From: Paenibacillus sp. 1781tsa1
GTDB lineage: Bacteria; Bacillota; Bacilli; Paenibacillales; Paenibacillaceae
Assembly: GCF_024159265.1 (NCBI RefSeq)
Contig: NZ_JAMYWY010000001.1
Span: 6,386,001-6,450,000 of the forward strand
DNA length: 64,000 bases
Reading direction: 5' to 3'
Part shown: one piece after another, positions 1 through 64,000 of the stretch
Layout of the letters: the number at the start of each line of letters is the position of its first letter
Position numbering within the stretch: position 1 is the stretch's first letter
Program-made: the position numbers and the translations under genes
The notes under the pieces: model-generated
The model's input: the letters and a program-made list of their open reading frames with translations, nothing else
What the model was told of the DNA's origin: nothing
Database searches by the model: none

Positions 1-7
1 AAGTTTT

Positions 8-1255
8 TTAGTATTTAAGGTCGGTATAGAGCGGGAATTGGTCTGTCAGTGCAGTCACTTCTGCACGGGCTTCATCCAGCTTCGCCGTATCTTTAGGATT
101 TTTCAATGTTTTGGCAATGATCTTACCGATCGCTACCATCGCTTCTTCGTTCATCCCACGGGAAGTTGCAGCAGGTGTACCGATTCGAATACCACTCGTT
201 ACAAACGGACTTGTAGGGTCGAATGGAATTGCATTTTTGTTCACGGTAATACCAATGGAATCAAGTACATGCTCAGCTTCTTTACCTGTGATGTTCACAC
301 TGCGTGTGTCGATCAGCATCAAGTGGTTATCTGTACCACCGGATACGATGTTCAAGCCTTCAGCGATCAGTGTTTCAGCCAGAACCTGTGCGTTTTTCAC
401 AACGTTCTGTGCATATGTTTTGAATTCTGGTTGCAAAGCTTCTCCGAATGCTACCGCTTTGGAAGCAATCACGTGCATCAGAGGGCCACCTTGGGAACCC
501 GGGAATACCGCTTTATCAATCGCTGCTGCCCACGCTTTGCGGCACAGAATCATACCACCACGAGGTCCACGCAGCGTTTTGTGTGTTGTTGTTGTTACGA
601 AATGCGCATGTGGAACCGGGTTTGGATGCAGACCAGCAGCAACGAGTCCCGCGATGTGAGCCATATCCACCATGAACAAAGCACCTACATCATTGGCGAT
701 GGAAGCCAGCTTTTCAAAATCAATGGTACGCGGATATGCACTTGCACCTGCAACGATCAGACGAGGGCGGTGTTTGAAAGCCGCTTTGCGTACTTCATCA
801 TAATCAATCAGGAATGTATCTTCCTGTACGCCGTATGCTACAAAGTTGTACAGCAAACCGGAAGCATTAACCGGGCTACCGTGCGTGAGGTGTCCACCAT
901 GGGCAAGGTTCATACCAAGTACAGTATCACCAGGTTTCAACGCTGCAAGATATACTGCCATGTTCGCTTGTGCTCCGGAGTGAGGTTGAACATTCACGTG
1001 TTCTGCTCCGAACAATTCTTTGGCACGATCACGCGCAATGTCTTCAACAACGTCCACATGCTCACAACCACCATAGTAACGTTTGCCTGGATATCCTTCA
1101 GCGTACTTATTGGTCAGAACAGATCCCAATGCTTCGATTACTGCTTCACTTACAATGTTTTCGGATGCAATCAGTTCGATGTTGTTCTGTTGACGTTTCA
1201 GTTCAAGATTCATCGCTTCCAGTACTGCCGGGTCATTCTTGCGCAATTGTTCCAT
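8..1255 (-). CDS. glyA: Serine hydroxymethyltransferase
   Basis: Cytosolic PLP enzyme that interconverts serine plus THF with glycine plus 5,10-methylene-THF, the main source of one-carbon units. The 415-aa length is normal for the family. The PLP-binding lysine is K226 in the motif [14 protein letters not shown], and the N-terminal SENIVS and [13 protein letters not shown] segments are typical. The ATG is preceded by GGGAGG at good spacing. It is the last minus-strand gene in the window and follows ywlG, from which it is separated by a family A repeat. The ZTP riboswitch upstream of ywlG fits control of a folate one-carbon gene. Identification is very secure. Confidence 0.98.
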
Positions 1256-1305
1256 GATTAAATTCCTCCCAGGTATAAGTGAAGTTATAAAGCGAAACTA
1301 CAGTG

Positions 1306-1497
1306 GTTACATTCCTGACTTCGATTGCATCACCATCTTCCGATCGCTGTTATCCCCGGATTTTTCTGAACTCACTTATAATAAGGGGAAAATCCGGGGA
1401 TAGCGTATGCTTCCGATGTAGCTTTCCTTCGGAAAGCTTTCAGGCGAACGCTTCGCTTCTTCAGATTGGTGTTGCACTCTCCGTTTTCGTGTAAAGT
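1306..1497 (+). repeat. Dispersed repeat family A, copy 1 (long form)
   Basis: About 190 bp imperfect palindrome between ywlG and glyA. Its core arms are GTTATCCCCGGATTTT (from about 1349) and AAAATCCGGGGATA (from about 1389). A second small hairpin, GCTTTCCTTCGGAAAGC, lies to the right (about 1421-1437), and the element ends near CGTGTAAA. Related copies are at 8406, 29189, 39244, 45042 and 62726. No ORF is supported inside. It may be a MITE-like element or a structured RNA in the ywlG-glyA transcript. Confidence 0.8.
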
Positions 1498-1526
1498 ATA
1501 ATTTAGCTTTATATTGGTTGAAGATA

Positions 1527-2120
1527 TCAGTCACAAAATGATGAATCTGGTTGTTCTTCCATACGATACACCGCTCGTTCGCCGCCAATCAACTTCGGAC
1601 GAGTAAGCGCCGTGGTCACGCGGGCATCTCCAACATAGCGGAGCGCTGTACGAAAGGGTACGGCTACATGCCGGAGATGCATGCCAATCATCGTTTCCCC
1701 AATGTCCATTCCCGCATGGGCCTGCACATATTCAGCCAGGCATGGATCGGTCAGCGAACGATATGCTGCGGATGCCATTGAACCTCCGGCCTTGGGCACG
1801 GGTACTGCACCAACCTCGGTCAATCCAAGTCGAGTAAGCACAGAACGTTCCATGACCAACGCACGGTTCAGATGCTCACAACACTGGAATACCGTGTCAA
1901 AACCGAATTCCTCCTGCACCTCGCGTATCCCCGCAAGAAGCTGCTGCGCCACTTCAATGGCACCGCTCGTACCAATCCGCGCACCTGCAACTTCACTTGT
2001 GCTTGTACCGATCACAACGATCTGTCCAGGCCCAAGCTGTCCGGCAAGCGCCAGTTCATGCAGAATGGATGCGGTCTGTTCCTGCAATCCGGCTTGTTCT
2101 GAATCTAACTCTATAGTCAT
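1527..2120 (-). CDS. ywlG: UPF0340/TIGR01440 family protein YwlG
   Basis: Conserved firmicute protein of unknown biochemical role, encoded beside glyA in Bacillus-type genomes. I chose the ATG at 2120 (197 aa, MTIELDSEQ...) because a GGGAGG lies 10 nt upstream and the length then fits the roughly 180-aa family. The longer in-frame reading to 2189 lacks a good ribosome binding site. Recognisable segments are GTSTSEVAGARIGTSGA, EHLNRALV and GMDIGETMIGMHLRHVAVP. No catalytic motif that I can name. It is the first gene after the ZTP riboswitch, so it is probably cotranscribed with glyA. The family assignment is firm; the function is unknown. Confidence 0.9.
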   Translation of the reverse strand: MTIELDSEQAGLQEQTASILHELALAGQLGPGQIVVIGTSTSEVAGARIGTSGAIEVAQQLLAGIREVQEEFGFDTVFQCCEHLNRALVMERSVLTRLGLTEVGAVPVPKAGGSMASAAYRSLTDPCLAEYVQAHAGMDIGETMIGMHLRHVAVPFRTALRYVGDARVTTALTRPKLIGGERAVYRMEEQPDSSFCD

Positions 2121-2225
2121 CCTATCATCGCCTCCCGATAAAATCATGCCCGCTGTCTCTTGGCTGTCCTTCGTATTCTTGCACGGCATCTCAGGTACTA
2201 TTATAGCGAATAATCAGATGAAAGA

Positions 2226-2268
2226 CGAAAAAAAGAGCAGTCTGCGGGTAACGCAGAATTGCTCTTTT
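2226..2268 (-). terminator. Riboswitch-linked intrinsic terminator
   Basis: Read on the minus strand, a nested hairpin (outer arms AAAGAGCA/TGCTCTTT, inner arms TCTGCG/CGCAGA around GTTACC) is followed by a run of T. It lies immediately 3' of the ZTP aptamer and before ywlG, so it is probably the expression platform. The aptamer's terminal GGGCA directly abuts the first arm. Confidence 0.85.
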
Positions 2269-2345
2269 GCCCAGGCGACCGGCCGTTTGTTCCGGTGCTC
2301 CATCGTGGTTATGCCCACTTCGTCGCCAGTTACACCGGATCCCTG
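2268..2345 (-). promoter_or_regulatory. ZTP (pfl motif) riboswitch aptamer
   Basis: Minus-strand RNA contains the conserved pfl elements in order: AACUGGCGA, then a short GUGG...CCAC stem, then GGAGCACCGG, and finally GGUCGCCUGGGCA. The first and last blocks flank a P1/P2 stem, and GGAGC and GCCUGGG supply the pseudoknot half-sites known for ZTP riboswitches. ZTP (AICAR triphosphate) signals 10-formyl-THF shortage, and these riboswitches usually precede purH, glyA, folD or fhs. Here ywlG and glyA follow. A terminator sits directly downstream, so ligand binding should allow readthrough. Confidence 0.85.
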
Positions 2346-2439
2346 TTTTCCCCTTCATCATAAAACAACCCGCGGCTAAAATCAACGGTTAATTTACATC
2401 ACGCGTCCTGTTTCTATAACCTGCCCCGTAGGATCAGAA

Positions 2440-3012
2440 TTATCCCAGCTTATCCAAAAGCCGGTCCAATGCCGTCCGAATCTCGGCCGCAGCGATATTA
2501 TAATCATCACGACTGCCTCCAAAAGGATCGGAGATGTCGAAACTTGGAATGCGTTGTCTGATCTCAATGGCTCGCTCGCGCTCTGATGCCAGAATCTCTT
2601 GACCAAGGGCACGTTTCATCTCCAGCGTTGCAAACAGGCTGTCCAACTCCTGAACATCTCTTAATACCTGCTTGTCGTCCTCCACATACTCTTTTAATGT
2701 ATAGGTTTTGTGAACGGAGTCGGGAAATACCTGCATGACATGCTGCTTATGACTCCGCGTTAGTGTAAGAACCAGATCGGCCCAACCGACCAGGTTAGCG
2801 CTAAGCTGTGTGGAATGAGGCGGACCTTCAACGTTATGATCTCTTAAAACCGCTTCCGCATGACGGGAGATCGGCATACCCGACGTAGCTGCTACACCTG
2901 CGGAACGGACTTCTACCTGAATGCCGCGCTCCGATGCCAACTTTCGCAAAAGCCCCTCTGCCATGGGGCTGCGGCACGTATTGCCTGTACATACGAATAA
3001 AATATGTTTCAT
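2440..3012 (-). CDS. ywlE: Low-molecular-weight phosphatase, protein-arginine phosphatase type
   Basis: Cytosolic LMW-PTP fold enzyme. The P-loop is CTGNTCRS at residues 8-15 (CX5R), and the general acid Asp is in FDISDPFGG near the C terminus. The threonine inside the P-loop, instead of the isoleucine of classical tyrosine phosphatases, is the feature that gives YwlE its phospho-arginine preference, so it probably reverses McsB arginine phosphorylation. At 190 aa it is longer than the usual 150 aa, with extra residues before the DP loop. Start ATG with GGGGAGG upstream. Neighbours mntP and ywlG match Bacillus synteny, but rpiB, often found next to it, is absent. Confidence 0.9.
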   Translation of the reverse strand: MKHILFVCTGNTCRSPMAEGLLRKLASERGIQVEVRSAGVAATSGMPISRHAEAVLRDHNVEGPPHSTQLSANLVGWADLVLTLTRSHKQHVMQVFPDSVHKTYTLKEYVEDDKQVLRDVQELDSLFATLEMKRALGQEILASERERAIEIRQRIPSFDISDPFGGSRDDYNIAAAEIRTALDRLLDKLG

Positions 3013-3070
3013 TGTGTTAGCCTCCCCATTTTACATATGATGCGAATGATATGATGTCTCACGTTTTATT

Positions 3071-3637
3071 TTAAAATATAAACAAAAGTCCAAACGCAAG
3101 CAAGATTGCGCCACCAATGGCCTCACCGTAATCCCCAAGATTCTGACTCACCCGACGGCCTAATAGCAGACCCATAACCGACATCACCCCGCCACATACA
3201 CCAAAGGCAAGTACGGTCAAGATTAGATTACTGCTAAACATCCCTAAGGAAACGCCAACGGAGAACGAATCCACACTTACGCTGAGGGAGAACAAAATAA
3301 CGCCGAGCAGGGAACGGTGGTCCACCAGCTTGGTATCACCTTCACGGAATGCATTCAGAATCATATGACCACCCAGCAGAATAAGTAATCCACCTGCTGC
3401 ATACGTCGTAATGTCACCGAGCAGCGAGCTGACGTATTTGCCCATATACATGCCGATGAGCGGCATGATGATATGAAATAGCGCCGTTACTGTACTGATC
3501 CGCAATACATCCCTCAGCCGAATGCCCTTCATGCCAATTCCGATTCCGAGCGAAAACGCATCGAGGCCAAGCGCAACAGCCATGATCAAAATGGTTACCA
3601 ACTGCCCTACATGGGCAGACACATCCCACATCCCCAT
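3071..3637 (-). CDS. mntP: Manganese efflux pump MntP
   Basis: Small polytopic membrane protein (188 aa, about six hydrophobic helices) of the MntP/YebN (DUF204) family, which exports Mn(II). The two-fold repeat is visible: GLDAFSLGIGIGMKG in the first half and SVDSFSVGVSLGMF in the second, each with the conserved Asp in a helix. It lies between ywlC and ywlE as in Bacillus (YwlD). Either ATG 3637 or ATG 3631 could be the start; neither has an ideal ribosome binding site. I looked for a Mn-sensing yybP-ykoY riboswitch upstream and did not recognise one. Confidence 0.9.
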   Translation of the reverse strand: MGMWDVSAHVGQLVTILIMAVALGLDAFSLGIGIGMKGIRLRDVLRISTVTALFHIIMPLIGMYMGKYVSSLLGDITTYAAGGLLILLGGHMILNAFREGDTKLVDHRSLLGVILFSLSVSVDSFSVGVSLGMFSSNLILTVLAFGVCGGVMSVMGLLLGRRVSQNLGDYGEAIGGAILLAFGLLFIF

Positions 3638-3787
3638 ACCCCCAAGTCACGTAAAGGTTCTTGTACACGATATGCGGACAAGGACCTAAACATGACCGAT
3701 GAAAGGTAAACGTTGCGTATCTACTCCATATCCATGATGCATAAGGGCAGGTGGATACGATGTTTTAATTGATTTTGTTATGGAAAA

Positions 3788-3824
3788 AAGTTAAGTGGCT
3801 CTCCTGACTGTATGATCAGGAGAG
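3788..3824 (-). terminator. Probable terminator after ywlC
   Basis: A perfect 9-bp inverted repeat CTCTCCTGA/TCAGGAGAG (3799-3824, 8-nt loop) lies just past the ywlC stop. On the minus strand the T-run begins about 10 nt after the stem, so it is a weaker than usual intrinsic terminator. Confidence 0.45.
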
Positions 3825-3825
3825 A

Positions 3826-5088
3826 TTAGAAGGGCTGTGGGTCGCCAACTTGGATGAGTTGGTTACCCGCGGCCTTGAGCAGCCGATTCATGACGGCTGC
3901 TCCCAGCCCTTCGCGTGAGCAGGCTTCAGCCACAATATATGTGGCGCCTTGCTCATCGCAACTGCGCAGCGCGGCGTATAGCCGGCGCGCCGCTTCTTCC
4001 AGCTCGCTGGCGTCACCCAGCGAGAACACGGCATCGGCGCGGTACTGCTCCGCGTGCTCGGCGAACGCCAGCACGGCGGTGCGCTCTCCGCGCTGCGCCG
4101 CCTCTGCGAGGGCGGCGCTGGTCCAGGCCGCCACCGCTGTGGGCGGCCCCTCCACCACGCACAGCGCCCCTGCGGGTGCGTAGTGCGTGTACTTCATGCC
4201 CGGCGAGCGCGGCGCCGGGCTTCCCACGCCATCGGCCCCCTCCGCGAGTAGCGCGGGGTCCGTGGCGACACGGGCGGCAACGGCGGACAGTTGTTCCGCC
4301 GTAATGCCGCCAGGGCGCAGGATGGTGACGGTACCGTCGTCACCGACCTGCACCACCGTGGACTCGACGCCCACCCCGGTGGGGCCGCCGTCCACGATGC
4401 CGCCGATGCGGCCATCCAGATCCTCGCGCACATGAGACGCGAGTGTCGGACTTGGCCGCCCGGAGCGGTTGGCGCTTGGCGCAGCCACAGGGCATGCCGC
4501 CGCCGCGATCAACTGCAAGGCCACCGGATGGTCCGGCATGCGCACGGCCACCGTGTCCAGACCAGCGGTGACACGCGGAGACACCGCCCCCGGCCTAACC
4601 GGCAGCACCAGCGTCAGCGGTCCCGGCCAGAAGGCCGCCATCAGCGCTTCGGCTGTCTCATTCACTTCCGTGACCAGAGCGTCCAACTGGTCCCGATGCG
4701 CGATATGCACAATCAGTGGATTGTCGGAAGGTCGGCCTTTGGCGACAAATACAGCCTCCACGGCTGCCGTGCTACGCGCATCCGCACCCAGGCCGTAGAC
4801 CGTTTCGGTCGGAAAGGCCACCGTCTGACCTTGACGAAGGCAGGCTGCGGCAGCCTGCAAGTCGTCGAGCGCCCTTTGATGGGCGCTCCCCTTTTTCACA
4901 TCCGTTAATTCAATATTACCCAATCCATGATCATCCTCATTGTTCAATAAAACGCGCACATCCCAATTGACTGTGACCATCTCTGCTGGAGTTCCCTTGT
5001 CATGAACCTCCATGTCATTTCCCATTTCTGAGGTGGATTGCACTTGCTCATTCTCTCTATTCATATATCCATCATTCCTAAACATCAT
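3826..5088 (-). CDS. ywlC: L-threonylcarbamoyladenylate synthase (Sua5/YwlC type)
   Basis: Makes threonylcarbamoyl-AMP from Thr, bicarbonate and ATP for the tRNA t6A37 modification. The YrdC domain has the motifs AFPTETVYGLGADA, KGRPSDNPLIVHI, WPGPLTLVL and CPVAAPSANRSG. The C-terminal Sua5 domain follows the SPGMKYTHYAP linker. The N terminus is uncertain: about 35-70 residues precede the family core and several in-frame ATGs exist (5088, and 4980 giving MVTVNWDV), none with a clear ribosome binding site. Roughly 3950-4480 is strikingly G+C-rich against its neighbours, which is a compositional oddity for a housekeeping gene. Function secure, start not. Confidence 0.93.
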   Translation of the reverse strand: MMFRNDGYMNRENEQVQSTSEMGNDMEVHDKGTPAEMVTVNWDVRVLLNNEDDHGLGNIELTDVKKGSAHQRALDDLQAAAACLRQGQTVAFPTETVYGLGADARSTAAVEAVFVAKGRPSDNPLIVHIAHRDQLDALVTEVNETAEALMAAFWPGPLTLVLPVRPGAVSPRVTAGLDTVAVRMPDHPVALQLIAAAACPVAAPSANRSGRPSPTLASHVREDLDGRIGGIVDGGPTGVGVESTVVQVGDDGTVTILRPGGITAEQLSAVAARVATDPALLAEGADGVGSPAPRSPGMKYTHYAPAGALCVVEGPPTAVAAWTSAALAEAAQRGERTAVLAFAEHAEQYRADAVFSLGDASELEEAARRLYAALRSCDEQGATYIVAEACSREGLGAAVMNRLLKAAGNQLIQVGDPQPF

Positions 5089-5265
5089 AATAGGTTACTT
5101 GTGCACGTGAGAAAAACACCTCACACTCCATACACATCTTTGTTCACTTCGCTTCATACTCCATATTCAATATAAGTAATTATAACATACCTGTCCCGCC
5201 TCGGATGCCCTTCATACTTCGCTCCACGCATGAGTCTTACTGTAGCTTCAACGCCAATTCATATC

Positions 5266-5299
5266 AAAAGGGCAGCTCCCTGAATTGAAGCCACCCTTA
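5266..5299 (-). terminator. Terminator after spoIIR
   Basis: On the minus strand, AAGGGTGGCTTC pairs (with two G-U wobbles) with GGAGCTGCCCTT, followed by TTTT. It lies 20 nt past the spoIIR stop. Confidence 0.6.
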
Positions 5300-5319
5300 T
5301 GTATAGTATAAATGTGTTG

Positions 5320-5979
5320 TTATGCGAATAATCCAGTGACCCAACTCCACAGTTTCACAGCCATATCCCACAGAAAGAATCTCGCCTCCGGTGTCTCTCC
5401 CTGCACAGATGCATCTACATCTCCAGGTTCAGCCGCTGCGGCTGATACGTTTGAAGGTTTCGCCAGTGCATCCCCGGTTCCTGCATCAATGAAGCACAGC
5501 GGCGGGAACAACACACACCACCAGTTCTGACCTTTGCCTTCGCCCAGCGTGATTCGAACCGCTTCATAATCCCCGGCAGGATACACGGTGCCTCCATATA
5601 GCTTGGTTGGGAACGGAACAGAACCCAATTCCACCTGATACTCATACTTCAAACCGCGACTGGCCAGCTCTTCTCCTACTCTATTTTCAATCTCGGACAA
5701 ATGCTCACGAATGACATGGCGCGCTTCATCCAGACTTTGCGGATTCTCCAGTTCGCCTACCCACTCGCCCATCTGAGCAACGACAGCATCCCGAATCTCG
5801 CGTTTCACCAATTGATCTCCCGGTGCATCCGAGTTTGCTAGAATACGCAAGCGGATCGATTGTTCAGGAATCGCTGTGGCCGCCACAGCTGCATCCGTTT
5901 TCTGACCTTCCCACATCATGATCATCATCATAAGACATACAATAATAAGTCCAATTTGCTTTACAATTCGTCTGTTCAT
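5320..5979 (-). CDS. spoIIR: Stage II sporulation protein R
   Basis: Secreted forespore signal protein that triggers SpoIIGA to process pro-sigma-E in the mother cell. It is 219 aa, with an N-terminal hydrophobic signal/anchor (about 8-22) and then the conserved core SIRLRILANSDAPGDQ, PFPTKLYGG, YPAGDYEAVRI, and GEGKGQNWWCVLFPPLCF. The residues after 175 are variable. Start ATG with GGGGGAG upstream. In Bacillus spoIIR is transcribed by sigma-F; I did not confirm a sigma-F promoter here. Its presence is the strongest evidence that the host makes endospores. Confidence 0.96.
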   Translation of the reverse strand: MNRRIVKQIGLIIVCLMMMIMMWEGQKTDAAVAATAIPEQSIRLRILANSDAPGDQLVKREIRDAVVAQMGEWVGELENPQSLDEARHVIREHLSEIENRVGEELASRGLKYEYQVELGSVPFPTKLYGGTVYPAGDYEAVRITLGEGKGQNWWCVLFPPLCFIDAGTGDALAKPSNVSAAAAEPGDVDASVQGETPEARFFLWDMAVKLWSWVTGLFA

Positions 5980-6944
5980 TCCGTTCTCCCCCTCGGCTCT
6001 CTGATCACGCGACCTGCAACTCTCTCATGTCTATCAGTATGTCCGGAAGAGACGGAAATAAACCTATCATTTGCAATAAATCTACTAGAGTTTATTCAAA
6101 AAGTTTGCTTTTAATTACGAAGGATGCCTAGCTGCATCATCAACGTTGGATATGAAATTCTCAGCCGAAATAAGCGGGCCTTATTAAGGTTGTTTTCCCC
6201 GGAAACATTCCAGTTGCTCACGTAGTTTATCCTCCACTCCACTACTCCATTTCTTGCTTCATCTCATCTTCTCGTTACTGGAACTATACTCAAACGTTAC
6301 TAAAAAACATTTTTTTTGAGCATGTACTACTAGTATCTGTGTTTAAACTCAGGCAAGTTATGCGATGACGAATGTCAGCTTTCAAATAGCCTTGAAGACT
6401 GTACTAGCTAACCCTGACGAATGACTCTGGCGAACGATTCTCGCGAAGGACCAGTCGATGTTCTAAGGAACCGAGGACGTCTTATTCGGCCTTCAGGTCT
6501 TCTTTTGAAATTGTAAGGAACACGCGACACGTTATTTCCCAAAATCATCTGACCAACATGCTACAAAAGGCTGTTTATGCTGATATAACGTGTCTCTGAT
6601 TCCTTAGCTTTCTCCAAGCGCTCCAAATCCCCGAATAAGATGTGTCAGGTTCGCTAGCTCCTAACTCTTAACTCTTAACTTCTAGTAGCAGGCACCTGAA
6701 GATCCACACCATACCAACACTCTGATGTTGACTCCTAGATACGCATCATATACTTCGGCTTACAGCAGGCTTGAAGACACGCTTTAGAGCGATCGATTCT
6801 AGGATATACATTCGCTCACCAGTCATGTTAAAAAGGCTGATCCGCACCTGGTTACAGGGCAAATCAACCTCTTCATTCTTACGAACAATGAACAATTACG
6901 TTATACGCTCCACAGCTTTTCTTTTCACTACACCAACTCAACAG
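5980..6944. other. Long non-coding gap with one family B repeat
   Basis: About 965 bp between spoIIR and the first SEDS gene with no credible ORF, since short open stretches lack ribosome binding sites and recognisable content. The only structured element I see is the degenerate family B repeat at 6462-6659. The remainder shows nothing I can assign. Confidence 0.6.
6462..6659 (+). repeat. Dispersed repeat family B, copy 1 (divergent)
   Basis: 198 bp, starting TCTAAGGAAC and ending GGTTCGCTAGC. It aligns end to end with copies at 15250 and 39482, sharing the CTTATTCGRC, TTGAAA, ACGTGTNNGATTC and AAGRTGTG segments. Its inner arms carry TAAGGAA/TTCCTTA where the other copies have TAACGAA/TTCGTTA, a compensatory change. 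Confidence 0.65.
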
Positions 6945-8177
6945 TTACACAGCACTTTTCTCTTTCTTGAGCATATTCCATAAACGTTCCGATAACCGAG
7001 GTTGCTGCTCCCCCATGAGAAGTTCATCCTCTTCCTCCTGACCATACAACTTAATGCTCATGACCACACCAATACAAGCCATGTTGATGAGCAGGGAGGT
7101 GCCCCCGTAACTGATGAATGGCAACGTAATGCCTGTGAGCGGCATCAGCCCGAGGAACGCCCCCACATTCTCAAACACCTGATACAACAACATTCCGATA
7201 ATACCTACAATGATGACGGGTCCCGCGCGATCTCTGCAACTCAGAGCAATCCACACCATCCGTTGAATCAGAATAAAGTACAACAGAATCAGTACGGATG
7301 CACCGACAAAGCCAAACTCCTCTGCGATCACGACAAAAATGGAATCCGAATACGTATAGGGAACTCGTCCACTCTGAACGGATGTTCCTTGCAAATAACC
7401 CTTGCCGATGATGCCCCCTGATCCGATGGCTAAACCTGCATTTTTCGTATGCCAGGAAGCTTTGGAGGTAGCCTTTTCTGGTACCAACCAAGGATCAATC
7501 CGTTCCGCCCAATGTTCCCTTTTTATCTTTTCAAGAAAGGTGAACACTTCATCATGATAGAACGTATAGGCTTTAACAAAGCCAAAGAAGGTCACTCCCA
7601 CAATCGCCAGTGCAATCAATGCGTGCTTCAGCCTCATATTGCCGATCCAGAATACCGCAGCCAGAATCACCACGTACCCCAGCGCATTTCCCAGATCATT
7701 CTGAGCCATAACCAGAGCAAATGGAATAAACGCCCAGCAGCCAATCGGCACAATATCTCTCCAAAATTTCAGCGTGCCTCGTTGTCTCTTCACAATCAAA
7801 TGGGCAAGGAAAAGAATCAGAATCATCTTGAACAGCTCTGCCGGTTGAAAAGAAAAGTTGTCGCCCAGCTTCAGCCAGCCGTTGGCATTATTGATCGAAC
7901 TGCCCAGTACATTGGCCAGGATCAATAGTATAATTCCCAACCCATACAAATAAAACGCATATTTCACGTATAACTTGTAATTCACAAGCCCGATGACAAG
8001 CACCGCAATGAATCCAGCCACATAGAAATAAATCGTTTTGACATGGTGACTCGCCAGGTGAGCATCTGTTTGCGTTCCGCTGTAAATTGCAAATACACTA
8101 ATAATCATGAGCAACAGCATGATGAAGAGAATCACACCGTCCATCTTTTTCAACATTCTCACCATGACTCCGTCCAT
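6945..8177 (-). CDS. RodA/FtsW/SpoVE-family SEDS peptidoglycan glycosyltransferase (first of tandem pair)
   Basis: Integral membrane lipid II polymerase of the SEDS family, about ten hydrophobic segments over 410 aa. Family motifs in order: NGWLKL, FQPAELFK, AQNDLGNALG, LAIGSGGIIGKGYLQG, SDSIFVVIAEEFG (with the catalytic-type Asp), and PLTGITLPFISYGGTSLL. It may act in elongation, division or spore cortex; the sequence alone does not decide. No partner class B PBP is adjacent. An alternative start is the ATG at 8165 preceded by GGAG. It is clearly paralogous to the upstream gene at 8468-9688, and a half family A repeat lies between them. Confidence 0.93.
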   Translation of the reverse strand: MDGVMVRMLKKMDGVILFIMLLLMIISVFAIYSGTQTDAHLASHHVKTIYFYVAGFIAVLVIGLVNYKLYVKYAFYLYGLGIILLILANVLGSSINNANGWLKLGDNFSFQPAELFKMILILFLAHLIVKRQRGTLKFWRDIVPIGCWAFIPFALVMAQNDLGNALGYVVILAAVFWIGNMRLKHALIALAIVGVTFFGFVKAYTFYHDEVFTFLEKIKREHWAERIDPWLVPEKATSKASWHTKNAGLAIGSGGIIGKGYLQGTSVQSGRVPYTYSDSIFVVIAEEFGFVGASVLILLYFILIQRMVWIALSCRDRAGPVIIVGIIGMLLYQVFENVGAFLGLMPLTGITLPFISYGGTSLLINMACIGVVMSIKLYGQEEEDELLMGEQQPRLSERLWNMLKKEKSAV

Positions 8178-8405
8178 CCCCCTGAATCTAACATTCTATG
8201 ATTTCCAATTGAACTCAATATTACCATTGTATATAATTGGATAATAAAATGGAAATCAGGATTGCTTCAGGATGACAATTAAACCATTCAATGGCCTGTC
8301 TCCCACCGTAAAAACAATAAAACCCCAAAACATTCCTCCCTAAGTCAATAGGGCTGATCTGTTCCAGGGTTCTGTAGTTATATATATAAGTTAAACTAAG
8401 GATTA

Positions 8406-8460
8406 TTTACACTGACACTACGATGACCAATCGCTGTTATCCCCAGATTTTTTTAATTCC
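8406..8460 (+). repeat. Half copy of dispersed repeat family A
   Basis: Starts TTTACACT and runs through CAATCGCTGTTATCCCC plus AGATTTTTTTAATTCC, then stops 8 nt before the stop codon of the second SEDS gene (8468). Only the left arm of the palindrome is present, so this copy cannot form the central hairpin. Confidence 0.7.
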
Positions 8461-8467
8461 GAGAACG

Positions 8468-9688
8468 TTATTGTTCCTGCTGGGATGGCTTGCGTCTTAG
8501 CAATTTCATCACCAAATCGGTAATACTCGGTTGTTCCGCAGAGCCAAGAATATCCTCGTTTTCTTCCGTGTGAACCTTGATACTCATCACAATCCCCATA
8601 CTGATCATGTTGATCATAATGGAGGTACCACCCGAACTGATAAACGGCAGCGTAATCCCTGTCAATGGCATCAGACCAATGAACGGACCAATATTGACAA
8701 AGATCTGGTAGAGCAGCATCGCTATAATACCTACAATAAGATAAGGTCCGGCGCGATCCTTACACTCCAGTGCAATCAGCACCAGCCTGTGAATCAGGAT
8801 AAAGTATAGGAGAAGCAATACTGAGGCACCGATGAAGCCAAATTCCTCCCCGATCTGTACAAAGATCGAGTCTGCATAGGCCAGCGGCACCCGATTCGAC
8901 TGAATCGTTGTGCCTTCCAGATATCCTTTGCCCGTAATACCGCCAGAACCTATCGCAAGCTTCGCATTATACGTCTGCCAGAGTACATCTCTTGAGGTCA
9001 GCTCTGGTACAAGCCAGGGGTCAAAACGATCCGCCCAGTGCGAACGTCCAATGTCATTCAGGAATTTTACAATCTCATCATGATAATGAATATACGCCTG
9101 CGTACCACCGATAAAAGCAGCCACAGCAATCATAAAGCCAATGAGGGCATGTGTGAATTTAATGTTGCCAATCCATAACAGGCCCACAAGAATGATCACA
9201 TAGCTTAGCGCATTTCCCAAGTCATTTTGCAGCAATACGAGTAGTAACGGTGGCAGAACACAGAGTGAGATCGGAATAACATCACGTCCGAAATAAAGCG
9301 GACGATTCTTCTTTCGGGCCAAAAGGGCCGATAAAAACACAATCAGACATAGCTTGAACAATTCAGCAGGCTGCAAACTGACCCCGAAGATGGACAGCCA
9401 ACCTTTTGCACCGTAATACTCTTTACCAAAGAACATCACGAAAATGAGCAGCAGCATACCCACGCCATAGATATATAAATAATTTTTGATTATAAATTTA
9501 TAGTTAATCATGGACATCCCAAAAAATACTATGAATCCCACAATGTAATAAAACACCGCATCTTTCGGGAGTCCCTCCAGCCTCGGACGACCAAACGTTG
9601 TACTGTAAATCGACAAAATACTGATAACCATCAGAATAACCAGTATAAACACGATAGAATAATCTATCTTTTTAAATTTGTGCAGCAT
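8468..9688 (-). CDS. RodA/FtsW/SpoVE-family SEDS peptidoglycan glycosyltransferase (second of tandem pair)
   Basis: Paralogue of the neighbour at 6945, with the same motif series: KGWLSIFG, LQPAELFKLC, LQNDLGNALS, LAIGSGGITGKGYLEG, ADSIFVQIGEEFG and PLTGITLPFISSGGTS. I start it at ATG 9688 (MLHKFKKIDY, 406 aa), where GGGGGA lies 10 nt upstream, rather than at the TTG further out. A hydrophobic N-terminal helix follows directly. It is read in the same direction as prmC, 85 bp downstream of it. The two SEDS proteins are similar along their full length, indicating tandem duplication. Which one serves elongation, division or sporulation is not visible. Confidence 0.93.
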   Translation of the reverse strand: MLHKFKKIDYSIVFILVILMVISILSIYSTTFGRPRLEGLPKDAVFYYIVGFIVFFGMSMINYKFIIKNYLYIYGVGMLLLIFVMFFGKEYYGAKGWLSIFGVSLQPAELFKLCLIVFLSALLARKKNRPLYFGRDVIPISLCVLPPLLLVLLQNDLGNALSYVIILVGLLWIGNIKFTHALIGFMIAVAAFIGGTQAYIHYHDEIVKFLNDIGRSHWADRFDPWLVPELTSRDVLWQTYNAKLAIGSGGITGKGYLEGTTIQSNRVPLAYADSIFVQIGEEFGFIGASVLLLLYFILIHRLVLIALECKDRAGPYLIVGIIAMLLYQIFVNIGPFIGLMPLTGITLPFISSGGTSIMINMISMGIVMSIKVHTEENEDILGSAEQPSITDLVMKLLRRKPSQQEQ

Positions 9689-9773
9689 GTAATTATGTTC
9701 CCCCAAGCATTCAGAAATCTTCGGTATATCTCATTGTAGAGGATTTCACGGTAAAAAGAAAACCCGCGGAACC

Positions 9774-10679
9774 TTACATTTTCGTCACCTGTTCCGAAGT
9801 ACGAACACCCAGGACATGCCGCTCGATTCCGGCAAGGTCCGGTACAATGATAATTTCCGGCCAATGTCCCGCCGATTCAAGTAGAGCCGCGATGTCGCGA
9901 GCCTGCCCCTGGCCCAGCTCAAAACCAATGATCTGCGGCGGTGCAGGCAGCAGCGCCAGTTGCTCCAGCATGATACGGTACGGTGCAAGCCCGTCCGGAC
10001 CGCCGTCCAGTGCCATGCGCGGCTCATGATCGCGCACCTCTTGTTGTAACCCGCCGATATCCGCCGCCGGGATGTATGGCGGGTTGGACACCAGGATGTC
10101 CACCCGTGCCCCGGCGAACGGGGCCAGCAGATCGCCTTCACGGAAGTCGATCTGTACCCCGTTCGCGGCCGCGTTCCGCGCGGCCACTTGCAGGGCAGCC
10201 GCCGAGAGATCCCCGGCGCCGACCTGCCAGCGCGGGCGTAGTGAAGCCATCGTCACCGCGATGGCACCACTGCCCGTGCCAATATCGACGGCGAGCGGAG
10301 CGCCGTCAGGAAACACGCGGTCGGCTTCGCGCAGCACAGCCTCGACCAACAGCTCCGTCTCCGGCCGCGGAATCAGCACGGCCGGCGTGACCTCGAACGG
10401 CAGCCCATAGAATTCCTGGCTGCCGATAATATATTGCGCCGGCTCACCCGCTGCCTTGCGCGTGACGGCGTCCTCCCAGCGGCTGCGATGCTCGCTGGGA
10501 AAAGGCTCCGGCTGCATCATGTAGTACGCGGCGCCATAGACACCGAGTACATGTTCCAACAGCAGCCGGGCATTGTTTTGCGGCTCGTACACGCCGCACT
10601 TCTCCAAAAAAGAGGAAGCCTCCACGAAGGCTTCCCGACAGCTCTGTTCCGGCGTCATGACAAACTGCGCGCGGGTCAC
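9774..10679 (-). CDS. prmC: Release factor glutamine methyltransferase
   Basis: SAM-dependent methyltransferase that N5-methylates the GGQ glutamine of release factors. The SAM-binding loop is VDIGTGSGAIA (131-141) and the catalytic NPPY is at 199-202. The start is GTG at 10679, with AGGAG of the prfA end 8 nt upstream, so translation is probably coupled to prfA (stop at 10683). The centre of the gene (about 9980-10480) is much richer in G+C than both neighbours, similar to ywlC. The order prfA-prmC is conserved across firmicutes. Confidence 0.96.
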   Translation of the reverse strand: MTRAQFVMTPEQSCREAFVEASSFLEKCGVYEPQNNARLLLEHVLGVYGAAYYMMQPEPFPSEHRSRWEDAVTRKAAGEPAQYIIGSQEFYGLPFEVTPAVLIPRPETELLVEAVLREADRVFPDGAPLAVDIGTGSGAIAVTMASLRPRWQVGAGDLSAAALQVAARNAAANGVQIDFREGDLLAPFAGARVDILVSNPPYIPAADIGGLQQEVRDHEPRMALDGGPDGLAPYRIMLEQLALLPAPPQIIGFELGQGQARDIAALLESAGHWPEIIIVPDLAGIERHVLGVRTSEQVTKM

Positions 10680-10682
10680 AGA

Positions 10683-11750
10683 TTATTCTCCTCTATCCAT
10701 CATCTCAGTCTGCTGAGCAATGGTCAGTGCAGACAAAATATCTTCAATCTCTCCGTTCATCACCTGATCCAGCTTGTGCATGGTCAGACCAATCCGGTGA
10801 TCCGTCACACGGCTTTGCGGGAAGTTGTACGTACGTATCCGCTCACTGCGGTCACCCGTTCCCACTTTGCTCTTCCGCTCAACAGAGATCTTTGCTTCCT
10901 CTTCCATACGTTTCATATCGAAGATACGTGTACGCAGAACCTGCAACGCTTTTTCCTTGTTGGAGTTCTGTGATTTTCCATCCTGACATGTCGCCACAAT
11001 CCCCGTTGGAACGTGCGTTACCCGTACTGCGGATTTCGTCGTATTAACCGATTGTCCACCAGCACCACTGGAACAGAACGTATCCACACGGATGTCTTTG
11101 TCATGAATTTCGATATCGAAATCTTCGGCTTCAGGCATAACGGCAACCGTTGAAGTTGACGTATGAATACGTCCGCCAGACTCGGTTGTTGGAATACGCT
11201 GCACACGGTGTGCGCCGCTTTCGTATTTCATTTTGCTGTAAGCACCGCGTCCGTTGATCAGGAAAACAACCTCTTTGAATCCACCAAGATCATTCGTGTT
11301 AACGTCCATCAGCTCTACACGCCAGCCTTGTGCATCTGCATAACGTGTGTACATCCGATACAGATCTGCTGCAAACAACGCTGCTTCATCTCCACCAGCT
11401 GCTCCGCGAATCTCAACAATAACGTTTTTGTCGTCATTCGGATCTTTTGGCAGCATGAGTACACGAATCAATTCGTCCAGCTCTTTCTGACGAGTGCTCA
11501 GTTCGTCAATTTCCATTTTGACCATTTCGCGCATCTCATCATCCAGTTTCTCACCCTGCATTTCCTTTGCAGCTTCGAGATCCTGACTTACCTGTTTGTA
11601 TTCCGTGTACGCTTCATAAGTCGGTTGCAGATCGGATTGTTCTTTGGAGTATTCCCGCAACTTTTTGTTGTCACTTGCCACATCCGGGTCACACAAAAGC
11701 TCGCTCAACTTGTCATAACGGTCGGCTAACGCCTGTAATTTATCCAACAT
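10683..11750 (-). CDS. prfA: Peptide chain release factor 1
   Basis: Class I release factor recognising UAA and UAG. 355 aa is the family length. The catalytic GGQ is at 231-233 in [10 protein letters not shown], and the stop-codon recognition loop around residues 186-190 reads IPTTE, matching the PxT tripeptide of RF1. ATG with GAGGTGA at ideal spacing. It is first in a tight unit with prmC, whose product methylates Q233. Confidence 0.97.
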
Positions 11751-12140
11751 GTATAGTCACCTCACGCATTATTTTGTCCAAGCACATCACATTTTCAATA
11801 AATATTTCAATTCAACATTAATCACATCTATAATCTATATTCCACAACGCACAGGATTCTCAATGAATCCCCTGACCGCAGCATGTATTCACATTCATGT
11901 ATGATCGACGTATAACATCGCTACAACGTCATCAAATCCTTTACTTTTAAAGTGATATCAAGAAATCGTGTACCCCGTGTTAAACTCGCTTCGACTCATC
12001 GGTTACAGTGCGAATTTTAACGTGGTATACGACTCTTAATTATAGCATATTCTTATGGTTCTGAATAGTAACTGTTCCGCAAGCGGATGAACTAATTTTT
12101 TGTGCTGTAAGATACAAAATGAAATTGTTGTTCGATGTGG
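11751..12140. other. Gap upstream of prfA
   Basis: About 390 bp of A+T-rich sequence before the antisense promoter at 12141. It probably contains the prfA promoter, but I see no element I can place with confidence. Confidence 0.4.
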
Positions 12141-12168
12141 TTCCGAAATGATCCTACTGTGGTATAAT
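12141..12168 (+). promoter_or_regulatory. Promoter of the putative antitoxin RNA
   Basis: -35 TTCCGA (12141-12146), 16-bp spacer, and an extended -10 TGGTATAAT (12160-12168). It faces the 3' end of the small toxin gene and has no ORF downstream on its strand. Confidence 0.6.
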
Positions 12169-12174
12169 ACAAGT

Positions 12175-12321
12175 ATAACAGGTGTAAAATAAACAAAAGC
12201 CACGATGCGCTAACATCGTGACTTCTCCAACAAAGGCCGGTGGGAGACCACGGCGAATTTCAATCAAATGAATGAAAAACCACCGGATTGCAAGGCGACC
12301 AACCTAATCCCGGTGGTTTTT
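12175..12321 (+). ncRNA. Putative antitoxin antisense RNA
   Basis: A transcript from the promoter at 12141-12168 would end at the hairpin with arms AACCACCGGATT and AATCCCGGTGGTT plus TTTTT (12275-12321). It would be about 150 nt and complementary to the 3' part of the convergent toxin mRNA, including the last codons. This convergent overlap of 3' ends is the arrangement of txpA/RatA and bsrG/SR4. Predicted from sequence only. Confidence 0.55.
12188..12220 (-). terminator. Terminator of toxin mRNA
   Basis: On the minus strand CACGATG/CATCGTG form a perfect 7-bp stem with a 6-nt loop, followed by GCTTTTGTTTATTTT. It lies about 85 nt downstream of the toxin stop. Confidence 0.6.
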
Positions 12322-12432
12322 CTTGTTCCGCGCTGCTTTCCACGCACTGCATACGGCTATTAACCCCACTGCAATACTAATTAGCTTGTCGCTAATTTCT
12401 AGGAAATGCTGCACTACTGCAAGAAATGACAC
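12304..12432 (-). CDS. Putative type I toxin peptide (42 aa, hydrophobic)
   Basis: GTG-started ORF preceded by AAAGGGGGTGA at ideal spacing, one of the strongest ribosome binding sites in the window. The peptide begins MSFLAVVQHF, has a central hydrophobic helix (about 17-31, LISIAVGLIAVCSAW) and ends in a basic tail, KAARNKKNHRD. This layout matches small membrane toxins of type I systems (Fst/Ldr, TxpA and BsrG types), though I cannot assign a named family. The stop codon lies inside the arm of a bidirectional hairpin. A minus-strand extended -10 lies about 65 nt upstream of the GTG, and an opposing RNA promoter is downstream. Function is inferred from architecture. Confidence 0.65.
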   Translation of the reverse strand: MSFLAVVQHFLEISDKLISIAVGLIAVCSAWKAARNKKNHRD

Positions 12433-12496
12433 GGCGTCACCCCCTTTCGGGTAAGCATCACCGTATCGATTATCCACCGGTTACTTTGTCTCCTCT

Positions 12497-12505
12497 ATTA
12501 TACCA
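12497..12505 (-). promoter_or_regulatory. Extended -10 promoter of the toxin gene
   Basis: Minus-strand TGGTATAAT (TGn-TATAAT) about 65 nt upstream of the GTG start. The -35 region (AGATGT) is poor, which is usual for extended -10 promoters. Confidence 0.5.
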
Positions 12506-12623
12506 TAATATGCCTATTCACATCTCTGTCTCAGCAGTTGATTTTGATGATGAAAACAAAGAACCCGTTTCTCTTGGAAGACTATTCTCCGTTGCATCCT
12601 CATCTTCAGAGCTCTAAGTTAAA

Positions 12624-12659
12624 GACCCCACGAACTTCACGAAGAAGGTCGTAGGGTCA
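12624..12659 (-). terminator. Probable terminator after ychF
   Basis: Minus-strand arms GACCCTACGA and TCGTGGGGTC flank a 16-nt loop, with only a short T-tract. It lies 34 nt past the ychF stop. Confidence 0.45.
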
Positions 12660-12692
12660 TAATTTTAAGTCTACATATAAATGTGTAACAAC

Positions 12693-13793
12693 TTACACGT
12701 TGAAACGGAAGTGCATAACGTCGCCGTCATTTACAACGTACTCTTTACCTTCTAGACGAAGTTGTCCGCGCTCTTTGGCACCGTTCATGGAACCTGCTGC
12801 CACCAGATCGTCGTAGGAAACAACTTCTGCCCGGATGAATCCGCGCTCGAAGTCCGTGTGAATGACACCTGCTGCGCCTGGTGCTTTGGTACCCTTACGG
12901 ATTGTCCAAGCACGAACTTCCTGTACACCTGCTGTGAAGTATGTGTACAGACCGAGCAATTTGTAAGCCGCTTTGATCAACAGGTTCAGACCGGAATCCT
13001 CGATACCGAGTTCTTCCAGGAACATTTGTTTATCTTCGCCTTCCAGCTCGGAGATCTCTTCTTCAACCTTCGCACTGATTGGCACCACTTCTGCGTTTTC
13101 AGCAGCTGCGAATTCTCTTACTTTTTGCACGTAAGCATTGTTCGCCACGTCGCCGATTTCGTCCTCAGCTACATTGGCTGCATACAGAACAGGCTTCAGG
13201 GTAAGCAAGTGCAGATCGCGTATAATCAAAAGCTCGTCATCCGTAAGTTCCATGCTGCGTGCCGGCTTATCATCGTACAGAACAGCCTTCACTTTCTCCA
13301 ACACTTCTACTTCTTGAGAGGCAGACTTATTGCCGCCCTTCATGTTTTTCTTGGAGCGGTCGATTTTCTTCTCAACACTCTCGATATCGGCCAGGATCAG
13401 CTCCAGATTGATGGTCTGGATGTCGCTTACCGGGTCAATTTTGCCGTCGACGTGTGTGATGTTCTCATCTACAAAGCAACGTACCACGTGTACAATTGCA
13501 TCTACTTCACGAATGTGGGCAAGGAACTTGTTACCAAGACCTTCGCCTTTGCTCGCACCGCGAACAAGACCCGCGATATCTACAAACTCAAACGCCGTTG
13601 GTACTGTTTTCTTAGGTACAACGAGTTCTGTCAGTTTGTCCAAACGCTCATCGGGTACTTCAACGATTCCCACGTTAGGGTCAATTGTACAGAACGGATA
13701 GTTTGCCGATTCGGCACCTGCTTGTGTAATTGCGTTAAACAATGTAGATTTACCAACGTTAGGCAAACCCACGATTCCAGCTTTCAAAGCCAT
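12693..13793 (-). CDS. ychF: Redox-regulated ATPase YchF (Obg-type P-loop protein)
   Basis: Ribosome-associated, universally conserved P-loop ATPase linked to stress and translation control. It has 366 aa, with P-loop GLPNVGKS at 9-16, the NYPFCTIDPNVG switch segment, DIAGLVRGASKGEGLGNKFL (the G3 region), a coiled-coil helical insert, and a C-terminal TGS domain ending ...YVVNDGDVMHFRFNV. The ATG is preceded by GAGGAG. It stands alone, with its own upstream gap. Secure call. Confidence 0.97.
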   Translation of the reverse strand: MALKAGIVGLPNVGKSTLFNAITQAGAESANYPFCTIDPNVGIVEVPDERLDKLTELVVPKKTVPTAFEFVDIAGLVRGASKGEGLGNKFLAHIREVDAIVHVVRCFVDENITHVDGKIDPVSDIQTINLELILADIESVEKKIDRSKKNMKGGNKSASQEVEVLEKVKAVLYDDKPARSMELTDDELLIIRDLHLLTLKPVLYAANVAEDEIGDVANNAYVQKVREFAAAENAEVVPISAKVEEEISELEGEDKQMFLEELGIEDSGLNLLIKAAYKLLGLYTYFTAGVQEVRAWTIRKGTKAPGAAGVIHTDFERGFIRAEVVSYDDLVAAGSMNGAKERGQLRLEGKEYVVNDGDVMHFRFNV

Positions 13794-13985
13794 GTATATG
13801 ACAACTCCTCATTGATTACTTGTTCGGTATGGATAATCCTATACATTATATATGACAAACCTCAAGGCATCAAGGAACTTCGCCAATTCGACCAGAGTCC
13901 CATCCGCTTCCCGAAATCCCCGGTTAATGCAGATAATTCGTTTTGCGCAGATCTTAAGTTTGGCCCAGAATATCCGCTATTAGGT

Positions 13986-14456
13986 TTACCCTTTGATTTC
14001 CTTGTACATGGTTAGATCCGTTACCTCATATCCCATCTTGCGATATAGGCTGCTTGCCCGCACATTATGTCCAAACACATGCAAACCAATGCGATCCACG
14101 CCAAGACTCAAGGCCGTCTTTTCGAGCGCCTGCATCGTCTCTGTTCCGTATCCCTTACCACGATGTGCTTCTTCAACCACAATATCCAGCAAAAAAGCAT
14201 CTTTTCCACGACGATTATCCGTGATATTAAACCAGATATACCCTACATTTCCGTCCACAGAATGCATTAGATTGTAGAGATACGCTCCGGGTGTGTTCAA
14301 GCCTTCTGGCAGATAACGTTCATAAGATTCCTCCGCCAGTTGCTGTGCCTCTTCCACCGCCCAGGTACCCGCTTCTACTTTTTCCTGTGCAAAATCCTTA
14401 ATCGATCGAATGCGAAAACTCGCATAATCTTCCTGATTCATTGGAGAAAGTTCCAT
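13986..14456 (-). CDS. GNAT family N-acetyltransferase
   Basis: 156 aa from ATG 14456 (MELSPMNQEDY), chosen because AAGGAGGG lies 7 nt upstream. The longer reading to 14489 has no ribosome binding site. The acetyl-CoA binding motif A is seen in VVEEAHRGKGYGTETMQAL (R/QxxGxG/A), followed by a motif B segment LHVFGHNVRASSLYRKMGYE, typical of RimJ/RimI-like enzymes. The substrate cannot be inferred. Transcribed in the same direction as ychF but separated from it by 190 bp. Confidence 0.88.
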   Translation of the reverse strand: MELSPMNQEDYASFRIRSIKDFAQEKVEAGTWAVEEAQQLAEESYERYLPEGLNTPGAYLYNLMHSVDGNVGYIWFNITDNRRGKDAFLLDIVVEEAHRGKGYGTETMQALEKTALSLGVDRIGLHVFGHNVRASSLYRKMGYEVTDLTMYKEIKG

Positions 14457-14671
14457 GTTGTTTCCCTCCTTATTTCGAGTGATCTTCATTATGTATGATC
14501 TCTGTGCAATCCTTTTTGCACTACTAGTATCTTATTGTATCCTGTTCTCCCGTTTAGCGCATGAAGTTATTGATACGATTCGAGCTTCAATTTGCATATG
14601 TAACCATTTTATTTATAACTTTTGATCTCCTCCCATCGTTTATACCTCATGAAGGAAAGGAGTGGATCATA

Positions 14672-15109
14672 TTGAACATACGTCGTCGATTCTCCAAAAA
14701 GAAAATGATTATCTTGTCCGCTATCATACTCGGAATCGCCATTGTCGCTTTTATGAGCTTTCTGAATGCAATGGATCCCTTTCGCCACTTAAGGATCACG
14801 ATCCACAATCAATCCGACTATGACCTCACCAATATTCAGGCTAGCCTAGTCCAAGGCGACAACTCGTTTAACAACAACAATGAGAATGGCTCCACCTACG
14901 TATTCAAAAAAGATATTCCCAGCCGAGCAAACGTGAAATTCGCCCCGCAGCTGAAACGTTCCGGTGAGGGGGTCGTCTCCTTGGCGTTTACGGACAGTCG
15001 CGGTAAAACCTATAACAAAACAGTTTGCGGTTATACCGAATACTTGTCCGGCAATTCCTACGTCACTGTAACCAATGAGAATATCACCGTGAAAGATGAA
15101 TGTATGTAA
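14672..15109 (+). CDS. Single-pass membrane protein of unknown function
   Basis: I place the start at TTG 14672, giving 145 aa beginning MNIRRRFSKKK, because AAAGGAG lies 9 nt upstream. An upstream ATG at 14561 lacks a ribosome binding site. A positively charged N terminus is followed by one transmembrane helix (about 12-29). The extracellular remainder contains DYDLTNIQASLV and a KTYNKTVCGYTEYL segment and may form a beta-sandwich. I do not recognise the family. The gene is isolated between two minus-strand genes. Confidence 0.7.
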   Translation: MNIRRRFSKKKMIILSAIILGIAIVAFMSFLNAMDPFRHLRITIHNQSDYDLTNIQASLVQGDNSFNNNNENGSTYVFKKDIPSRANVKFAPQLKRSGEGVVSLAFTDSRGKTYNKTVCGYTEYLSGNSYVTVTNENITVKDECM

Positions 15110-15132
15110 AGGGGTTTATCAATCAATCATCG

Positions 15133-15167
15133 AAAAAAAAATGCAATCTCCTTTTAGGAAGATTGCA
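15133..15167 (-). terminator. Strong minus-strand terminator
   Basis: Stem TGCAATCT/AGATTGCA with a 10-nt loop, followed on the minus strand by nine T residues. It would stop transcripts coming from fni through the family B repeat, before they run antisense into the plus-strand gene ending at 15109. Confidence 0.8.
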
Positions 15168-15249
15168 GATTCGGCTCTCGCCACTTTTTGATGCCCACCA
15201 AACGAACCATCGGAATAGTTCCATGAACCGTTCCACGTTTCCCTCACAG

Positions 15250-15447
15250 TCTAACGAACCTGAGAGACACTATTCAGCACTTTTCATACGTTTTGAAAAT
15301 CTAACGAACTATAGACTCGTTATTTACTCTTTCTTTGGCGTCATCCGCTGTAAATCACTGTTTTCTAGCCTCATAGCGTGTGTGAGATTCGTTAGATTCC
15401 CAACTAACACCTAAATCGCCAAATAAGGTGTTACAGGTTCGTTAGCG
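15250..15447 (+). repeat. Dispersed repeat family B, copy 2
   Basis: 198 bp from TCTAACGAAC to GTTCGTTAGCG. The inner arms AATCTAACGAA (about 15298) and TTCGTTAGATT (about 15382) are also inverted. It lies just past the fni stop and matches copies at 39482 and 6462 in length and layout. Confidence 0.75.
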
Positions 15448-15523
15448 GACGTTGCTCCATCAGACCCAGCGCATACGCTCACAAGTCAAAGCTGTTCAGC
15501 AAGACGCCATGTCTAGTTTTATT

Positions 15524-16591
15524 CTAACGCCGTTCCACCAGCCGCTCCGTCTGTTTCAAATCCTCAATCCGCCCTGCGCCAATGCCAAACATCACGGTAC
15601 GCAGCTCGAATTCGACCTGTTCCAGACGCTCATTCAGCGCATCATCGGAAGCGACTGCAGAATCGAGCAGAGATCGGCCAAAACCAGCGAGATCCGCACC
15701 GAGAGCGAGGGCTTTGGCCGCGTCTACGCCCGTGTACAGTCCACCGCTGCCAATCAGGGCACCAGTAGGATTCAGCGCTCGTACTTCCTGAATACACTCT
15801 GCTGTGGGAATGCCCCAGTCGGCAAAAGCTTCAGCAGCTGCCCGGCGTACCGGGTTATTGTTGCGGTACTTCTCTACCTGTACCCAGCTTGTACCTCCAG
15901 CCCCGGCTACATCGATAAACGCGACACCCGCTTCATATAAGCGTTGAGCCGTCACACCATCGATGCCAAAACCTACTTCTTTTACGCCAACAGGCACGTC
16001 TAGCTCACGACACAAGTTTTCAATCCGCTGAAATAATCCGCTGAAGTTGGTGTTACCTTCCGGCTGGAAAACTTCCTGCAACGTGTTCAGATGAAGCACG
16101 AGCATGTCCGCACCCGCAATATCTACAGCACGCTGGAAATCAGCTGTTGTGAAACCATAGTTCAACTGGACCGCGCCCAGGTTGGCAATGACCGGGATGT
16201 CCGGTGCCCAGCGCCGCACATCGAAGGTACTAGCCAGTTCCGGCTGTTCCACGGCAGCCCGGATCGAACCTACGCCAAGCGCCCAGCCTCTGGCGTTTGC
16301 TACTCGAGCGAGGCGCTCATTGATGGCGCCCGTTGTTTTGCTTCCACCCGTCATCGAACTGATGAGCAAGGGTGTGCGTACTTTTTTGCCAATAAACGAA
16401 GTCTCCAGATGCACCTCTTCAAAATCCAGTTCCGGCAGTGGGTGATGGCGAAACGCAAACCGCTCCATACCGCTGGTTACCCCTTCTCCTGCCACATTCT
16501 CCTCAAGACAGAGGCGCACGTGTTCCAGCTTCCGTTCTCCTGTAGCCACTTCGGGAAGCAGCCGTTCGCCGGCTCGCTCTTGTTCATTCAT
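15524..16591 (-). CDS. fni: Type 2 isopentenyl-diphosphate delta-isomerase
   Basis: FMN- and NADPH-dependent enzyme interconverting IPP and DMAPP. Start ATG 16591 ([10 protein letters not shown], 355 aa), supported by AGGAGG 8 nt upstream; the longer reading has no such site. Family motifs: [10 protein letters not shown] (19-28), SSMTGG (78-83), [14 protein letters not shown] (167-180), KEVGFG (204-209) and GAGGTSW (230-236). It lies 220 bp downstream of the last crt gene on the same strand, so it probably supplies the DMAPP/IPP balance for FPP and carotenoid synthesis. Confidence 0.96.
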
Positions 16592-16811
16592 GATGAGACC
16601 TCCTATGTGAGAATCGTGCGGATCGACAGGATAACCTGCCCGTTCCTTGCTTCTATGTATATATGTCTTATGCAAAAGACAAAAACATTCATCTAATAAG
16701 CATTGCAGCATACCTCTATCCAGTATAACGTTCCAATCCAGCTATGGAAAGGATGCCCCGACACCAAATGTCTCAGTTAAATCTCGGAGCACCACTATCT
16801 TATATACCTAC

Positions 16812-18293
16812 TTATCTCAATATTTCCGATGCCAACCGCTCACCAACAAGCTGTCCGGACAACGTCACAATCGGGGTTCCGCCGCCAGGATGCGTTGTAC
16901 CGCCGACGTACCAGAGTCCTTGTACATCTTTGCTTCGGTTGCCCGGTCGCATAAAGGTCTGCTTCACCGAGTTGGACGAAATGCCATAGATCGACCCTTG
17001 ATGCGCCAACGTTTCCCGTTCGATATCTCGCGGCGTGTACCGGATCAGCACATCAGATTGGTTCAACCCGGTAATTCCTCGTGCTGCCAATTGTTCCAGT
17101 ACAAACGCACCGTAACGTTCCGTCTGCTGCTCCCAATTCCACGAATCCGACAAGTAGGGGGCATTGACTAGAATGAATAGGTTACTGGCTCCCGCCGGGG
17201 CCATGCCTGCTTCCGAATAACCGGAATAACAGATGTAAATCGTCGGATCAGCAGGCATTTTACGTTCACGGAAAATATGGTCGAACTCCGGTTCATAACG
17301 TTCCGGGAAGAACACCGTATGGTGCAGCAATGCATCATATTGTCTTCGCACTCCCGCCAACGTCACAAATCCCGAGATTGATGGCTCATACTTCTGTATA
17401 CGAGCATCGCTCATTTCTTTCCGATGTTCCGGTGCGAGCAGCAGTCGATTCACGCTAAGCACATCGCCATTGGCAACCACCTGATCGGCTTCTCGGAAGC
17501 CTTGATCCGTATCCACACCTGCCACTTTGCCATTCCGAACAACAATCTGCCGGACCTCTGTGCCGGTAATGATCTGTACACCTTTTTCCCGTGCTAGCCG
17601 AGTCATTCCTTCGATCAGTTGATAGGTTCCGCCTTTGACACCGAAGATGCCGACTTCCGCTTCCACATGACCCATCATGGCAAAGATGGAAGGCGACTGA
17701 TATGGCGATGATCCCACATAGGTTGCGTACCGTCCGAACATAGCCAGCGTATGCGGATGTTGGAAATACGAGCGTAGTAACTTATCCAACTTCACCGTTG
17801 GCCGCACGCGGAGCAGGCTGCGCAGCATCTGGAGATTGTATTTGTCAGAAGGAGACAGCAGTAACTTACCGAGAAAATGACGATTGGCTTCCGCATACAG
17901 TGCAGCAGACTCATCCATAAACGCATCATAACGAGCCGCATCCTCCGGACTGTACGCTGCGATCTGCTCTTTCATCCACCCGCGATTACCTGACAAATCC
18001 ACCACTGTGCCATCTGCAAATATATTACGCGTGCGCGGCTCCAACTCATATAACTGTACGTAATCTTCCATTGCTACACCCGCATGGTCGAAGACTGAAC
18101 GAAAGGTGGATGGCATCGTGATCGTGCTCGGTCCCCGGTCAAAATGATATCCGTCCCGCTCAATCTGCTGCAGCTTGCCACCTACGTGTTGCTGCCTTTC
18201 CAGAATGGTCACCTGCACACCTTGTGAAGCCAGTCTTATCGCACACGATAGACCTCCGAATCCTGCACCGATAATGATGACGTTACCTCTCAA
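16812..18293 (-). CDS. CrtN/CrtP-like carotenoid desaturase or oxygenase (third paralogue)
   Basis: FAD-dependent amine-oxidase-fold enzyme of the phytoene desaturase family, 493 aa. The N-terminal dinucleotide motif is IIGAGFGGLSCAIRLASQG, then ERQQHVGGK, and the C-terminal FAD motif reads YVGGTTHPGGGTPIVTLSGQ. The TTHPGGGTP signature resembles staphylococcal CrtP (diaponeurosporene oxidase) more than CrtN, so oxidation of a C30 carotene end is my preferred role; a third desaturase is possible. It overlaps the glycosyltransferase gene by 4 bp and is the last gene of the seven-gene operon. Confidence 0.87.
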   Translation of the reverse strand: MRGNVIIIGAGFGGLSCAIRLASQGVQVTILERQQHVGGKLQQIERDGYHFDRGPSTITMPSTFRSVFDHAGVAMEDYVQLYELEPRTRNIFADGTVVDLSGNRGWMKEQIAAYSPEDAARYDAFMDESAALYAEANRHFLGKLLLSPSDKYNLQMLRSLLRVRPTVKLDKLLRSYFQHPHTLAMFGRYATYVGSSPYQSPSIFAMMGHVEAEVGIFGVKGGTYQLIEGMTRLAREKGVQIITGTEVRQIVVRNGKVAGVDTDQGFREADQVVANGDVLSVNRLLLAPEHRKEMSDARIQKYEPSISGFVTLAGVRRQYDALLHHTVFFPERYEPEFDHIFRERKMPADPTIYICYSGYSEAGMAPAGASNLFILVNAPYLSDSWNWEQQTERYGAFVLEQLAARGITGLNQSDVLIRYTPRDIERETLAHQGSIYGISSNSVKQTFMRPGNRSKDVQGLWYVGGTTHPGGGTPIVTLSGQLVGERLASEILR

Positions 18294-19438
18294 CTGTACC
18301 GCCTACCTTTCCATACATACCCCTTGCCGGAGCGGCCTGCCTGCCAGGAAGCGAGTCCAATGGCAATAACACAGGCCATGCTGACCGGTTGCAGAAGGGC
18401 AAGCCACCAGGGTTGTCCGCCAGCATGATCCGCTACTCTTTTCACAGCCATACCCAATAATGTTCCTATCAATCCATACAGAATCGACATCGAATTACCT
18501 GTCATGAGTCCAAAAATCAATCCCAGCGGAGGCACCATATACATCAGCGTATACATCAACATTGTGCCAAGCAGCAGTATGTCTTTGCGTCCCATACCTT
18601 CGTACATATTTTTCTTGTATCCGTTCCATACTTCTGCACCGTTCTGATACATGCGGGTATTCGTTACGTCATGCACGTCTGTCAGCATCACCGGATGGCC
18701 TGCACGCTTAACCGCTTTGGCTAGACTCATGTCATCCACCAGATGCGCCTGAATGGCAGCATGACCGCCGGATGCCTCGTAACTGGAGCGATGAATCAGC
18801 AAAAAAGCCCCCGTAGCGGCCACAAACATCGGACTGGATGATCTGCGTATCATGAAAATGGGCAGATGACTGATGATGGTGAAGACCATCATGGGAACAA
18901 CAAGCTTTTCCATCCACGTCTTCGTTACCTGATATGGAAAACCAGTTACCAGACCGCCGCCCTGCTCACACCCTGCCGCAAGAGTCTGACGAATGGCACT
19001 TGGCTCCAGTCGCACATCCGCATCCACGAACATATACCATTCTCCCTTGGCCTCCTGTACCAGCCTGTGACACGCATGGGATTTCCCCATCCAGCCCTCG
19101 GGAAGATCGACACCATGCAGTAGACGCACACGTGCATCACGATCCGCAATCGCTTGTACCATGGCCGCTGTCTCGTCTTCAGAGCGATCATCCAGCACTA
19201 ATACTTCCATCCGGAATCCCGATGTATCGCTCGCTAGCACACTTTCCAGACATCCTTCGATATGTAGTCTTTCATTTCTGGCCGGAATCAGCACCGAGAC
19301 CAGCAGGTCCGGTGGTTGTATCTTGTCTGACCGGAATGAACGTACTTTGGGCAGACAGGAGAGGTTCCATAGAGCGAACAGCAACTGTATTCCCAATATG
19401 CTTGTAAGTACAATCCAGAAGATTTCAGATGTATTCAT
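18290..19438 (-). CDS. Family 2 glycosyltransferase, CrtQ-like
   Basis: Membrane-bound GT-A glycosyltransferase, 382 aa. It has one N-terminal helix (about 8-25), then VSVLIPARNE, VLDDRSEDET, FVDADVRLEP (DxD) and a membrane region of three to four helices at the C terminus (about 290-360). In the staphyloxanthin pathway CrtQ glucosylates the carotenoid carboxylate; the same role is inferred from operon context. The start ATG lies 1 bp after the acyltransferase stop. It overlaps the next gene by 4 bp (ATGA), consistent with translational coupling. Confidence 0.87.
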   Translation of the reverse strand: MNTSEIFWIVLTSILGIQLLFALWNLSCLPKVRSFRSDKIQPPDLLVSVLIPARNERLHIEGCLESVLASDTSGFRMEVLVLDDRSEDETAAMVQAIADRDARVRLLHGVDLPEGWMGKSHACHRLVQEAKGEWYMFVDADVRLEPSAIRQTLAAGCEQGGGLVTGFPYQVTKTWMEKLVVPMMVFTIISHLPIFMIRRSSSPMFVAATGAFLLIHRSSYEASGGHAAIQAHLVDDMSLAKAVKRAGHPVMLTDVHDVTNTRMYQNGAEVWNGYKKNMYEGMGRKDILLLGTMLMYTLMYMVPPLGLIFGLMTGNSMSILYGLIGTLLGMAVKRVADHAGGQPWWLALLQPVSMACVIAIGLASWQAGRSGKGYVWKGRRYS

Positions 19439-19439
19439 C

Positions 19440-20201
19440 CTAACGGTTCACCCGCTTTCGCGTGGCATCGTATTTTTCACTTGTCGAACGTACATGACGA
19501 ATCAGCGGAAGCGCATCTGGCAAGCTCCCCTGTCCCATCCGTATAAGCTCTGATCGGTGATCGTCTAACTGTTGTTCCATCACAAGACCGAGTCTGGAGG
19601 CAATCTCTTCACTCTTGAGCGTCTTCCAGTCTTCCATCACAGGAGGGCCTACCTGCATCGATACTTCCGGTAGATCATGCTGAACCATCCCATGGCACAA
19701 GGTTACCGGTACGGCAATGGCATTCGGAGAGCGACGAAGCAGCAATCCGATGCCTGGACGGAACTGAATCGGTCTAGCCTCCTGATGGAGAATTTCTCCT
19801 TGTGGGAAGATCCAGACCCTTTTGCCCGAATCCAGCAGTTCACTGGTGTACTGTAGAGAGGTCCGAATACCGGACGCACTCTCTTTATTAATTGAATACG
19901 CACCCAGTTTACGAAAAAAGGCATATTGCTGAAGTTGCTGTTCCTCCATCATCACATAATGATCTCCCCGTGATGTCTTCCTGGCCGCATGATAGAGCAG
20001 CAGACCATCCCACCAGGAGCTGTGGTTCATGAAGTAGATCACCGGGCGATTGGGATCAATCGGGGAGTTGTCCCTGATATCCACCTGCGGGTCCAGAGAC
20101 CCCGATAGCGTGAATGAGCGGAAGCGCCTACGCAGCAGATAATAGTGATTATATAAGGCAAAAATCCGATTAAACGGTTTTGATTTTACGGCGCGAATCA
20201 T
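19440..20201 (-). CDS. 1-acyl-glycerol-3-phosphate-type acyltransferase (carotenoid acyltransferase candidate)
   Basis: PlsC-like fold: acyl-binding/catalytic motif NHSSWWD (HX4D), and the later FPQGEI block. Start ATG 20201 (MIRAVKSKPF, 253 aa) with GGGAG 8-9 nt upstream; it overlaps the CruF-like gene by 32 bp. PlsC-like proteins inside C30 carotenoid clusters are thought to acylate the sugar of glycosyl carotenoids, the step done by CrtO in staphyloxanthin synthesis. A role in ordinary phospholipid synthesis cannot be excluded, but the location inside the operon argues against it. Confidence 0.82.
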   Translation of the reverse strand: MIRAVKSKPFNRIFALYNHYYLLRRRFRSFTLSGSLDPQVDIRDNSPIDPNRPVIYFMNHSSWWDGLLLYHAARKTSRGDHYVMMEEQQLQQYAFFRKLGAYSINKESASGIRTSLQYTSELLDSGKRVWIFPQGEILHQEARPIQFRPGIGLLLRRSPNAIAVPVTLCHGMVQHDLPEVSMQVGPPVMEDWKTLKSEEIASRLGLVMEQQLDDHRSELIRMGQGSLPDALPLIRHVRSTSEKYDATRKRVNR

Positions 20202-20937
20202 ATAGCCAGCTCCCTTCGGCAAGAAGCAGACCAGCAATGGCGATGATAAAGCTACCTGTAATCCCTTCCTTTAAGGCAAGTAGGCCAAACAGAAGAATAA
20301 AGAGCTGATACAGCCATTTTGCACGCAACAAAGAGCTACGGTCACCAGGCATGGCCGGAAGGAAGAGGGAAAGGAATGCGCCCATGATAAACCAGCTTAT
20401 GTAATTGGTCCACGGAACCCCGTAAAATCCACCTGGGGCCTGCCATACCCAGAATCCTCTTGCATGCGCAACAGGGTCGAGTACCAGATCGAGTACAACC
20501 GCCCAGAACCCGGTCTTCACGGCTCGAAGCAGCTTGCCCGTCCAAGTTGAGCCACCGCCACTTAACAGCGCCGAGTTACCCACCACTGCGATCCAGGCAA
20601 AACCCAGCGTAACAGGCACACTGAACAGATGAATCCCGAAGAAGTCCGAGTAAGCATACTCACCAAAGGGCCAATGCGTATGCACCCCTACCCACTCCAC
20701 GCCCATACCACCCAACCAGATGATCACGGAAGCGATCCACAGCCCAGGTTTCAACCAGATGACTGACTGGTCGGACAGACCTGTCCGATTGCGCCCCTGG
20801 TAGATCAGATCCAGCACATACAACGCATAGAAGATTAAGAATAGACCATTGGAAAAGGACAACACGTCCGGCACGCCGATCGTCAGCATCAAGGTTGCTC
20901 CAATAACATACCACGCCCAGTAAAGCCACTGGATCAT
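20170..20937 (-). CDS. cruF: CruF-like carotenoid biosynthesis membrane protein
   Basis: 255-aa polytopic protein with about seven hydrophobic helices, resembling the DUF422 carotenoid family that includes CruF, a carotenoid 1,2-hydratase. The segments GVEWVGVHTHWPFGEYAYSD and LDLVLDPVAHARGFWVW look like the family's conserved polar positions in membrane helices. Its start overlaps the synthase stop by 1 bp. If it is a hydratase, the end product would carry a tertiary hydroxyl at C-1, the site that is then glycosylated. Function is inferred from family and context. Confidence 0.8.
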   Translation of the reverse strand: MIQWLYWAWYVIGATLMLTIGVPDVLSFSNGLFLIFYALYVLDLIYQGRNRTGLSDQSVIWLKPGLWIASVIIWLGGMGVEWVGVHTHWPFGEYAYSDFFGIHLFSVPVTLGFAWIAVVGNSALLSGGGSTWTGKLLRAVKTGFWAVVLDLVLDPVAHARGFWVWQAPGGFYGVPWTNYISWFIMGAFLSLFLPAMPGDRSSLLRAKWLYQLFILLFGLLALKEGITGSFIIAIAGLLLAEGSWLYDSRRKIKTV

Positions 20938-21809
20938 CAGGATACCGCCGTTCGGGAGGCTTGATAGGCCAGCATCGGGTAACGTTTCACAATCGCACCC
21001 AACATCTCCAGTTTCAATTCATCACTAACATATGCCCGTTTGGTATATACGTCATAGTCATTGCGTTCGACCGCGTGTAGAATGGTGGAGTAAAAGGCTG
21101 CTGCCAGCTCAATCGAAAACGCACTTTCCGTCGGATATGTATCCAGTCGATCCATGCCAATACGGAACCAGTTCAATGCTGCCGCTTTTAATTCATGAAC
21201 AATGGCAATAAAACGTTCGTCCACGACCCCGTCTTCGAAATCCTGCTCGGTGTAACCATGCTTCTCCATGATCTCCAGCGGAACATACCGGCGTACTCTG
21301 GCCCGATCTTCACCAACATCCCGAATAATATTAACGATCTGCATCCCTTTACCCAAGGCAATCCCGTTCATGGCTACTTCCGCGCCATTATCATCCCGCA
21401 ATACAGGCAACAACATCTCGCCTACAGTGCCGGCTACCAGATAACAATAATGCTCCAGTTCCTGCATCGTTGCATAATGCGTTACTTTAAGATCGGTGAG
21501 TTGCCCTTCCATCTGACGGAAGAATGGCCCCTTATCCAGATGAGGGAAACTGCTGAACAACCATCTCAGTGCTGGCCAGATAAAATGTCCTTCCGCGTCA
21601 TCCAACTGATCAAACAAATCATGGATTTCGTGAATCGTATAGGGCGAATGCTCCGGCTCGTCTACACTGTCATCAATCATGCGGCAGAAGGCATAAATGA
21701 CATATACCGCTTCCCGACGTGGACTTGGCAGCCCTCTAAAGGCCTGATAAAAAGAGGAAGAACCCTTCTGCATCAACTCTTCACACCTGCTCAAAATCGC
21801 TTCATTCAT
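20937..21809 (-). CDS. crtM: Dehydrosqualene/phytoene synthase (CrtM/CrtB family)
   Basis: Head-to-head prenyl synthase of 290 aa with both Mg-diphosphate binding Asp motifs: DDSVD at 46-50 and DVGED at 164-168 (in NIIRDVGEDRARVRRYVP). It condenses two FPP to C30 diapophytoene, or two GGPP to C40 phytoene. The cluster lacks a crtE, and the neighbours resemble CrtN/CrtP/CrtQ, so a C30 pathway is more likely. It overlaps the upstream desaturase gene by 4 bp. Confidence 0.93.
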   Translation of the reverse strand: MNEAILSRCEELMQKGSSSFYQAFRGLPSPRREAVYVIYAFCRMIDDSVDEPEHSPYTIHEIHDLFDQLDDAEGHFIWPALRWLFSSFPHLDKGPFFRQMEGQLTDLKVTHYATMQELEHYCYLVAGTVGEMLLPVLRDDNGAEVAMNGIALGKGMQIVNIIRDVGEDRARVRRYVPLEIMEKHGYTEQDFEDGVVDERFIAIVHELKAAALNWFRIGMDRLDTYPTESAFSIELAAAFYSTILHAVERNDYDVYTKRAYVSDELKLEMLGAIVKRYPMLAYQASRTAVS

Positions 21810-23269
21810 GTTCCCATCTCCTTCGTGAGTTGATTGACGGCCATACGTGCACTCTGCATCACAATCGGCACTCCCCCTCCAGGATGTACAGATGCTCCTG
21901 CGGCATATAACCCCTTGATATTAGGGAATGGTTTGGGTTGTGGTCGATATACACCAGACTGGAACAACACTGGCGCAATACCGAAGCTTCCGCCCCCATA
22001 GAGCCCGTCTCGCTCTGCGTCAGCGGGTGTACGTACCTTTTTCCACTTGATCGCTGCACGAAGTCCCGGGAATCCCCGTTGCTCCGCTTCTTCCAGTACC
22101 CGTTCTGCCAATGCTTCGCTCTCCTGATCCCAGTCGACACCTTCGGCATCGGGCACAGGAATGAGGAAATACAATACACTCTGTCCTGAAGGCGCTGCTG
22201 TCTCATCCAATGCGACCGGATTAAATACGTAAAATGAGGACTTTGCCGGAATGCGTCGCTGATTGAAGACTTCCTGTAAACTACCTTCCAGACTCGGTGG
22301 CAGGAAGAACTGGTGCGTCGTTGCATCTTCCCAGGTTTTGTCCACGCCCACATAGAGCAATACACATCCGGAAGAGGGACGATATGGCTTTCTTTTACGC
22401 GCTACCTCTGGTACTTGACCAAGCAAACCCGAAAGATGGGGGAAATCACCATTGTAGATAACTGCATCCACATTTTCTGCGCCTGCTGCCGTTTCTATAC
22501 CTTCACATACACCATTTTTAATCGTGAGCCCTGTAACTTCCGCATTCAGCACAACACGTCCACCACGTGAGATCAGTTCCTGTTCCAGAATGGCCGGTAA
22601 TGCTGCATACCCGCCCTTCACCATCCAGATCCCATATTCATGCTCTGCATAGGGAAGCAGGGAATAGATTCCTGGCGTCCCGAACGGAGATCCACCGATG
22701 TATAGACTTTGTAGCGAGTAAGCGTCTAGCAATTCCTCATGCTGAAAATAATCGCCTACCGCTTTCCGGACACTTTTGTGTGCACGCAATCTGCCCATGA
22801 GTGACATGAGAGATGGTGTGAAAAAATCCCTTTTGCGTGGAAAAGCCCGTTCCAGAAACGCTGCCCGGCCTGCAGGAAACAACGTGTCCATATCTCTCAT
22901 GAATCGTGTGAATCCCCGGCTCTCTCCCGGAAACAAACGTTCAATCTCCGCCGTCTGCTCTTCACGTGAGGTCATCTTGGTCATGACCCGACCACTGTGG
23001 TAATGCACTCTGTATAGCGGATCACAGCGAAGTAACTCAATCTTCGAACGATCTACGCCTGCTTCCTCCAGTATGCCAAGTAACATCTCCGGCAGAAGCA
23101 CAATGGTTGGCCCCTGATCGATCCGATACTCCCCTTCCTGTTCATATCCAATGCGTCCGCCAACGCGGGAACCCCGTTCATACACGGTGACATCCCATCC
23201 CTGACGGTTCAACAACAGCGCCGAAGTAAGTCCGCCAATCCCTGCCCCTACAATGGCGGCCCGCTTCAT
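21806..23269 (-). CDS. CrtN-like diapophytoene desaturase (second paralogue)
   Basis: 487-aa phytoene-desaturase-family flavoprotein. N-terminal FAD motif AIVGAGIGGLTSALLLNRQG followed by YERGSRVGGR; C-terminal motif LYAAGASVHPGGGVPIVMQSA. In staphylococci a single CrtN does all desaturations; in other bacilli two or three paralogues share the work. Closest in layout to CrtN. The start overlaps the preceding gene by 4 bp. I cannot tell from sequence which double bonds it introduces. Confidence 0.88.
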   Translation of the reverse strand: MKRAAIVGAGIGGLTSALLLNRQGWDVTVYERGSRVGGRIGYEQEGEYRIDQGPTIVLLPEMLLGILEEAGVDRSKIELLRCDPLYRVHYHSGRVMTKMTSREEQTAEIERLFPGESRGFTRFMRDMDTLFPAGRAAFLERAFPRKRDFFTPSLMSLMGRLRAHKSVRKAVGDYFQHEELLDAYSLQSLYIGGSPFGTPGIYSLLPYAEHEYGIWMVKGGYAALPAILEQELISRGGRVVLNAEVTGLTIKNGVCEGIETAAGAENVDAVIYNGDFPHLSGLLGQVPEVARKRKPYRPSSGCVLLYVGVDKTWEDATTHQFFLPPSLEGSLQEVFNQRRIPAKSSFYVFNPVALDETAAPSGQSVLYFLIPVPDAEGVDWDQESEALAERVLEEAEQRGFPGLRAAIKWKKVRTPADAERDGLYGGGSFGIAPVLFQSGVYRPQPKPFPNIKGLYAAGASVHPGGGVPIVMQSARMAVNQLTKEMGT

Positions 23270-24816
23270 GAATGCCCTCCTGCTTCTGCCGTCTTCACAT
23301 AAGAGGATGGCTTGGAGCGTGTGCGCGCGTCCTCTTCCTGGATCAGCCTCACGCTGATTCGAGCCGATTCAAAGATCGTTGGCAATCCGCTGCCGGGATG
23401 TGTTCCGCCGCCTACAAGCCATACACTTTTCAACTCTTCAAACTGGTTATGGGGACGCAAGTACATCATCTGACCCAGATTATGCGCCATATTAAACGTT
23501 GCTCCGCGGTACACATCCAGTTCATTCTCCCAATCGAGTGGAGTGAACAGCTTACACTCTTCAATGCGGCTGCGAATGTCTGCCAGCTCAGGAACGCCTT
23601 CCAAGCGTTTCATCATGGCCTCCTGCACATTCTCACGTTCTGCTTCCCAATCGATGTCTGCGGTAAGATTAGGCGTAGGCATGAGAACATATAAAGCGGA
23701 TTTCCCTTCCGGTGCCAGCGTCGAATCGAGTCTGGAAGGGTTATGAATATATAGAGATGGATCGGCTGACAACATTTTGTGCTTCGTAATCTCATCAACG
23801 TTCAACCGGTAGTCCTCGGGAAAATAGATCGAGTGATGCGGCAGATCCACTTCACCATCCACACCCAGATACAGCATCGCTGTCGAGCAGGAGTACTTTT
23901 TGCGTTTCATTTTCTCCGGGGTATATTTCTTAAGTACGCCCGGTTCGAACAGATGGTTCACCGCATGTGCGAAGTCGGCGTTCACCACCACATGGTCCGC
24001 GTCGATGCGTTCACCGCTCTCCAGCCACACACCTTCTGCACGACCATCGCGAACGATGACCTGTTTCACCGGGGTGGAAGTATGTATGCGTCCTCCGTAT
24101 TCTTCCACGACATCAGCCATGGCTTGGAAGATCCGATTCACACCGCCAATGGGGTGGAACAATCCGTAATGATGCTCGATGAACGATAGTATGGTAAAGG
24201 TACCCGGACAATCCCAGGCGGACATGCCAAGGTATTTGGATTGGAATGTAAATGCCCAGCGTAGACGCTCATCTGTAAAATAGCGGGACAAGATCCCATA
24301 GACGGTGTTGTGGACATCAAGCTTAGGTAGAGCTGTTACCGCGTCTTTGCGTAGATAGTCAGTCAGCTTGCCAAACGGACGGCGGAGCAAAGGCATGACT
24401 TTGCCAAATTTCACTTCTTCTTCTTGCATGAACCGAAGGTAATTGTCTTCATTGCCCGGAAACAATTCTTTAATCTGTGCAGCTGTATCTTCCCGATTAC
24501 GAGAAGGCGTGAACACCGTATCACCAAAGTTCAGTGCGTACAGCGGGGTTAGTTCTTTCATATGCACATAATCGGATAACTTGCGTCCCACCACGTCGAA
24601 CATCTCTTCAATCAACTGAGGCATCATCAAAAATGTTGCCCCCCGGTCGAATCGATACTCGCCCAGTTCTAATCTGGCAGAACGCCCCCCGATGACTGGC
24701 TGTTTCTCATACACATCTACTTCGTACCCCTGACCGGACAATAACATCGCTGCTGCAAGTCCACCCGGACCCGCGCCAATCACAGCTGCACGTTTGCGTT
24801 GTTGATTCGGTATCAT
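23266..24816 (-). CDS. CrtN-like diapophytoene desaturase (first paralogue, first gene of operon)
   Basis: 516-aa flavoprotein with the motif AVIGAGPGGLAAAMLLSGQG, EKQPVIGGRSARL, DRGATFLMM, and the C-terminal VWLVGGGTHPGSGLPTIFESA. GTHPGSGLP is common in CrtI-type desaturases. It is the promoter-proximal gene of the seven-gene crt operon and lies directly behind the predicted CarH operator. The last 25 residues are a polar tail. Assigned as the first desaturase by gene order and motif, not by demonstrated specificity. Confidence 0.88.
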   Translation of the reverse strand: MIPNQQRKRAAVIGAGPGGLAAAMLLSGQGYEVDVYEKQPVIGGRSARLELGEYRFDRGATFLMMPQLIEEMFDVVGRKLSDYVHMKELTPLYALNFGDTVFTPSRNREDTAAQIKELFPGNEDNYLRFMQEEEVKFGKVMPLLRRPFGKLTDYLRKDAVTALPKLDVHNTVYGILSRYFTDERLRWAFTFQSKYLGMSAWDCPGTFTILSFIEHHYGLFHPIGGVNRIFQAMADVVEEYGGRIHTSTPVKQVIVRDGRAEGVWLESGERIDADHVVVNADFAHAVNHLFEPGVLKKYTPEKMKRKKYSCSTAMLYLGVDGEVDLPHHSIYFPEDYRLNVDEITKHKMLSADPSLYIHNPSRLDSTLAPEGKSALYVLMPTPNLTADIDWEAERENVQEAMMKRLEGVPELADIRSRIEECKLFTPLDWENELDVYRGATFNMAHNLGQMMYLRPHNQFEELKSVWLVGGGTHPGSGLPTIFESARISVRLIQEEDARTRSKPSSYVKTAEAGGHS

Positions 24817-24913
24817 GCACTCACCTCTCTATGTAGGGAATTCCTATAGTTCTCTAGCCCCTAGCCTATTATTAAACCGCCCAAGAACACTTTAAGCGGT
24901 AACCAGCAAAAAC

Positions 24914-24946
24914 ATTATACAAATATAATACAAATATTATACGACC
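24914..24946 (+). promoter_or_regulatory. Predicted CarH operator at the crt promoter (three 11-bp direct repeats)
   Basis: Three head-to-tail 11-mers in register at 24914 (ATTATACAAAT), 24925 (ATAATACAAAT) and 24936 (ATTATACGACC), all containing ATNATAC. They cover the -10 and spacer of the crt promoter. The same triplet occurs upstream of the CarH-like gene itself. Confidence 0.8.
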
Positions 24947-24953
24947 TTGTAAA
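24925..24953 (-). promoter_or_regulatory. Promoter of the crt operon
   Basis: Minus-strand -35 TTTACA (24948-24953), a 17-bp spacer, and -10 TATTAT (24925-24930), about 110 bp upstream of the first crt gene. It is overlapped by the three 11-bp repeats, so repressor binding would occlude RNA polymerase. Confidence 0.7.
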
Positions 24954-25003
24954 CCAAAAAAATGACCCATCGGTCAAATTACGAGGATAATCCATTTATA
25001 AAC

Positions 25004-25042
25004 ACAAAAAAACATCCCTTGATCACTTTCGTCAAAGGATGT
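25004..25042 (-). terminator. Terminator after the CarH-like gene
   Basis: Minus-strand hairpin ACATCCTTTGA/TCAAGGGATGT (one mismatch) followed by TTTTTTTG. It separates the regulator transcript from the crt promoter. Confidence 0.75.
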
Positions 25043-25082
25043 CCTGTATACAGTAACCTATTCATATCATTTGAGATTATGT

Positions 25083-26042
25083 TTAGTTATTTGCCTGTCC
25101 AAACCTCGCACCAGGTGGTTGCTCTTTAAGATACTCACGTTCTATCCATGACTGCCAATCCGCTGAATCCTCTGGCATGATCCATTGCGGGTAACGAGCA
25201 TGTTCTGCACGCTCATAGCCCTTCCCACCAAGTACGAAGCGAATATGTGGAAACTCATTTTTAATCCGCTCTATAAGCTGATCGCACCGTTCAAGCAGCC
25301 CCGGACTTGTGATCGAAAGACAGACCAACTTGATCTTTTGCTCCCGGATAATCGGGAAGATGCCTTCTTCTGGCGTGTTCGCACCGAGATACAGTACTTC
25401 CGCTCCATTTTTCCGCATAAAGAGAGAGAACAGCAATAACCCGACCTGGTGATGCTCCCCTTCCGGACACAACGCCAGAACTTTGGGCAGATGCGGATAG
25501 ATCGGGAACAGATGGAAAAACTGATAAAACCGCTGTGAAATCAGCTGAGTCATGAAGTGTTCCTGAGCCACCGAAGCCCTACCTTGCTCCCATGCATCTC
25601 CAACCCGAACCAGTATGGGTACCAGCACATGATAGAACATCGAGTCGTACCCGTACATGGTGAAACCAAAATCAATCAAACCATTGGCACGTTCACCCTG
25701 AAAGTTGTAGAGCGAGTCATAGATTTGATCTGCCATGCGTGCGTATGCTTCTTCCATTGTAGGCACCGGAGCCATGATCGGAATAGGCGCAGCTGCCTCG
25801 GGTGGGTTTAATTTGTTTACTTTCAACATCCGTACCGCTTCCGAGATACTGGTCTGATGCAACTCTACCTGTTCTTTCAACCAGCGCAGATCCTCAACAT
25901 TCTCTTCGGTATACATTCGATAACCCGATTCCGTCCGCTCAGGGGTGACCGCATCATACCGATTCTCCCAAGCCCGGATTGTTACCGCCCTGATATCGAG
26001 CATGGCTGCGACTTGTTTGATGGAATACACCTTATTACCCAC
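25083..26042 (-). CDS. carH: CarH/LitR-type MerR-family B12-dependent photoreceptor repressor
   Basis: MerR helix-turn-helix (VYSIKQVAAMLDI...RAWENRY) joined to a four-helix B12-binding-2 domain and a Rossmann cobalamin domain. Numbered from GTG 26042, it has the CarH signature W151-x9-E161-H162 and the cobalamin motif E196-x-H198-xx-G201. Such proteins bind DNA as AdoCbl tetramers in the dark and fall apart in light, so the crt operon is predicted to be light-induced. The residue after W151, a His used for the light-state ligand in Thermus CarH, is Glu here. I chose GTG 26042 (AGGAAAG upstream); the GTG at 26069 has no ribosome binding site. Confidence 0.9.
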   Translation of the reverse strand: MGNKVYSIKQVAAMLDIRAVTIRAWENRYDAVTPERTESGYRMYTEENVEDLRWLKEQVELHQTSISEAVRMLKVNKLNPPEAAAPIPIMAPVPTMEEAYARMADQIYDSLYNFQGERANGLIDFGFTMYGYDSMFYHVLVPILVRVGDAWEQGRASVAQEHFMTQLISQRFYQFFHLFPIYPHLPKVLALCPEGEHHQVGLLLFSLFMRKNGAEVLYLGANTPEEGIFPIIREQKIKLVCLSITSPGLLERCDQLIERIKNEFPHIRFVLGGKGYERAEHARYPQWIMPEDSADWQSWIEREYLKEQPPGARFGQANN

Positions 26043-26119
26043 TTTCTTTCCTAAATGTCCAGATTTCACAGGTTATATCATTGGTTCCCCGTCCTTGTCA
26101 GGCATATGAAAACCCTAAC

Positions 26120-26152
26120 ATTCTACAAAAATAATACACTCATTATACACAA
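26120..26152 (+). promoter_or_regulatory. Predicted CarH operator at its own promoter (three 11-bp direct repeats)
   Basis: Three in-register 11-mers at 26120 (ATTCTACAAAA), 26131 (ATAATACACTC) and 26142 (ATTATACACAA). Same spacing, orientation and core as at the crt promoter, indicating autoregulation. Confidence 0.78.
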
Positions 26153-26170
26153 CGCTCAGACACCTGTCGA
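26142..26170 (-). promoter_or_regulatory. Promoter of the CarH-like gene
   Basis: Minus-strand -35 TCGACA (26165-26170), a 17-bp spacer and consensus -10 TATAAT (26142-26147). The operator repeats start at the -10 and extend downstream over the probable start of transcription. Confidence 0.75.
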
Positions 26171-26297
26171 TTGCATCCTGCCAATTTTGCTATATGCATT
26201 TAACGGCTACATTCGTGATTCTACCGGGTTATCCTGCGTCAACGTTATCATCCGTGTGGTAATAGAAGTCAGCACGTACAGAAGGGGGAGTCCACCG

Positions 26298-27773
26298 TTG
26301 GTCTCATTGCGCCGCAAAAAATCAGACCGCAAGTCTTCACGCGGCAAATTTCCATACATAAGAACAGGGATCGCCCTATTGGTCCTATGGCTCATCGCCG
26401 TCATGCTCTATCAGACCTACAAACCATTACCACCGGGTATTTCCTATGAAAGTCCCGAGTATCGTGTGGATCAAGTCGATTTCCTGCATGACCTCACCTA
26501 TCCTTCCTCTGACGGACAGATGCAGCACGAACAGCAGATCTTCCAGCGCATGATGCAGATTGTGGAGGAAGCAGAGCAGTTTGTCCTGGTGGATATGTTC
26601 CTGTTCAATAATTATCAGCACAAGGGGCAGAACTTTCCTCCCGTGAGTACTGAATTCACCGAAGCTCTGGTCGCCAAAAAAAATCAGCATCCTGATATGG
26701 ACATCTGGTTTATTACAGATGAAGTAAATACCAACTATAACTCAGCACCCAATCCGTTGCTGGAACAGATGAAACAAGCAGGCATTCATGTAGTCATCAC
26801 GGATGTGGACCCTTTGCGTGATTCAACTCCGGTATACTCTGCGGTCTGGCGAACCTTCTTCCAATGGTTTGGTCAATCGGGGGATGGCTGGATCAAGAAC
26901 CTGATGGCCACAGATGGTCCGGATGTAACTGTGCGTTCCTATCTCAAGCTGCTCAATGTGAAGGCGAATCATCGCAAAGTTGTGGTTAGTGAGAAGACGG
27001 CGATTGTCTCTTCCGGCAATATCCATGATGCGAGTGCTTACCACTCGAACATTGCATTTGAAGTAACAGGTCCAGTCATTGGGGATATTCTACAGTCAGA
27101 GCAAGCTGTGCTTGATATCTCAGGCGGAGGCCAGGTTCCTGCCTACACCGCTCCTTCTTCGGATTCGAACAAGGGAGATTTACGAATACGCTATTTAACT
27201 GAAGGAAAAGTGAATGAAGCTGTACTCCATGAGATCAATCAGGCTGGCAAAGGAGATACCTTATGGATGGGCATGTTCTATGTGGCCTCTCCCCAAGTAT
27301 TGGAAGCCCTGCTGGAAGCCGCCAAACGAGGAACCGAGATCCGGCTTGTACTGGATCCAAATGAAAATGCCTTTGGTCAGGAAAAGATCGGCATTCCGAA
27401 TCGTCCTGTCGCCGCCGAACTGCATGATAAATCCGACGGTAAAATACAGATCCGCTGGTATAACACCACCAAGGAGCAATACCATACCAAGATGATCTAT
27501 CTTGCCAAAGCAACCGGAGATCATATTGTCCTCGGCGGTTCAACCAACTTCACACCTCGAAACATGAATGACTACAATCTGGAGAATGATCTATGGGTTG
27601 CTGCACCTCCAGACAATAAGTTCACGCGCGATATCGCGAATTATTTTGAGCGTATTTGGAATAATGATGATGCCGAGTTTACGCTAAACCTGGATGAGTT
27701 TCAGGAGAAGACAACGTTCTTGAAAGGTATCCTATATAAGCTGCAGCTGATACTGGGTCTTACGACCTTTTGA
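26298..27773 (+). CDS. Membrane-anchored phospholipase D-like protein
   Basis: 491 aa from TTG 26298, chosen because GGGGGAG lies 7 nt upstream. An N-terminal transmembrane helix (about 20-38) is followed by a two-domain PLD fold. The HKD-like motifs are NHRKVVVSEKTAIVSSGN and YHTKMIYLAKATGDHIVLGG; both keep HxK, but the usual Asp is Glu in the first and Ala in the second, so enzymatic activity is uncertain. Possible relatives are cardiolipin synthases and secreted PLD-family proteins. It is divergent from carH and followed by its own terminator. Whether it responds to light through the shared upstream region is open. Confidence 0.82.
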   Translation: MVSLRRKKSDRKSSRGKFPYIRTGIALLVLWLIAVMLYQTYKPLPPGISYESPEYRVDQVDFLHDLTYPSSDGQMQHEQQIFQRMMQIVEEAEQFVLVDMFLFNNYQHKGQNFPPVSTEFTEALVAKKNQHPDMDIWFITDEVNTNYNSAPNPLLEQMKQAGIHVVITDVDPLRDSTPVYSAVWRTFFQWFGQSGDGWIKNLMATDGPDVTVRSYLKLLNVKANHRKVVVSEKTAIVSSGNIHDASAYHSNIAFEVTGPVIGDILQSEQAVLDISGGGQVPAYTAPSSDSNKGDLRIRYLTEGKVNEAVLHEINQAGKGDTLWMGMFYVASPQVLEALLEAAKRGTEIRLVLDPNENAFGQEKIGIPNRPVAAELHDKSDGKIQIRWYNTTKEQYHTKMIYLAKATGDHIVLGGSTNFTPRNMNDYNLENDLWVAAPPDNKFTRDIANYFERIWNNDDAEFTLNLDEFQEKTTFLKGILYKLQLILGLTTF

Positions 27774-27797
27774 TCAGAAAGCAAATTTATACCTGTT

Positions 27798-27838
27798 ATA
27801 TCCGCCTGTACTCTCGTGTGCAGGCGGATATTTTCATC
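27798..27838 (+). terminator. Terminator after the PLD-like gene
   Basis: Perfect 11-bp stem ATATCCGCCTG/CAGGCGGATAT with a 12-nt loop, followed by TTTCATCTT. Confidence 0.8.
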
Positions 27839-27872
27839 TTGACAGGTGATGTGAAGTGTGAAAATATAATTA

Positions 27873-27888
27873 CCTAACGACCGTTAGG
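27873..27888. promoter_or_regulatory. Palindromic operator before the TetR-ykkCD operon
   Basis: Inverted repeat CCTAACG-AC-CGTTAGG located between a TTGACA (from 27838) / TATAAT-type promoter region and the TetR ribosome binding site. It is the natural candidate for autoregulation by the TetR protein encoded immediately downstream. Confidence 0.7.
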
Positions 27889-27899
27889 AAGGTGATCTG

Positions 27900-28523
27900 A
27901 TGACTGCACAATCCATTCGGGATGCAGCCCTGTTCCATTTTGCTAGAGATGGCTATGAGGGGGCTTCACTACGAGCTATAGCTGATGAAGTCGGGATTAA
28001 AAAACCGTCCATATATGCACATTTCAGCTGCAAGGATGACTTATTTTTACACACCCTGGCGTTTGCTTTTCACGAAGTAACACGGCACACACTCGAATAT
28101 TTCCGTGATCATGAGGATCTGCCATTGGAGCAGAGGCTGAAGGGCTTGCTGATTTGGTTCGAACAAGAATACAATGCCCATGCGTCAGCCCGCTTGATGC
28201 TGCGCAATTGTTTCTATCCACCACTTTCCCTGTATAGCGAAGTGATGGATCTGGTGTATCCGTTTATCGATGGTATGGAACGTGCGTTGACTCGTTTGCT
28301 GCAACGTGCAATGCGTCATGGAGATATTCCGCCCATTCCTGCGGAACAGGCTGCCATTGCATTCATGACGTTTCTCGACGGGATTACCGTGGAGATCATC
28401 TATGGAAGTTCCCGTCGGTACAAGAGACGGTTGGAAGCATCTTGGCCTGTCTTCTGGCATGGCATTCATCATCTGAACGAAGAGGCACGAAGTGTTGTGC
28501 CGGAAGGAGATTCAACATCATGA
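27900..28523 (+). CDS. TetR/AcrR-family regulator of the SMR pair
   Basis: 207 aa. N-terminal helix-turn-helix [37 protein letters not shown] (residues about 5-41) is a classic TetR DNA-binding domain, followed by an all-helical ligand domain. ATG preceded by GGAAGG. It overlaps the first SMR gene by 4 bp (ATGA), so it is the first gene of a three-gene operon, and the palindrome just upstream is its probable operator. The inducing ligand is presumably a substrate of the exporter; not deducible here. Confidence 0.9.
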
Positions 28524-28861
28524 ACCGCAACTGGTTATATGTATTTATCGGTGGCCTTATTGAGATTGTCTGGGTAAGCGGGCTGAAACATGCCTCGAAT
28601 GCCTGGGAGTGGACTTTGACGGGGATTGCCATCGTGATCAGCTTTGGACTGATCATTGCTGCTTCCAAAAGACTGCCTGTCGGTACGGTGTATGCCGTCT
28701 TTACGGGAATTGGTACGGCGGGTACCGTCCTTACGGAAATGGTACTGTTCGGCGAACCGTTCCGCCTGGCCAAAGTATTGCTCATTGGATTGTTGCTCTG
28801 CGGCGTAATCGGACTGAAACTGGTTACGGATCAGCAAGAAGCCAAAGGAGGTGCAGTATAA
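28520..28861 (+). CDS. ykkC: Small multidrug resistance exporter subunit, YkkC type
   Basis: 113-aa four-helix inner membrane protein of the SMR family. The essential Glu in helix 1 is seen in [15 protein letters not shown], and helix 3 carries the [19 protein letters not shown] signature. The sequence follows B. subtilis YkkC along its length, including the [11 protein letters not shown] end. Start ATG 28520 with AAGGAG upstream. It probably forms a dual-topology hetero-oligomer with the next gene. YkkCD relatives export cations such as guanidinium or quaternary amines using the proton gradient. Confidence 0.9.
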
Positions 28862-29175
28862 TGGCTTGGATGGCAATTGTGGGTGCAGGGATATGTGAAA
28901 TTTTCGGTGTGATCGGTATTAATGGTGCTTCTACTCGCAAAGGCTGGCCTTATATCGTACTGATGCTTGTATCGTTTGTATTCAGTTTCTCGCTGTTATC
29001 TTACGCCATGACGTCCATTCCCATGGGCACAGCGTATGCGGTGTGGACCGGAATCGGGACGGTAGGCAGCACGTTAACAGGCATGTTCCTGTTCGGTGAA
29101 CGGAAAGAAGCGAAGCGTATCCTGTTTATCGCGATGATTTTGGTTGCAGCGGTTGGCTTGAAACTGATCACGTAA
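28861..29175 (+). CDS. ykkD: Small multidrug resistance exporter subunit, YkkD type
   Basis: 104 aa, four hydrophobic helices. Helix-1 Glu in GAGICEIFGVIGING, and PMGTAYAVWTGIGTVGSTL in helix 3. It matches YkkD (SFSLLSYAM, AKRI.FIA.IL..AVGLK). The ATG overlaps the ykkC stop by one base, and AGGAGGTG precedes it. SMR pairs need both subunits. Unlike many ykkCD operons, no guanidine-I riboswitch is seen; a TetR regulator takes that place. Confidence 0.9.
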   Translation: MAWMAIVGAGICEIFGVIGINGASTRKGWPYIVLMLVSFVFSFSLLSYAMTSIPMGTAYAVWTGIGTVGSTLTGMFLFGERKEAKRILFIAMILVAAVGLKLIT

Positions 29176-29188
29176 CGGAACAACTGAA

Positions 29189-29374
29189 TTACACTTTATA
29201 ACTCCGATTGCAGTACCACTTTCCGTTTGCTGTTATCCCCAGATTTCTTTGATTTCCTTTGAAGAGGGATAAATCCGGTGATAACATATGCTTCCGAAGA
29301 AGCTTTCTTACAGAAAGCTTTAAGGCGAACACTCCGTTTCTTCATGTTGGTTCTGCAATCTCCGTTATCGTGTA
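29189..29374 (+). repeat. Dispersed repeat family A, copy 3 (long form)
   Basis: About 186 bp between TTACACTTTATAACTCCGAT and CCGTTATCGTGTA, 14 bp past the ykkD stop. Central arms GTTATCCCCAGATTT and AAATCCGGTGATAAC, plus the inner hairpin AGCTTTCTTACAGAAAGCT. Confidence 0.8.
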
Positions 29375-29416
29375 CTTCTTAGCTTCCATTAGGATATCTA
29401 TTAAATTCTGTAATAT

Positions 29417-29452
29417 AAAAAAGACGACTTCAATCAGGAAGTCGTCTTTTTT
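29417..29452. terminator. Bidirectional-looking terminator
   Basis: AAAAAAGACGACTTC/GAAGTCGTCTTTTTT perfect stem with a 6-nt loop and T-runs on both strands. It ends the ykkCD transcript beyond the family A repeat. Confidence 0.85.
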
Positions 29453-29511
29453 CGGATATGATAGAAATAGGGAACCTCCCTATACTCTGCAACGTAAGAA
29501 AGGATGGTGTA

Positions 29512-29646
29512 ATGTTGAGAAGGTTATTCGTACGCATCTGTTCTTATACTGGGTATGCCCTGCTGATCGGCATGGCCATCTTCTATCTCATCGCTCTAGT
29601 CGCCATTATTATACTCGCCTTGTACGCCTTCACTGGAGGAGTCTAA
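29512..29646 (+). CDS. Small single-pass membrane protein
   Basis: 44 codons from ATG 29512 (MLRRLFVRICSY), with AAAGGA 8 nt upstream. A basic N terminus is followed by a long hydrophobic helix (about 13-40, rich in Leu, Ile and Ala) and a GGV end. No family recognised. It stands alone between a terminator and a TetR gene, so it may be a real small membrane protein or chance ORF; the ribosome binding site and strongly hydrophobic composition favour a real gene. Confidence 0.5.
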   Translation: MLRRLFVRICSYTGYALLIGMAIFYLIALVAIIILALYAFTGGV

Positions 29647-29766
29647 CTTAAACGTTCTTGATAGCAATACCCATATCGTACATACAGGCTCACCTAGTTA
29701 CATGTTGTTCTTCTTCCCTTTGATCATCCTCTTTTCTCAATATTGATTTTCCAATTTACTCCCATT

Positions 29767-29795
29767 TGAATTCCTTCAACCAGATCGTTTATACT
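29767..29795 (+). promoter_or_regulatory. Promoter of the TetR-RND operon
   Basis: -35 TTGAAT (29767-29772), an 18-bp-class spacer, and -10 TATACT (29790-29795), directly before the palindromic operator. Confidence 0.5.
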
Positions 29796-29799
29796 TGGT

Positions 29800-29815
29800 T
29801 TGACCTTAAGGTCAA
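29800..29815. promoter_or_regulatory. Perfect 16-bp palindromic operator
   Basis: TTGACCTTAAGGTCAA, a perfect palindrome placed at the predicted transcription start, 44 bp upstream of the TetR start codon. Probable binding site of that TetR protein. Confidence 0.7.
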
Positions 29816-29858
29816 TTCAAGAACTCACAAGTTCCCTGATGAGGTGAATGTATCGTTA

Positions 29859-30806
29859 ATGAACCCTATACATGAAATGAATGAGAAGAAAAAACTCATC
29901 ATTACTACAGCACTCAAGCTATTCTCATCCAAAGGCAGTGCTGCAACATCCATGCAAGAGATTGCCGAACTATGCGGGATGTCCAAAGGCAGCCTGTATA
30001 TCATGTTCAAATCCAAAGAGGAATTGGAAGCCAGTACGCTGGAGTACTGCATGTACACGCTGATGGACGAGATGACGCAGATTGAGCATGAAACCAGCCT
30101 CTCCTCAAGAGAGCGCCTGCACAAGCAGATTGAAACACTACTCATTCATGTAGCCGAATTCAAGGAATTTTTGCGGGTACAATTGCGAAGCATGATGCTG
30201 GATGATGAACAGCAACGCAAGGAACAGTGCCACCCACAGCAAAGAGATCTGGAGATCCGTACCTTACATTGGTTCAAGGATAAGCTTGAAGAGCAGTATG
30301 GACCTGAGATTGAACCATATACGATTGATCTTATTTTGTTGACACACGGACTGTTCCTCTCCTATGTCAAAATCTGGTTTACAGAGATGCCATCTCTCAC
30401 TGTTAACAAAATGGCAACAAACTTGCTGCAAATGATGGACTATGCCGCACATGGATTTCTTAACCAGCGACCTGAGCCTTTGATTCCTCTGGAGGAATGG
30501 CCTGCCTGGATTACCGAGGCCCAACCAGATTCCACGGTGATGCGACATCCTATCCATATCATCAAACAAATGCAGGATATTGCCGCCTCCGATTTACCCG
30601 CAGGGCAACCGAAGAATGATGCTCTTGAAACCATTGCCATTCTCAGACAGGAGATGATGGAATTCACGCCGCGGCGTGCCATTATTCTGGGCATGATGCA
30701 CAATCTGGAGAACGTAACTGCCATTCAACCCTTGCATTCCGAGCTTCAGCATATTTTGGATGCCATGTATAGCCGGTTCATCCCTGCTGACTCGTCACAC
30801 ACATAA
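29859..30806 (+). CDS. Long TetR-family regulator of the RND exporter
   Basis: 315 aa from ATG 29859 (AGGTGA 11 nt upstream). N-terminal helix-turn-helix: KKLIITTALKLFSSKGSAATSMQEIAELCGMSKGSLYIMF. Residues about 60-190 are the usual TetR ligand domain. About 110 further C-terminal residues, which include DALETIAILRQEMMEF and a helical HNLENVTAIQPLHSELQHILDAM tail, go beyond the normal 190-220 aa size. It ends 33 bp before the RND gene and is predicted to control that gene and itself through the palindrome at 29800. Confidence 0.87.
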   Translation: MNPIHEMNEKKKLIITTALKLFSSKGSAATSMQEIAELCGMSKGSLYIMFKSKEELEASTLEYCMYTLMDEMTQIEHETSLSSRERLHKQIETLLIHVAEFKEFLRVQLRSMMLDDEQQRKEQCHPQQRDLEIRTLHWFKDKLEEQYGPEIEPYTIDLILLTHGLFLSYVKIWFTEMPSLTVNKMATNLLQMMDYAAHGFLNQRPEPLIPLEEWPAWITEAQPDSTVMRHPIHIIKQMQDIAASDLPAGQPKNDALETIAILRQEMMEFTPRRAIILGMMHNLENVTAIQPLHSELQHILDAMYSRFIPADSSHT

Positions 30807-30839
30807 ACAGGAGAAACAGAGAGGAGAAGAAACCATCGT

Positions 30840-33800
30840 ATGAAAGGTATTATTAATTTTTCACTGAACAACAAGTTTGCGATCTGGATTCTGACAATCA
30901 TCATCTCATTTGCAGGTTTGTACAGCGGATTGACGATGAAGCAAGAGACTATTCCGAACATCAACGTACCGTTTCTGAATGTCACTGCCATTGATCCGGG
31001 GGCTGCACCGGAGGGAATTGTTGAAGATGTCACGAAGCCACTGGAAGTCAAACTGCGGAATGTTGATGGCGTTAAGACGGTTACCTCCACGTCCATGGAG
31101 AATGCAGCATCCATCACACTCGAATTTGATTATGGAACAGATCTGACCAACGCAACGGCAACCGTTCGTGAGGCACTGAATGAAGTACAACTGCCTGACA
31201 GCGTACAGAAGCCGACCATTTCCAAGTTCAGCATTAACTCTTTCCCGGTTGTATCTCTAAGCCTGTCCGACAAGGACGGCGGTGACCTGGAACAATTGAC
31301 ACGACTGGTTGAATCGGATATCCAGCCTGCACTCGAAGACATTGACGGTGTAGCTCAGGTTCAGGTGTCAGGTCAATATGTAAAAGAAGTTCAATTGAAG
31401 TTTGATCAGGCCAAAATGGCCGAGCTGGGCCTAACGGAAGATACGGTAAACGGCATCGTTCAAGGTTCATCCATTCGTGTGCCCCTGGGACTGTTCGAAC
31501 TGGATAAATCTCAGAAAGCCGTTGTCGTAGATGGTAACATCGTCGATATCGATGATCTGAAAAACCTCGCCATTCCAGTCGTACCCGGCGGTGCCGGCGC
31601 TTCTGCAGGCAATGGCTCAAGCGCAGCTCCACAAGGCTCTGGAGCACCAACAGGTGAAGGCTCGGCGGCTGGTGAAGCAGCTCAAGGTACAGCTCCTGGC
31701 TCTGCACAAGGAACAGACCAGGCCGCAGGCCAAGCAGCTGGCGGTAATGCCAGTGTAGGTAGTCCTTCTGGTGCTGCCAATGCGCCTGGCATTCCAACTG
31801 TAAAACTAAGTGAAATTGCCAAGATCGAAGTCATCGGTCAAGCGGAATCCATTTCCCGGACAGACGGCAAGGAATCCATCGGTATTTCCGTTGTAAAATC
31901 CAATGACGCCAACACGGTTGATGTCGTGAATGCAGTCAAAGACAAAGCGGAAGAATTGCAGAAGCAGTTCAAAAACGCAGACCTGACTGTACTGCTTGAC
32001 CAAGGTAAACCGATCCAGGACTCGGTGAATACGATGCTGGGCAAAGCCGTTTTTGGTGCTTTGTTTGCTATCCTGATCATCTTGCTGTTCCTGCGTAATA
32101 TTCGTTCAACCATTATCTCCATTATCTCGATCCCGCTCTCCTTGCTCATGGCATTGACTGCGCTCAATATGATGGATATTACCTTGAACATGATGACACT
32201 GGGTGCCATGACGGTTGCCATCGGACGGGTTGTCGATGACTCCATCGTTGTTATTGAGAACATCTACCGCAGATTAACACTCAAAGGTGAGAAACTGAAA
32301 GGCCGTGAACTGGTTCGCGAAGCAACGCGCGAGATGTTCATTCCCATTCTTTCTTCCACGATCGTAACGATTGCGGTATTCCTGCCACTGGCATTGGTAA
32401 GCGGTATGGTGGGCGAGCTGTTCCTGCCATTTGCATTGACCATGGTATTCGCCTTGCTGGCATCCCTGATCGTTGCCATTACCATCGTGCCGATGCTTGC
32501 GCATTCCCTGTTCCGTAAAGGAATCAAGAACAAGCAGAATCACGAAGAGAAACCAGGCAAGATGGCGGAAGGTTATAAACGCCTGCTGAACTGGACCCTG
32601 TCACACAAATTCATTACGGTCAGTATTGCAGTAATCCTGCTGGTCGGCAGTTTGTTCCTGTACCCATTCATCGGTGCAAGCTTCTTGCCGGAACAACAGG
32701 ATAAATATGTGACGATTACGTACAGCCCGCAAACCGGAGCTTTGCGTGAAGATGTAGAAAAAGAAGCACTTGTTGCCGAGAAGTGGTTGTTGAAACAACC
32801 GGGTCTGGAGAAAATGCAATATTCCATCGGCGGAAGCAATCCACTGAGCAGTATGGGTGGCGGCAGCTCCAACTCGGCTCTCTTCTATATTGAATATAAC
32901 GAAGATACAAAAGACTTCACCAAAGTGAAGGAACAACTAGTCGAAGGCTTGAAGAAAGAAGTTACCGTAGGAACCTGGAGTGAGCTCGACATGTCCGGCG
33001 GTCTGGGTGGCAGTGGCCTGAGCCTATCCATCTATGGCGATAATGTAGAGCAGCTCAAACCTGTATCGGACGAAATTCTGAAACTGGTTGAAGCGGATAC
33101 GGATAATTTTGAAAAAGCAGACACGACACTCGCTGACACCTACGGGCAGTATACGCTCGTGGCAGATCAGGAGAAATTAAGTTCCCTGGGCTTGACTGCA
33201 GGCCAACTGGCTATGGCACTGAGCCCGGCACGCGAACGTCCTGTGCTCACAGAAGTCGATATTGATAACAAAACGTATAAAGTATATGTAGAGACCGACG
33301 ATAAAACATTCAGCAGCATTAATGAGATTGAGGATGAAACCGTCACTTCACCGCTTGGCATTGAAGTACCGATCAAAGATGTTGCCAAAGTGGAAGAAGG
33401 TACATCCCCGAACTCCATCATGCAAATTGATGGTAAGGTTGTTGTACAAGTGACAGCCAACATTCTGGCTTCGGATGTAACGAAGGCTTCAAATAACTTA
33501 CAGGCTGAGATCGACAAGTTGGATCTGCCTGATGGCGTTGAAGTGAAGTTCGGCGGTACAACCGAACAGATCAATGATACCTTTACTCAGCTTGGTCTCG
33601 CCATGCTGGCGGCCATCGCTATTGTATACTTCGTGCTCGTAGTTACATTCGGCGGCGGTTTGGCACCATTCGCCATCCTGTTCTCCCTGCCATTTACGGT
33701 TATTGGTATTATGGTAGGTCTGTTCATCGCTGGTGGTACACTTGACGTCTCCGCCATGATGGGTGGATTGATGCTTATCGGGATCGTGGTCACCAACGCC

Positions 33801-34094
33801 ATCGTGTTGATCGACCGTGTTATTCACAAGGAAAAAGAGGGTATGCCTACCCGTGAAGCCTTGCTGGAAGCCGGTGCAACACGTCTGCGTCCAATTCTGA
33901 TGACTGCTCTCGCAACCATCGGTGCCCTGTTGCCATTGGTTACGGGCCTCGAAGAAAGTGCGGGGATCATCTCCAAAGGATTGGGAATTACCGTAATCGG
34001 CGGTCTGATCAGCTCCACGCTGCTCACGCTGGTTATCGTACCGATTGTGTATGAGTTCCTGATGAAATTCAAAAAGAAAAGAATTGAAGATTAA
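30840..34094 (+). CDS. RND-family efflux transporter (SwrC/AcrB type)
   Basis: 1084-aa proton-driven exporter with 12 predicted helices (TM1 about 13-30; TM clusters around 410-560 and 880-1060) and two large extracytoplasmic loops. Recognisable segments: GRVVDDSIVVIENIYR with the paired Asp of the proton relay in TM4, and EGMPTREALLEAGATRLRPILMTALAT. It most resembles the Gram-positive RND SwrC. No membrane-fusion partner is encoded nearby. A Gly/Ala/Ser/Gln-rich linker at about 249-318 interrupts the first periplasm-type loop and is unusual. Probably exports amphiphilic compounds such as lipopeptides. Confidence 0.92.
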   Translation: MKGIINFSLNNKFAIWILTIIISFAGLYSGLTMKQETIPNINVPFLNVTAIDPGAAPEGIVEDVTKPLEVKLRNVDGVKTVTSTSMENAASITLEFDYGTDLTNATATVREALNEVQLPDSVQKPTISKFSINSFPVVSLSLSDKDGGDLEQLTRLVESDIQPALEDIDGVAQVQVSGQYVKEVQLKFDQAKMAELGLTEDTVNGIVQGSSIRVPLGLFELDKSQKAVVVDGNIVDIDDLKNLAIPVVPGGAGASAGNGSSAAPQGSGAPTGEGSAAGEAAQGTAPGSAQGTDQAAGQAAGGNASVGSPSGAANAPGIPTVKLSEIAKIEVIGQAESISRTDGKESIGISVVKSNDANTVDVVNAVKDKAEELQKQFKNADLTVLLDQGKPIQDSVNTMLGKAVFGALFAILIILLFLRNIRSTIISIISIPLSLLMALTALNMMDITLNMMTLGAMTVAIGRVVDDSIVVIENIYRRLTLKGEKLKGRELVREATREMFIPILSSTIVTIAVFLPLALVSGMVGELFLPFALTMVFALLASLIVAITIVPMLAHSLFRKGIKNKQNHEEKPGKMAEGYKRLLNWTLSHKFITVSIAVILLVGSLFLYPFIGASFLPEQQDKYVTITYSPQTGALREDVEKEALVAEKWLLKQPGLEKMQYSIGGSNPLSSMGGGSSNSALFYIEYNEDTKDFTKVKEQLVEGLKKEVTVGTWSELDMSGGLGGSGLSLSIYGDNVEQLKPVSDEILKLVEADTDNFEKADTTLADTYGQYTLVADQEKLSSLGLTAGQLAMALSPARERPVLTEVDIDNKTYKVYVETDDKTFSSINEIEDETVTSPLGIEVPIKDVAKVEEGTSPNSIMQIDGKVVVQVTANILASDVTKASNNLQAEIDKLDLPDGVEVKFGGTTEQINDTFTQLGLAMLAAIAIVYFVLVVTFGGGLAPFAILFSLPFTVIGIMVGLFIAGGTLDVSAMMGGLMLIGIVVTNAIVLIDRVIHKEKEGMPTREALLEAGATRLRPILMTALATIGALLPLVTGLEESAGIISKGLGITVIGGLISSTLLTLVIVPIVYEFLMKFKKKRIED

Positions 34095-34164
34095 GAAGTA
34101 GAGAGTAGTGCTCATGTAACAGTTCGAGTACAACTTAAATACAGACTGTACGCTCTAATCTCTC

Positions 34165-34221
34165 GCCCCTTAGCACATATTGGAATGATTGAATTCCGAT
34201 GTAATGCTAAGGGGCTTTTTT
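34165..34221 (+). terminator. Terminator after the RND gene
   Basis: Perfect 11-bp stem GCCCCTTAGCA/TGCTAAGGGGC with an inner weak hairpin, followed by TTTTTT. Confidence 0.85.
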
Positions 34222-34536
34222 ATGTAAATTCAAACGAGATATCGACGACAGAAATAGTCTAAGAAGCGAAGCTAATAGCTTTATATAAGAGAAAACTAAT
34301 TCAGGAGCATATGCTTCGCTCTCATCGGAGTAGAGAATCCGTCACATAGACTGACATAGAAACACATCTCTTTAATCAAAATTACAAAAAGAAGAGACCC
34401 ATTTGTCATTTAAAACAAATGAACGTGAGATTTCAGCCCATCTGCTGTAAATCGACTTATAATATGGATTAATTATGCAAGTTAACGGGTTCCAGCTCCA
34501 GATAGATCACATGTATTGGGGAAGGACGGTGGTTGT
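34222..34536. other. Gap upstream of the PucR gene
   Basis: About 310 bp of A+T-rich sequence with no ORF. It presumably holds the PucR promoter. I see a TATAAT-like stretch near 34459 but no clear -35. Confidence 0.4.
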
Positions 34537-36213
34537 GTGGGGGAGACAACGCTACATATTCAAGTCAGAGACATGTTAAAACGTCCCGTGTTTCGCAAGG
34601 CAGAAGTCCTGGCGAGTGATCGTGCGCTGGAGCGGTACGTTCGCTGGGTTCATATCATGGAGGTTCCAGAGGTAGGAGATTTGCTCAATGGCGGGGAATT
34701 GGTGCTGACGACAGGCATTGGCTGGCAGGAAGGTGAGCAGCAAGGTCTGTCTTTTCTGCGTCAGTTAATTGCACGTGGGGCTGCGGGACTCTGCATGGAA
34801 CTGGGGGATCACACCAAGTCGCAGCTCGGTGCCATGAAAGAAATTGCAGTGGCAGCGGATTTCCCACTGATCTGGTTCCACGAACAAGTCCGTTATATTG
34901 ATATTACGCAAGACCTGCATTTCACCCTGATTCGCAGTCATCAGCGGATGATCGCCGAACTCGATAATCTCACCACCTCGTTTAACCAACTTCTTCTGAA
35001 TGGAGATGGCGTACAACCCTTACTTCGATTACTATCACGAACAACCGGATGTGCCGTGGCGTTATACCCACTTGAAGGGGAAGCGAGTAGCGTTCCCTAT
35101 TGCTCACCAGAGCAGCTGGAGATTCGTAGGCAGGATTGGTTTTTGCAGCGAGGACGATCGGATCATGAAGATATTTCGAAGGAAGTCCCACTAACCGGTA
35201 ACACTTGCCATCCATTCTATATACCTGTTCAGGCGTTGGACTACACCTTTGCCGACCTTGTGCTGATGCACCAAAAACTGCCGGAGGATGATTCAAATAT
35301 CCCCCTCAATCCTTCGGATGAATTCGTCATTCAGGCACTGGAACGGTGCGCGGCCGCGATTGCCCAGGACTGGATGCGAACCAAATACATGGAAGAGAAA
35401 CGCCGCTATAAGGAAGATATGTGGGTCATCGACTGGCTTAACGGACATCACTCCACGAAGGAAATCCATGAATATGTCTCCACGGCCAATCCCCTTCTTG
35501 CAACGAGCAAAGCGAGCATTATCCTATTCGACAGCAACCCCGCATACACAGACAGTCTCAGACTTCAGAAGATATTAATCCAACGCAACATCGTCGCCCG
35601 TTCCGTGTTCGCTCGGGAGAACTTCACCCTCTACAGCACCGTTCTGAACCACCAGATCATTCTGATCATTCTCGACCCACTACCTGGATCTCAACGCAAA
35701 AGCAGTCTCTGGCGCTGCATTGAACAATTACAGCAGCACGAGCAGGAACAGACCCACCGTCTCTTCTCAGGTCTGTTCGCTATCGGTCATAGCTGCGCGA
35801 ATCTCTCCCGGCTAAAGGATAGTCTGGAATCCGCAAAAGAGACACTGCGGATTCAGAAGGACATCGGCGAGATGAAGCAGCCCTTTTACAGTAATCTTCA
35901 TTGTTATCGTATCATTGCCAACATGAAGCAGAGCGGTAATCTGGAAGATTTCATTGAAGAATATCTGGGTCCTCTTATCCGTTATGATATGGAGAAAGGA
36001 GGCCAATTACTGCGCACACTCAAGCAATATTTCGTATTATGCTGCTCCAAGCAAGAGACGGCTACCGCTCTTTATATTGTCAGACAGACACTCTATCACC
36101 GTTTGGACAAAATCGAAGCGCTTCTGGGAGAAGATTATATCCTCCCCGAAAAGCGAGTTGCGATTGAGCTCGCGATCTATGCGTATGAGTACGTACACGG
36201 CCCGATCGCATGA
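34537..36213 (+). CDS. PucR-family transcriptional regulator
   Basis: 558 aa from GTG 34537 (VGETTLHIQVRDML; AAGGA about 10 nt upstream). The N-terminal PucR domain shows VLASDRALERYVRWVHIMEV and GELVLTTGIGW. A middle GGDEF-like/CdaR region follows, and the C-terminal helix-turn-helix ends in ATALYIVRQTLYHRLDKIEALLG. PucR proteins activate purine or other nitrogen-compound catabolism. It is convergent with, and 30 bp from, the pyrimidine degradation genes, so it is the likely regulator of that pathway. Effector unknown. Confidence 0.9.
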   Translation: MGETTLHIQVRDMLKRPVFRKAEVLASDRALERYVRWVHIMEVPEVGDLLNGGELVLTTGIGWQEGEQQGLSFLRQLIARGAAGLCMELGDHTKSQLGAMKEIAVAADFPLIWFHEQVRYIDITQDLHFTLIRSHQRMIAELDNLTTSFNQLLLNGDGVQPLLRLLSRTTGCAVALYPLEGEASSVPYCSPEQLEIRRQDWFLQRGRSDHEDISKEVPLTGNTCHPFYIPVQALDYTFADLVLMHQKLPEDDSNIPLNPSDEFVIQALERCAAAIAQDWMRTKYMEEKRRYKEDMWVIDWLNGHHSTKEIHEYVSTANPLLATSKASIILFDSNPAYTDSLRLQKILIQRNIVARSVFARENFTLYSTVLNHQIILIILDPLPGSQRKSSLWRCIEQLQQHEQEQTHRLFSGLFAIGHSCANLSRLKDSLESAKETLRIQKDIGEMKQPFYSNLHCYRIIANMKQSGNLEDFIEEYLGPLIRYDMEKGGQLLRTLKQYFVLCCSKQETATALYIVRQTLYHRLDKIEALLGEDYILPEKRVAIELAIYAYEYVHGPIA

Positions 36214-36242
36214 AGGATTAGCACAGTCCTATGGTCTATGGT

Positions 36243-36470
36243 CTAAGCTCCCCGCTGCTCCTGAAGCTGGCGAATCAGGATATGACTGAACCACTTCCGT
36301 CCAGATGCTGTACCCACGTATTGCTCTTGTTTCTCCTCGGGAAGATCCGGGTGCTCCCATATGACATGAGCACCCTCCAGATGTTCCCGTACCGCATAGA
36401 TTCGATACCCCTGCGCAACCATTCGCTCGATGGCGATCCTCTCGGCCTCAAACACATCATGATCCGACAT
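36243..36470 (-). CDS. 75-aa protein of unknown function in the pyrimidine operon
   Basis: Starts MSDHDVFEAERIAIERMVAQ and ends ILIRQLQEQRGA. Its ATG overlaps the hydA stop by one base (TGATG), which argues for translational coupling and a real gene. It is mostly alpha-helical and charged, with a central REHLEGAHVIWEHPDLPEE that could hold metal ligands (two His close to Glu). No family recognised. It could be a small accessory to hydantoinase or Pre proteins; this is speculation. Confidence 0.7.
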   Translation of the reverse strand: MSDHDVFEAERIAIERMVAQGYRIYAVREHLEGAHVIWEHPDLPEEKQEQYVGTASGRKWFSHILIRQLQEQRGA

Positions 36471-37915
36471 CAGCTTATCCCTCCATTCACTGCCGCCACA
36501 GGCTGTTTCAATGGCATGGGTACACCTGCATCATATTTGTTGCGCTTCACATATTGCCCTGCTCCCGCTGTCCCGGCATACTTCCGATCTCGAATGACAT
36601 ACTCCCCACGGCACAACACCGTCACCGGACAACCCTGTACCTGCATGCCTTCAAATGCACTGTAATCAACATTCATATGATGCGTATCTGCCGAGATCAC
36701 CCTGTTTACAGAGGGGTCAAAAATAACGATATCCGCATCTGTCCCTACAGCCAGAGTCCCTTTCTGCGGAAACAATCCAAATAACTTACTTGCTCTTGTC
36801 GAACATAGATCAACCCATTGATTGAGCGTAATCCGCCCTTTGACTACACCTTCCGAATACAGAATACTGAGGCGATCTTCAATGACAGGCCCCCCGTTCG
36901 GAATTTTGCTGAAATCATCCTTGCCCAGATCCTTCTGTCCTTTGAAATTAAACGAGCAATGATCAGAGCCAATCGTCTGTAGCTGACCACTTTTCAATGC
37001 GTTCCATAGTACTTCCTGATGCGCTGCTTCCCGCAGCGGCGGTGACCAGACATACTTTGCACCCTCAAAGTCCGGCTGATCCATGATCGACTGATCCAAC
37101 GTCAAATACTGAGGACAGGTCTCCCCCCAGATTCGGTAACCCATTTCACGCATACGCGCGATCTGCTCCACAGCCTCCGCACAGGTCACATGCACCACAT
37201 ACAACTGTGAATCCGCAAGTGCAGCCAGTCGTGCCGCTCGGCCTGTCGCTTCTCCCTCCAGCATGGATGGACGAGTCAGCGCATGATGAATTGGCTCCGT
37301 GCGCCCTTCGGCGAGTGCTTGTCGAACCAGCAGGTCAATAACATCCCCGTTCTCGGCATGCACCATGACGAGTGCGCCATACTCTTTTGCCTTTTGCAAC
37401 GTCTGGAAGAGAATCCCGTCATCGGCTTGAAACTGGTTTTTATACGCCATGAACACCTTAAAGGATGACACACCCTCTTCTTCAATGATCTGCGGTAACT
37501 CCCCAAACACCTGATCATTCATCTCCCCAATCATCAGATGGAAACCATAGTCGATAACGGCTTTACCCTCGGCTTTGGCATGCCACTCCTGGAGGGATTC
37601 GATTAATGGACGGCCTTTTTGTGTCAGGCAGAAATCAATAATCGTCGTTGTACCGCCAAATGCTGCCGCTGTCGTTCCCGTTGCAAAATCGTCCGCTGTT
37701 ACTGTTCCACCGAATGGCATATCCAGATGTGTATGCGGGTCGATACCGCCCGGAATAACGTAACAGCCGGCTGCATCCACCATTTCCGTTCGTTCGTCAG
37801 GCACCAGTCCGATGCCAATCTGTGTAATTTTACCCTTTTCGATCAAAATATCTGCTTCAAAGGTATCTGACGCTGTGACCAACACACCATTACGAATCAA
37901 TTTGCGGGTACTCAT
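36470..37915 (-). CDS. hydA: Dihydropyrimidinase (D-hydantoinase)
   Basis: Zn-dependent amidohydrolase, 481 aa, opening 5,6-dihydrouracil or dihydrothymine to N-carbamoyl-beta-amino acids. Metal ligands: H61 and H63 in DPHTHLD, the carboxylated Lys (K153 in SSFKVFMAYK), H185 in HAENGD, H241 in HVTC, and the Asp in TIGSDHCSFN. The start overlaps the preA stop by 4 bp. Second step of the reductive pyrimidine pathway. Confidence 0.95.
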   Translation of the reverse strand: MSTRKLIRNGVLVTASDTFEADILIEKGKITQIGIGLVPDERTEMVDAAGCYVIPGGIDPHTHLDMPFGGTVTADDFATGTTAAAFGGTTTIIDFCLTQKGRPLIESLQEWHAKAEGKAVIDYGFHLMIGEMNDQVFGELPQIIEEEGVSSFKVFMAYKNQFQADDGILFQTLQKAKEYGALVMVHAENGDVIDLLVRQALAEGRTEPIHHALTRPSMLEGEATGRAARLAALADSQLYVVHVTCAEAVEQIARMREMGYRIWGETCPQYLTLDQSIMDQPDFEGAKYVWSPPLREAAHQEVLWNALKSGQLQTIGSDHCSFNFKGQKDLGKDDFSKIPNGGPVIEDRLSILYSEGVVKGRITLNQWVDLCSTRASKLFGLFPQKGTLAVGTDADIVIFDPSVNRVISADTHHMNVDYSAFEGMQVQGCPVTVLCRGEYVIRDRKYAGTAGAGQYVKRNKYDAGVPMPLKQPVAAVNGGIS

Positions 37916-39207
37916 GATATCGCCTCCTTGGTTGATTGATCTCCGACCGATTGCAGCATGGCAATCGCAGACTGACGTTCATTCCAGGTTACAGGCTCCT
38001 GCTCAGGCACAAGCTCCACCATCTCAATCGCCCCATCCACCGGGCACACGATCGAACACAGATTGCAGCCAACACAATCCTCCTCCACCACTTCCAGATA
38101 GGAACCGGACGGGTCGGTCAACATGTCAATACACTGGTGCGAGGTGTCCTCACACGCAATATGGCATTTGTTGCAATTGATGCAGACATCGCGGTTAATG
38201 CGAGCGACCACTTTGTAGTTCAGATCAAGATTGCCCCAATCCGAATATCGCGGAACCGTCTGGCCTACCAACTCTGCTACGCTGCTCAGACCCTTCTCAT
38301 CCAGATAGTCATTCAGCCCATCAATCATGTCTTCCACAATGCGGAATCCATGATGCATCGCTGCGGTACATACCTGCACCCCTGTAGCACCCATGAGCAG
38401 AAACTCTGCCGTATCCCGCCAGTCGGATATGCCACCAATACCCGAGATTGGCACACCCACCTCCGGATTACGTGCGCACTCGGCAACCATGTTCAGTGCA
38501 ATTGGCTTCACGGCTGGGCCACAATACCCGCCATGCGCTCCTTTGCCGCCTACATGTGGCACGGTATTCCACGAATCCAGATCCACACCTGCCAGGGAGT
38601 TAATCGTATTGATCAGGGAGATCGCATCTGCGCCGCCGCGAACAGCTGCCCGGGCGGTTGCCGTAATATCCGTGATATTCGGCGTGAGCTTCACAATCAC
38701 CGGTGTGGTCGCCACTTCCTTCACCCACATCGTCTGTAGTTCGACCAAGTCAGGTTGCTGACCAGAGGCGGCTCCCATACCACGTTCAGCCATGCCATGC
38801 GGGCAGCCAAAGTTCAGTTCCAGACCGTCGACGCCGACGGCTTCCACCTTTTTCACAATCTCATGCCACTTCTCCCGCGTAGGTTCCACCATCAGTGAAG
38901 CGACAACCGCACGATCCGGGAAGCGTTTCTTGGTCTCGGCAATCTCCCGCAGATTCACTTCCAGCGGACGATCGGATATCAATTCTATATTGTTAAACCC
39001 CGCCACCCGCTGTCCGCCGAAATGAACCGCCGCAAAACGCGAGGATGTATTGATAATCGGCTCACCCAGTGTCTTCCACACCGCGCCGCCCCAGCCCGCT
39101 TCGAACGCACGCTGAACCTGATACCCCGTATTGGTCGGTGGTGCAGAAGCCAACCAGAATGGATTGGGTGATCGAATACCTGCCAGATTAATGGATAAGT
39201 CAGCCAT
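37912..39207 (-). CDS. preA: Dihydropyrimidine dehydrogenase, catalytic subunit PreA
   Basis: 431 aa. The N-terminal dihydroorotate-dehydrogenase-like FMN barrel includes LELNFGCPHGM, GGYCGPAVKPIAL and SGIGGISDW. The C-terminal ferredoxin part has two 4Fe-4S clusters: CINCNKCHIAC and CVGCNLCSIVC. With PreT it reduces uracil and thymine to the dihydro forms. ATG with AAGGAGGG. Translationally linked to hydA but separated from preT by 640 bp that hold two repeats, so it may have its own promoter. Confidence 0.95.
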   Translation of the reverse strand: MADLSINLAGIRSPNPFWLASAPPTNTGYQVQRAFEAGWGGAVWKTLGEPIINTSSRFAAVHFGGQRVAGFNNIELISDRPLEVNLREIAETKKRFPDRAVVASLMVEPTREKWHEIVKKVEAVGVDGLELNFGCPHGMAERGMGAASGQQPDLVELQTMWVKEVATTPVIVKLTPNITDITATARAAVRGGADAISLINTINSLAGVDLDSWNTVPHVGGKGAHGGYCGPAVKPIALNMVAECARNPEVGVPISGIGGISDWRDTAEFLLMGATGVQVCTAAMHHGFRIVEDMIDGLNDYLDEKGLSSVAELVGQTVPRYSDWGNLDLNYKVVARINRDVCINCNKCHIACEDTSHQCIDMLTDPSGSYLEVVEEDCVGCNLCSIVCPVDGAIEMVELVPEQEPVTWNERQSAIAMLQSVGDQSTKEAIS

Positions 39208-39243
39208 AACGATCCCTCCTTGGTGTTGTTTGAACTTACTTAG

Positions 39244-39389
39244 TTACACTGAACACTCCGATGACAGAACAACCTTCCGATCGCTGTTATTCCCAGATTT
39301 TTTTGATTCCTTTTCTAAAGGGAAAATCCGGGAATAAAGGCGAGCACTTCGTTTCTTCAGGTTCTTTCTGTCCTCTCCGTTTCGTGTAA
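39244..39389 (+). repeat. Dispersed repeat family A, copy 4 (short form)
   Basis: About 146 bp from TTACACTGAACACTCCGAT to CCGTTTCGTGTAAA. Central arms GTTATTCCCAGATTT and AAAATCCGGGAATAA; this copy lacks the second inner hairpin. It lies just upstream of preA. Confidence 0.8.
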
Positions 39390-39481
39390 ATGTTTAGTTC
39401 AATGTATATCGTTGTATTGGATATTTGGTCGTGCTCAGGATCTCTGCGTAGTAATAGATTCTAGATAGCACGCAACTAAAT

Positions 39482-39679
39482 TCTAACGAACTATACAGCT
39501 CTTATTCGACTCATATGCAGCAATTTGAAAATCTAACGAATCGTAGAAATCTTATTGGGCTGTAATAGCTCATTTCGGCTTTATTTCGACGGTTTTTTAT
39601 CAAAATAAGACGTGTGAGATTCGTTAGATTTTTCAATCAACCATAATTTCCACTATAAGGTGTGTAGGGTTCGTTAGCG
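39482..39679 (+). repeat. Dispersed repeat family B, copy 3
   Basis: 198 bp from TCTAACGAAC to GTTCGTTAGCG. Inner arms AAAATCTAACGAATC (about 39529) and GATTCGTTAGATTTT (about 39617) are perfectly complementary over 15 bp. No ORF inside. Confidence 0.78.
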
Positions 39680-39847
39680 CTTCAGGGACAGGTGGATTTG
39701 ATGTATCCCCTCACTTCTTGCTCAGATATGAACTACACCTCTATCACTCTAGCAGTCCCTTGCGCCCTCCCACCCGTACTCTCTCCTTGCATGCTTCCAT
39801 TCCACGCTTTCCTTGTACTCTCCACTTCCCCTTGCCTTCCTCACTGC

Positions 39848-41224
39848 TCACGCCGTCTCTTCCACCTGTCCAGGTAACGCCTTCAGGACTGCGGCAGCAG
39901 CCAGCTTACCTTGCTGTGCAGCCGAGACAACCATCGCCTCACCCTGGCCCTGACCAAAAATAACATCTCCTGCCGCATAGATCTGAGGATTCGAGGTACG
40001 GTACGTATGCGGCTCAATCTCGACGACACCCCACTGGTGACGCAGCCCAAATGCTTCGATTAATGGTAATAAACGATGCTGTCCAATCGCCCGGATGACC
40101 GTGTCACATTCAATCATGAACTCCGACCCTTCCACAGGTACAGGCAATGCACGCCCACCCCCAGGCGGAGTAATCAGTTCCATTTTCACACATTCTACAG
40201 CCTGAACCCGACCATTCTCGTCTCCAATAATACGCTGCGGCATGGTAAACCAGCGGAACTCCACACCCTCCTGCTTGGCAAACGTATATTCAAACGCATA
40301 CGCCGTCATCTGGCTTTCCCCGCGGCGATATAACATCTGCACCCGCTCGGCACCCAGACGTACCGAACAGGTCGCTGCATCTACCGCCGTATTGCCCGCC
40401 CCAATAACGGCGACCTTCAGACCATTCAGCGCGGGCGGAACACCCTGCTTGGTAGACTCCACCAGTTCAATGGCATCATAGACACCTTCCAGTGTCTCCC
40501 CTTCAATACCAAGCATAGGTACTGAACCCATGCCACAGGCCAGAATGACCGCTTCATGCTGCTCCAGCAACTGCGAAGCAGGAATATCCACTCCAATGCG
40601 CACCCCATAACGGATCTGTACACCAAGCGCTTCTACCTGCTCCACTTCCCATAGCGCTACCGATTCGGGCAGACGGAAGGATACGATGCCGTACGTGTTT
40701 AGCCCACCGCCTTTGGGTCTGGCCTCATAGATCGTCACCTCATACCCTGCACGCCCCAGTTCACGTGCCGCCGACAGTCCCGCTGGCCCGGCTCCTACAA
40801 CAGCGACGGTTCTCCCATTGGCAGGTGCCGCCTGGAATAACGGCTCATTCTTCGTCCGCGCCCAGTCGGTGGCGTAACGCTGCAAGTCACCAATACGAAT
40901 CGGCTTCGACGATTCGTTCAGCACACATGCGCCTTCACACAGTTCCTCTGTGGGACAGACACGTGCGCAGCTGGCTCCAACCGGATTCGCATCCATGATG
41001 GTGCGGGCCGATCCTTTCAGGTGCCCTGTTGATATTTTGCTAATAAAAGAAGGGATATTAATGTCGGTTGGACAAGCCTTGATACAAGGTGCATCGTAAC
41101 AGTACAGACAGCGGTTCGACTCCTCCATCGCTTCCTTACCTGTCATGGCGGGTTTCATCTCGGCAAAACGACTCTCCCACCCATAATCGGATAACGTTGT
41201 TCCTGAGCTGTTCATCAATGTCAT
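39848..41224 (-). CDS. preT: NAD(P)-dependent dihydropyrimidine dehydrogenase, electron-transfer subunit PreT
   Basis: 458 aa, glutamate-synthase small-chain-like. N-terminal Fe-S cysteines CLYCYDAPCIKACPTDI and CARVCPTEELCEGAC; FAD motif VAVVGAGPAGLSAARELGRAG; NAD(P) motif VAVIGAGNTAVDAA; C-terminal AAGDVIFGQGQG. It passes electrons from NAD(P)H to PreA. AGGAGG stands 3 nt before the ATG at 41224 and 9-12 nt before the nearby TTG and second ATG, so the exact start is uncertain by up to three codons. Confidence 0.93.
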   Translation of the reverse strand: MTLMNSSGTTLSDYGWESRFAEMKPAMTGKEAMEESNRCLYCYDAPCIKACPTDINIPSFISKISTGHLKGSARTIMDANPVGASCARVCPTEELCEGACVLNESSKPIRIGDLQRYATDWARTKNEPLFQAAPANGRTVAVVGAGPAGLSAARELGRAGYEVTIYEARPKGGGLNTYGIVSFRLPESVALWEVEQVEALGVQIRYGVRIGVDIPASQLLEQHEAVILACGMGSVPMLGIEGETLEGVYDAIELVESTKQGVPPALNGLKVAVIGAGNTAVDAATCSVRLGAERVQMLYRRGESQMTAYAFEYTFAKQEGVEFRWFTMPQRIIGDENGRVQAVECVKMELITPPGGGRALPVPVEGSEFMIECDTVIRAIGQHRLLPLIEAFGLRHQWGVVEIEPHTYRTSNPQIYAAGDVIFGQGQGEAMVVSAAQQGKLAAAAVLKALPGQVEETA

Positions 41225-41332
41225 GCACCTCCTGGAGAATGATCTACGCTATCTCAAACTCAAACAAACTTGCGTGCATTACACGTGCCACCCCGCTGAC
41301 AGAATCACTTACCGATCACTTGTTGCCGCTTC

Positions 41333-42214
41333 CTACAGACTAACCAGATGTTCGTACGTTTCCGGTCTGCGATCACGGTAGAACTGCCATACATTACGTA
41401 CCTCACGAATCATCTCCGTATCCATCTCGCCAATGACGACCTCATCCTGATCCCTGCTGCCGATAGCAACCATTCTGCCTCGTGGATCAACCAAGTACGA
41501 CTGCCCATAAAATTCACCCATATTCCACGGCGCTTCCACGCCGACCCGGTTGATGGCTGCCACATAATAACCATTAGCTACTGCGTGAGCAGGTTGTTCC
41601 AGTTTCCACAGATATTCCGACGTACCCGCAACCGTAGCGGACGGATTGAACACAATCTCTGCCCCCGCCAGCCCGAGCAATCGTGCTCCTTCCGGAAAAT
41701 GACGGTCATAACAGATGTACACGCCGACTCTGGCGTAGGCCGTATCAAAAACCGGAAACCCGAGGTTGCCTGGTTTGAAATAATACTTTTCCCAGAACCC
41801 ATTCGTACCCTCACCTGCTTCCACATGCGGAATATGATGTTTGCGGTATTTGCCCAGATACGTACCATCTGCATCAATGACGGCTGCCGTATTGTAATAC
41901 GAAGCAATGCCCTCCACCTCGTACACGGGTAAAATAATCACCACCGCAAGCTCCTTCGCCAGCTCCTGAAAAAGCTTGGTCGTAGGCCCTTCCGGCACTG
42001 GTTCAGCGGATGCATACCATTTGGGATTTTGCTCTGTACAAAAGTACGGCCCATAAAATACTTCCTGCAATCCGATGATCTTGGCCCCTCTTGCAGCAGC
42101 TTCACGGACCAGCGTGATGTGCTTCTGAACTGCAGCCTCTTTGTGAAATTCAACGGGAGCCGAACCTTCAATCTCATGTGAAGCCTGGATTAATCCGATG
42201 CTGATTTTGCCCAT
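41333..42214 (-). CDS. Nitrilase-family amidohydrolase, probable beta-ureidopropionase
   Basis: 293 aa with the Glu-Lys-Cys triad: E51 (LQEVFYG), K125 (GKYRKHHIPH) and C168 (GVYICYDRHFPEGARLLG). Closest family types are beta-ureidopropionase and N-carbamoylputrescine amidase. In this operon it most likely hydrolyses N-carbamoyl-beta-alanine to beta-alanine, CO2 and ammonia. It lies 4 bp downstream of the M20-family gene, so it shares its transcript. Confidence 0.88.
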   Translation of the reverse strand: MGKISIGLIQASHEIEGSAPVEFHKEAAVQKHITLVREAAARGAKIIGLQEVFYGPYFCTEQNPKWYASAEPVPEGPTTKLFQELAKELAVVIILPVYEVEGIASYYNTAAVIDADGTYLGKYRKHHIPHVEAGEGTNGFWEKYYFKPGNLGFPVFDTAYARVGVYICYDRHFPEGARLLGLAGAEIVFNPSATVAGTSEYLWKLEQPAHAVANGYYVAAINRVGVEAPWNMGEFYGQSYLVDPRGRMVAIGSRDQDEVVIGEMDTEMIREVRNVWQFYRDRRPETYEHLVSL

Positions 42215-42218
42215 ATCG

Positions 42219-43508
42219 TCACAACGCCTCCTCAGGTAAAATGGTTGGTTGGTTCACTCCACCGCACATCCTTCGAATGGTTCGATACAAAACTTCCGTG
42301 CCGAGTCCAATATCCTCCGGAGAGGAATATTCGCTGGGATGATGACTGATGCCGTCCTTGCTGCGGACAAAAATCATGCCATAATCACACACACGCGAAA
42401 GGGCCAACGCATCATGGAACGGACCACTCATCAGCTCTGGTAAAGTAATCCCGATCTCTTCCGCAGATGAACGAATCACGGATTGGATTGACTCTGCACA
42501 ATACCTTGGTTCACTGTTCGTATCCTCAGTCAGCGAACACGTTAGACCATATCGGGAACTCACATCATCCAACATGTTCATCAATCGGGCTTCAAGCCGG
42601 TTCCTGCGTTCCATCTCCATGTCTCGTAAATCCACCGTGAAGCTGACTTCCTCCGGGATGATGTTACGCGAGTCTGGAAACACCCTCAGACTACCCACCG
42701 TACCTACGGTTGGAGCTTCCGGATCTTCTCTCACCATATCGTCAAAAGCGGAAATGACTTTGGCGCTACCTACCAAAGCATCATGCCGCATCCCCATTGG
42801 AACGGAGCCAGCATGACCCGCCATGCCTTTCATCGTCACCGTAAGCCACAGTGGGCCCGAGATGCCTGTCACCAGACCCACTGGAGCATCCAGAGCCTCA
42901 AGCACTGGCCCCTGCTCGATGTGCAGCTCTAGATAACTGCCAATCGAACCCGGCGGATAGATCGCTTCTTCAAAATCCGAAGGAGAACAGCCGAAGGCTT
43001 CCAGCGCCTCCCGGCGAGTCACTCCGTTTTTATCCTGCCGCTCCAGTTCACCCTCTTCCAACTGACCGGTTATGCCACGTGAGCCGAACAGGCCTTTGTT
43101 AAAACGGGAACCTTCTTCATCGCAAAAGGCAATCACCTCAATCGGCATACGGGGCTGAATGCCATTTTCGATCAGGCATTGCACCGCTTCGAGTGCACCG
43201 AGCACACCAATCGCTCCATCATATCGACCGCCATATGGCTGTGAGTCGATGTGGGAACCAATCATGAGAATCGGCAGTGCCTCATCCACACCTTCCAGAC
43301 GACCAATCAGATTGCCGAAGGGGTCAAGTCGCGTCGTCAGACCGGCCTTTTCCATCCACAGACGAACCTGTATGATGCCGTCCATATCTTCCGGGGTCAG
43401 GGCAAGTCGGCAGACACCCGTGTCCGCTATTCGGCCAATACGTGACAACTGCTCAATTCGCTCATTTAGCCGAAGCTGGTTGATGAGTTTGCCTGTCGTG
43501 GTCTGCAT
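42219..43508 (-). CDS. M20-family Zn-dependent hydrolase (hydantoinase/carbamoylase)
   Basis: 429 aa of the N-carbamoyl-L-amino-acid hydrolase / allantoate amidohydrolase / beta-ureidopropionase group. Zn-site motifs: GSHIDSQPYGGRYDGAIGV (His, Asp), CDEEGSRFNKGLFGSRG (Glu), ELHIEQGP, and SGPFHDALALSR. ATG with GGAGGTGA. In yeast and some bacteria this family carries beta-ureidopropionase activity, so two candidates for the same step lie side by side. A different carbamoyl substrate (from hydantoins or allantoate) is the alternative. Confidence 0.88.
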   Translation of the reverse strand: MQTTTGKLINQLRLNERIEQLSRIGRIADTGVCRLALTPEDMDGIIQVRLWMEKAGLTTRLDPFGNLIGRLEGVDEALPILMIGSHIDSQPYGGRYDGAIGVLGALEAVQCLIENGIQPRMPIEVIAFCDEEGSRFNKGLFGSRGITGQLEEGELERQDKNGVTRREALEAFGCSPSDFEEAIYPPGSIGSYLELHIEQGPVLEALDAPVGLVTGISGPLWLTVTMKGMAGHAGSVPMGMRHDALVGSAKVISAFDDMVREDPEAPTVGTVGSLRVFPDSRNIIPEEVSFTVDLRDMEMERRNRLEARLMNMLDDVSSRYGLTCSLTEDTNSEPRYCAESIQSVIRSSAEEIGITLPELMSGPFHDALALSRVCDYGMIFVRSKDGISHHPSEYSSPEDIGLGTEVLYRTIRRMCGGVNQPTILPEEAL

Positions 43509-43631
43509 CGTCCCTCACCTCCTTGCGAATAGTTTTTCGTCATGTGTTGAAACACTTTATTTTGTTTTATTTTGCTTGCCAACACTTCTGTCGTACTTGT
43601 CGTACAGTGCGTTCTCATCCATATCCGGTTA

Positions 43632-45005
43632 CTAACTCGCATCCAGACTTTGCAACGCAGCAAGCAAACTTCCTGCGATCAGGTCCAGTTCTTCCTCGGT
43701 GGTGACAAACGGCGGGGAGATCGTCAAAATATTCGCAAACCCTGGCACGGTATCTCCGTTCTTGCCGATCAGAATGCCATCCCGCTTACAACTGGCGAGC
43801 ACCTTCATCACTTTATCCGCTTCCGCAGGAGAACCATCCGCTTCAATCAACTCCACCCCACAGGCGAATCCGAATGAACGGATATCTCCCACAATGGACA
43901 GCTCCAGCAATGGTTCCAGCTTCTCACGAAGCAGGTATCCCAGCTCCTCCGCACGGCTGACCAGATTCTCTCGTTCCAGAATTTCCAGATTCGCCAGCGC
44001 TACCCGACAGGACACCGGATTTCCACCAAATGTATTCACATGACGAAAATGGGCGTCCGGTCCGGGTTCCCGGAACGTGTCATACAGATCGGCTCGCACC
44101 GCCGTTGCGGATAGCGGTGAATACGCGCTGGTCATGCCTTTTGCCATCGTCACCATATCTGGCTGTACACCATAGTTCTGATGACCAAACTTCTGCCCCG
44201 AGCGGCCAAAACCACAGATGACCTCATCGACAATGAGCAGCACGCCATAGCGCTGACAGATCTCTTGAACGGTGCGCATATAATCCGGCGGAGGAACAAT
44301 CATGCCACCCCCTGTGATCACCGGCTCCATAATCACTGCGGCAACCGTCTCAGGACCTTCCCAACGAATCACCTCTTCATAGATGGTTGCACATTCGAGT
44401 CCGCATCCATCCTTGTTTCGTCCAAACGGACAGCGGTAACAATAGGGTGGAGGAACATGAGAGAAACCTACACCGAGCGGCTCGTATTTGATCTTGCGGG
44501 CGGCTTGCCCGGTGGCGCCCAGTGCCCCCATAGAGTTACCATGATAGGCACGGTGACGGGAGATGAATTTGTGCCGAGTAGGCTCACCATTCTGATGGTG
44601 ATACTGACGGGCTATTTTGAAAGCCACCTCATTCGCATCTGAACCCGAGTTGGAGAAGAATATTCGATATTCCCCCTCCAGCCAGTCATTCAGCTTCTCT
44701 GCCAGCAAAATCGCCGGTTCGTGACTCTGCGTCATTGGTACATAGGCGAGTGCTTTCATCTGTTCGTAGGCACTTCGCGCAATCTCCTCACGGCCATGCC
44801 CCACATTCACACACCACAGTCCAGACATCGCATCCAGATAACGTGTACCATCCTGATCGGTGATCCAGCTGCCCTCCCCGCTTACCGCAATCATTGGATG
44901 ATCGTTATGAGGCGAGATGTGATGCCACACGTATTTGCGATCCTTTTCCAGCCATTCTTCCTTCGTACCGCCAAGCGGCTGAGGCTGCTGATTCACAGAA
45001 CTCAT
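43632..45005 (-). CDS. Class III aminotransferase, probable beta-alanine/omega-amino acid transaminase
   Basis: 457-aa PLP enzyme. Substrate and cofactor motifs: SGLWCVNVGHGR, FFSNSGSDANEVAFKIARQYH, LLIVDEVICGFGRSG, and the Schiff-base Lys in MAKGMTSAYSPL. Omega-transaminases of this size use pyruvate and remove the amino group of beta-alanine to give malonate semialdehyde. In this operon that would finish reductive pyrimidine breakdown. ATG with GGAGGATG. It is the first gene of the unit after the family A repeat at 45042. Confidence 0.9.
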   Translation of the reverse strand: MSSVNQQPQPLGGTKEEWLEKDRKYVWHHISPHNDHPMIAVSGEGSWITDQDGTRYLDAMSGLWCVNVGHGREEIARSAYEQMKALAYVPMTQSHEPAILLAEKLNDWLEGEYRIFFSNSGSDANEVAFKIARQYHHQNGEPTRHKFISRHRAYHGNSMGALGATGQAARKIKYEPLGVGFSHVPPPYCYRCPFGRNKDGCGLECATIYEEVIRWEGPETVAAVIMEPVITGGGMIVPPPDYMRTVQEICQRYGVLLIVDEVICGFGRSGQKFGHQNYGVQPDMVTMAKGMTSAYSPLSATAVRADLYDTFREPGPDAHFRHVNTFGGNPVSCRVALANLEILERENLVSRAEELGYLLREKLEPLLELSIVGDIRSFGFACGVELIEADGSPAEADKVMKVLASCKRDGILIGKNGDTVPGFANILTISPPFVTTEEELDLIAGSLLAALQSLDAS

Positions 45006-45041
45006 TCGTCATCCTCCTCTCTTTAAGCTGGACCTACAGAC

Positions 45042-45193
45042 TTTACACTCGCCACTCCGATTGCAGTACCATCTTCCGATCGCTGTTATCCCCAGATTTT
45101 CTAGATTTATTTTTCCTTAAGGAAAAAATCCGGGGATAAAGGCGCACGCTTCGCTTCTTCAGATTGGTTCTGCACTCTTCGTTTTCGTGTAAA
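45042..45193 (+). repeat. Dispersed repeat family A, copy 5 (short form)
   Basis: About 152 bp from TTTACACTCGCCACTCCGAT to CGTTTTCGTGTAAA. Central arms GTTATCCCCAGATTTT and AAAATCCGGGGATAA; short form without the second hairpin. It fills the gap between the ABC binding-protein gene and the aminotransferase gene. Confidence 0.8.
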
Positions 45194-45211
45194 TGCTTAT
45201 TCCCAGCCTAA

Positions 45212-46288
45212 TTACTTCGTCATATCAATCACCGCTTCTTCATAGATGCTTTTCTCCAGCGCTTCATCCAGATTTGCAGCTTTTTTGATCAGGCCATAGT
45301 TCAGCGCAATATCCGCAGTTCGGGTAAATGATTCATCTACAAAACTGCCAACTTGCTGCTCCGTAAATCCTTCCGGCCGAATCAGCTTTGCAATCTCTTC
45401 AAGCATCGTGACCTGATGTTCACGAGTGGTGCTGCCCTCCGTCACATTACTCATCACGATATCCACCGTCTCATTCTGATTGTCGATGGCGTAATTCCAG
45501 CCTTTCAGAATGGCACGGGTCACTTTGACCGCAAGCTCACGGTTGCTGTCTACCCAATCCTTCTTGGCAATTAGCGTATCCTCCAGCATGCCAACACCGG
45601 CATCTTCAATGTTGAACACATCCAGATCGGATTCTTTTGTTCCACTTTCCAGCACAACGTGGTATTCGTTATAGATCGTTGCCGTCGCCACATCTACCTG
45701 ATCATTGAAAAACTGATCCATCGTGAACCCCTGCTTCACCAGTTCAATGTCTTTCTTCGGATCCAGGCCGTTCTTCTCCATGAACGCGAGCACCTGAAAC
45801 TGCTGACTGCCGAACCAGGTACTGACCTTCTTGCCTTTCATCTGAGCGGGATCGGTAATACCTAGCGACTTCTTGGCGATCAAGCGATAACTGCTCTTCT
45901 GTGAGATCTGGGCGAGCGAGACGAGCGGCAGACCGTTATCCCGGCTGACCAGCAGACTGTCCACTCCGGTGATCCCTACATCGGCCGCGCCATTGACCAC
46001 CTGCTGCTCAATCACGATATCCGGCCCACCCGGAATAATCTCGGCATCAATGCCTTCATCTGCAAAAAAACCTTTTTCCTTCGCTGCATAGATCCCGGCA
46101 AATTGCGCCTGCGGCACCCACTTCAATTGAATTTTCACTTTGGTTAAGGGTTGATCTGCTTCACCCGCCCCTCCTGAACTCGCAGCAACAGGCTCAGCCG
46201 CCGGCTCGGACTTCGTAGAACATGCGCTCAGCATCGTAACAACCAACAGGACCAATACCAGCAAACCCGGCTTCAACGTTTTGTACAT
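45212..46288 (-). CDS. NMT1/THI5-like ABC transporter substrate-binding lipoprotein
   Basis: 358 aa. Lipoprotein signal peptide with lipobox LSAC (cleavage before Cys23). The mature part has KIQLKWVPQAQFAGIYAAKEKGFF, the typical THI5-like opening, and VNGAADVGITGVDSLLVSRD. Such proteins bind pyrimidine precursors, taurine-like or riboflavin-like ligands. The pathway next door suggests a pyrimidine or related nucleobase derivative as substrate, but this is inference. Last gene of the ABC operon. Confidence 0.88.
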   Translation of the reverse strand: MYKTLKPGLLVLVLLVVTMLSACSTKSEPAAEPVAASSGGAGEADQPLTKVKIQLKWVPQAQFAGIYAAKEKGFFADEGIDAEIIPGGPDIVIEQQVVNGAADVGITGVDSLLVSRDNGLPLVSLAQISQKSSYRLIAKKSLGITDPAQMKGKKVSTWFGSQQFQVLAFMEKNGLDPKKDIELVKQGFTMDQFFNDQVDVATATIYNEYHVVLESGTKESDLDVFNIEDAGVGMLEDTLIAKKDWVDSNRELAVKVTRAILKGWNYAIDNQNETVDIVMSNVTEGSTTREHQVTMLEEIAKLIRPEGFTEQQVGSFVDESFTRTADIALNYGLIKKAANLDEALEKSIYEEAVIDMTK

Positions 46289-46388
46289 GTACAGAACAAC
46301 CCCCTGTGTATATACGATTTTTCAATCAGGTAGTGTGAGGCTCTACTTCACCAGCTCTATCAATCTATGGTTGCTATCCTGATGTACG

Positions 46389-47327
46389 TTATGGATCTGT
46401 GCGTGCACGATTCCAAGGAATGAGTCGCTTTTCTGCCAAAACAACAGCTTCATACAGCACAATGCCAAGCGCGGCGGCGATAACAATGCAGGACCAGGCC
46501 AAAGGCATGTTTGCCAGTCGAATCTGATCCGAGAGCAAGTACCCCAGCCCCTGGGAAGCGATGAAAAATTCACCCACAATGGCCCCGATAATACTGGTCG
46601 ACATGTTGATCTTCAGACCCGCAAAGAGGGAAGGCAGCGCATGAGGCAGTCTGAGCTTCCAAAAAAACTGCATCCTGCTCGCGGCGAGGCCATTCAGCAG
46701 ATCACTGTACTGCGGCTGAATAGAAGTCAGCCCTTTGAACAGGCTGACAGCCATGGCGGCCATCGTAATCACCGTAACGACTGCAATACGCGACCAGATT
46801 CCGTCACCAAACCAATTGTTCATAATCGGGGCAAGAGCCACGATCGGAACAGCGTTCAGTGCTGACAGAACCGTAACCGCCGCCCTGCCGCTTGTGGGAA
46901 AGAATGATGCACCCGCAGCCGCCAGAGCGCCCAACAGGGAACCGAGCAGGAATCCCCCCAGCATTTCGGCTCCACTGTACATCGCATATCGAAAGAGCAT
47001 ATTGGCATTTTCCTGTATCGATGCCGCAATCGCGGAAGGCACAGGCAGTTGGTAGCTTTCCAGCGAGAATATCCAATGAAACAACCCGAGCTGCCAAAGG
47101 GAGAGAAATAACACACCCGCACCCCAAGGAAGCATGCTCAGTGCAATCGATCGCCTGCGAACGGCGGTGCCCAATCTGGCCTTTTCGGCTTGTCCCTGTT
47201 GTCCATGGATTTCCGATCCGGGAGCAGATGTCATCTGTGAACCAGTGAGGGGCGTAGCAGCTCCAGTTACAGCAGCAATTGCCACACCTTCATCACGTTT
47301 CCGTTGCAAAACCCTACCTTCACTCAT
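46389..47327 (-). CDS. ABC transporter permease (NMT1/SsuC type), second
   Basis: 312 aa with about six helices. The first roughly 60 residues are a variable, charged cytoplasmic extension before helix 1 (LPWGAGVLFLSLWQLG). The conserved loop for ATPase contact reads LLNGLAASRMQFFWKLRLPHALPSLFAGLKI. ATG with AGGAGG 9 nt upstream, overlapping the previous permease's stop by 4 bp. It forms a heterodimeric pore with the product of the adjacent gene. Confidence 0.88.
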   Translation of the reverse strand: MSEGRVLQRKRDEGVAIAAVTGAATPLTGSQMTSAPGSEIHGQQGQAEKARLGTAVRRRSIALSMLPWGAGVLFLSLWQLGLFHWIFSLESYQLPVPSAIAASIQENANMLFRYAMYSGAEMLGGFLLGSLLGALAAAGASFFPTSGRAAVTVLSALNAVPIVALAPIMNNWFGDGIWSRIAVVTVITMAAMAVSLFKGLTSIQPQYSDLLNGLAASRMQFFWKLRLPHALPSLFAGLKINMSTSIIGAIVGEFFIASQGLGYLLSDQIRLANMPLAWSCIVIAAALGIVLYEAVVLAEKRLIPWNRARTDP

Positions 47328-48145
47328 GTGGCATCGCCTCCTTTGGCCCTGAATTCAGGTTGCCAGGGGGTCAGCCAACGTTCAGCCAGACTGATGACCA
47401 GATACGAGATCAGACCAATGCCAATGCTAAGCATGATGGTGGCCCAGAACATGCCAGCTTGGGCATGGCCGTAATATAACGAACTGACCATCAGGACGCC
47501 GAGTCCGTCGGGAGCGCCCATCAACTCCACAACGATAGAGGAGGTCACCGCGAGCGGAGCGGCTATTTTTAACCCGGAAAATAATCCCGGCAGTGCTGAA
47601 GGCAACAGACATTTGATATATCGTGCAGTCAGTGAAGCCCCGCAGGAACGCATAAGCTCCAGGTGCTCTGGCGCTGCACTTTTTAATCCTTTCAACGTAT
47701 GGATGATGATTGGGAAGAAAGTTACGTACGCCGCCATTACAATTCGGGCCCACTCCGCGTTGTGGATGATGCCGTACACAATTGGGGCGAGACCAATAAC
47801 CGGAACCATCTGTGAGGAGACTACATATGGCGATAACGTGCGCTCCAGCCAGACAGCTGCGCTCATGAGCAGCGCCAAACCCAGACCCAGCAGCGTTCCC
47901 CCTGCAAAACCAATGGCCGCATTGCCAAACGTGACAGCCCCCTGCTCTGCGAGCGTACCCGAGTAACGAAACAAGGCTGCAAGGACATCGTGCAGATAAG
48001 GAAGGCGAGACGCTGCCTGCTGGGGTGACAGGAACAGTTGGAGCATCCAGGCAATTCCTTCCCACAGCACCAATACGGCCATAATCCAGATGACGACCCA
48101 GGATCGATATCCTGGTTTAAAGAACCGCAGGGACATGAGATTCAT
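47324..48145 (-). CDS. ABC transporter permease (NMT1/SsuC type), first
   Basis: 273 aa from ATG 48145 with AGGAG 5 nt upstream. Six helices; the coupling loop reads ELMRSCGASLTARYIKCLLPSALPGLFSGLKIAAPLAV. It overlaps the ATPase gene by 29 bp and the second permease gene by 4 bp, so all four genes are one transcript. Two different permeases point to a heterodimeric importer. Confidence 0.88.
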   Translation of the reverse strand: MNLMSLRFFKPGYRSWVVIWIMAVLVLWEGIAWMLQLFLSPQQAASRLPYLHDVLAALFRYSGTLAEQGAVTFGNAAIGFAGGTLLGLGLALLMSAAVWLERTLSPYVVSSQMVPVIGLAPIVYGIIHNAEWARIVMAAYVTFFPIIIHTLKGLKSAAPEHLELMRSCGASLTARYIKCLLPSALPGLFSGLKIAAPLAVTSSIVVELMGAPDGLGVLMVSSLYYGHAQAGMFWATIMLSIGIGLISYLVISLAERWLTPWQPEFRAKGGDAT

Positions 48146-48941
48146 CACGCTCCTCGTAGAAGCAATTGCGAATGGTTGTAATCATGTGGTAGAAAGCATC
48201 CGTTTCTCTCAGTTCACTATGGCGTTCAGAAGGCAGATTAACAGAATGAATGGAATGCACTTGCCCTGGATGCGCCGAGAGTACGATAATCCGGTCGGAC
48301 AGAAATACGGCTTCAGGGATACTGTGTGTGACAAAGAGGAAGGTCTTGCCTGTTGAGCGCTTGATCTCAAGCAGCTCCAATTGAAGTTTTTCTTTGGTGA
48401 ATTCGTCCAAGGCGGAGAAGGGTTCATCCATGAGCAGCAATGGCGGATCAAGCGCAAGGGCACGGGCAATGGACACACGTTGCTGCATCCCTCCACTGAG
48501 CTGCCATGGATAATGGTCGGCGAAGCGGGTTAGTCCTACCATTTCAAGCAGTTCACTGCTAATGCGGCGGCACTCTTTCCGGCGGGTACCCAGCAGTTCC
48601 AAGGGCAATTCCACATTGTGACGAACGGTGCGCCAATCGAACAAGGCGGGTGTCTGGAAGACAATACCGAACTGTCGCTGTAGTCGAGCCCGCTCAGGCT
48701 CCTGACCTGCAATGCGAACATTGCCTGAGGTGGGCTGAAGTAGATCACCCACTAACCGGAGCAAGGTCGACTTGCCACAGCCGGAAGGGCCCAGCAGAGA
48801 GACAAACTCATTGGACTGGATCTGGAATGTAACATCCGACAAAGCAGTGACTTGTTGTGTACCTGTGCCAAAGACAACGGACACATGATCTACATCAATA
48901 TGGCAGGCTTCGGGGACTGTAGCTGAGGGTGCGGAGGACAT
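48117..48941 (-). CDS. ABC transporter ATP-binding protein (SsuB/TauB/ThiZ type)
   Basis: 274 aa. Walker A GPSGCGKST, Q-loop FQTPALFDWRTV, signature LSGGMQQRVSIARALA, Walker B LLLMDEPFSALDE and switch His in FVTHSIPEA. It starts at ATG 48941, 7 nt after AGGAG. First gene of the importer operon. Substrate is unproven; the downstream pyrimidine catabolic genes favour a pyrimidine-related compound. Confidence 0.93.
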   Translation of the reverse strand: MSSAPSATVPEACHIDVDHVSVVFGTGTQQVTALSDVTFQIQSNEFVSLLGPSGCGKSTLLRLVGDLLQPTSGNVRIAGQEPERARLQRQFGIVFQTPALFDWRTVRHNVELPLELLGTRRKECRRISSELLEMVGLTRFADHYPWQLSGGMQQRVSIARALALDPPLLLMDEPFSALDEFTKEKLQLELLEIKRSTGKTFLFVTHSIPEAVFLSDRIIVLSAHPGQVHSIHSVNLPSERHSELRETDAFYHMITTIRNCFYEERDESHVPAVL

Positions 48942-49463
48942 GGGCATTCTCCTTTGTGGAAGTTATTTTCATTGCGCACAAGGCTGAATGGGAGGTTTAT
49001 ATACACGAACGTAACAGGTTTGCTTGTTAGATAATACTATATCGCTTTGGGCGGGGATTACATTATACAGTGTGTTTTGAGTATGGGCCTGTTCATGTTA
49101 CACAATGTAAAATGAGATGTATTCTCAGATACATCCATGTGAGTTTTCCTTGTATTTAGCTAACATACATTTCACTTAACAACAAACGCACGATCATTTG
49201 TATTTATTGAATAAATATTCGGAAAATATGACATATGCCCTCGTATTCTTGTCCATTTTCTTGTATAAAGATTGAATAGACGTACAAGGACTTCCACCTC
49301 TACGTGAGTCAAGGCTCCTGAATGATGAAGGCGGTATCACTATTCCGGATCAATCACCACGCAGGCTGGCTTCCTTTGTTACATATCACTTTGAAAACCA
49401 CATATATAGGTCTATCCAAAGATCAGTAGAACGAAGCTTTCAAATCCAGAAATCGGGGTGGTC
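48942..49463. other. Divergent regulatory gap
   Basis: About 520 bp between the ABC operon (minus) and the chemoreceptor gene (plus). No ORF. An inverted repeat TTACACAATGTAA (49098-49110) and a nearby TTACATTATACA could bind a regulator of the ABC operon. No riboswitch recognised. Confidence 0.4.
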
Positions 49464-51689
49464 ATGATGTTTGATTGGCTGGGATGGAGAAAAGGATTGC
49501 CGCTGTGGCGATCGTATCGGTTGAACGCACATATGAAGGAAGATGTGGAACAGATTTTTGAGGGGATTGCCGAAACAAGACGGCAGATTATGATGGACTG
49601 GGCAGATGAACAGTGGAATCACCTGGACCGTTTGCTTCAACAGATACAGTCGGTCCAATTACAGGATGTATTACAAGATTCACAGCAACGAAGCAAACTA
49701 GATGCATGGTTTCAATCCAGTTATATTCGAGCCGTTGATAGTACGGAGCTATTCATGCTGAACGAACAGAATCAGGTGGTATTCTCTACATATAAGAAAC
49801 ATATTGGACAGATTTATGAAGATTACGAAGCTTTAATTGGACCAGGATTGAAATACTCCAGAGCAGATCGTCATGGCAAAAAATGCTTGTATGGTCCATA
49901 TTCTGATCCACTGACGTTGGATATTGGTCCACGCTCGTCCAATTTTCACGATGATGTCACCTTGCTGTTTATCTCCCCAATCCTGCAGGAAGGTCGATAT
50001 GTCGGTTCATTATGCAGCCGAGTACCCGGGGATGTACTCGGTGACCTGATCCAACGAGAATCAGGTCATATCTATCCCGATTCTGGTGACAATTATCTCT
50101 TTATGGCTGAGTCGATATTAAGGCCCCATCTGCAACCCGGCACCGCCTTATCTCGAAGCCGCTTCGAAGACCGCACCTTTACGCATGGGGAAAATCTCAA
50201 AGATGGTGTCACCACCGAATGGGGTATCGTTTCAGTCAAGGAGCATACCGAACTGGAACTCATGTTCACTGATCCATCGACTGGAGAACTACACTCCGGA
50301 GTAGCAAACACCATTCAGAATGGTTCCAATCTGTTCGTAGCCTTTCCCGGCTACTCGGATTATCGCCATATTTCTGTGATCGGCAAAGGCATCACCTTCC
50401 AGCTGCCACACTGTCCTGATCGCTGGGGCATGATGTGTGAAGGGGATCTGGAGGAAGTGTATCGGATACGAAGCATCGGCTGGCGCCAGTTCAAGCAGCA
50501 CAGTCTCTTCACGCTTTTGTCAGGCGTTGCAGGAGCCGCACTTGTCTATGCCCTCACTGGTAGTGGTTGGAGTGCGGCAGCAATGGCCGCTTTTAATGTG
50601 TTATTCGGATTCTTCACTGCATTACAGCTGCATCGTAGCCAATATCGACGGGTTCATGAAGACTTACGCCGCATCAGCCGATTTATTCGAATTAACGCCG
50701 AAGGCAGGGGGGATCTGACCCAACGTCTAGACACGTCTGCTTTTGCCCAAGACGAATCGGGTGAACTGGCGAAGTGGATCAACAACATGATTGACTCTCT
50801 GGAAGGCATTATGCTGAAGGTACAACTTGCCACGGTAGACGTTATGGACAACCAGTATCAGATGCGAACTTCAACAGAGACAACCCAGGGTACGACTGAG
50901 CGTGTGAACCACAAGCTTGGTTCGATGATTCAGGCCATTCGCACCCAACTGGAAGATCTCGATCAGGCCAGAATCGCTGCCGATCACATGCGCATAACGC
51001 TGCAACAACTGGAGACCTCTGCAACCGAACAGATCGGCGTGGCCCAGCAGGAAGTGGAACGAATCGGCGACAAAATGACCCAAATCTCAGGAGCGGTATC
51101 CGATACCAACCGTACCATCCTGTCCTTCATGGATACGATGAAAGAGATTTACCGTGCACTGGCTGTCATTGATGAAATTTCAGCTCAGACCAACCTGCTG
51201 GCTCTCAATGCTACCATTGAGGCTGCACGCGTGGGCGAACATGGTCAAGGCTTCTCGGTCGTGGCAGGGGAAATCCGCAAGCTGGCCGAGTTATCCCGCT
51301 CTTCTACTGAAAATATTCATCAGATTCTGGACCGAATCTCAACGGCAGCAGGAGCTGCATCTCAATTAATCACAGAGGGTGATCAGGTACTGGCTGAAGG
51401 AACAACACTGGTTCAGGCCGCTTCGCAACTTCTGAAAAATGCTACCGCTGAAGAACCTGAGCGCACACAAGTCGTGGATCAAGTGGTCATGCTGATGGAA
51501 AATATCGCTGCAATCAGCCATCAAAATCGGGCGACTTCCGCTGAGGTAGAAGCAGAGATGATGGAGCTGATCCGTGATATGTTACAGGTTCAGCATTCTT
51601 CGCATAATGTGGAAGCCATTACAGTCTTTCTGCAACAACTCGTGGGACAATTCCACCTGAACCACCCCGCCAAAAATGCTGTCATCTGA
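49464..51689 (+). CDS. Methyl-accepting chemotaxis protein with an N-terminal sensor domain
   Basis: About 741 aa. The N-terminal 330 residues look like a Cache-type sensor ([44 protein letters not shown]). Two hydrophobic helices follow (about 350-390), then a HAMP-like stretch and a signalling domain with the conserved hairpin [36 protein letters not shown]. No transmembrane helix precedes the sensor domain, so it would be cytoplasmic unless it is unusual in topology. The start could be ATG 49464 or 49467. Confidence 0.88.
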
Positions 51690-51808
51690 CGTTATCGTTG
51701 ACGCGGATTGGAGAAATAGCTAAAATTTGATGCAACTGTTCCTTTTGAAATTGTCGTATCATTTATAATAGAAGATTTCCAATCTGAACCGATGAAAGGG
51801 TGGTCTGC

Positions 51809-52810
51809 ATGGAATTGCTTCAGGATTCATTTGGCCGGATACATGACTACATCCGTATTTCTGTTACGGACCGCTGTAATTTACGCTGTGTATATTGCAT
51901 GCCTGCAGAGGGCATGGAGTTTGCTCCACATGATGAGATTATGAGCTACGAAGAGATCGCACAGGTGCTGAAGGTGCTTGCTCCGATGGGCATGCGTAAA
52001 GTTCGGCTCACCGGGGGCGAACCGCTGGTGCGTAAGGATCTGCATAAGCTCGTCGGCATGATCTCGGCGATTGACGGTATTGACGATATTGCACTGACGA
52101 CCAACGCTCTTCTACTGGATAAGCAAGCTCAGGCATTGAAAGACGCTGGATTGAACCGGATTAACATCAGTCTGGATTCCCTGCGCGCTGATCGCTTCTC
52201 CATGATTACCCGCGGCGGAGATGTGAACAAGGTACTGAAAGGCATTGAAGCTGCAACAGCTGCTGGCCTTGCTCCGATCAAGCTAAATGTCGTGCTGATG
52301 AAGGGTATTAACGATGATGAGATCAAGGATTTTATTGCAATGACGATGGATCAACCTCTTCATGTGCGTTTTATTGAATATATGCCGATTGGACACGCTT
52401 CGGATTCATGGCGCAAATCTTATTTGCCGCTGGAAGCCGTGACAGATGTATGTGCTGAAGCAGGCTGGACGGTAGAAAATACAACAGGCCCTGCGGGCAA
52501 TGGCCCATCACGCAATATGAAAATTGTGGGCTCCGAAGGCACATTCGGATTGATTCATCCCGTGAGCGATCATTTCTGTGATAATTGCAACCGACTTCGG
52601 TTGACCGCTGACGGACATATCAAAGCCTGCCTGTACTGGTCGGATGAGTATAATGTTCGCCGCTTTGTGGATGATCCGGATGCCATGGCGGCACTCTTCC
52701 TCAAAGCGCTGGGTACGAAACCGAAGAATCATGAAATGGCTCTGGCTTTGGAACAAAAAATGCAATCTCATACGCCGACTGTACGACGCATGTCCCAGAT
52801 TGGCGGATAA
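51809..52810 (+). CDS. moaA: GTP 3',8-cyclase MoaA
   Basis: Radical SAM enzyme for the first step of molybdenum cofactor synthesis. 333 aa from ATG 51809, with AAAGGG 8 nt upstream. Cluster 1 cysteines C23, C27 and C30 (CNLRCVYC); SAM region [12 protein letters not shown]; second cluster [18 protein letters not shown]; and the functional C-terminal GG. Other moa genes are not in the window. Followed by its own terminator. Confidence 0.96.
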
Positions 52811-52812
52811 CA

Positions 52813-52850
52813 AAGCAGACGAGAACTTGATTGTTCTCGCCTGCTTTTTT
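52813..52850 (+). terminator. Terminator after moaA
   Basis: Stem AAGCAGACGAGAAC/GTTCTCGCCTGCTT (one mismatch) followed by TTTTT. Confidence 0.85.
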
Positions 52851-53022
52851 GTCATGTTTTCATAAATTTCTGAAAATCATCCATTCTTCTGTTTCATTTG
52901 TTAAAAATTTAATTAATATATCTTATTGCCCTTGTTGGGTCTTCAAGATTCCCATAATTCTGACGATGTATATACAATACATCTAGATGATATGCACACA
53001 TACACATAGGAGCTGAACCTTA

Positions 53023-53859
53023 TTGAACATTGTTGAAGCACTCGTTGCAGCGAGTCCGTATTTTAAAATTATGCTCAAGGAACACGATATCATGATTGCA
53101 GTAACCGATACGGAGAAGTTCTGGTATTATGTCCCCAGCAACGAGCTCGATCTGGGCATCAAGGCTGGAGACCCCGTTTCCCTCGATGACCCTACACTCC
53201 GTCGGGCACTTATACATGGGGAAACTTCAGCGAACCGAATTGATGCAAAATTCTATGGCACATCAATCAATTCGGCGGCCACCCCACTTCGGGATGAGCA
53301 AGGAAATATTGTGGGCACACTTGCCATTGGTTTCTCTCTTCAGAATGAGGAGAAACTGGAGTATTTCACTGAATTAATCGGCGGGATCAGCGGCAGATTG
53401 ACGGATATGGTACAGACGGTAGCCGCTCAATCCGAACAATTGACAGCCTCATCTACACAGATTTTGGATAATACTCGCATGGCTGTGCAGAACTCAGGCG
53501 AGGTTAACAAAGTCGCCGCATTCATCCGTGAAATCTCAGAACAGACCAATCTACTCGGCTTGAACGCGGCTATCGAAGCAGCCCGAGCAGGCGAAGCCGG
53601 CGCCGGATTCAGCGTCGTTGCATCTGAAGTGCGCAAACTTTCTACGGGTACTAAAGAAGCTACGGTGAATATCGAACGTTCCTTGAAAGACGTTCAGCAT
53701 TCCATTCAGCAGATGGAGCAGGAGATTACCTCCATCTCACAGTCTAGCAACCAACAGGCTGTGATGGTAACCGAGTTCAGCGAGGTCATTGATCAGTTGA
53801 ACAGTGTAAGCCGTGATCTGAAAGTGTTTATTGAATCCATGCTGCTGAAGGCAGAATAA
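53023..53859 (+). CDS. Soluble methyl-accepting chemotaxis-type protein
   Basis: 278 aa from TTG 53023 with AGGAG 10 nt upstream. No signal peptide or transmembrane helix. The N-terminal region of about 110 residues ([40 protein letters not shown]) looks like a Cache/PAS-like sensor, and the rest is a short MCP signalling domain with [31 protein letters not shown]. It resembles B. subtilis YfmS. Cytoplasmic ligand or metabolic sensing is likely. Confidence 0.88.
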
Positions 53860-54006
53860 ATTCGATACGATGACCTTCACTCCAATGATTAACCATATAT
53901 AAAGACGCTACACCGAAGCGGTATCGAGCACTACATTTTCCATTACATGCTCAAACTAAATAATTAGATCAGCGGGCATGTTGATAACCCAATTCAGCAC
54001 CTACAT

Positions 54007-54042
54007 AAAACTCCCCATGTGATTATCGTCACGGGGAGTTTT
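54007..54042. terminator. Bidirectional terminator between convergent genes
   Basis: AAAACTCCCC/GGGGAGTTTT stem with an additional inner pairing around GTGA/TCAC. T-rich on both strands. Lies between the soluble chemoreceptor gene and the LysE-type gene. Confidence 0.8.
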
Positions 54043-54068
54043 CTAATTCCAAACAAAATGTGGTCCTT

Positions 54069-54677
54069 CTATGCATAGATGAGCTTCCACAGCATCATAA
54101 CCGCCAGCCCGACCATGACCACAGCGGACAACCGATTGAACACCAGGCTGATGCGTCCAGTTCGATCCGTTCTCCCAATCACCCTGCCTGCGCCTGCAAG
54201 TCCCAAGAACCATATCCAAGATACAACCGCGGCTGTCAGGGCAAAATAGATGCGCTCTACGCCTTCATACTGAAGTGAACTGGTGCCAATCACGGCAACC
54301 GTATCCAGCAGAGCATGGGGATTAAGCAGAGATACCGATGCGGCAAACGCAATCTGCCTCCCCACGGACATTACCGCCTGTGAACCTTCGACTGATTCGG
54401 ATGACCTCCAGATACTCCATGCCATATACAGCAAAAACAAACTTCCTGCTGCATACAACACATTCGCCAGCACTGGCCATTGCAGCAAAATAAGCGACAC
54501 CCCTCCAACGGCTGCCCCGATCAACAACGTATCACTGACACCTGCCGTTATTACAGCAGGCATAGCCTGTATATAACGTCTCTGGCTCATGCCCTGGTTA
54601 AAAATAAATACATTCTGCACACCCAGTGGCAAGATCAAACCAAACGCCAGAATGACTGCATGAATAACTACCTCCAT
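54069..54677 (-). CDS. LysE/ArgO-family amino acid exporter
   Basis: 202 aa, about six hydrophobic helices. Family signatures at the N terminus (LPLGVQNVFIFNQG) and NPHALLDTVAVIG in the middle. ArgO/LysE proteins export basic amino acids; the exact substrate here is unknown. Divergent from a MocR-type gene whose probable operators lie between them, so regulated by it. Confidence 0.9.
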   Translation of the reverse strand: MEVVIHAVILAFGLILPLGVQNVFIFNQGMSQRRYIQAMPAVITAGVSDTLLIGAAVGGVSLILLQWPVLANVLYAAGSLFLLYMAWSIWRSSESVEGSQAVMSVGRQIAFAASVSLLNPHALLDTVAVIGTSSLQYEGVERIYFALTAAVVSWIWFLGLAGAGRVIGRTDRTGRISLVFNRLSAVVMVGLAVMMLWKLIYA

Positions 54678-54730
54678 CGTTCTTCCCCCTTATCTTTGTA
54701 TTCCATCGTAGGGCAGTTGATGGCTGACGT

Positions 54731-54781
54731 AACCAACCACTTGGATGGCATCAGACCCAACCAAATGTTATAGTGTTGGTT
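54731..54781. promoter_or_regulatory. AACCAA repeats between the exporter and MocR genes
   Basis: AACCAA at 54731-54736 and 54759-54764, and its complement TTGGTT at 54776-54781. The last two flank TATAGT (54769-54774), a probable -10 for the MocR gene. Candidate MocR binding sites. Confidence 0.5.
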
Positions 54782-54812
54782 AAAAAGACAAACAGAGGTG
54801 ATTCTGCCTGTC

Positions 54813-56306
54813 ATGGAACGTTCTGATTCTCGACTAAACATGAGTTGGAAGCCGAATCCTTCTCTCGACTTGCCCTTATATCGCCAGATTGAAACCTATA
54901 TCCGCCAGAAAATCACAACAGGTGAATGGTCCGCAGGATACCGTCTCCCCTCACAGCGAATATGGGCTGAGTCCATGGGAGTAAACCGCAGTACATTGAT
55001 CACTGCCCTTGATAATCTGGCCGCCGCGGGTCTGCTTGAAGGCAGACATGGCGGGGGAACCTATATTTCCGGTTCCGGTTGGCATGGTATAGCTCATGGA
55101 GCGATGCCCAACTGGAATGAAGCTATTGAGGAGGGTTGGTACTATCCCAACCTTCCAGAGATCCAGCAGATTAATCAGGCTGAATTCAGGCCCAACATCA
55201 TACGTCTTGGTACAGGGGAGCTTGCCCCGGAGCTGATGCCTCAGGATGCTTTTAACGATATTCTGTATGCCCTGTCCCAATGTTCTCGTACACTGAACTA
55301 TCTGGAACCTCAGGGGAGCCTGGCGCTTCGTGAGGCTTTATCCGTCCATTTGCAGACAGCAGGCATTCAGGCCTCCCCGGATTCCATACTGATTGTATCC
55401 GGCTCTCTTCAGGCACTGCACTTGATATCAGTCGGACTGCTTCCTCGCGGATCAGCAGTTCTGCTGGAAAAACCATCGTACCTGTATTCGATTCACGCCT
55501 TTCAATCGGCAGGGTTGAAAATGAGCGGGATCCCGATGGACGATGAAGGACTGCACATTGCACGCCTGGAGGATGCCTCGCAGCATGTCAAAGATCAAGA
55601 CCACATCTCGCTTCTCTATACGATACCGAGCTTTCACAATCCCACGGGCTCTGTGATGAGTGATCCTCGCCGGAATGAACTGATGGCCACCGCTCGAACA
55701 TTAGGCATCTCCATTCTGGAGGATTCGGCCTACAGTGATCTGTGGCTGGACAACCCACCTCCGCCATCACTGAAGGCACGTGACCAGGAAGGACGGGTGC
55801 TGCATATGGGCACTTTGTCAAAGGCAGTCAGTCCCGGCTTACGCCTCGGATGGCTGGTAGGGCCAGAGCCGGTCATACGCCGGCTCGCGGATATCAAGAT
55901 GCAGACCGATTATGGTACCAGCTCACTCGCGCAAGAAGCCGCTGCCTTGTGGTTCGCAGAAGGACATCATGCAGAACATATGGAACGCCTTCGCCCTGAG
56001 CTACGCAGACGCAGAGACTTCATGCTGGATCTGTTGCAACGTCACTTTCATGGCATGGCGAAATGGAAAATACCCGCTGGCGGCTTTTACATCTGGTTGC
56101 AATTCACTCTGTCCCCGCTCTCTATCCGCCAATTGTTCCATACCTGTCTGGAGCAGGATGTACTTATCCACCCGGGCTACCTATATGACCGGCTGGATGC
56201 GAGTCACATTCGGCTGTCTTACGCCTATGCTTCCCCTGATGAGATGGAACGCGGGTTACAATGCCTGGCAGAAGCTATACACAGGCTCATGGATTCTGGC
56301 TCATGA
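54813..56306 (+). CDS. MocR-family (GntR-aminotransferase fusion) transcriptional regulator
   Basis: 497 aa from ATG 54813. N-terminal winged helix LPLYRQIETYIRQKITTGEW...GVNRSTLITALDNLAAAGLLE, then a linker, then a fold-type I aminotransferase domain (YTIPSFHNPTGSVMS; ILEDSAYSDLWLD; the PLP Lys in GTLSKAVSPGLRLGW). MocR proteins use PLP-amino acid adducts as signals. The divergent LysE-type exporter is its likely target. Confidence 0.9.
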   Translation: MERSDSRLNMSWKPNPSLDLPLYRQIETYIRQKITTGEWSAGYRLPSQRIWAESMGVNRSTLITALDNLAAAGLLEGRHGGGTYISGSGWHGIAHGAMPNWNEAIEEGWYYPNLPEIQQINQAEFRPNIIRLGTGELAPELMPQDAFNDILYALSQCSRTLNYLEPQGSLALREALSVHLQTAGIQASPDSILIVSGSLQALHLISVGLLPRGSAVLLEKPSYLYSIHAFQSAGLKMSGIPMDDEGLHIARLEDASQHVKDQDHISLLYTIPSFHNPTGSVMSDPRRNELMATARTLGISILEDSAYSDLWLDNPPPPSLKARDQEGRVLHMGTLSKAVSPGLRLGWLVGPEPVIRRLADIKMQTDYGTSSLAQEAAALWFAEGHHAEHMERLRPELRRRRDFMLDLLQRHFHGMAKWKIPAGGFYIWLQFTLSPLSIRQLFHTCLEQDVLIHPGYLYDRLDASHIRLSYAYASPDEMERGLQCLAEAIHRLMDSGS

Positions 56307-56336
56307 TTTCAAATGCTGGGTCCTGATTTCACAGCC

Positions 56337-56386
56337 AAAAAAAGCCTTGACCGAAAAGGACAATGTCCTTCAGATCAAGGCTTTTT
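56337..56386. terminator. Bidirectional terminator
   Basis: AAAAAGCCTTGA/TCAAGGCTTTTT outer stem and AAGGACAATGTCCTT inner hairpin. It ends the MocR transcript and possibly the convergent ABC operon. Confidence 0.85.
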
Positions 56387-56474
56387 GCGTTAGTTTTGTA
56401 TGTTTGGCCGAATACCAAAAGCGTGTCGATACCAGCAGCGCTCAGGGATTCCATCGTATCATCCTGCTATTCGC

Positions 56475-57302
56475 TTACCCTTTGACCGCACCCTCCGCAA
56501 TGCCCTCCATAATGAACTTCTGGAAGAACGCATAGATCAGAATAACCGGAATCGCAGTCAGTACCAAGGATGACAGAATCAACGGCCATTCCTTGTTATA
56601 TTCGCCAAACAACATGTTTGTGGACAGAATCAGTGTATACCGATTCACATCGGTCAGCATGAGCAGTGGCAATAAGAAGTCATTCCAGATCCACAGAAAG
56701 TCCAGAATCGCGATGGTGACTGTGATTGGAAGCAAGAGCGGGAAGATAATCTGGAAAAAAGTCTGAAACTCATTGCACCCATCAATCTGAGCCGATTCCT
56801 CCAATTCACGTGGAATAGACTTCACAAACCCGTGATAGAGGAAGATGGCCATGTTCACACCAAGCCCGATATAGATCAGAGCCAATCCGTACGTACTTCC
56901 TTGAACGCCCATGCCTTTGGCTACCCGTGTCAGCGGAATCATGATTGAATGAAACGGCACCAGCATGGATGCCACAAACAGGAAGAAGATCAGATTGCTC
57001 AGTCGACCGGAGGTACGTGACAGCTTGTATCCAGCCAATGAGGCACAGAAGACGATACCACCAATCCCCAGAAAGGATACAATGGCCGAGTTCATCGAAC
57101 TGCCCAACAGATTGATTTTGTTAAATGCGTCCGAATAGTTCTCCCAGTGCAGCGTCGTCGGCAGCGCGATAAAGGACTGGAACATCTCTCCTTGTGTTTT
57201 GAAAGAGTTCACCACTGCCATGTAGATCGGCAGCATGGCAACGAGAGAGCCCAAGATCAGCAGCAGGCGAATCAGATAGCTGTTCAGTCGTTGCATCCTC
57301 AT
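56475..57302 (-). CDS. Sugar ABC transporter permease, MalG type
   Basis: 275 aa, six helices. EAA loop: EELEESAQIDGCNEFQTFFQIIFPLLLP. ATG with GAGGTGG, overlapping the MalF-type stop by 4 bp. Carbohydrate-uptake-1 family. It pairs with the next gene product. No ATP-binding gene is in the operon, so a shared MsmX-like ATPase elsewhere is expected. Confidence 0.92.
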   Translation of the reverse strand: MRMQRLNSYLIRLLLILGSLVAMLPIYMAVVNSFKTQGEMFQSFIALPTTLHWENYSDAFNKINLLGSSMNSAIVSFLGIGGIVFCASLAGYKLSRTSGRLSNLIFFLFVASMLVPFHSIMIPLTRVAKGMGVQGSTYGLALIYIGLGVNMAIFLYHGFVKSIPRELEESAQIDGCNEFQTFFQIIFPLLLPITVTIAILDFLWIWNDFLLPLLMLTDVNRYTLILSTNMLFGEYNKEWPLILSSLVLTAIPVILIYAFFQKFIMEGIAEGAVKG

Positions 57303-58183
57303 GCTTCCACCTCTTTCTTCTTCATGACGGTGATCTGGATGAGTGTAAAGATGAGTACGATGATGAACAGCACAACCGATTTGGCACTCGCATAGCCGTA
57401 CCTGAAGTTGTTGGAGAACGCTTCTTCATAAATGTTCATTGTGATAACCTGTGTGGCCCGGCCCGGTCCACCACCCGTCAGTCCATAGACCACTTCGAAC
57501 ACCTTGAAGGCTCCGTTCAGCGTCAGGAAGAAACAGATCGTAACGGCATGAGTAATCATCGGCAACACCACATTGCGCAGAACCTGGAAAGCGTTGGCGC
57601 CATCAATAACCGCCGCTTCCTTGAGACTTTTTGGCACACCCTGGAGAGCGGCCAGATAGATGATCATCATATACCCCACACCGTTCCAGAGCGAAACGAT
57701 CAGAATGGAATAAAATGAAAACTTCGGATCTCCCAGCCATTGCTGGTCCAGGAACGAAATGGCCAGTTTCTGTGCGAGCTGTGGCAGCACCTGAGAGAAG
57801 ATGAATGTCCACATGAAGGCACTAATGATCGTACTGATCATGTTAGGCATGAAGAACAGGGTCCGGAATAGCCCTTTGCTGCGCGTCCGTGATTCAATCA
57901 ACACGGCGAGCAGCAAGGCAATTCCATTTTGCAGAATGAGCATAAATATTACATATTTCATCGTGAACCACAGGGAGTTCAGGAAGTCGGGATCTTCTTT
58001 GAACAATTCAACAAAGTTGCCCAGACCGATAAAGCTGTAATCCCGATTAAGTCCGTTCCAATCGGTCAGACTATAGAACATGCCACTAAACGTGGGATAC
58101 AGCAGGAAAATCGCATAGATGACAAAGGCAGGCGCAGTGAACGCGAGCAGTGACAGATACTTCTTGAACACATTCGTAGCCAT
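57299..58183 (-). CDS. Sugar ABC transporter permease, MalF type
   Basis: 294 aa with six helices. The EAA loop is KSLKEAAVIDGANAFQVLRNVVLPM. ATG with GGGGGAG. Second permease of the carbohydrate importer; 99 bp downstream of the binding protein gene. The neighbouring beta-galactosidase suggests a galactoside or galacto-oligosaccharide as substrate. Confidence 0.92.
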   Translation of the reverse strand: MATNVFKKYLSLLAFTAPAFVIYAIFLLYPTFSGMFYSLTDWNGLNRDYSFIGLGNFVELFKEDPDFLNSLWFTMKYVIFMLILQNGIALLLAVLIESRTRSKGLFRTLFFMPNMISTIISAFMWTFIFSQVLPQLAQKLAISFLDQQWLGDPKFSFYSILIVSLWNGVGYMMIIYLAALQGVPKSLKEAAVIDGANAFQVLRNVVLPMITHAVTICFFLTLNGAFKVFEVVYGLTGGGPGRATQVITMNIYEEAFSNNFRYGYASAKSVVLFIIVLIFTLIQITVMKKKEVEA

Positions 58184-58282
58184 AGGTTCTCCCCCTTTTC
58201 ACTCGAAGCGGATAATCGATTGTAAACGGGGGAACGAAGAACGTTCTGCCAGCCGTTTCATCTGCTTGGGCCTCGCAGCTCC

Positions 58283-59563
58283 TTACTTGTTGACTTTGTT
58301 GTAGGATTTCCACGCTTTGTCGAGCGCATCGATAACCTGCTGTTGATTTAATTGCCCGGAGTAGTAGCCTTGTAACGCTTTGCCTGATTCATCTTTAACT
58401 GCTTGAGGGATGGAAGGGTCCTGATAGGCTTTGCCTTCGTTCACATATTTCAGGGCATCGTCTACCCAAGGGAAGCTCTTGAAGTCATGAATCTTGGCAA
58501 CCGGATTGAATTTGAGTGCTTCATAGAATGCACTTGAATCCTTGTCATCGAGAATGTAGTTCACGAAGTCGAGTGCAACTTCCTTATTCTTACTGGATGA
58601 CGATACTGCCAGTGAAGTGGACGTGCTCAGATTGATTTTGGTATCATCCGGGTTATCATTGATCGGCATCGGTGCCACACCGAAATTCAAGTCCGGGTTG
58701 GATTTCAGAATCGTCTCGGCAAACCATGGTCCCTGAATCCACATCGCTGCGCTTCCTGAAGCGAAGGCTGCTGAACCATCATCTCCGCCGACTTCCAGCG
58801 CTTTATCTGTACCATTCGCATTGACCAGATCGAAGATATCGAACAAGGCTTTCATATCCGAGAAGGAGCCTTGATCCTGATTCATCTTATCCAAGAAGTC
58901 TTTGTGTTCCGATTGGGTCAAAGCTCCCACGGTGAGTGGCAGGAATAATTGCGGAATCCAGGATTCTTTGTAGGACAGTTCAAACGGTGTAATGTTGGCT
59001 GCTTTCAGTTTCTCCACGACCGCTTTCATTTCCGTTAACGTTGTTGGTACTTCCAGCCCTTGCTCTTTGAATATATCTTTATTGTACAGATAGCCCCATG
59101 ATAACGTTTCCAATGGAACAGCTACGACTTTGCCCTCCGCATTCGTTACGGAAGGTTTCACCGAATCCAGTAATTTGTCGACAAAAGGTTGATCCGACAG
59201 ATCTTCCAGATAACCGGCTTTGCTGAAAGGTGGAATCTCATTAACTGCATGCAGGGCGAACACATCCGGTGCATCATTGGAGGCGAGACGTGTCTTCAGA
59301 ATCTGAGGTGCATTGTCCGCTGGTGGCATCTCCAGTTGCACGTTCACTTCAATATTTTTCTCTGCTTTTTCCTTGGCTTTGAACTGTTCTATATATTTAT
59401 CGTAGTGTTCTTTCAGCCGAGGTTGTGCAACGAATACTTTGAGGGACACCGTGCTGCCTGATGCCGATTCTTCCTGCCCATTGTCGGTTCCTGCATTGGA
59501 ACCGCAACCTGCGAGCAGAACACTGACCAGTACCGCACTTGCTACGCTTTTCCATACTTTCAT
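58283..59563 (-). CDS. Sugar ABC transporter substrate-binding lipoprotein
   Basis: 426 aa. Signal peptide with lipobox LAGC (Cys20), then the family 1 extracellular solute-binding fold (KVFVAQPRLKEHYDKYIEQF; PPFSKAGYLEDLS; AMWIQGPWFAETIL). ATG with GGGAGG. It captures oligosaccharides for the two permeases downstream. A cre-like site lies upstream. Confidence 0.92.
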   Translation of the reverse strand: MKVWKSVASAVLVSVLLAGCGSNAGTDNGQEESASGSTVSLKVFVAQPRLKEHYDKYIEQFKAKEKAEKNIEVNVQLEMPPADNAPQILKTRLASNDAPDVFALHAVNEIPPFSKAGYLEDLSDQPFVDKLLDSVKPSVTNAEGKVVAVPLETLSWGYLYNKDIFKEQGLEVPTTLTEMKAVVEKLKAANITPFELSYKESWIPQLFLPLTVGALTQSEHKDFLDKMNQDQGSFSDMKALFDIFDLVNANGTDKALEVGGDDGSAAFASGSAAMWIQGPWFAETILKSNPDLNFGVAPMPINDNPDDTKINLSTSTSLAVSSSSKNKEVALDFVNYILDDKDSSAFYEALKFNPVAKIHDFKSFPWVDDALKYVNEGKAYQDPSIPQAVKDESGKALQGYYSGQLNQQQVIDALDKAWKSYNKVNK

Positions 59564-59609
59564 CTCTTATGACCTCCCGGTGTGTGACTGGTTTGTCTTT
59601 CATAGGCTC

Positions 59610-59640
59610 ATTATATATCAGAGAATGAAAGCGCTTCATT
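59610..59640 (-). promoter_or_regulatory. Promoter with overlapping cre-like site for the sugar ABC operon
   Basis: Minus-strand -10 TATAAT (59610-59615) and an imperfect palindrome ATGAAAGCGCTTCAT (about 59625-59639) at the -35 position. It resembles a CcpA-binding cre site with one base missing in the centre. Suggests catabolite repression. Confidence 0.45.
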
Positions 59641-59710
59641 GGACAAAATTAGACTTGTGTATTGGATTATTTTAAACCTTAATCCAACAGCAAACACTCT
59701 CTCAAACGAC

Positions 59711-60820
59711 TCATTCCGTGCTACTGCCTGAATTGCCTAATATACGAGCTTGTCCCTTGCGCATCTCCCCCGGTGAAACTCCGAAATGTTTCTTGAATAC
59801 CCGATAGAAGTAGGACACATCCTCATAACCCGCCATCTCGGCAATATGCTTGAACGGAATCTGTTCATCCATCACCCATTCCTTCGCTCGTGTCATACGT
59901 AACTGGACGACATAGTCGGTCACATTCACCTCATACTCTTTCTTGAATACCTTGCTGAGATATTCCTTGCTGACAAAAAAGATCTGGGCGAGCTGCTCCA
60001 GCGTAATCATCTCCATACAGTGCTGCTCCATATATTGCTTCACTTCATCCAGGTTCAGCTTGTTCTTGAATTTGCGCTGCGCAATGAGTTGCTCCAGAGC
60101 CTGGTAGTACGGAGTCGCTATCCATGCAATTGTGGATTCTATGGAAGCCAGCGCTGTTGAAGGAGGTAATGCCGTTGCTTCGCGCCCCTCGTACAATCCA
60201 TTGGAGACACACAGTTCATCCAGCAAAGCCTGTAGTTCATAGGCCACTCGACCAAGCTGCCGGGGTCTGTTAATCTCGCTGTGTTCCAGCTTCTGCTGCA
60301 GTTGCTGGAACCATTCCCGCAGACTTTGAATGTTCAGGTCGTTAAACCGCAAACGAGCCTGCTGTTGAAACAAAGAGAAATCACCAGCAAAGGAAGGCGG
60401 ATACGCTTCCCATGATTCCGGCGCAGATTCAACCTTTTCCAATTCTTTGGCACATTTGGCCAGTACACCATTCAGTTCATCCGGATTCACCGGTTTGAGC
60501 AGATAATCTGCAGCCCGATGACGGATGGCGTGTTTGGCATAATTGAAGTCGTCATATCCGCTCACCACGATCACCTTGATCTGTGGGAATTGCCCGCTTA
60601 GTGTCTGTAGCAGCTCCACACCATCTGTGCCGGGCATACGCATGTCCGTAATGATAATGTGAGGCTGATGCTGCTTGACCAGTTGTATGGCCTGCTCACC
60701 ATCCTCTGCTTCTCCTGCAACGGTCATGCCAAGTTCACTCCAATTCCCCAGGTTGCGCAAAATATCCCGGTTCCACGGTTCATCATCCACCAGCAATACT
60801 CTGTACAGTTCCTTGTTCAC
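59711..60820 (-). CDS. AraC-family response regulator, YesN type
   Basis: 369 aa from GTG 60820 (GGGAGG 9 nt upstream, inside the kinase gene end; GTGA overlap with the kinase stop). Receiver domain with phospho-acceptor D59 (IIITDMRMPG) and LLKPVNPDEL. C-terminal AraC helix-turn-helix motifs: LAQIFFVSKEYLSKVFKKEY and AGYEDVSYFYRVFKKHFGVSPGE. Typically activates the adjacent sugar transport operon. Confidence 0.92.
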   Translation of the reverse strand: MNKELYRVLLVDDEPWNRDILRNLGNWSELGMTVAGEAEDGEQAIQLVKQHQPHIIITDMRMPGTDGVELLQTLSGQFPQIKVIVVSGYDDFNYAKHAIRHRAADYLLKPVNPDELNGVLAKCAKELEKVESAPESWEAYPPSFAGDFSLFQQQARLRFNDLNIQSLREWFQQLQQKLEHSEINRPRQLGRVAYELQALLDELCVSNGLYEGREATALPPSTALASIESTIAWIATPYYQALEQLIAQRKFKNKLNLDEVKQYMEQHCMEMITLEQLAQIFFVSKEYLSKVFKKEYEVNVTDYVVQLRMTRAKEWVMDEQIPFKHIAEMAGYEDVSYFYRVFKKHFGVSPGEMRKGQARILGNSGSSTE

Positions 60821-62607
60821 AAGGCTTCGCCTCCCGTATTGCAAGGGATTCGTACCGTAACACTCGTCCCCTGTCCGTATTCACTTTCCATGCTCATCCC
60901 GTATTCAGGTCCAAAATGCATTACGATTCTTGAGGCTGCATTGACCAGTCCAATACTTGTACCTGAACTCCACACCCGATCAGCCTGCCAGGTCAGACGC
61001 TCCAGTCTGGACTGCATCTCCGTTAATTTCTCAGCATCCATACCCACACCGTTATCACGAATTTGAATGGTTACCTCTTTAGGTTGACAGACGACCTCAA
61101 TGCCCAACTTCCACTCGCCCTGTTTCTTCTCCAGACCATGCAAAAATGCATTCTCCACAATCGGTTGCAAAGACAACTTGGGAATATAACACGCCCGAAG
61201 TTCTCCGGTAATCTCCAGTGTATATTCAAGTTTGCCGCCAAAACGCTGCTTCTGAATGAGCATATAATGTTCCAACTGATCGAGTTCAGACTGCAGAGGC
61301 ACAAGTCCATCCGGCGCTCGCACAATATAACGAAACATCTCGCTCAAGGCTCGAATGACCTTGTAACTGTCAGCAGGTTTTTGCGAATAGACCATGCCAC
61401 CAATCATCTGCAACGTATTTTGCAGGAAATGCGGATGGATCTGGGATTGCAGTGCTTTGAGCTCCGCCGTCTGCTTCTCCAAATTCATCAGGTAGTTGTC
61501 CCGAATGTGTTCCCGGATACGGCTTGACATGCCATGCAGATTTTTCTCCAACAGACCAATCTCATCCACTCGGCCGCTTCGTACTACTTCTCTGTCCTTA
61601 ATCAACTGAATACCCTTCATGGAATTGGCCAGTCGGACGATAGGCTTTGAGGTGCGCCAGGCCACGAGCGCAGCTATTCCCACAGAAATGACGGTTGCCA
61701 GGCCACCTACCACCAGTCCGTATTTCATCGTTTCCAAGGCACTCTCGTTAATGACATGGGCAGGTACAATCTTGATCACACGCAGTCCTGACGGTTCGAT
61801 GGAATGATAGAATACGTATTCCTTGGCTGTACGGATGAAACCGGAACTTTCTTTGGCGCCTGCCAATCTCTCCAATGCTTCAACGGACGGCTGGATGTCT
61901 TGATTCGGCTGATAGACCGGGCTGCCCGCACTGTCGGCGATGTATACTGCATAATCCCCCCTGCTATCCAGCAGCTCCAGGGTCTGGTTGAACTCAGCCC
62001 ACTTGACCTCCAGACTGATGGCGCCGATCTGTGCCTGATCTTCGAAGCGATTCATGCTGCGGGTCATGTGAAACTTTTGCGGATCGTCCGGATCATTGAT
62101 AATCGTAAAATCTTTATGTTGTGCAAAAAGCTCATGATATCCTTCCGGGATTTCCGATACCGCTTTGATACGAGAATCCATGGAGTTGAAGGTGAACAAG
62201 GTGTCCAATTCCTTCAGATACAGCTCAACGCCAAATACATAATTGCCGGCAGAATAGTATACACTGTTCAGCATATTAAACATGGCCTTCTGTTCGTCGA
62301 ATCGGCTGGCTGCCGGTGCTTCCTGGTTCAGCGCCAGATATTGATGCAGTTCGTCACTGATCTGAATGGAATAGATAATATTGTTCATGCGAGCGAACTG
62401 TTCACCCAGATAGATGGAGGCCCAGTTCATATTGGCGCGGTTGGTCTCCATAATCTCCTCTTCCATGGAAGAGCGGGTATTCTCGGCTGCCATAGCGGTC
62501 ATGGCAATGACGGGCAGAACGGCCAGCAGCGTCATGGTAAGAATCAATTTATTACGAATGCTGCGTTTGAAAGGATCTGTCAGCTTCCGATAACATTCGG
62601 TAAACAC
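60817..62607 (-). CDS. Sensor histidine kinase, YesM type
   Basis: 596 aa, starting at GTG 62607 (AGGAG 10 nt upstream). N-terminal helix (about 20-40), an extracellular sensor domain of about 250 residues, a second helix (about 285-310), HAMP, and a His_kinase/HATPase module with SQIHPHFLQNTLQMI and QPIVENAFLHG / RDNGVGM. Probably senses a sugar outside the cell, possibly through the binding protein. Confidence 0.93.
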   Translation of the reverse strand: MFTECYRKLTDPFKRSIRNKLILTMTLLAVLPVIAMTAMAAENTRSSMEEEIMETNRANMNWASIYLGEQFARMNNIIYSIQISDELHQYLALNQEAPAASRFDEQKAMFNMLNSVYYSAGNYVFGVELYLKELDTLFTFNSMDSRIKAVSEIPEGYHELFAQHKDFTIINDPDDPQKFHMTRSMNRFEDQAQIGAISLEVKWAEFNQTLELLDSRGDYAVYIADSAGSPVYQPNQDIQPSVEALERLAGAKESSGFIRTAKEYVFYHSIEPSGLRVIKIVPAHVINESALETMKYGLVVGGLATVISVGIAALVAWRTSKPIVRLANSMKGIQLIKDREVVRSGRVDEIGLLEKNLHGMSSRIREHIRDNYLMNLEKQTAELKALQSQIHPHFLQNTLQMIGGMVYSQKPADSYKVIRALSEMFRYIVRAPDGLVPLQSELDQLEHYMLIQKQRFGGKLEYTLEITGELRACYIPKLSLQPIVENAFLHGLEKKQGEWKLGIEVVCQPKEVTIQIRDNGVGMDAEKLTEMQSRLERLTWQADRVWSSGTSIGLVNAASRIVMHFGPEYGMSMESEYGQGTSVTVRIPCNTGGEAL

Positions 62608-62725
62608 AGCGCATCCACTCCTGAGCTAAAATAGACAAACGCCCCAGCATGGAAGCCGAGGGCGCTTTGGTCTTTATATTCGTTTGGAAATGTTAAAATA
62701 TCACGTTATACAATAGAATGAATGG

Positions 62726-62912
62726 TTACACGAGATCACTACGTGGTCAGAACAACCCTCTGATCGCTGTTATCACCGGATTTTTTTGATTCCCTTTTCT
62801 AAGGGGAAAATCCGTTGATAAAGGCGAGGTCTATGCTTCCGATGCAGCTTTCTTTCAGAAAGCTTTTAGCTCCGCTTCCTCAGGTTTCTTCTGCCCTCTC
62901 CGTTAACGTGTA
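62726..62912 (+). repeat. Dispersed repeat family A, copy 6 (long form)
   Basis: About 187 bp from TTACACGAGATCACTACG to CCGTTAACGTGTA, between the kinase gene and the beta-galactosidase gene. Central arms GTTATCACCGGATTTTT and AAAATCCGTTGATAA, plus the inner hairpin GCTTTCTTTCAGAAAGC. Confidence 0.8.
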
Positions 62913-62954
62913 CATGTTAAATTCAACTTATATACCTATATTTATTATTTCCTA

Positions 62955-64000
62955 TTATTGTTCAATAATCCGTATGCTCCATGGCTCCAGTTCGATCTTC
63001 TCTCCCGCAGCAATCGGGGTTCCAGCCAGAAGTTCCGTCCCTTCCCCATAAGCATTCACGAAGGATGTGGCCTCATCTGCATAATTGAAATAGTAGCGAA
63101 TCGTGTTCCCTTGATCGTTCACACCGGTCTTCACAATGATAGGAAAAGCCAACTCTTGATCAGCTCCCCATACACCCGCTTCCTTCATAACACGTTCCAA
63201 TACCTTACGGATCACCGCAGAACTGGTATAACATCCGACATAGGTTGCTTTGCCTTTTCCATAGGCATTCTGGGTAATTGCCGCATATTCACCCCAATGT
63301 GCATGATCATACCAAGCGAGTACCTCAGCCGTTGTCGGTGTAATTAGTTCCATCCAGGTGTGAACCTGGTTTTGCTCCTCACCAACCTCGAATGGATCAT
63401 CGCGCAGCGAGACATGTTTTGGCTCTACAAAAAGGTTATAGCTGATCCCGCATGCCTCACTGATCAGGCCGGGCTGGCGAGTAGAGCGTACCTTGATATG
63501 TTCATTCGCAAATCCGCTTTTGAACGAGTAGACGATATGTCCGCCATCCTGTACAAATTGATTTAATTTTTCCAGCAATGCATCCGAAGCAGCATACAGA
63601 GCAGGTACAACGAGCACATCATATTCCGCATAACTCTCAACCGATGGGTCGATGAGGTCACAGCCAATATTCATCTTGTACAATTCATCGTACATCCAGC
63701 GCACCACGTCATTGTAGTTCTTGTCACTGGTGAAGTTAAACCCAAACCATTTGATCGATGTCAGCGCCTCATTGCTGAACAGCACCGCCACCCGATTCGT
63801 TTTCTTCAGATTCACAAGCTTCGGACTGAGGCGGGCAAAATCCCTGCCAATCGTCTTCGCTTCGTTGTACACCGGATTCGGTTCAAAGTCATGACTGAGC
63901 AATCCTTTCCAGTACGTCTCAAACGAATTGTGCAACGAATGCCAGTGCCAGTAAGCGACCATATTCGCTCCTGATGCCAGATGACTAAATGCCTGCAAAC
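62955..64000 (-). CDS. GH42 beta-galactosidase (C-terminal part, cut by window end)
   Basis: At least 347 aa reach the window edge; the N-terminal catalytic barrel, with the acid/base Glu, lies outside. YWHWHSLHNSFETYWKGLLS is a GH42 hallmark at the end of the barrel. The remainder is the trimerisation domain (VAVLFSNEALTSIKWFGF; HIVYSFKSGFANEH; HTWMELI) and a small C-terminal beta domain ending in EPWSIRIIEQ. Cytoplasmic, cleaving beta-galactosides brought in by the ABC system next to it. Confidence 0.93.
   Translation of the reverse strand, partial: LQAFSHLASGANMVAYWHWHSLHNSFETYWKGLLSHDFEPNPVYNEAKTIGRDFARLSPKLVNLKKTNRVAVLFSNEALTSIKWFGFNFTSDKNYNDVVRWMYDELYKMNIGCDLIDPSVESYAEYDVLVVPALYAASDALLEKLNQFVQDGGHIVYSFKSGFANEHIKVRSTRQPGLISEACGISYNLFVEPKHVSLRDDPFEVGEEQNQVHTWMELITPTTAEVLAWYDHAHWGEYAAITQNAYGKGKATYVGCYTSSAVIRKVLERVMKEAGVWGADQELAFPIIVKTGVNDQGNTIRYYFNYADEATSFVNAYGEGTELLAGTPIAAGEKIELEPWSIRIIEQ

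Follow-up and report, generated by a model that had tools for sequence, protein, structure and literature searches.

Paired three-repeat arrays at the carotenoid and carH promoters of a Paenibacillus genome: predicted operators of a B12-dependent photoreceptor of the CarH/LitR family

Operators of the CarH/LitR protein of Bacillus (Priestia) megaterium were reportedly described by Fernandez-Zapata in 2018 and by Takano in 2015. For the family more broadly, the accessible parts of two papers give the CarH repeats as nAnnTnnACAn or nnnnTnnACAn (PMC8156234, PMC9304148). The Thermus operator has three repeats, and that of B. megaterium has four or else three and a pseudorepeat; in Thermus, repeats 1 and 3 are occupied by one head-to-tail dimer, and a single domain of the other dimer touches repeat 2, and CarH operators mapped elsewhere mix full and degenerate copies (PMC9304148, in the portions available). 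In the Thermus operator of our collection (locus L165), TGTACA, TTGACA and TATACA follow one another at 11-bp steps; the original prediction had started from Thermus DNA-binding domains arranged head to tail on repeats of about 11 bp. In B. megaterium, carotenoid genes are under AdoCbl-dependent repression in the dark (excerpts of PMC9304148, PMC9758184 and PMC6739363), and an isolate nearest Paenibacillus alvei by 16S showed weak light induction of a carotenoid-like pigment (excerpt of PMC6739363). The suggestion that an operator of this kind may be undescribed in the lineage therefore has to be narrowed: a tandem 11-bp CarH operator is already known in Bacillota from B. megaterium (PMC9304148, in part), while for Paenibacillus we found none described among the open-licence papers listed, which for two of the searches were the first 20 of 87 and 15 of 120 matches.

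We analysed a window of 64 kb (G000:C1:6386001-6450000) from the 7.08 Mb genome of Paenibacillus sp. 1781tsa1, in which a carH gene stands beside a seven-gene carotenoid (crt) operon, assigned by family matches. The genes and the hairpin between them are as follows, in coordinates of the window.

15524 to 16711, minus strand: FMN_dh-family gene, about 100 bp after the seven-gene operon
16812 to 24816, minus strand: seven-gene carotenoid operon, frames overlapping or abutting
16812 to 18293, minus strand: amine-oxidase-type desaturase, carotenoid operon
18290 to 19438, minus strand: glycosyltransferase, carotenoid operon
19440 to 20237, minus strand: acyltransferase, carotenoid operon
20170 to 20937, minus strand: Caroten_synth protein, carotenoid operon
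20937 to 21809, minus strand: phytoene/squalene synthase, carotenoid operon
21806 to 23269, minus strand: amine-oxidase-type desaturase/oxidase, second copy of the family, carotenoid operon
23266 to 24816, minus strand: amine-oxidase-type desaturase/oxidase, carotenoid operon
25006 to 25043, minus strand: hairpin and T-run after carH, arms 25012 to 25022 and 25032 to 25042
25083 to 26069, minus strand: carH, encoding MerR_1, B12-binding_2 and B12-binding domains, 328 aa from GTG

The FMN_dh-family gene, presumably a type 2 isopentenyl-diphosphate isomerase, is possibly an eighth gene of the operon. The true start of carH may lie some codons downstream of the called GTG; proteins 94–97% identical to this CarH occur in genomes labelled P. 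polymyxa ISL-58, P. xylanexedens and P. amylolyticus, among other Paenibacillus. The hairpin between carH and crt folds at -18.1 kcal/mol (z -3.6) and is a probable terminator, which a simple terminator scan with a loop limit of 8 omits, as its loop is larger. With this hairpin and T-run between them, carH and crt probably form two transcription units, each of which would need an operator of its own.

An array of three 11-bp repeats was read from the sequence at each of the two promoters.

24914 to 24946, plus strand: predicted crt operator, three 11-bp repeats
24914 to 24924, plus strand: crt repeat 1, ATTATACAAAT, full TnnACA match
24925 to 24935, plus strand: crt repeat 2, ATAATACAAAT, degenerate
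24936 to 24946, plus strand: crt repeat 3, ATTATACGACC, degenerate
26120 to 26152, plus strand: predicted carH operator, three 11-bp repeats
26120 to 26130, plus strand: carH repeat 1, ATTCTACAAAA, full TnnACA match
26131 to 26141, plus strand: carH repeat 2, ATAATACACTC, degenerate
26142 to 26152, plus strand: carH repeat 3, ATTATACACAA, full TnnACA match

The triplets of 11-mers predicted to start at 24914, 24925 and 24936 and at 26120, 26131 and 26142 match the sequence exactly, and both lie on the plus strand. Because the genes are on the minus strand, both arrays run opposite to transcription, a point that had not been spelled out earlier. The 11-mers flanking the arrays (at 24903, 24947, 26109 and 26153) contain no TAC in register, so that each array consists of three repeats. 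As a strict pattern (ATNNTAC three times with a period of 11), such a triple occurs in the window at these two arrays only. Simulation did not reproduce it, whether in 40 sequences of 64 kb from an order-2 Markov model or in 2000 copies modelled on the two intergenic stretches joined together. In the whole genome there are likewise two matches, both of them these arrays, against none for the reversed-pattern control. When two mismatches were permitted, the genome-wide count (23) did not exceed that of the reversed control (28), and hence no further CarH target can be claimed beyond the two sites. No carotenoid or light gene was recognised, by eye, in the open frames adjoining the sole additional one-mismatch match (G000:C1:4163847) and two others.

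The arrays agree with the published code in part of their positions. With degenerate copies allowed, three tandem nnnnTnnACAn repeats are found at each of the two sites; ACA is present in five of the six repeats and the full TnnACA in three. Aligned on ACA, the window repeats carry an extra T before it. We considered a changed or shifted code relative to the published core and dropped it, as TATACA and TGTACA occur in Thermus too. The weak middle repeat at carH resembles what might be expected from the Thermus geometry, by analogy.

Promoter-like sequences on the minus strand lie under both arrays.

24925 to 24953, minus strand: predicted crt promoter, TTTACA-17-TATTAT, with the -10 inside the middle repeat
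26142 to 26170, minus strand: predicted carH promoter, TCGACA-17-TATAAT, with the -10 inside the promoter-proximal repeat

The overlap of the arrays with "good promoters" thus holds as far as position is concerned, and the operators would cover the predicted promoters of both the carotenoid and the carH genes; as matches, however, these promoters do not go beyond chance (four found versus 3.2 ± 2.0 in shuffles). Such figures, together with the overlap between the repeat core and TATAAT, invite another explanation, namely that the arrays are nothing but recurring TATAAT-like -10 hexamers in AT-rich promoter DNA. Among 12 representative relatives with CarH identity of at least 53%, slot 1 of the carH array indeed reads TATAAT in 12/12, and in nine of them a -35-like hexamer lies 17 bp upstream. 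However, slot 1 is the only carH slot that looks like a -10: slot 3 keeps TGTA in all 12 although TATAAT is found there in just one. In the same representatives, slots 1 and 3 each fit TnnACA in 12/12 and slot 2 in 3/12; these per-slot counts take one best three-slot window per locus, which truncates longer or doubled arrays or assigns their slots wrongly, and the crt count lost one of its ten rows to the score limit. An 11-bp spacing far in excess of other periods and the four or five repeats at the crt promoters of some relatives (see below) likewise speak against -10 hexamers. We therefore rejected tandem -10 hexamers as the whole explanation, on slot 3 conservation, the 11-bp period and the longer arrays, and regard this reading as very improbable.

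Reading the arrays as CarH operators, we turn to their conservation. A strict-pattern search of 75 genomes of the same genus returned 58 matches in 37 genomes, compared with one for the reversed pattern; a carH match lies no more than 325 bp away from 55 of the 58, and three are elsewhere. The pattern was present in 36/54 genomes with carH versus 1/21 without it (Fisher p 9e-7, uncorrected for relatedness). In two genomes of this set (G005 and G042), carH is split into two matches, being perhaps frameshifted or interrupted, and G005 retains both arrays.

A second set reached beyond the genus and comprised 137 CarH loci, i.e., 136 from collections plus that of the window. Except for 35 loci and the Thermus locus, the collected loci (100/136) were hand-picked from search listings and are thus a non-random sample. 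Ten of the 137 were dropped for want of a readable protein from the match, and the rest were clustered at 75% identity, which removes repeat entries of one genome, into 77 representatives: 47 at 39% identity or more to the window CarH and 30 below, a line chosen after the upstream regions had been viewed. Upstream of carH in the group of 47, two TGTA/TACA cores stand exactly 11 bp apart at 35 loci, whereas spacings of 7–10 and 12–16 bp give 0–3 and shuffled upstreams a mean of 0.8 (maximum 4). Accepting a 22-bp gap as well raises the count to 39/47, where other periods give 1–7 and shuffled upstreams average 1.5 (maximum 5). Three cores in a row at 11 bp were found at 14/47 loci and never at other periods or in shuffles.

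The strict pair is lacking at 12 of the 47 loci (L090, L108, L115, L128, L132, L133, L137, L146, L207, L212, L214 and L223). Four of them (L090, L108, L115 and L223) carry cores 22 bp apart; at L128, L132 and L133 the DNA before carH looks coding, and at L128 and L133 an array lies on the downstream crt side. Among the 30 distant CarH-like loci, no triple at 11 bp was found, the strict 11-bp pair occurs in five and a 9-bp pair in seven; this set includes Thermus, and the TTGACA of its middle repeat shows that the TACA core counted here is narrower than the published TnnACA. The crt promoters of relatives bear the same cores, several with four or five in a row (e.g., L090, L113 and L119), and an alignment of 26 distinct crt upstream sequences is conserved over the repeats for a longer stretch than anywhere else. 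A divergent CarH of Paenibacillus assamensis (L094) is preceded by an apparent five-repeat array, TGTATAATGGG TGTATAACTTT TGTTTAACCTT TGTATCACTTG TGTATAAG. Overall, the conservation that was to be looked for upstream of orthologous genes was found: Paenibacillaceae relatives keep the arrays at crt as well as at carH, and part of the wider class keeps them at carH.

Since binding of CarH to these arrays is deduced from sequence comparison, a different regulator reading the same 11-bp code might in principle be the protein that binds them. Yet strict arrays stand only beside carH in this genome, those of related genomes follow carH (the 36/54 versus 1/21 given above), and characterised CarH proteins read a matching code, which leaves such a regulator hardly credible.

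The protein itself has the domains of CarH (class I LitR) photoreceptors and both signature motifs of CarH. It has an N-terminal MerR winged-helix domain (PF13411, E 9.3e-15, residues 15–83), followed by the four-helix B12-binding_2 (PF02607) and Rossmann B12-binding (PF02310) domains, both above cut-off, and its best PDB matches are 3whp and 5c8d (Thermus CarH). The recognition helix reads RAWENRY, one substitution away from RxWERRY, the myxobacterial CarH/CarA motif; ENRY is found in 25 and ERRY in eight of the 47 representatives. The motif Wx9EH, which separates CarH from CarA, is present at 160 as WEQGRASVAQEH, and the B12 motif ExHx2Gx41SxV/Tx22-27GG is matched exactly from residue 205 (as ExHx2Gx41SxTx26GG). 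In 34 of the representatives a loose regular expression recovered the B12 motif, the other 13 being beyond its resolution. It is also important to note that the residue after the Wx9EH tryptophan is Glu161, at the place of Thermus His132, the light-state cobalt ligand. Glu occupies this position in 44/47 representatives, Ala in two and His in one (L094); a His there is common in many CarH proteins and is not needed for membership.

This substitution bears on another explanation, in which the arrays are CarH-like operators whose protein works without AdoCbl or light, like Myxococcus CarA. According to the accessible parts of PMC8156234 and PMC9304148, CarA binds DNA without B12, and Glu in place of His in nearly all representatives would suit a protein of that sort. 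Nevertheless, CarA lacks the Trp of Wx9EH, which is intact in 47/47 representatives, the B12 motif of the window CarH is complete, and the genome has an adenosyltransferase gene (Cob_adeno_trans, E 2e-60; the genome gave no match to CobA_CobO_BtuR). Given this gene, the cell can plausibly make AdoCbl from cobalamin, and we consider a B12-independent protein unlikely, though less so than the two explanations weighed before. The excerpt of PMC10442372 states that most of the light-exposed Thermus H132A protein remains tetrameric, and it also mentions an earlier report of H132A disassembly. As Glu replaces His132 here, light release in the Glu161 lineage may proceed by other chemistry or be weaker.

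Taken together, the evidence leads us to conclude, with a probability of roughly 90%, that both arrays are operators of the B12 photoreceptor of the CarH/LitR family encoded between them, bound in the dark by AdoCbl-CarH, which would repress both genes and release them in light. This is the reading that the original prediction had put forward, and conservation, the MerR and B12 domains, Wx9EH, the B12 motif and the match to published repeats support it. It is further favoured by the uniqueness of the arrays in the genome, their tracking of carH in the genus, the 11-bp spacing, Cob_adeno_trans, the terminator and the weakly light-inducible pigment of the isolate near P. alvei. Against it stand the three repeats of six that fall short of full TnnACA, a strand and promoter element that differ from Thermus, the 12/47 loci without an exact 11-bp pair, the weak signal at distant loci, and Glu for His132.

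By analogy with characterised members of the family, from which binding, oligomeric state, repression and light release are inferred, we picture the switch as follows. In the dark, AdoCbl-bound CarH would form an oligomer (the homologues of Thermus and B. megaterium form tetramers), and each of its DNA-binding domains would contact a single 11-bp repeat, all from the same face of the DNA. Such an oligomer would cover the -10 and start region of the carH and seven-gene crt promoters and block RNA polymerase. Light in the blue or green (below about 530 nm) would break the Co-C bond, the oligomer would fall apart, and carH and the crt operon would be transcribed; autorepression would keep the level of CarH within bounds.

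A further element lies just upstream of the crt -35 and is not a CarH repeat.

24963 to 24976, no strand assigned: palindrome TGACC-N4-GGTCA

Its arms are conserved and its centre variable in 22/27 close relatives, and it was found at none of 36 more distant loci. It is possibly a second operator or a small terminator hairpin: a T-run follows it on the minus strand, the terminator scan calls it terminator-like, and genome-wide the pattern and its reversed control have three matches each, so that a hairpin may be what it forms, in place of a second operator. A second copy (29801 to 29814) stands shortly before a TetR gene at 29880, beside an AcrB-type pump. The third (positions 1501–1516 of locus L244; G000:C1:5761134) precedes a gene that we take to be ctaA, for heme A synthase; an open frame at 408–1574 of this locus spans the palindrome, which is intergenic only if the gene starts later. 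Similar palindromes occur in relatives.

Another group of CarH-like genes has different neighbours. Fifteen of the 77 representatives, with 36–43% identity (L131, L135, L136, L138–L140, L142–L145, L147, L148, L152, L156 and L220), have a methyl-accepting signalling motif encoded divergently within 1.5 kb upstream. In the downstream DNA contained in the locus set, no crt-type motif follows any of the 15. The divergent gene was confirmed as PAS plus MCPsignal in L138 and L139, and several of the carH/signalling-gene intergenic regions have 11-bp arrays in both directions.

It is tempting to suppose that the CarH of Paenibacillaceae is a distinct variant, with repeats on the opposite strand over -10/+1, strong outer and degenerate middle copies, and a Glu-based photoproduct and release unlike those of Thermus; that the crt palindrome is a second, non-light input; and that another CarH-like group moved from pigment to the control of a divergent PAS and methyl-accepting protein. 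As a joint proposition, this is tentative and, in our opinion, rather doubtful.

Paenibacillus is common in soil and around roots, and whether light controls its carotenoid genes can now be tested directly at the base-pair level. The relatives offer dozens of natural CarH operator variants, with two to five repeats and a degenerate middle, for studying how MerR proteins read direct repeats. For the model in which a His ligand is considered important to the light response of Thermus, a CarH lineage that lacks it is a natural test, and further CarH/operator pairs become available for green-light gene switches.

Finally, we would like to set the locus beside the known systems. With Thermus thermophilus CarH (PDB 5c8d/5c8e/5c8f; pTT27) it shares three tandem 11-bp repeats with an ACA core, an operator that overlaps the promoter, carH beside carotenoid genes, and the MerR and B12 domains, at 30% overall identity. 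However, in Thermus the repeats follow the sense strand of carH and take in the -35 (TTGACA), whereas those of Paenibacillus are on the opposite strand over the -10, and the W-His of Thermus is W-Glu here. The CarH/LitR operators of B. megaterium, also from Bacillota, are likewise tandem 11-bp repeats over the -35 or -10 in the accessible descriptions; compared by description only, they differ in having four repeats, or three and a pseudorepeat, instead of three. Myxobacterial CarH/CarA operators, as far as the available excerpts go, share 11-bp repeats, both full and degenerate, and include three-repeat operators, but those of Cystobacterineae have about five repeats, one of them containing the -35, and an additional CarA/CarS pathway. 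The sites of Pseudomonas class II LitR have a core, T(G/A)TACA, that resembles the TATACA found here, although these proteins, unlike the present CarH, have retained just a single B12-binding domain of the two (PMC9758184, in part). Overall, tandem 11-bp CarH operators are known from Thermus, B. megaterium and myxobacteria, and the Paenibacillus pair is a further example with local differences: a motif opposite to transcription, a covered -10 instead of -35, a degenerate middle repeat and Glu for His.
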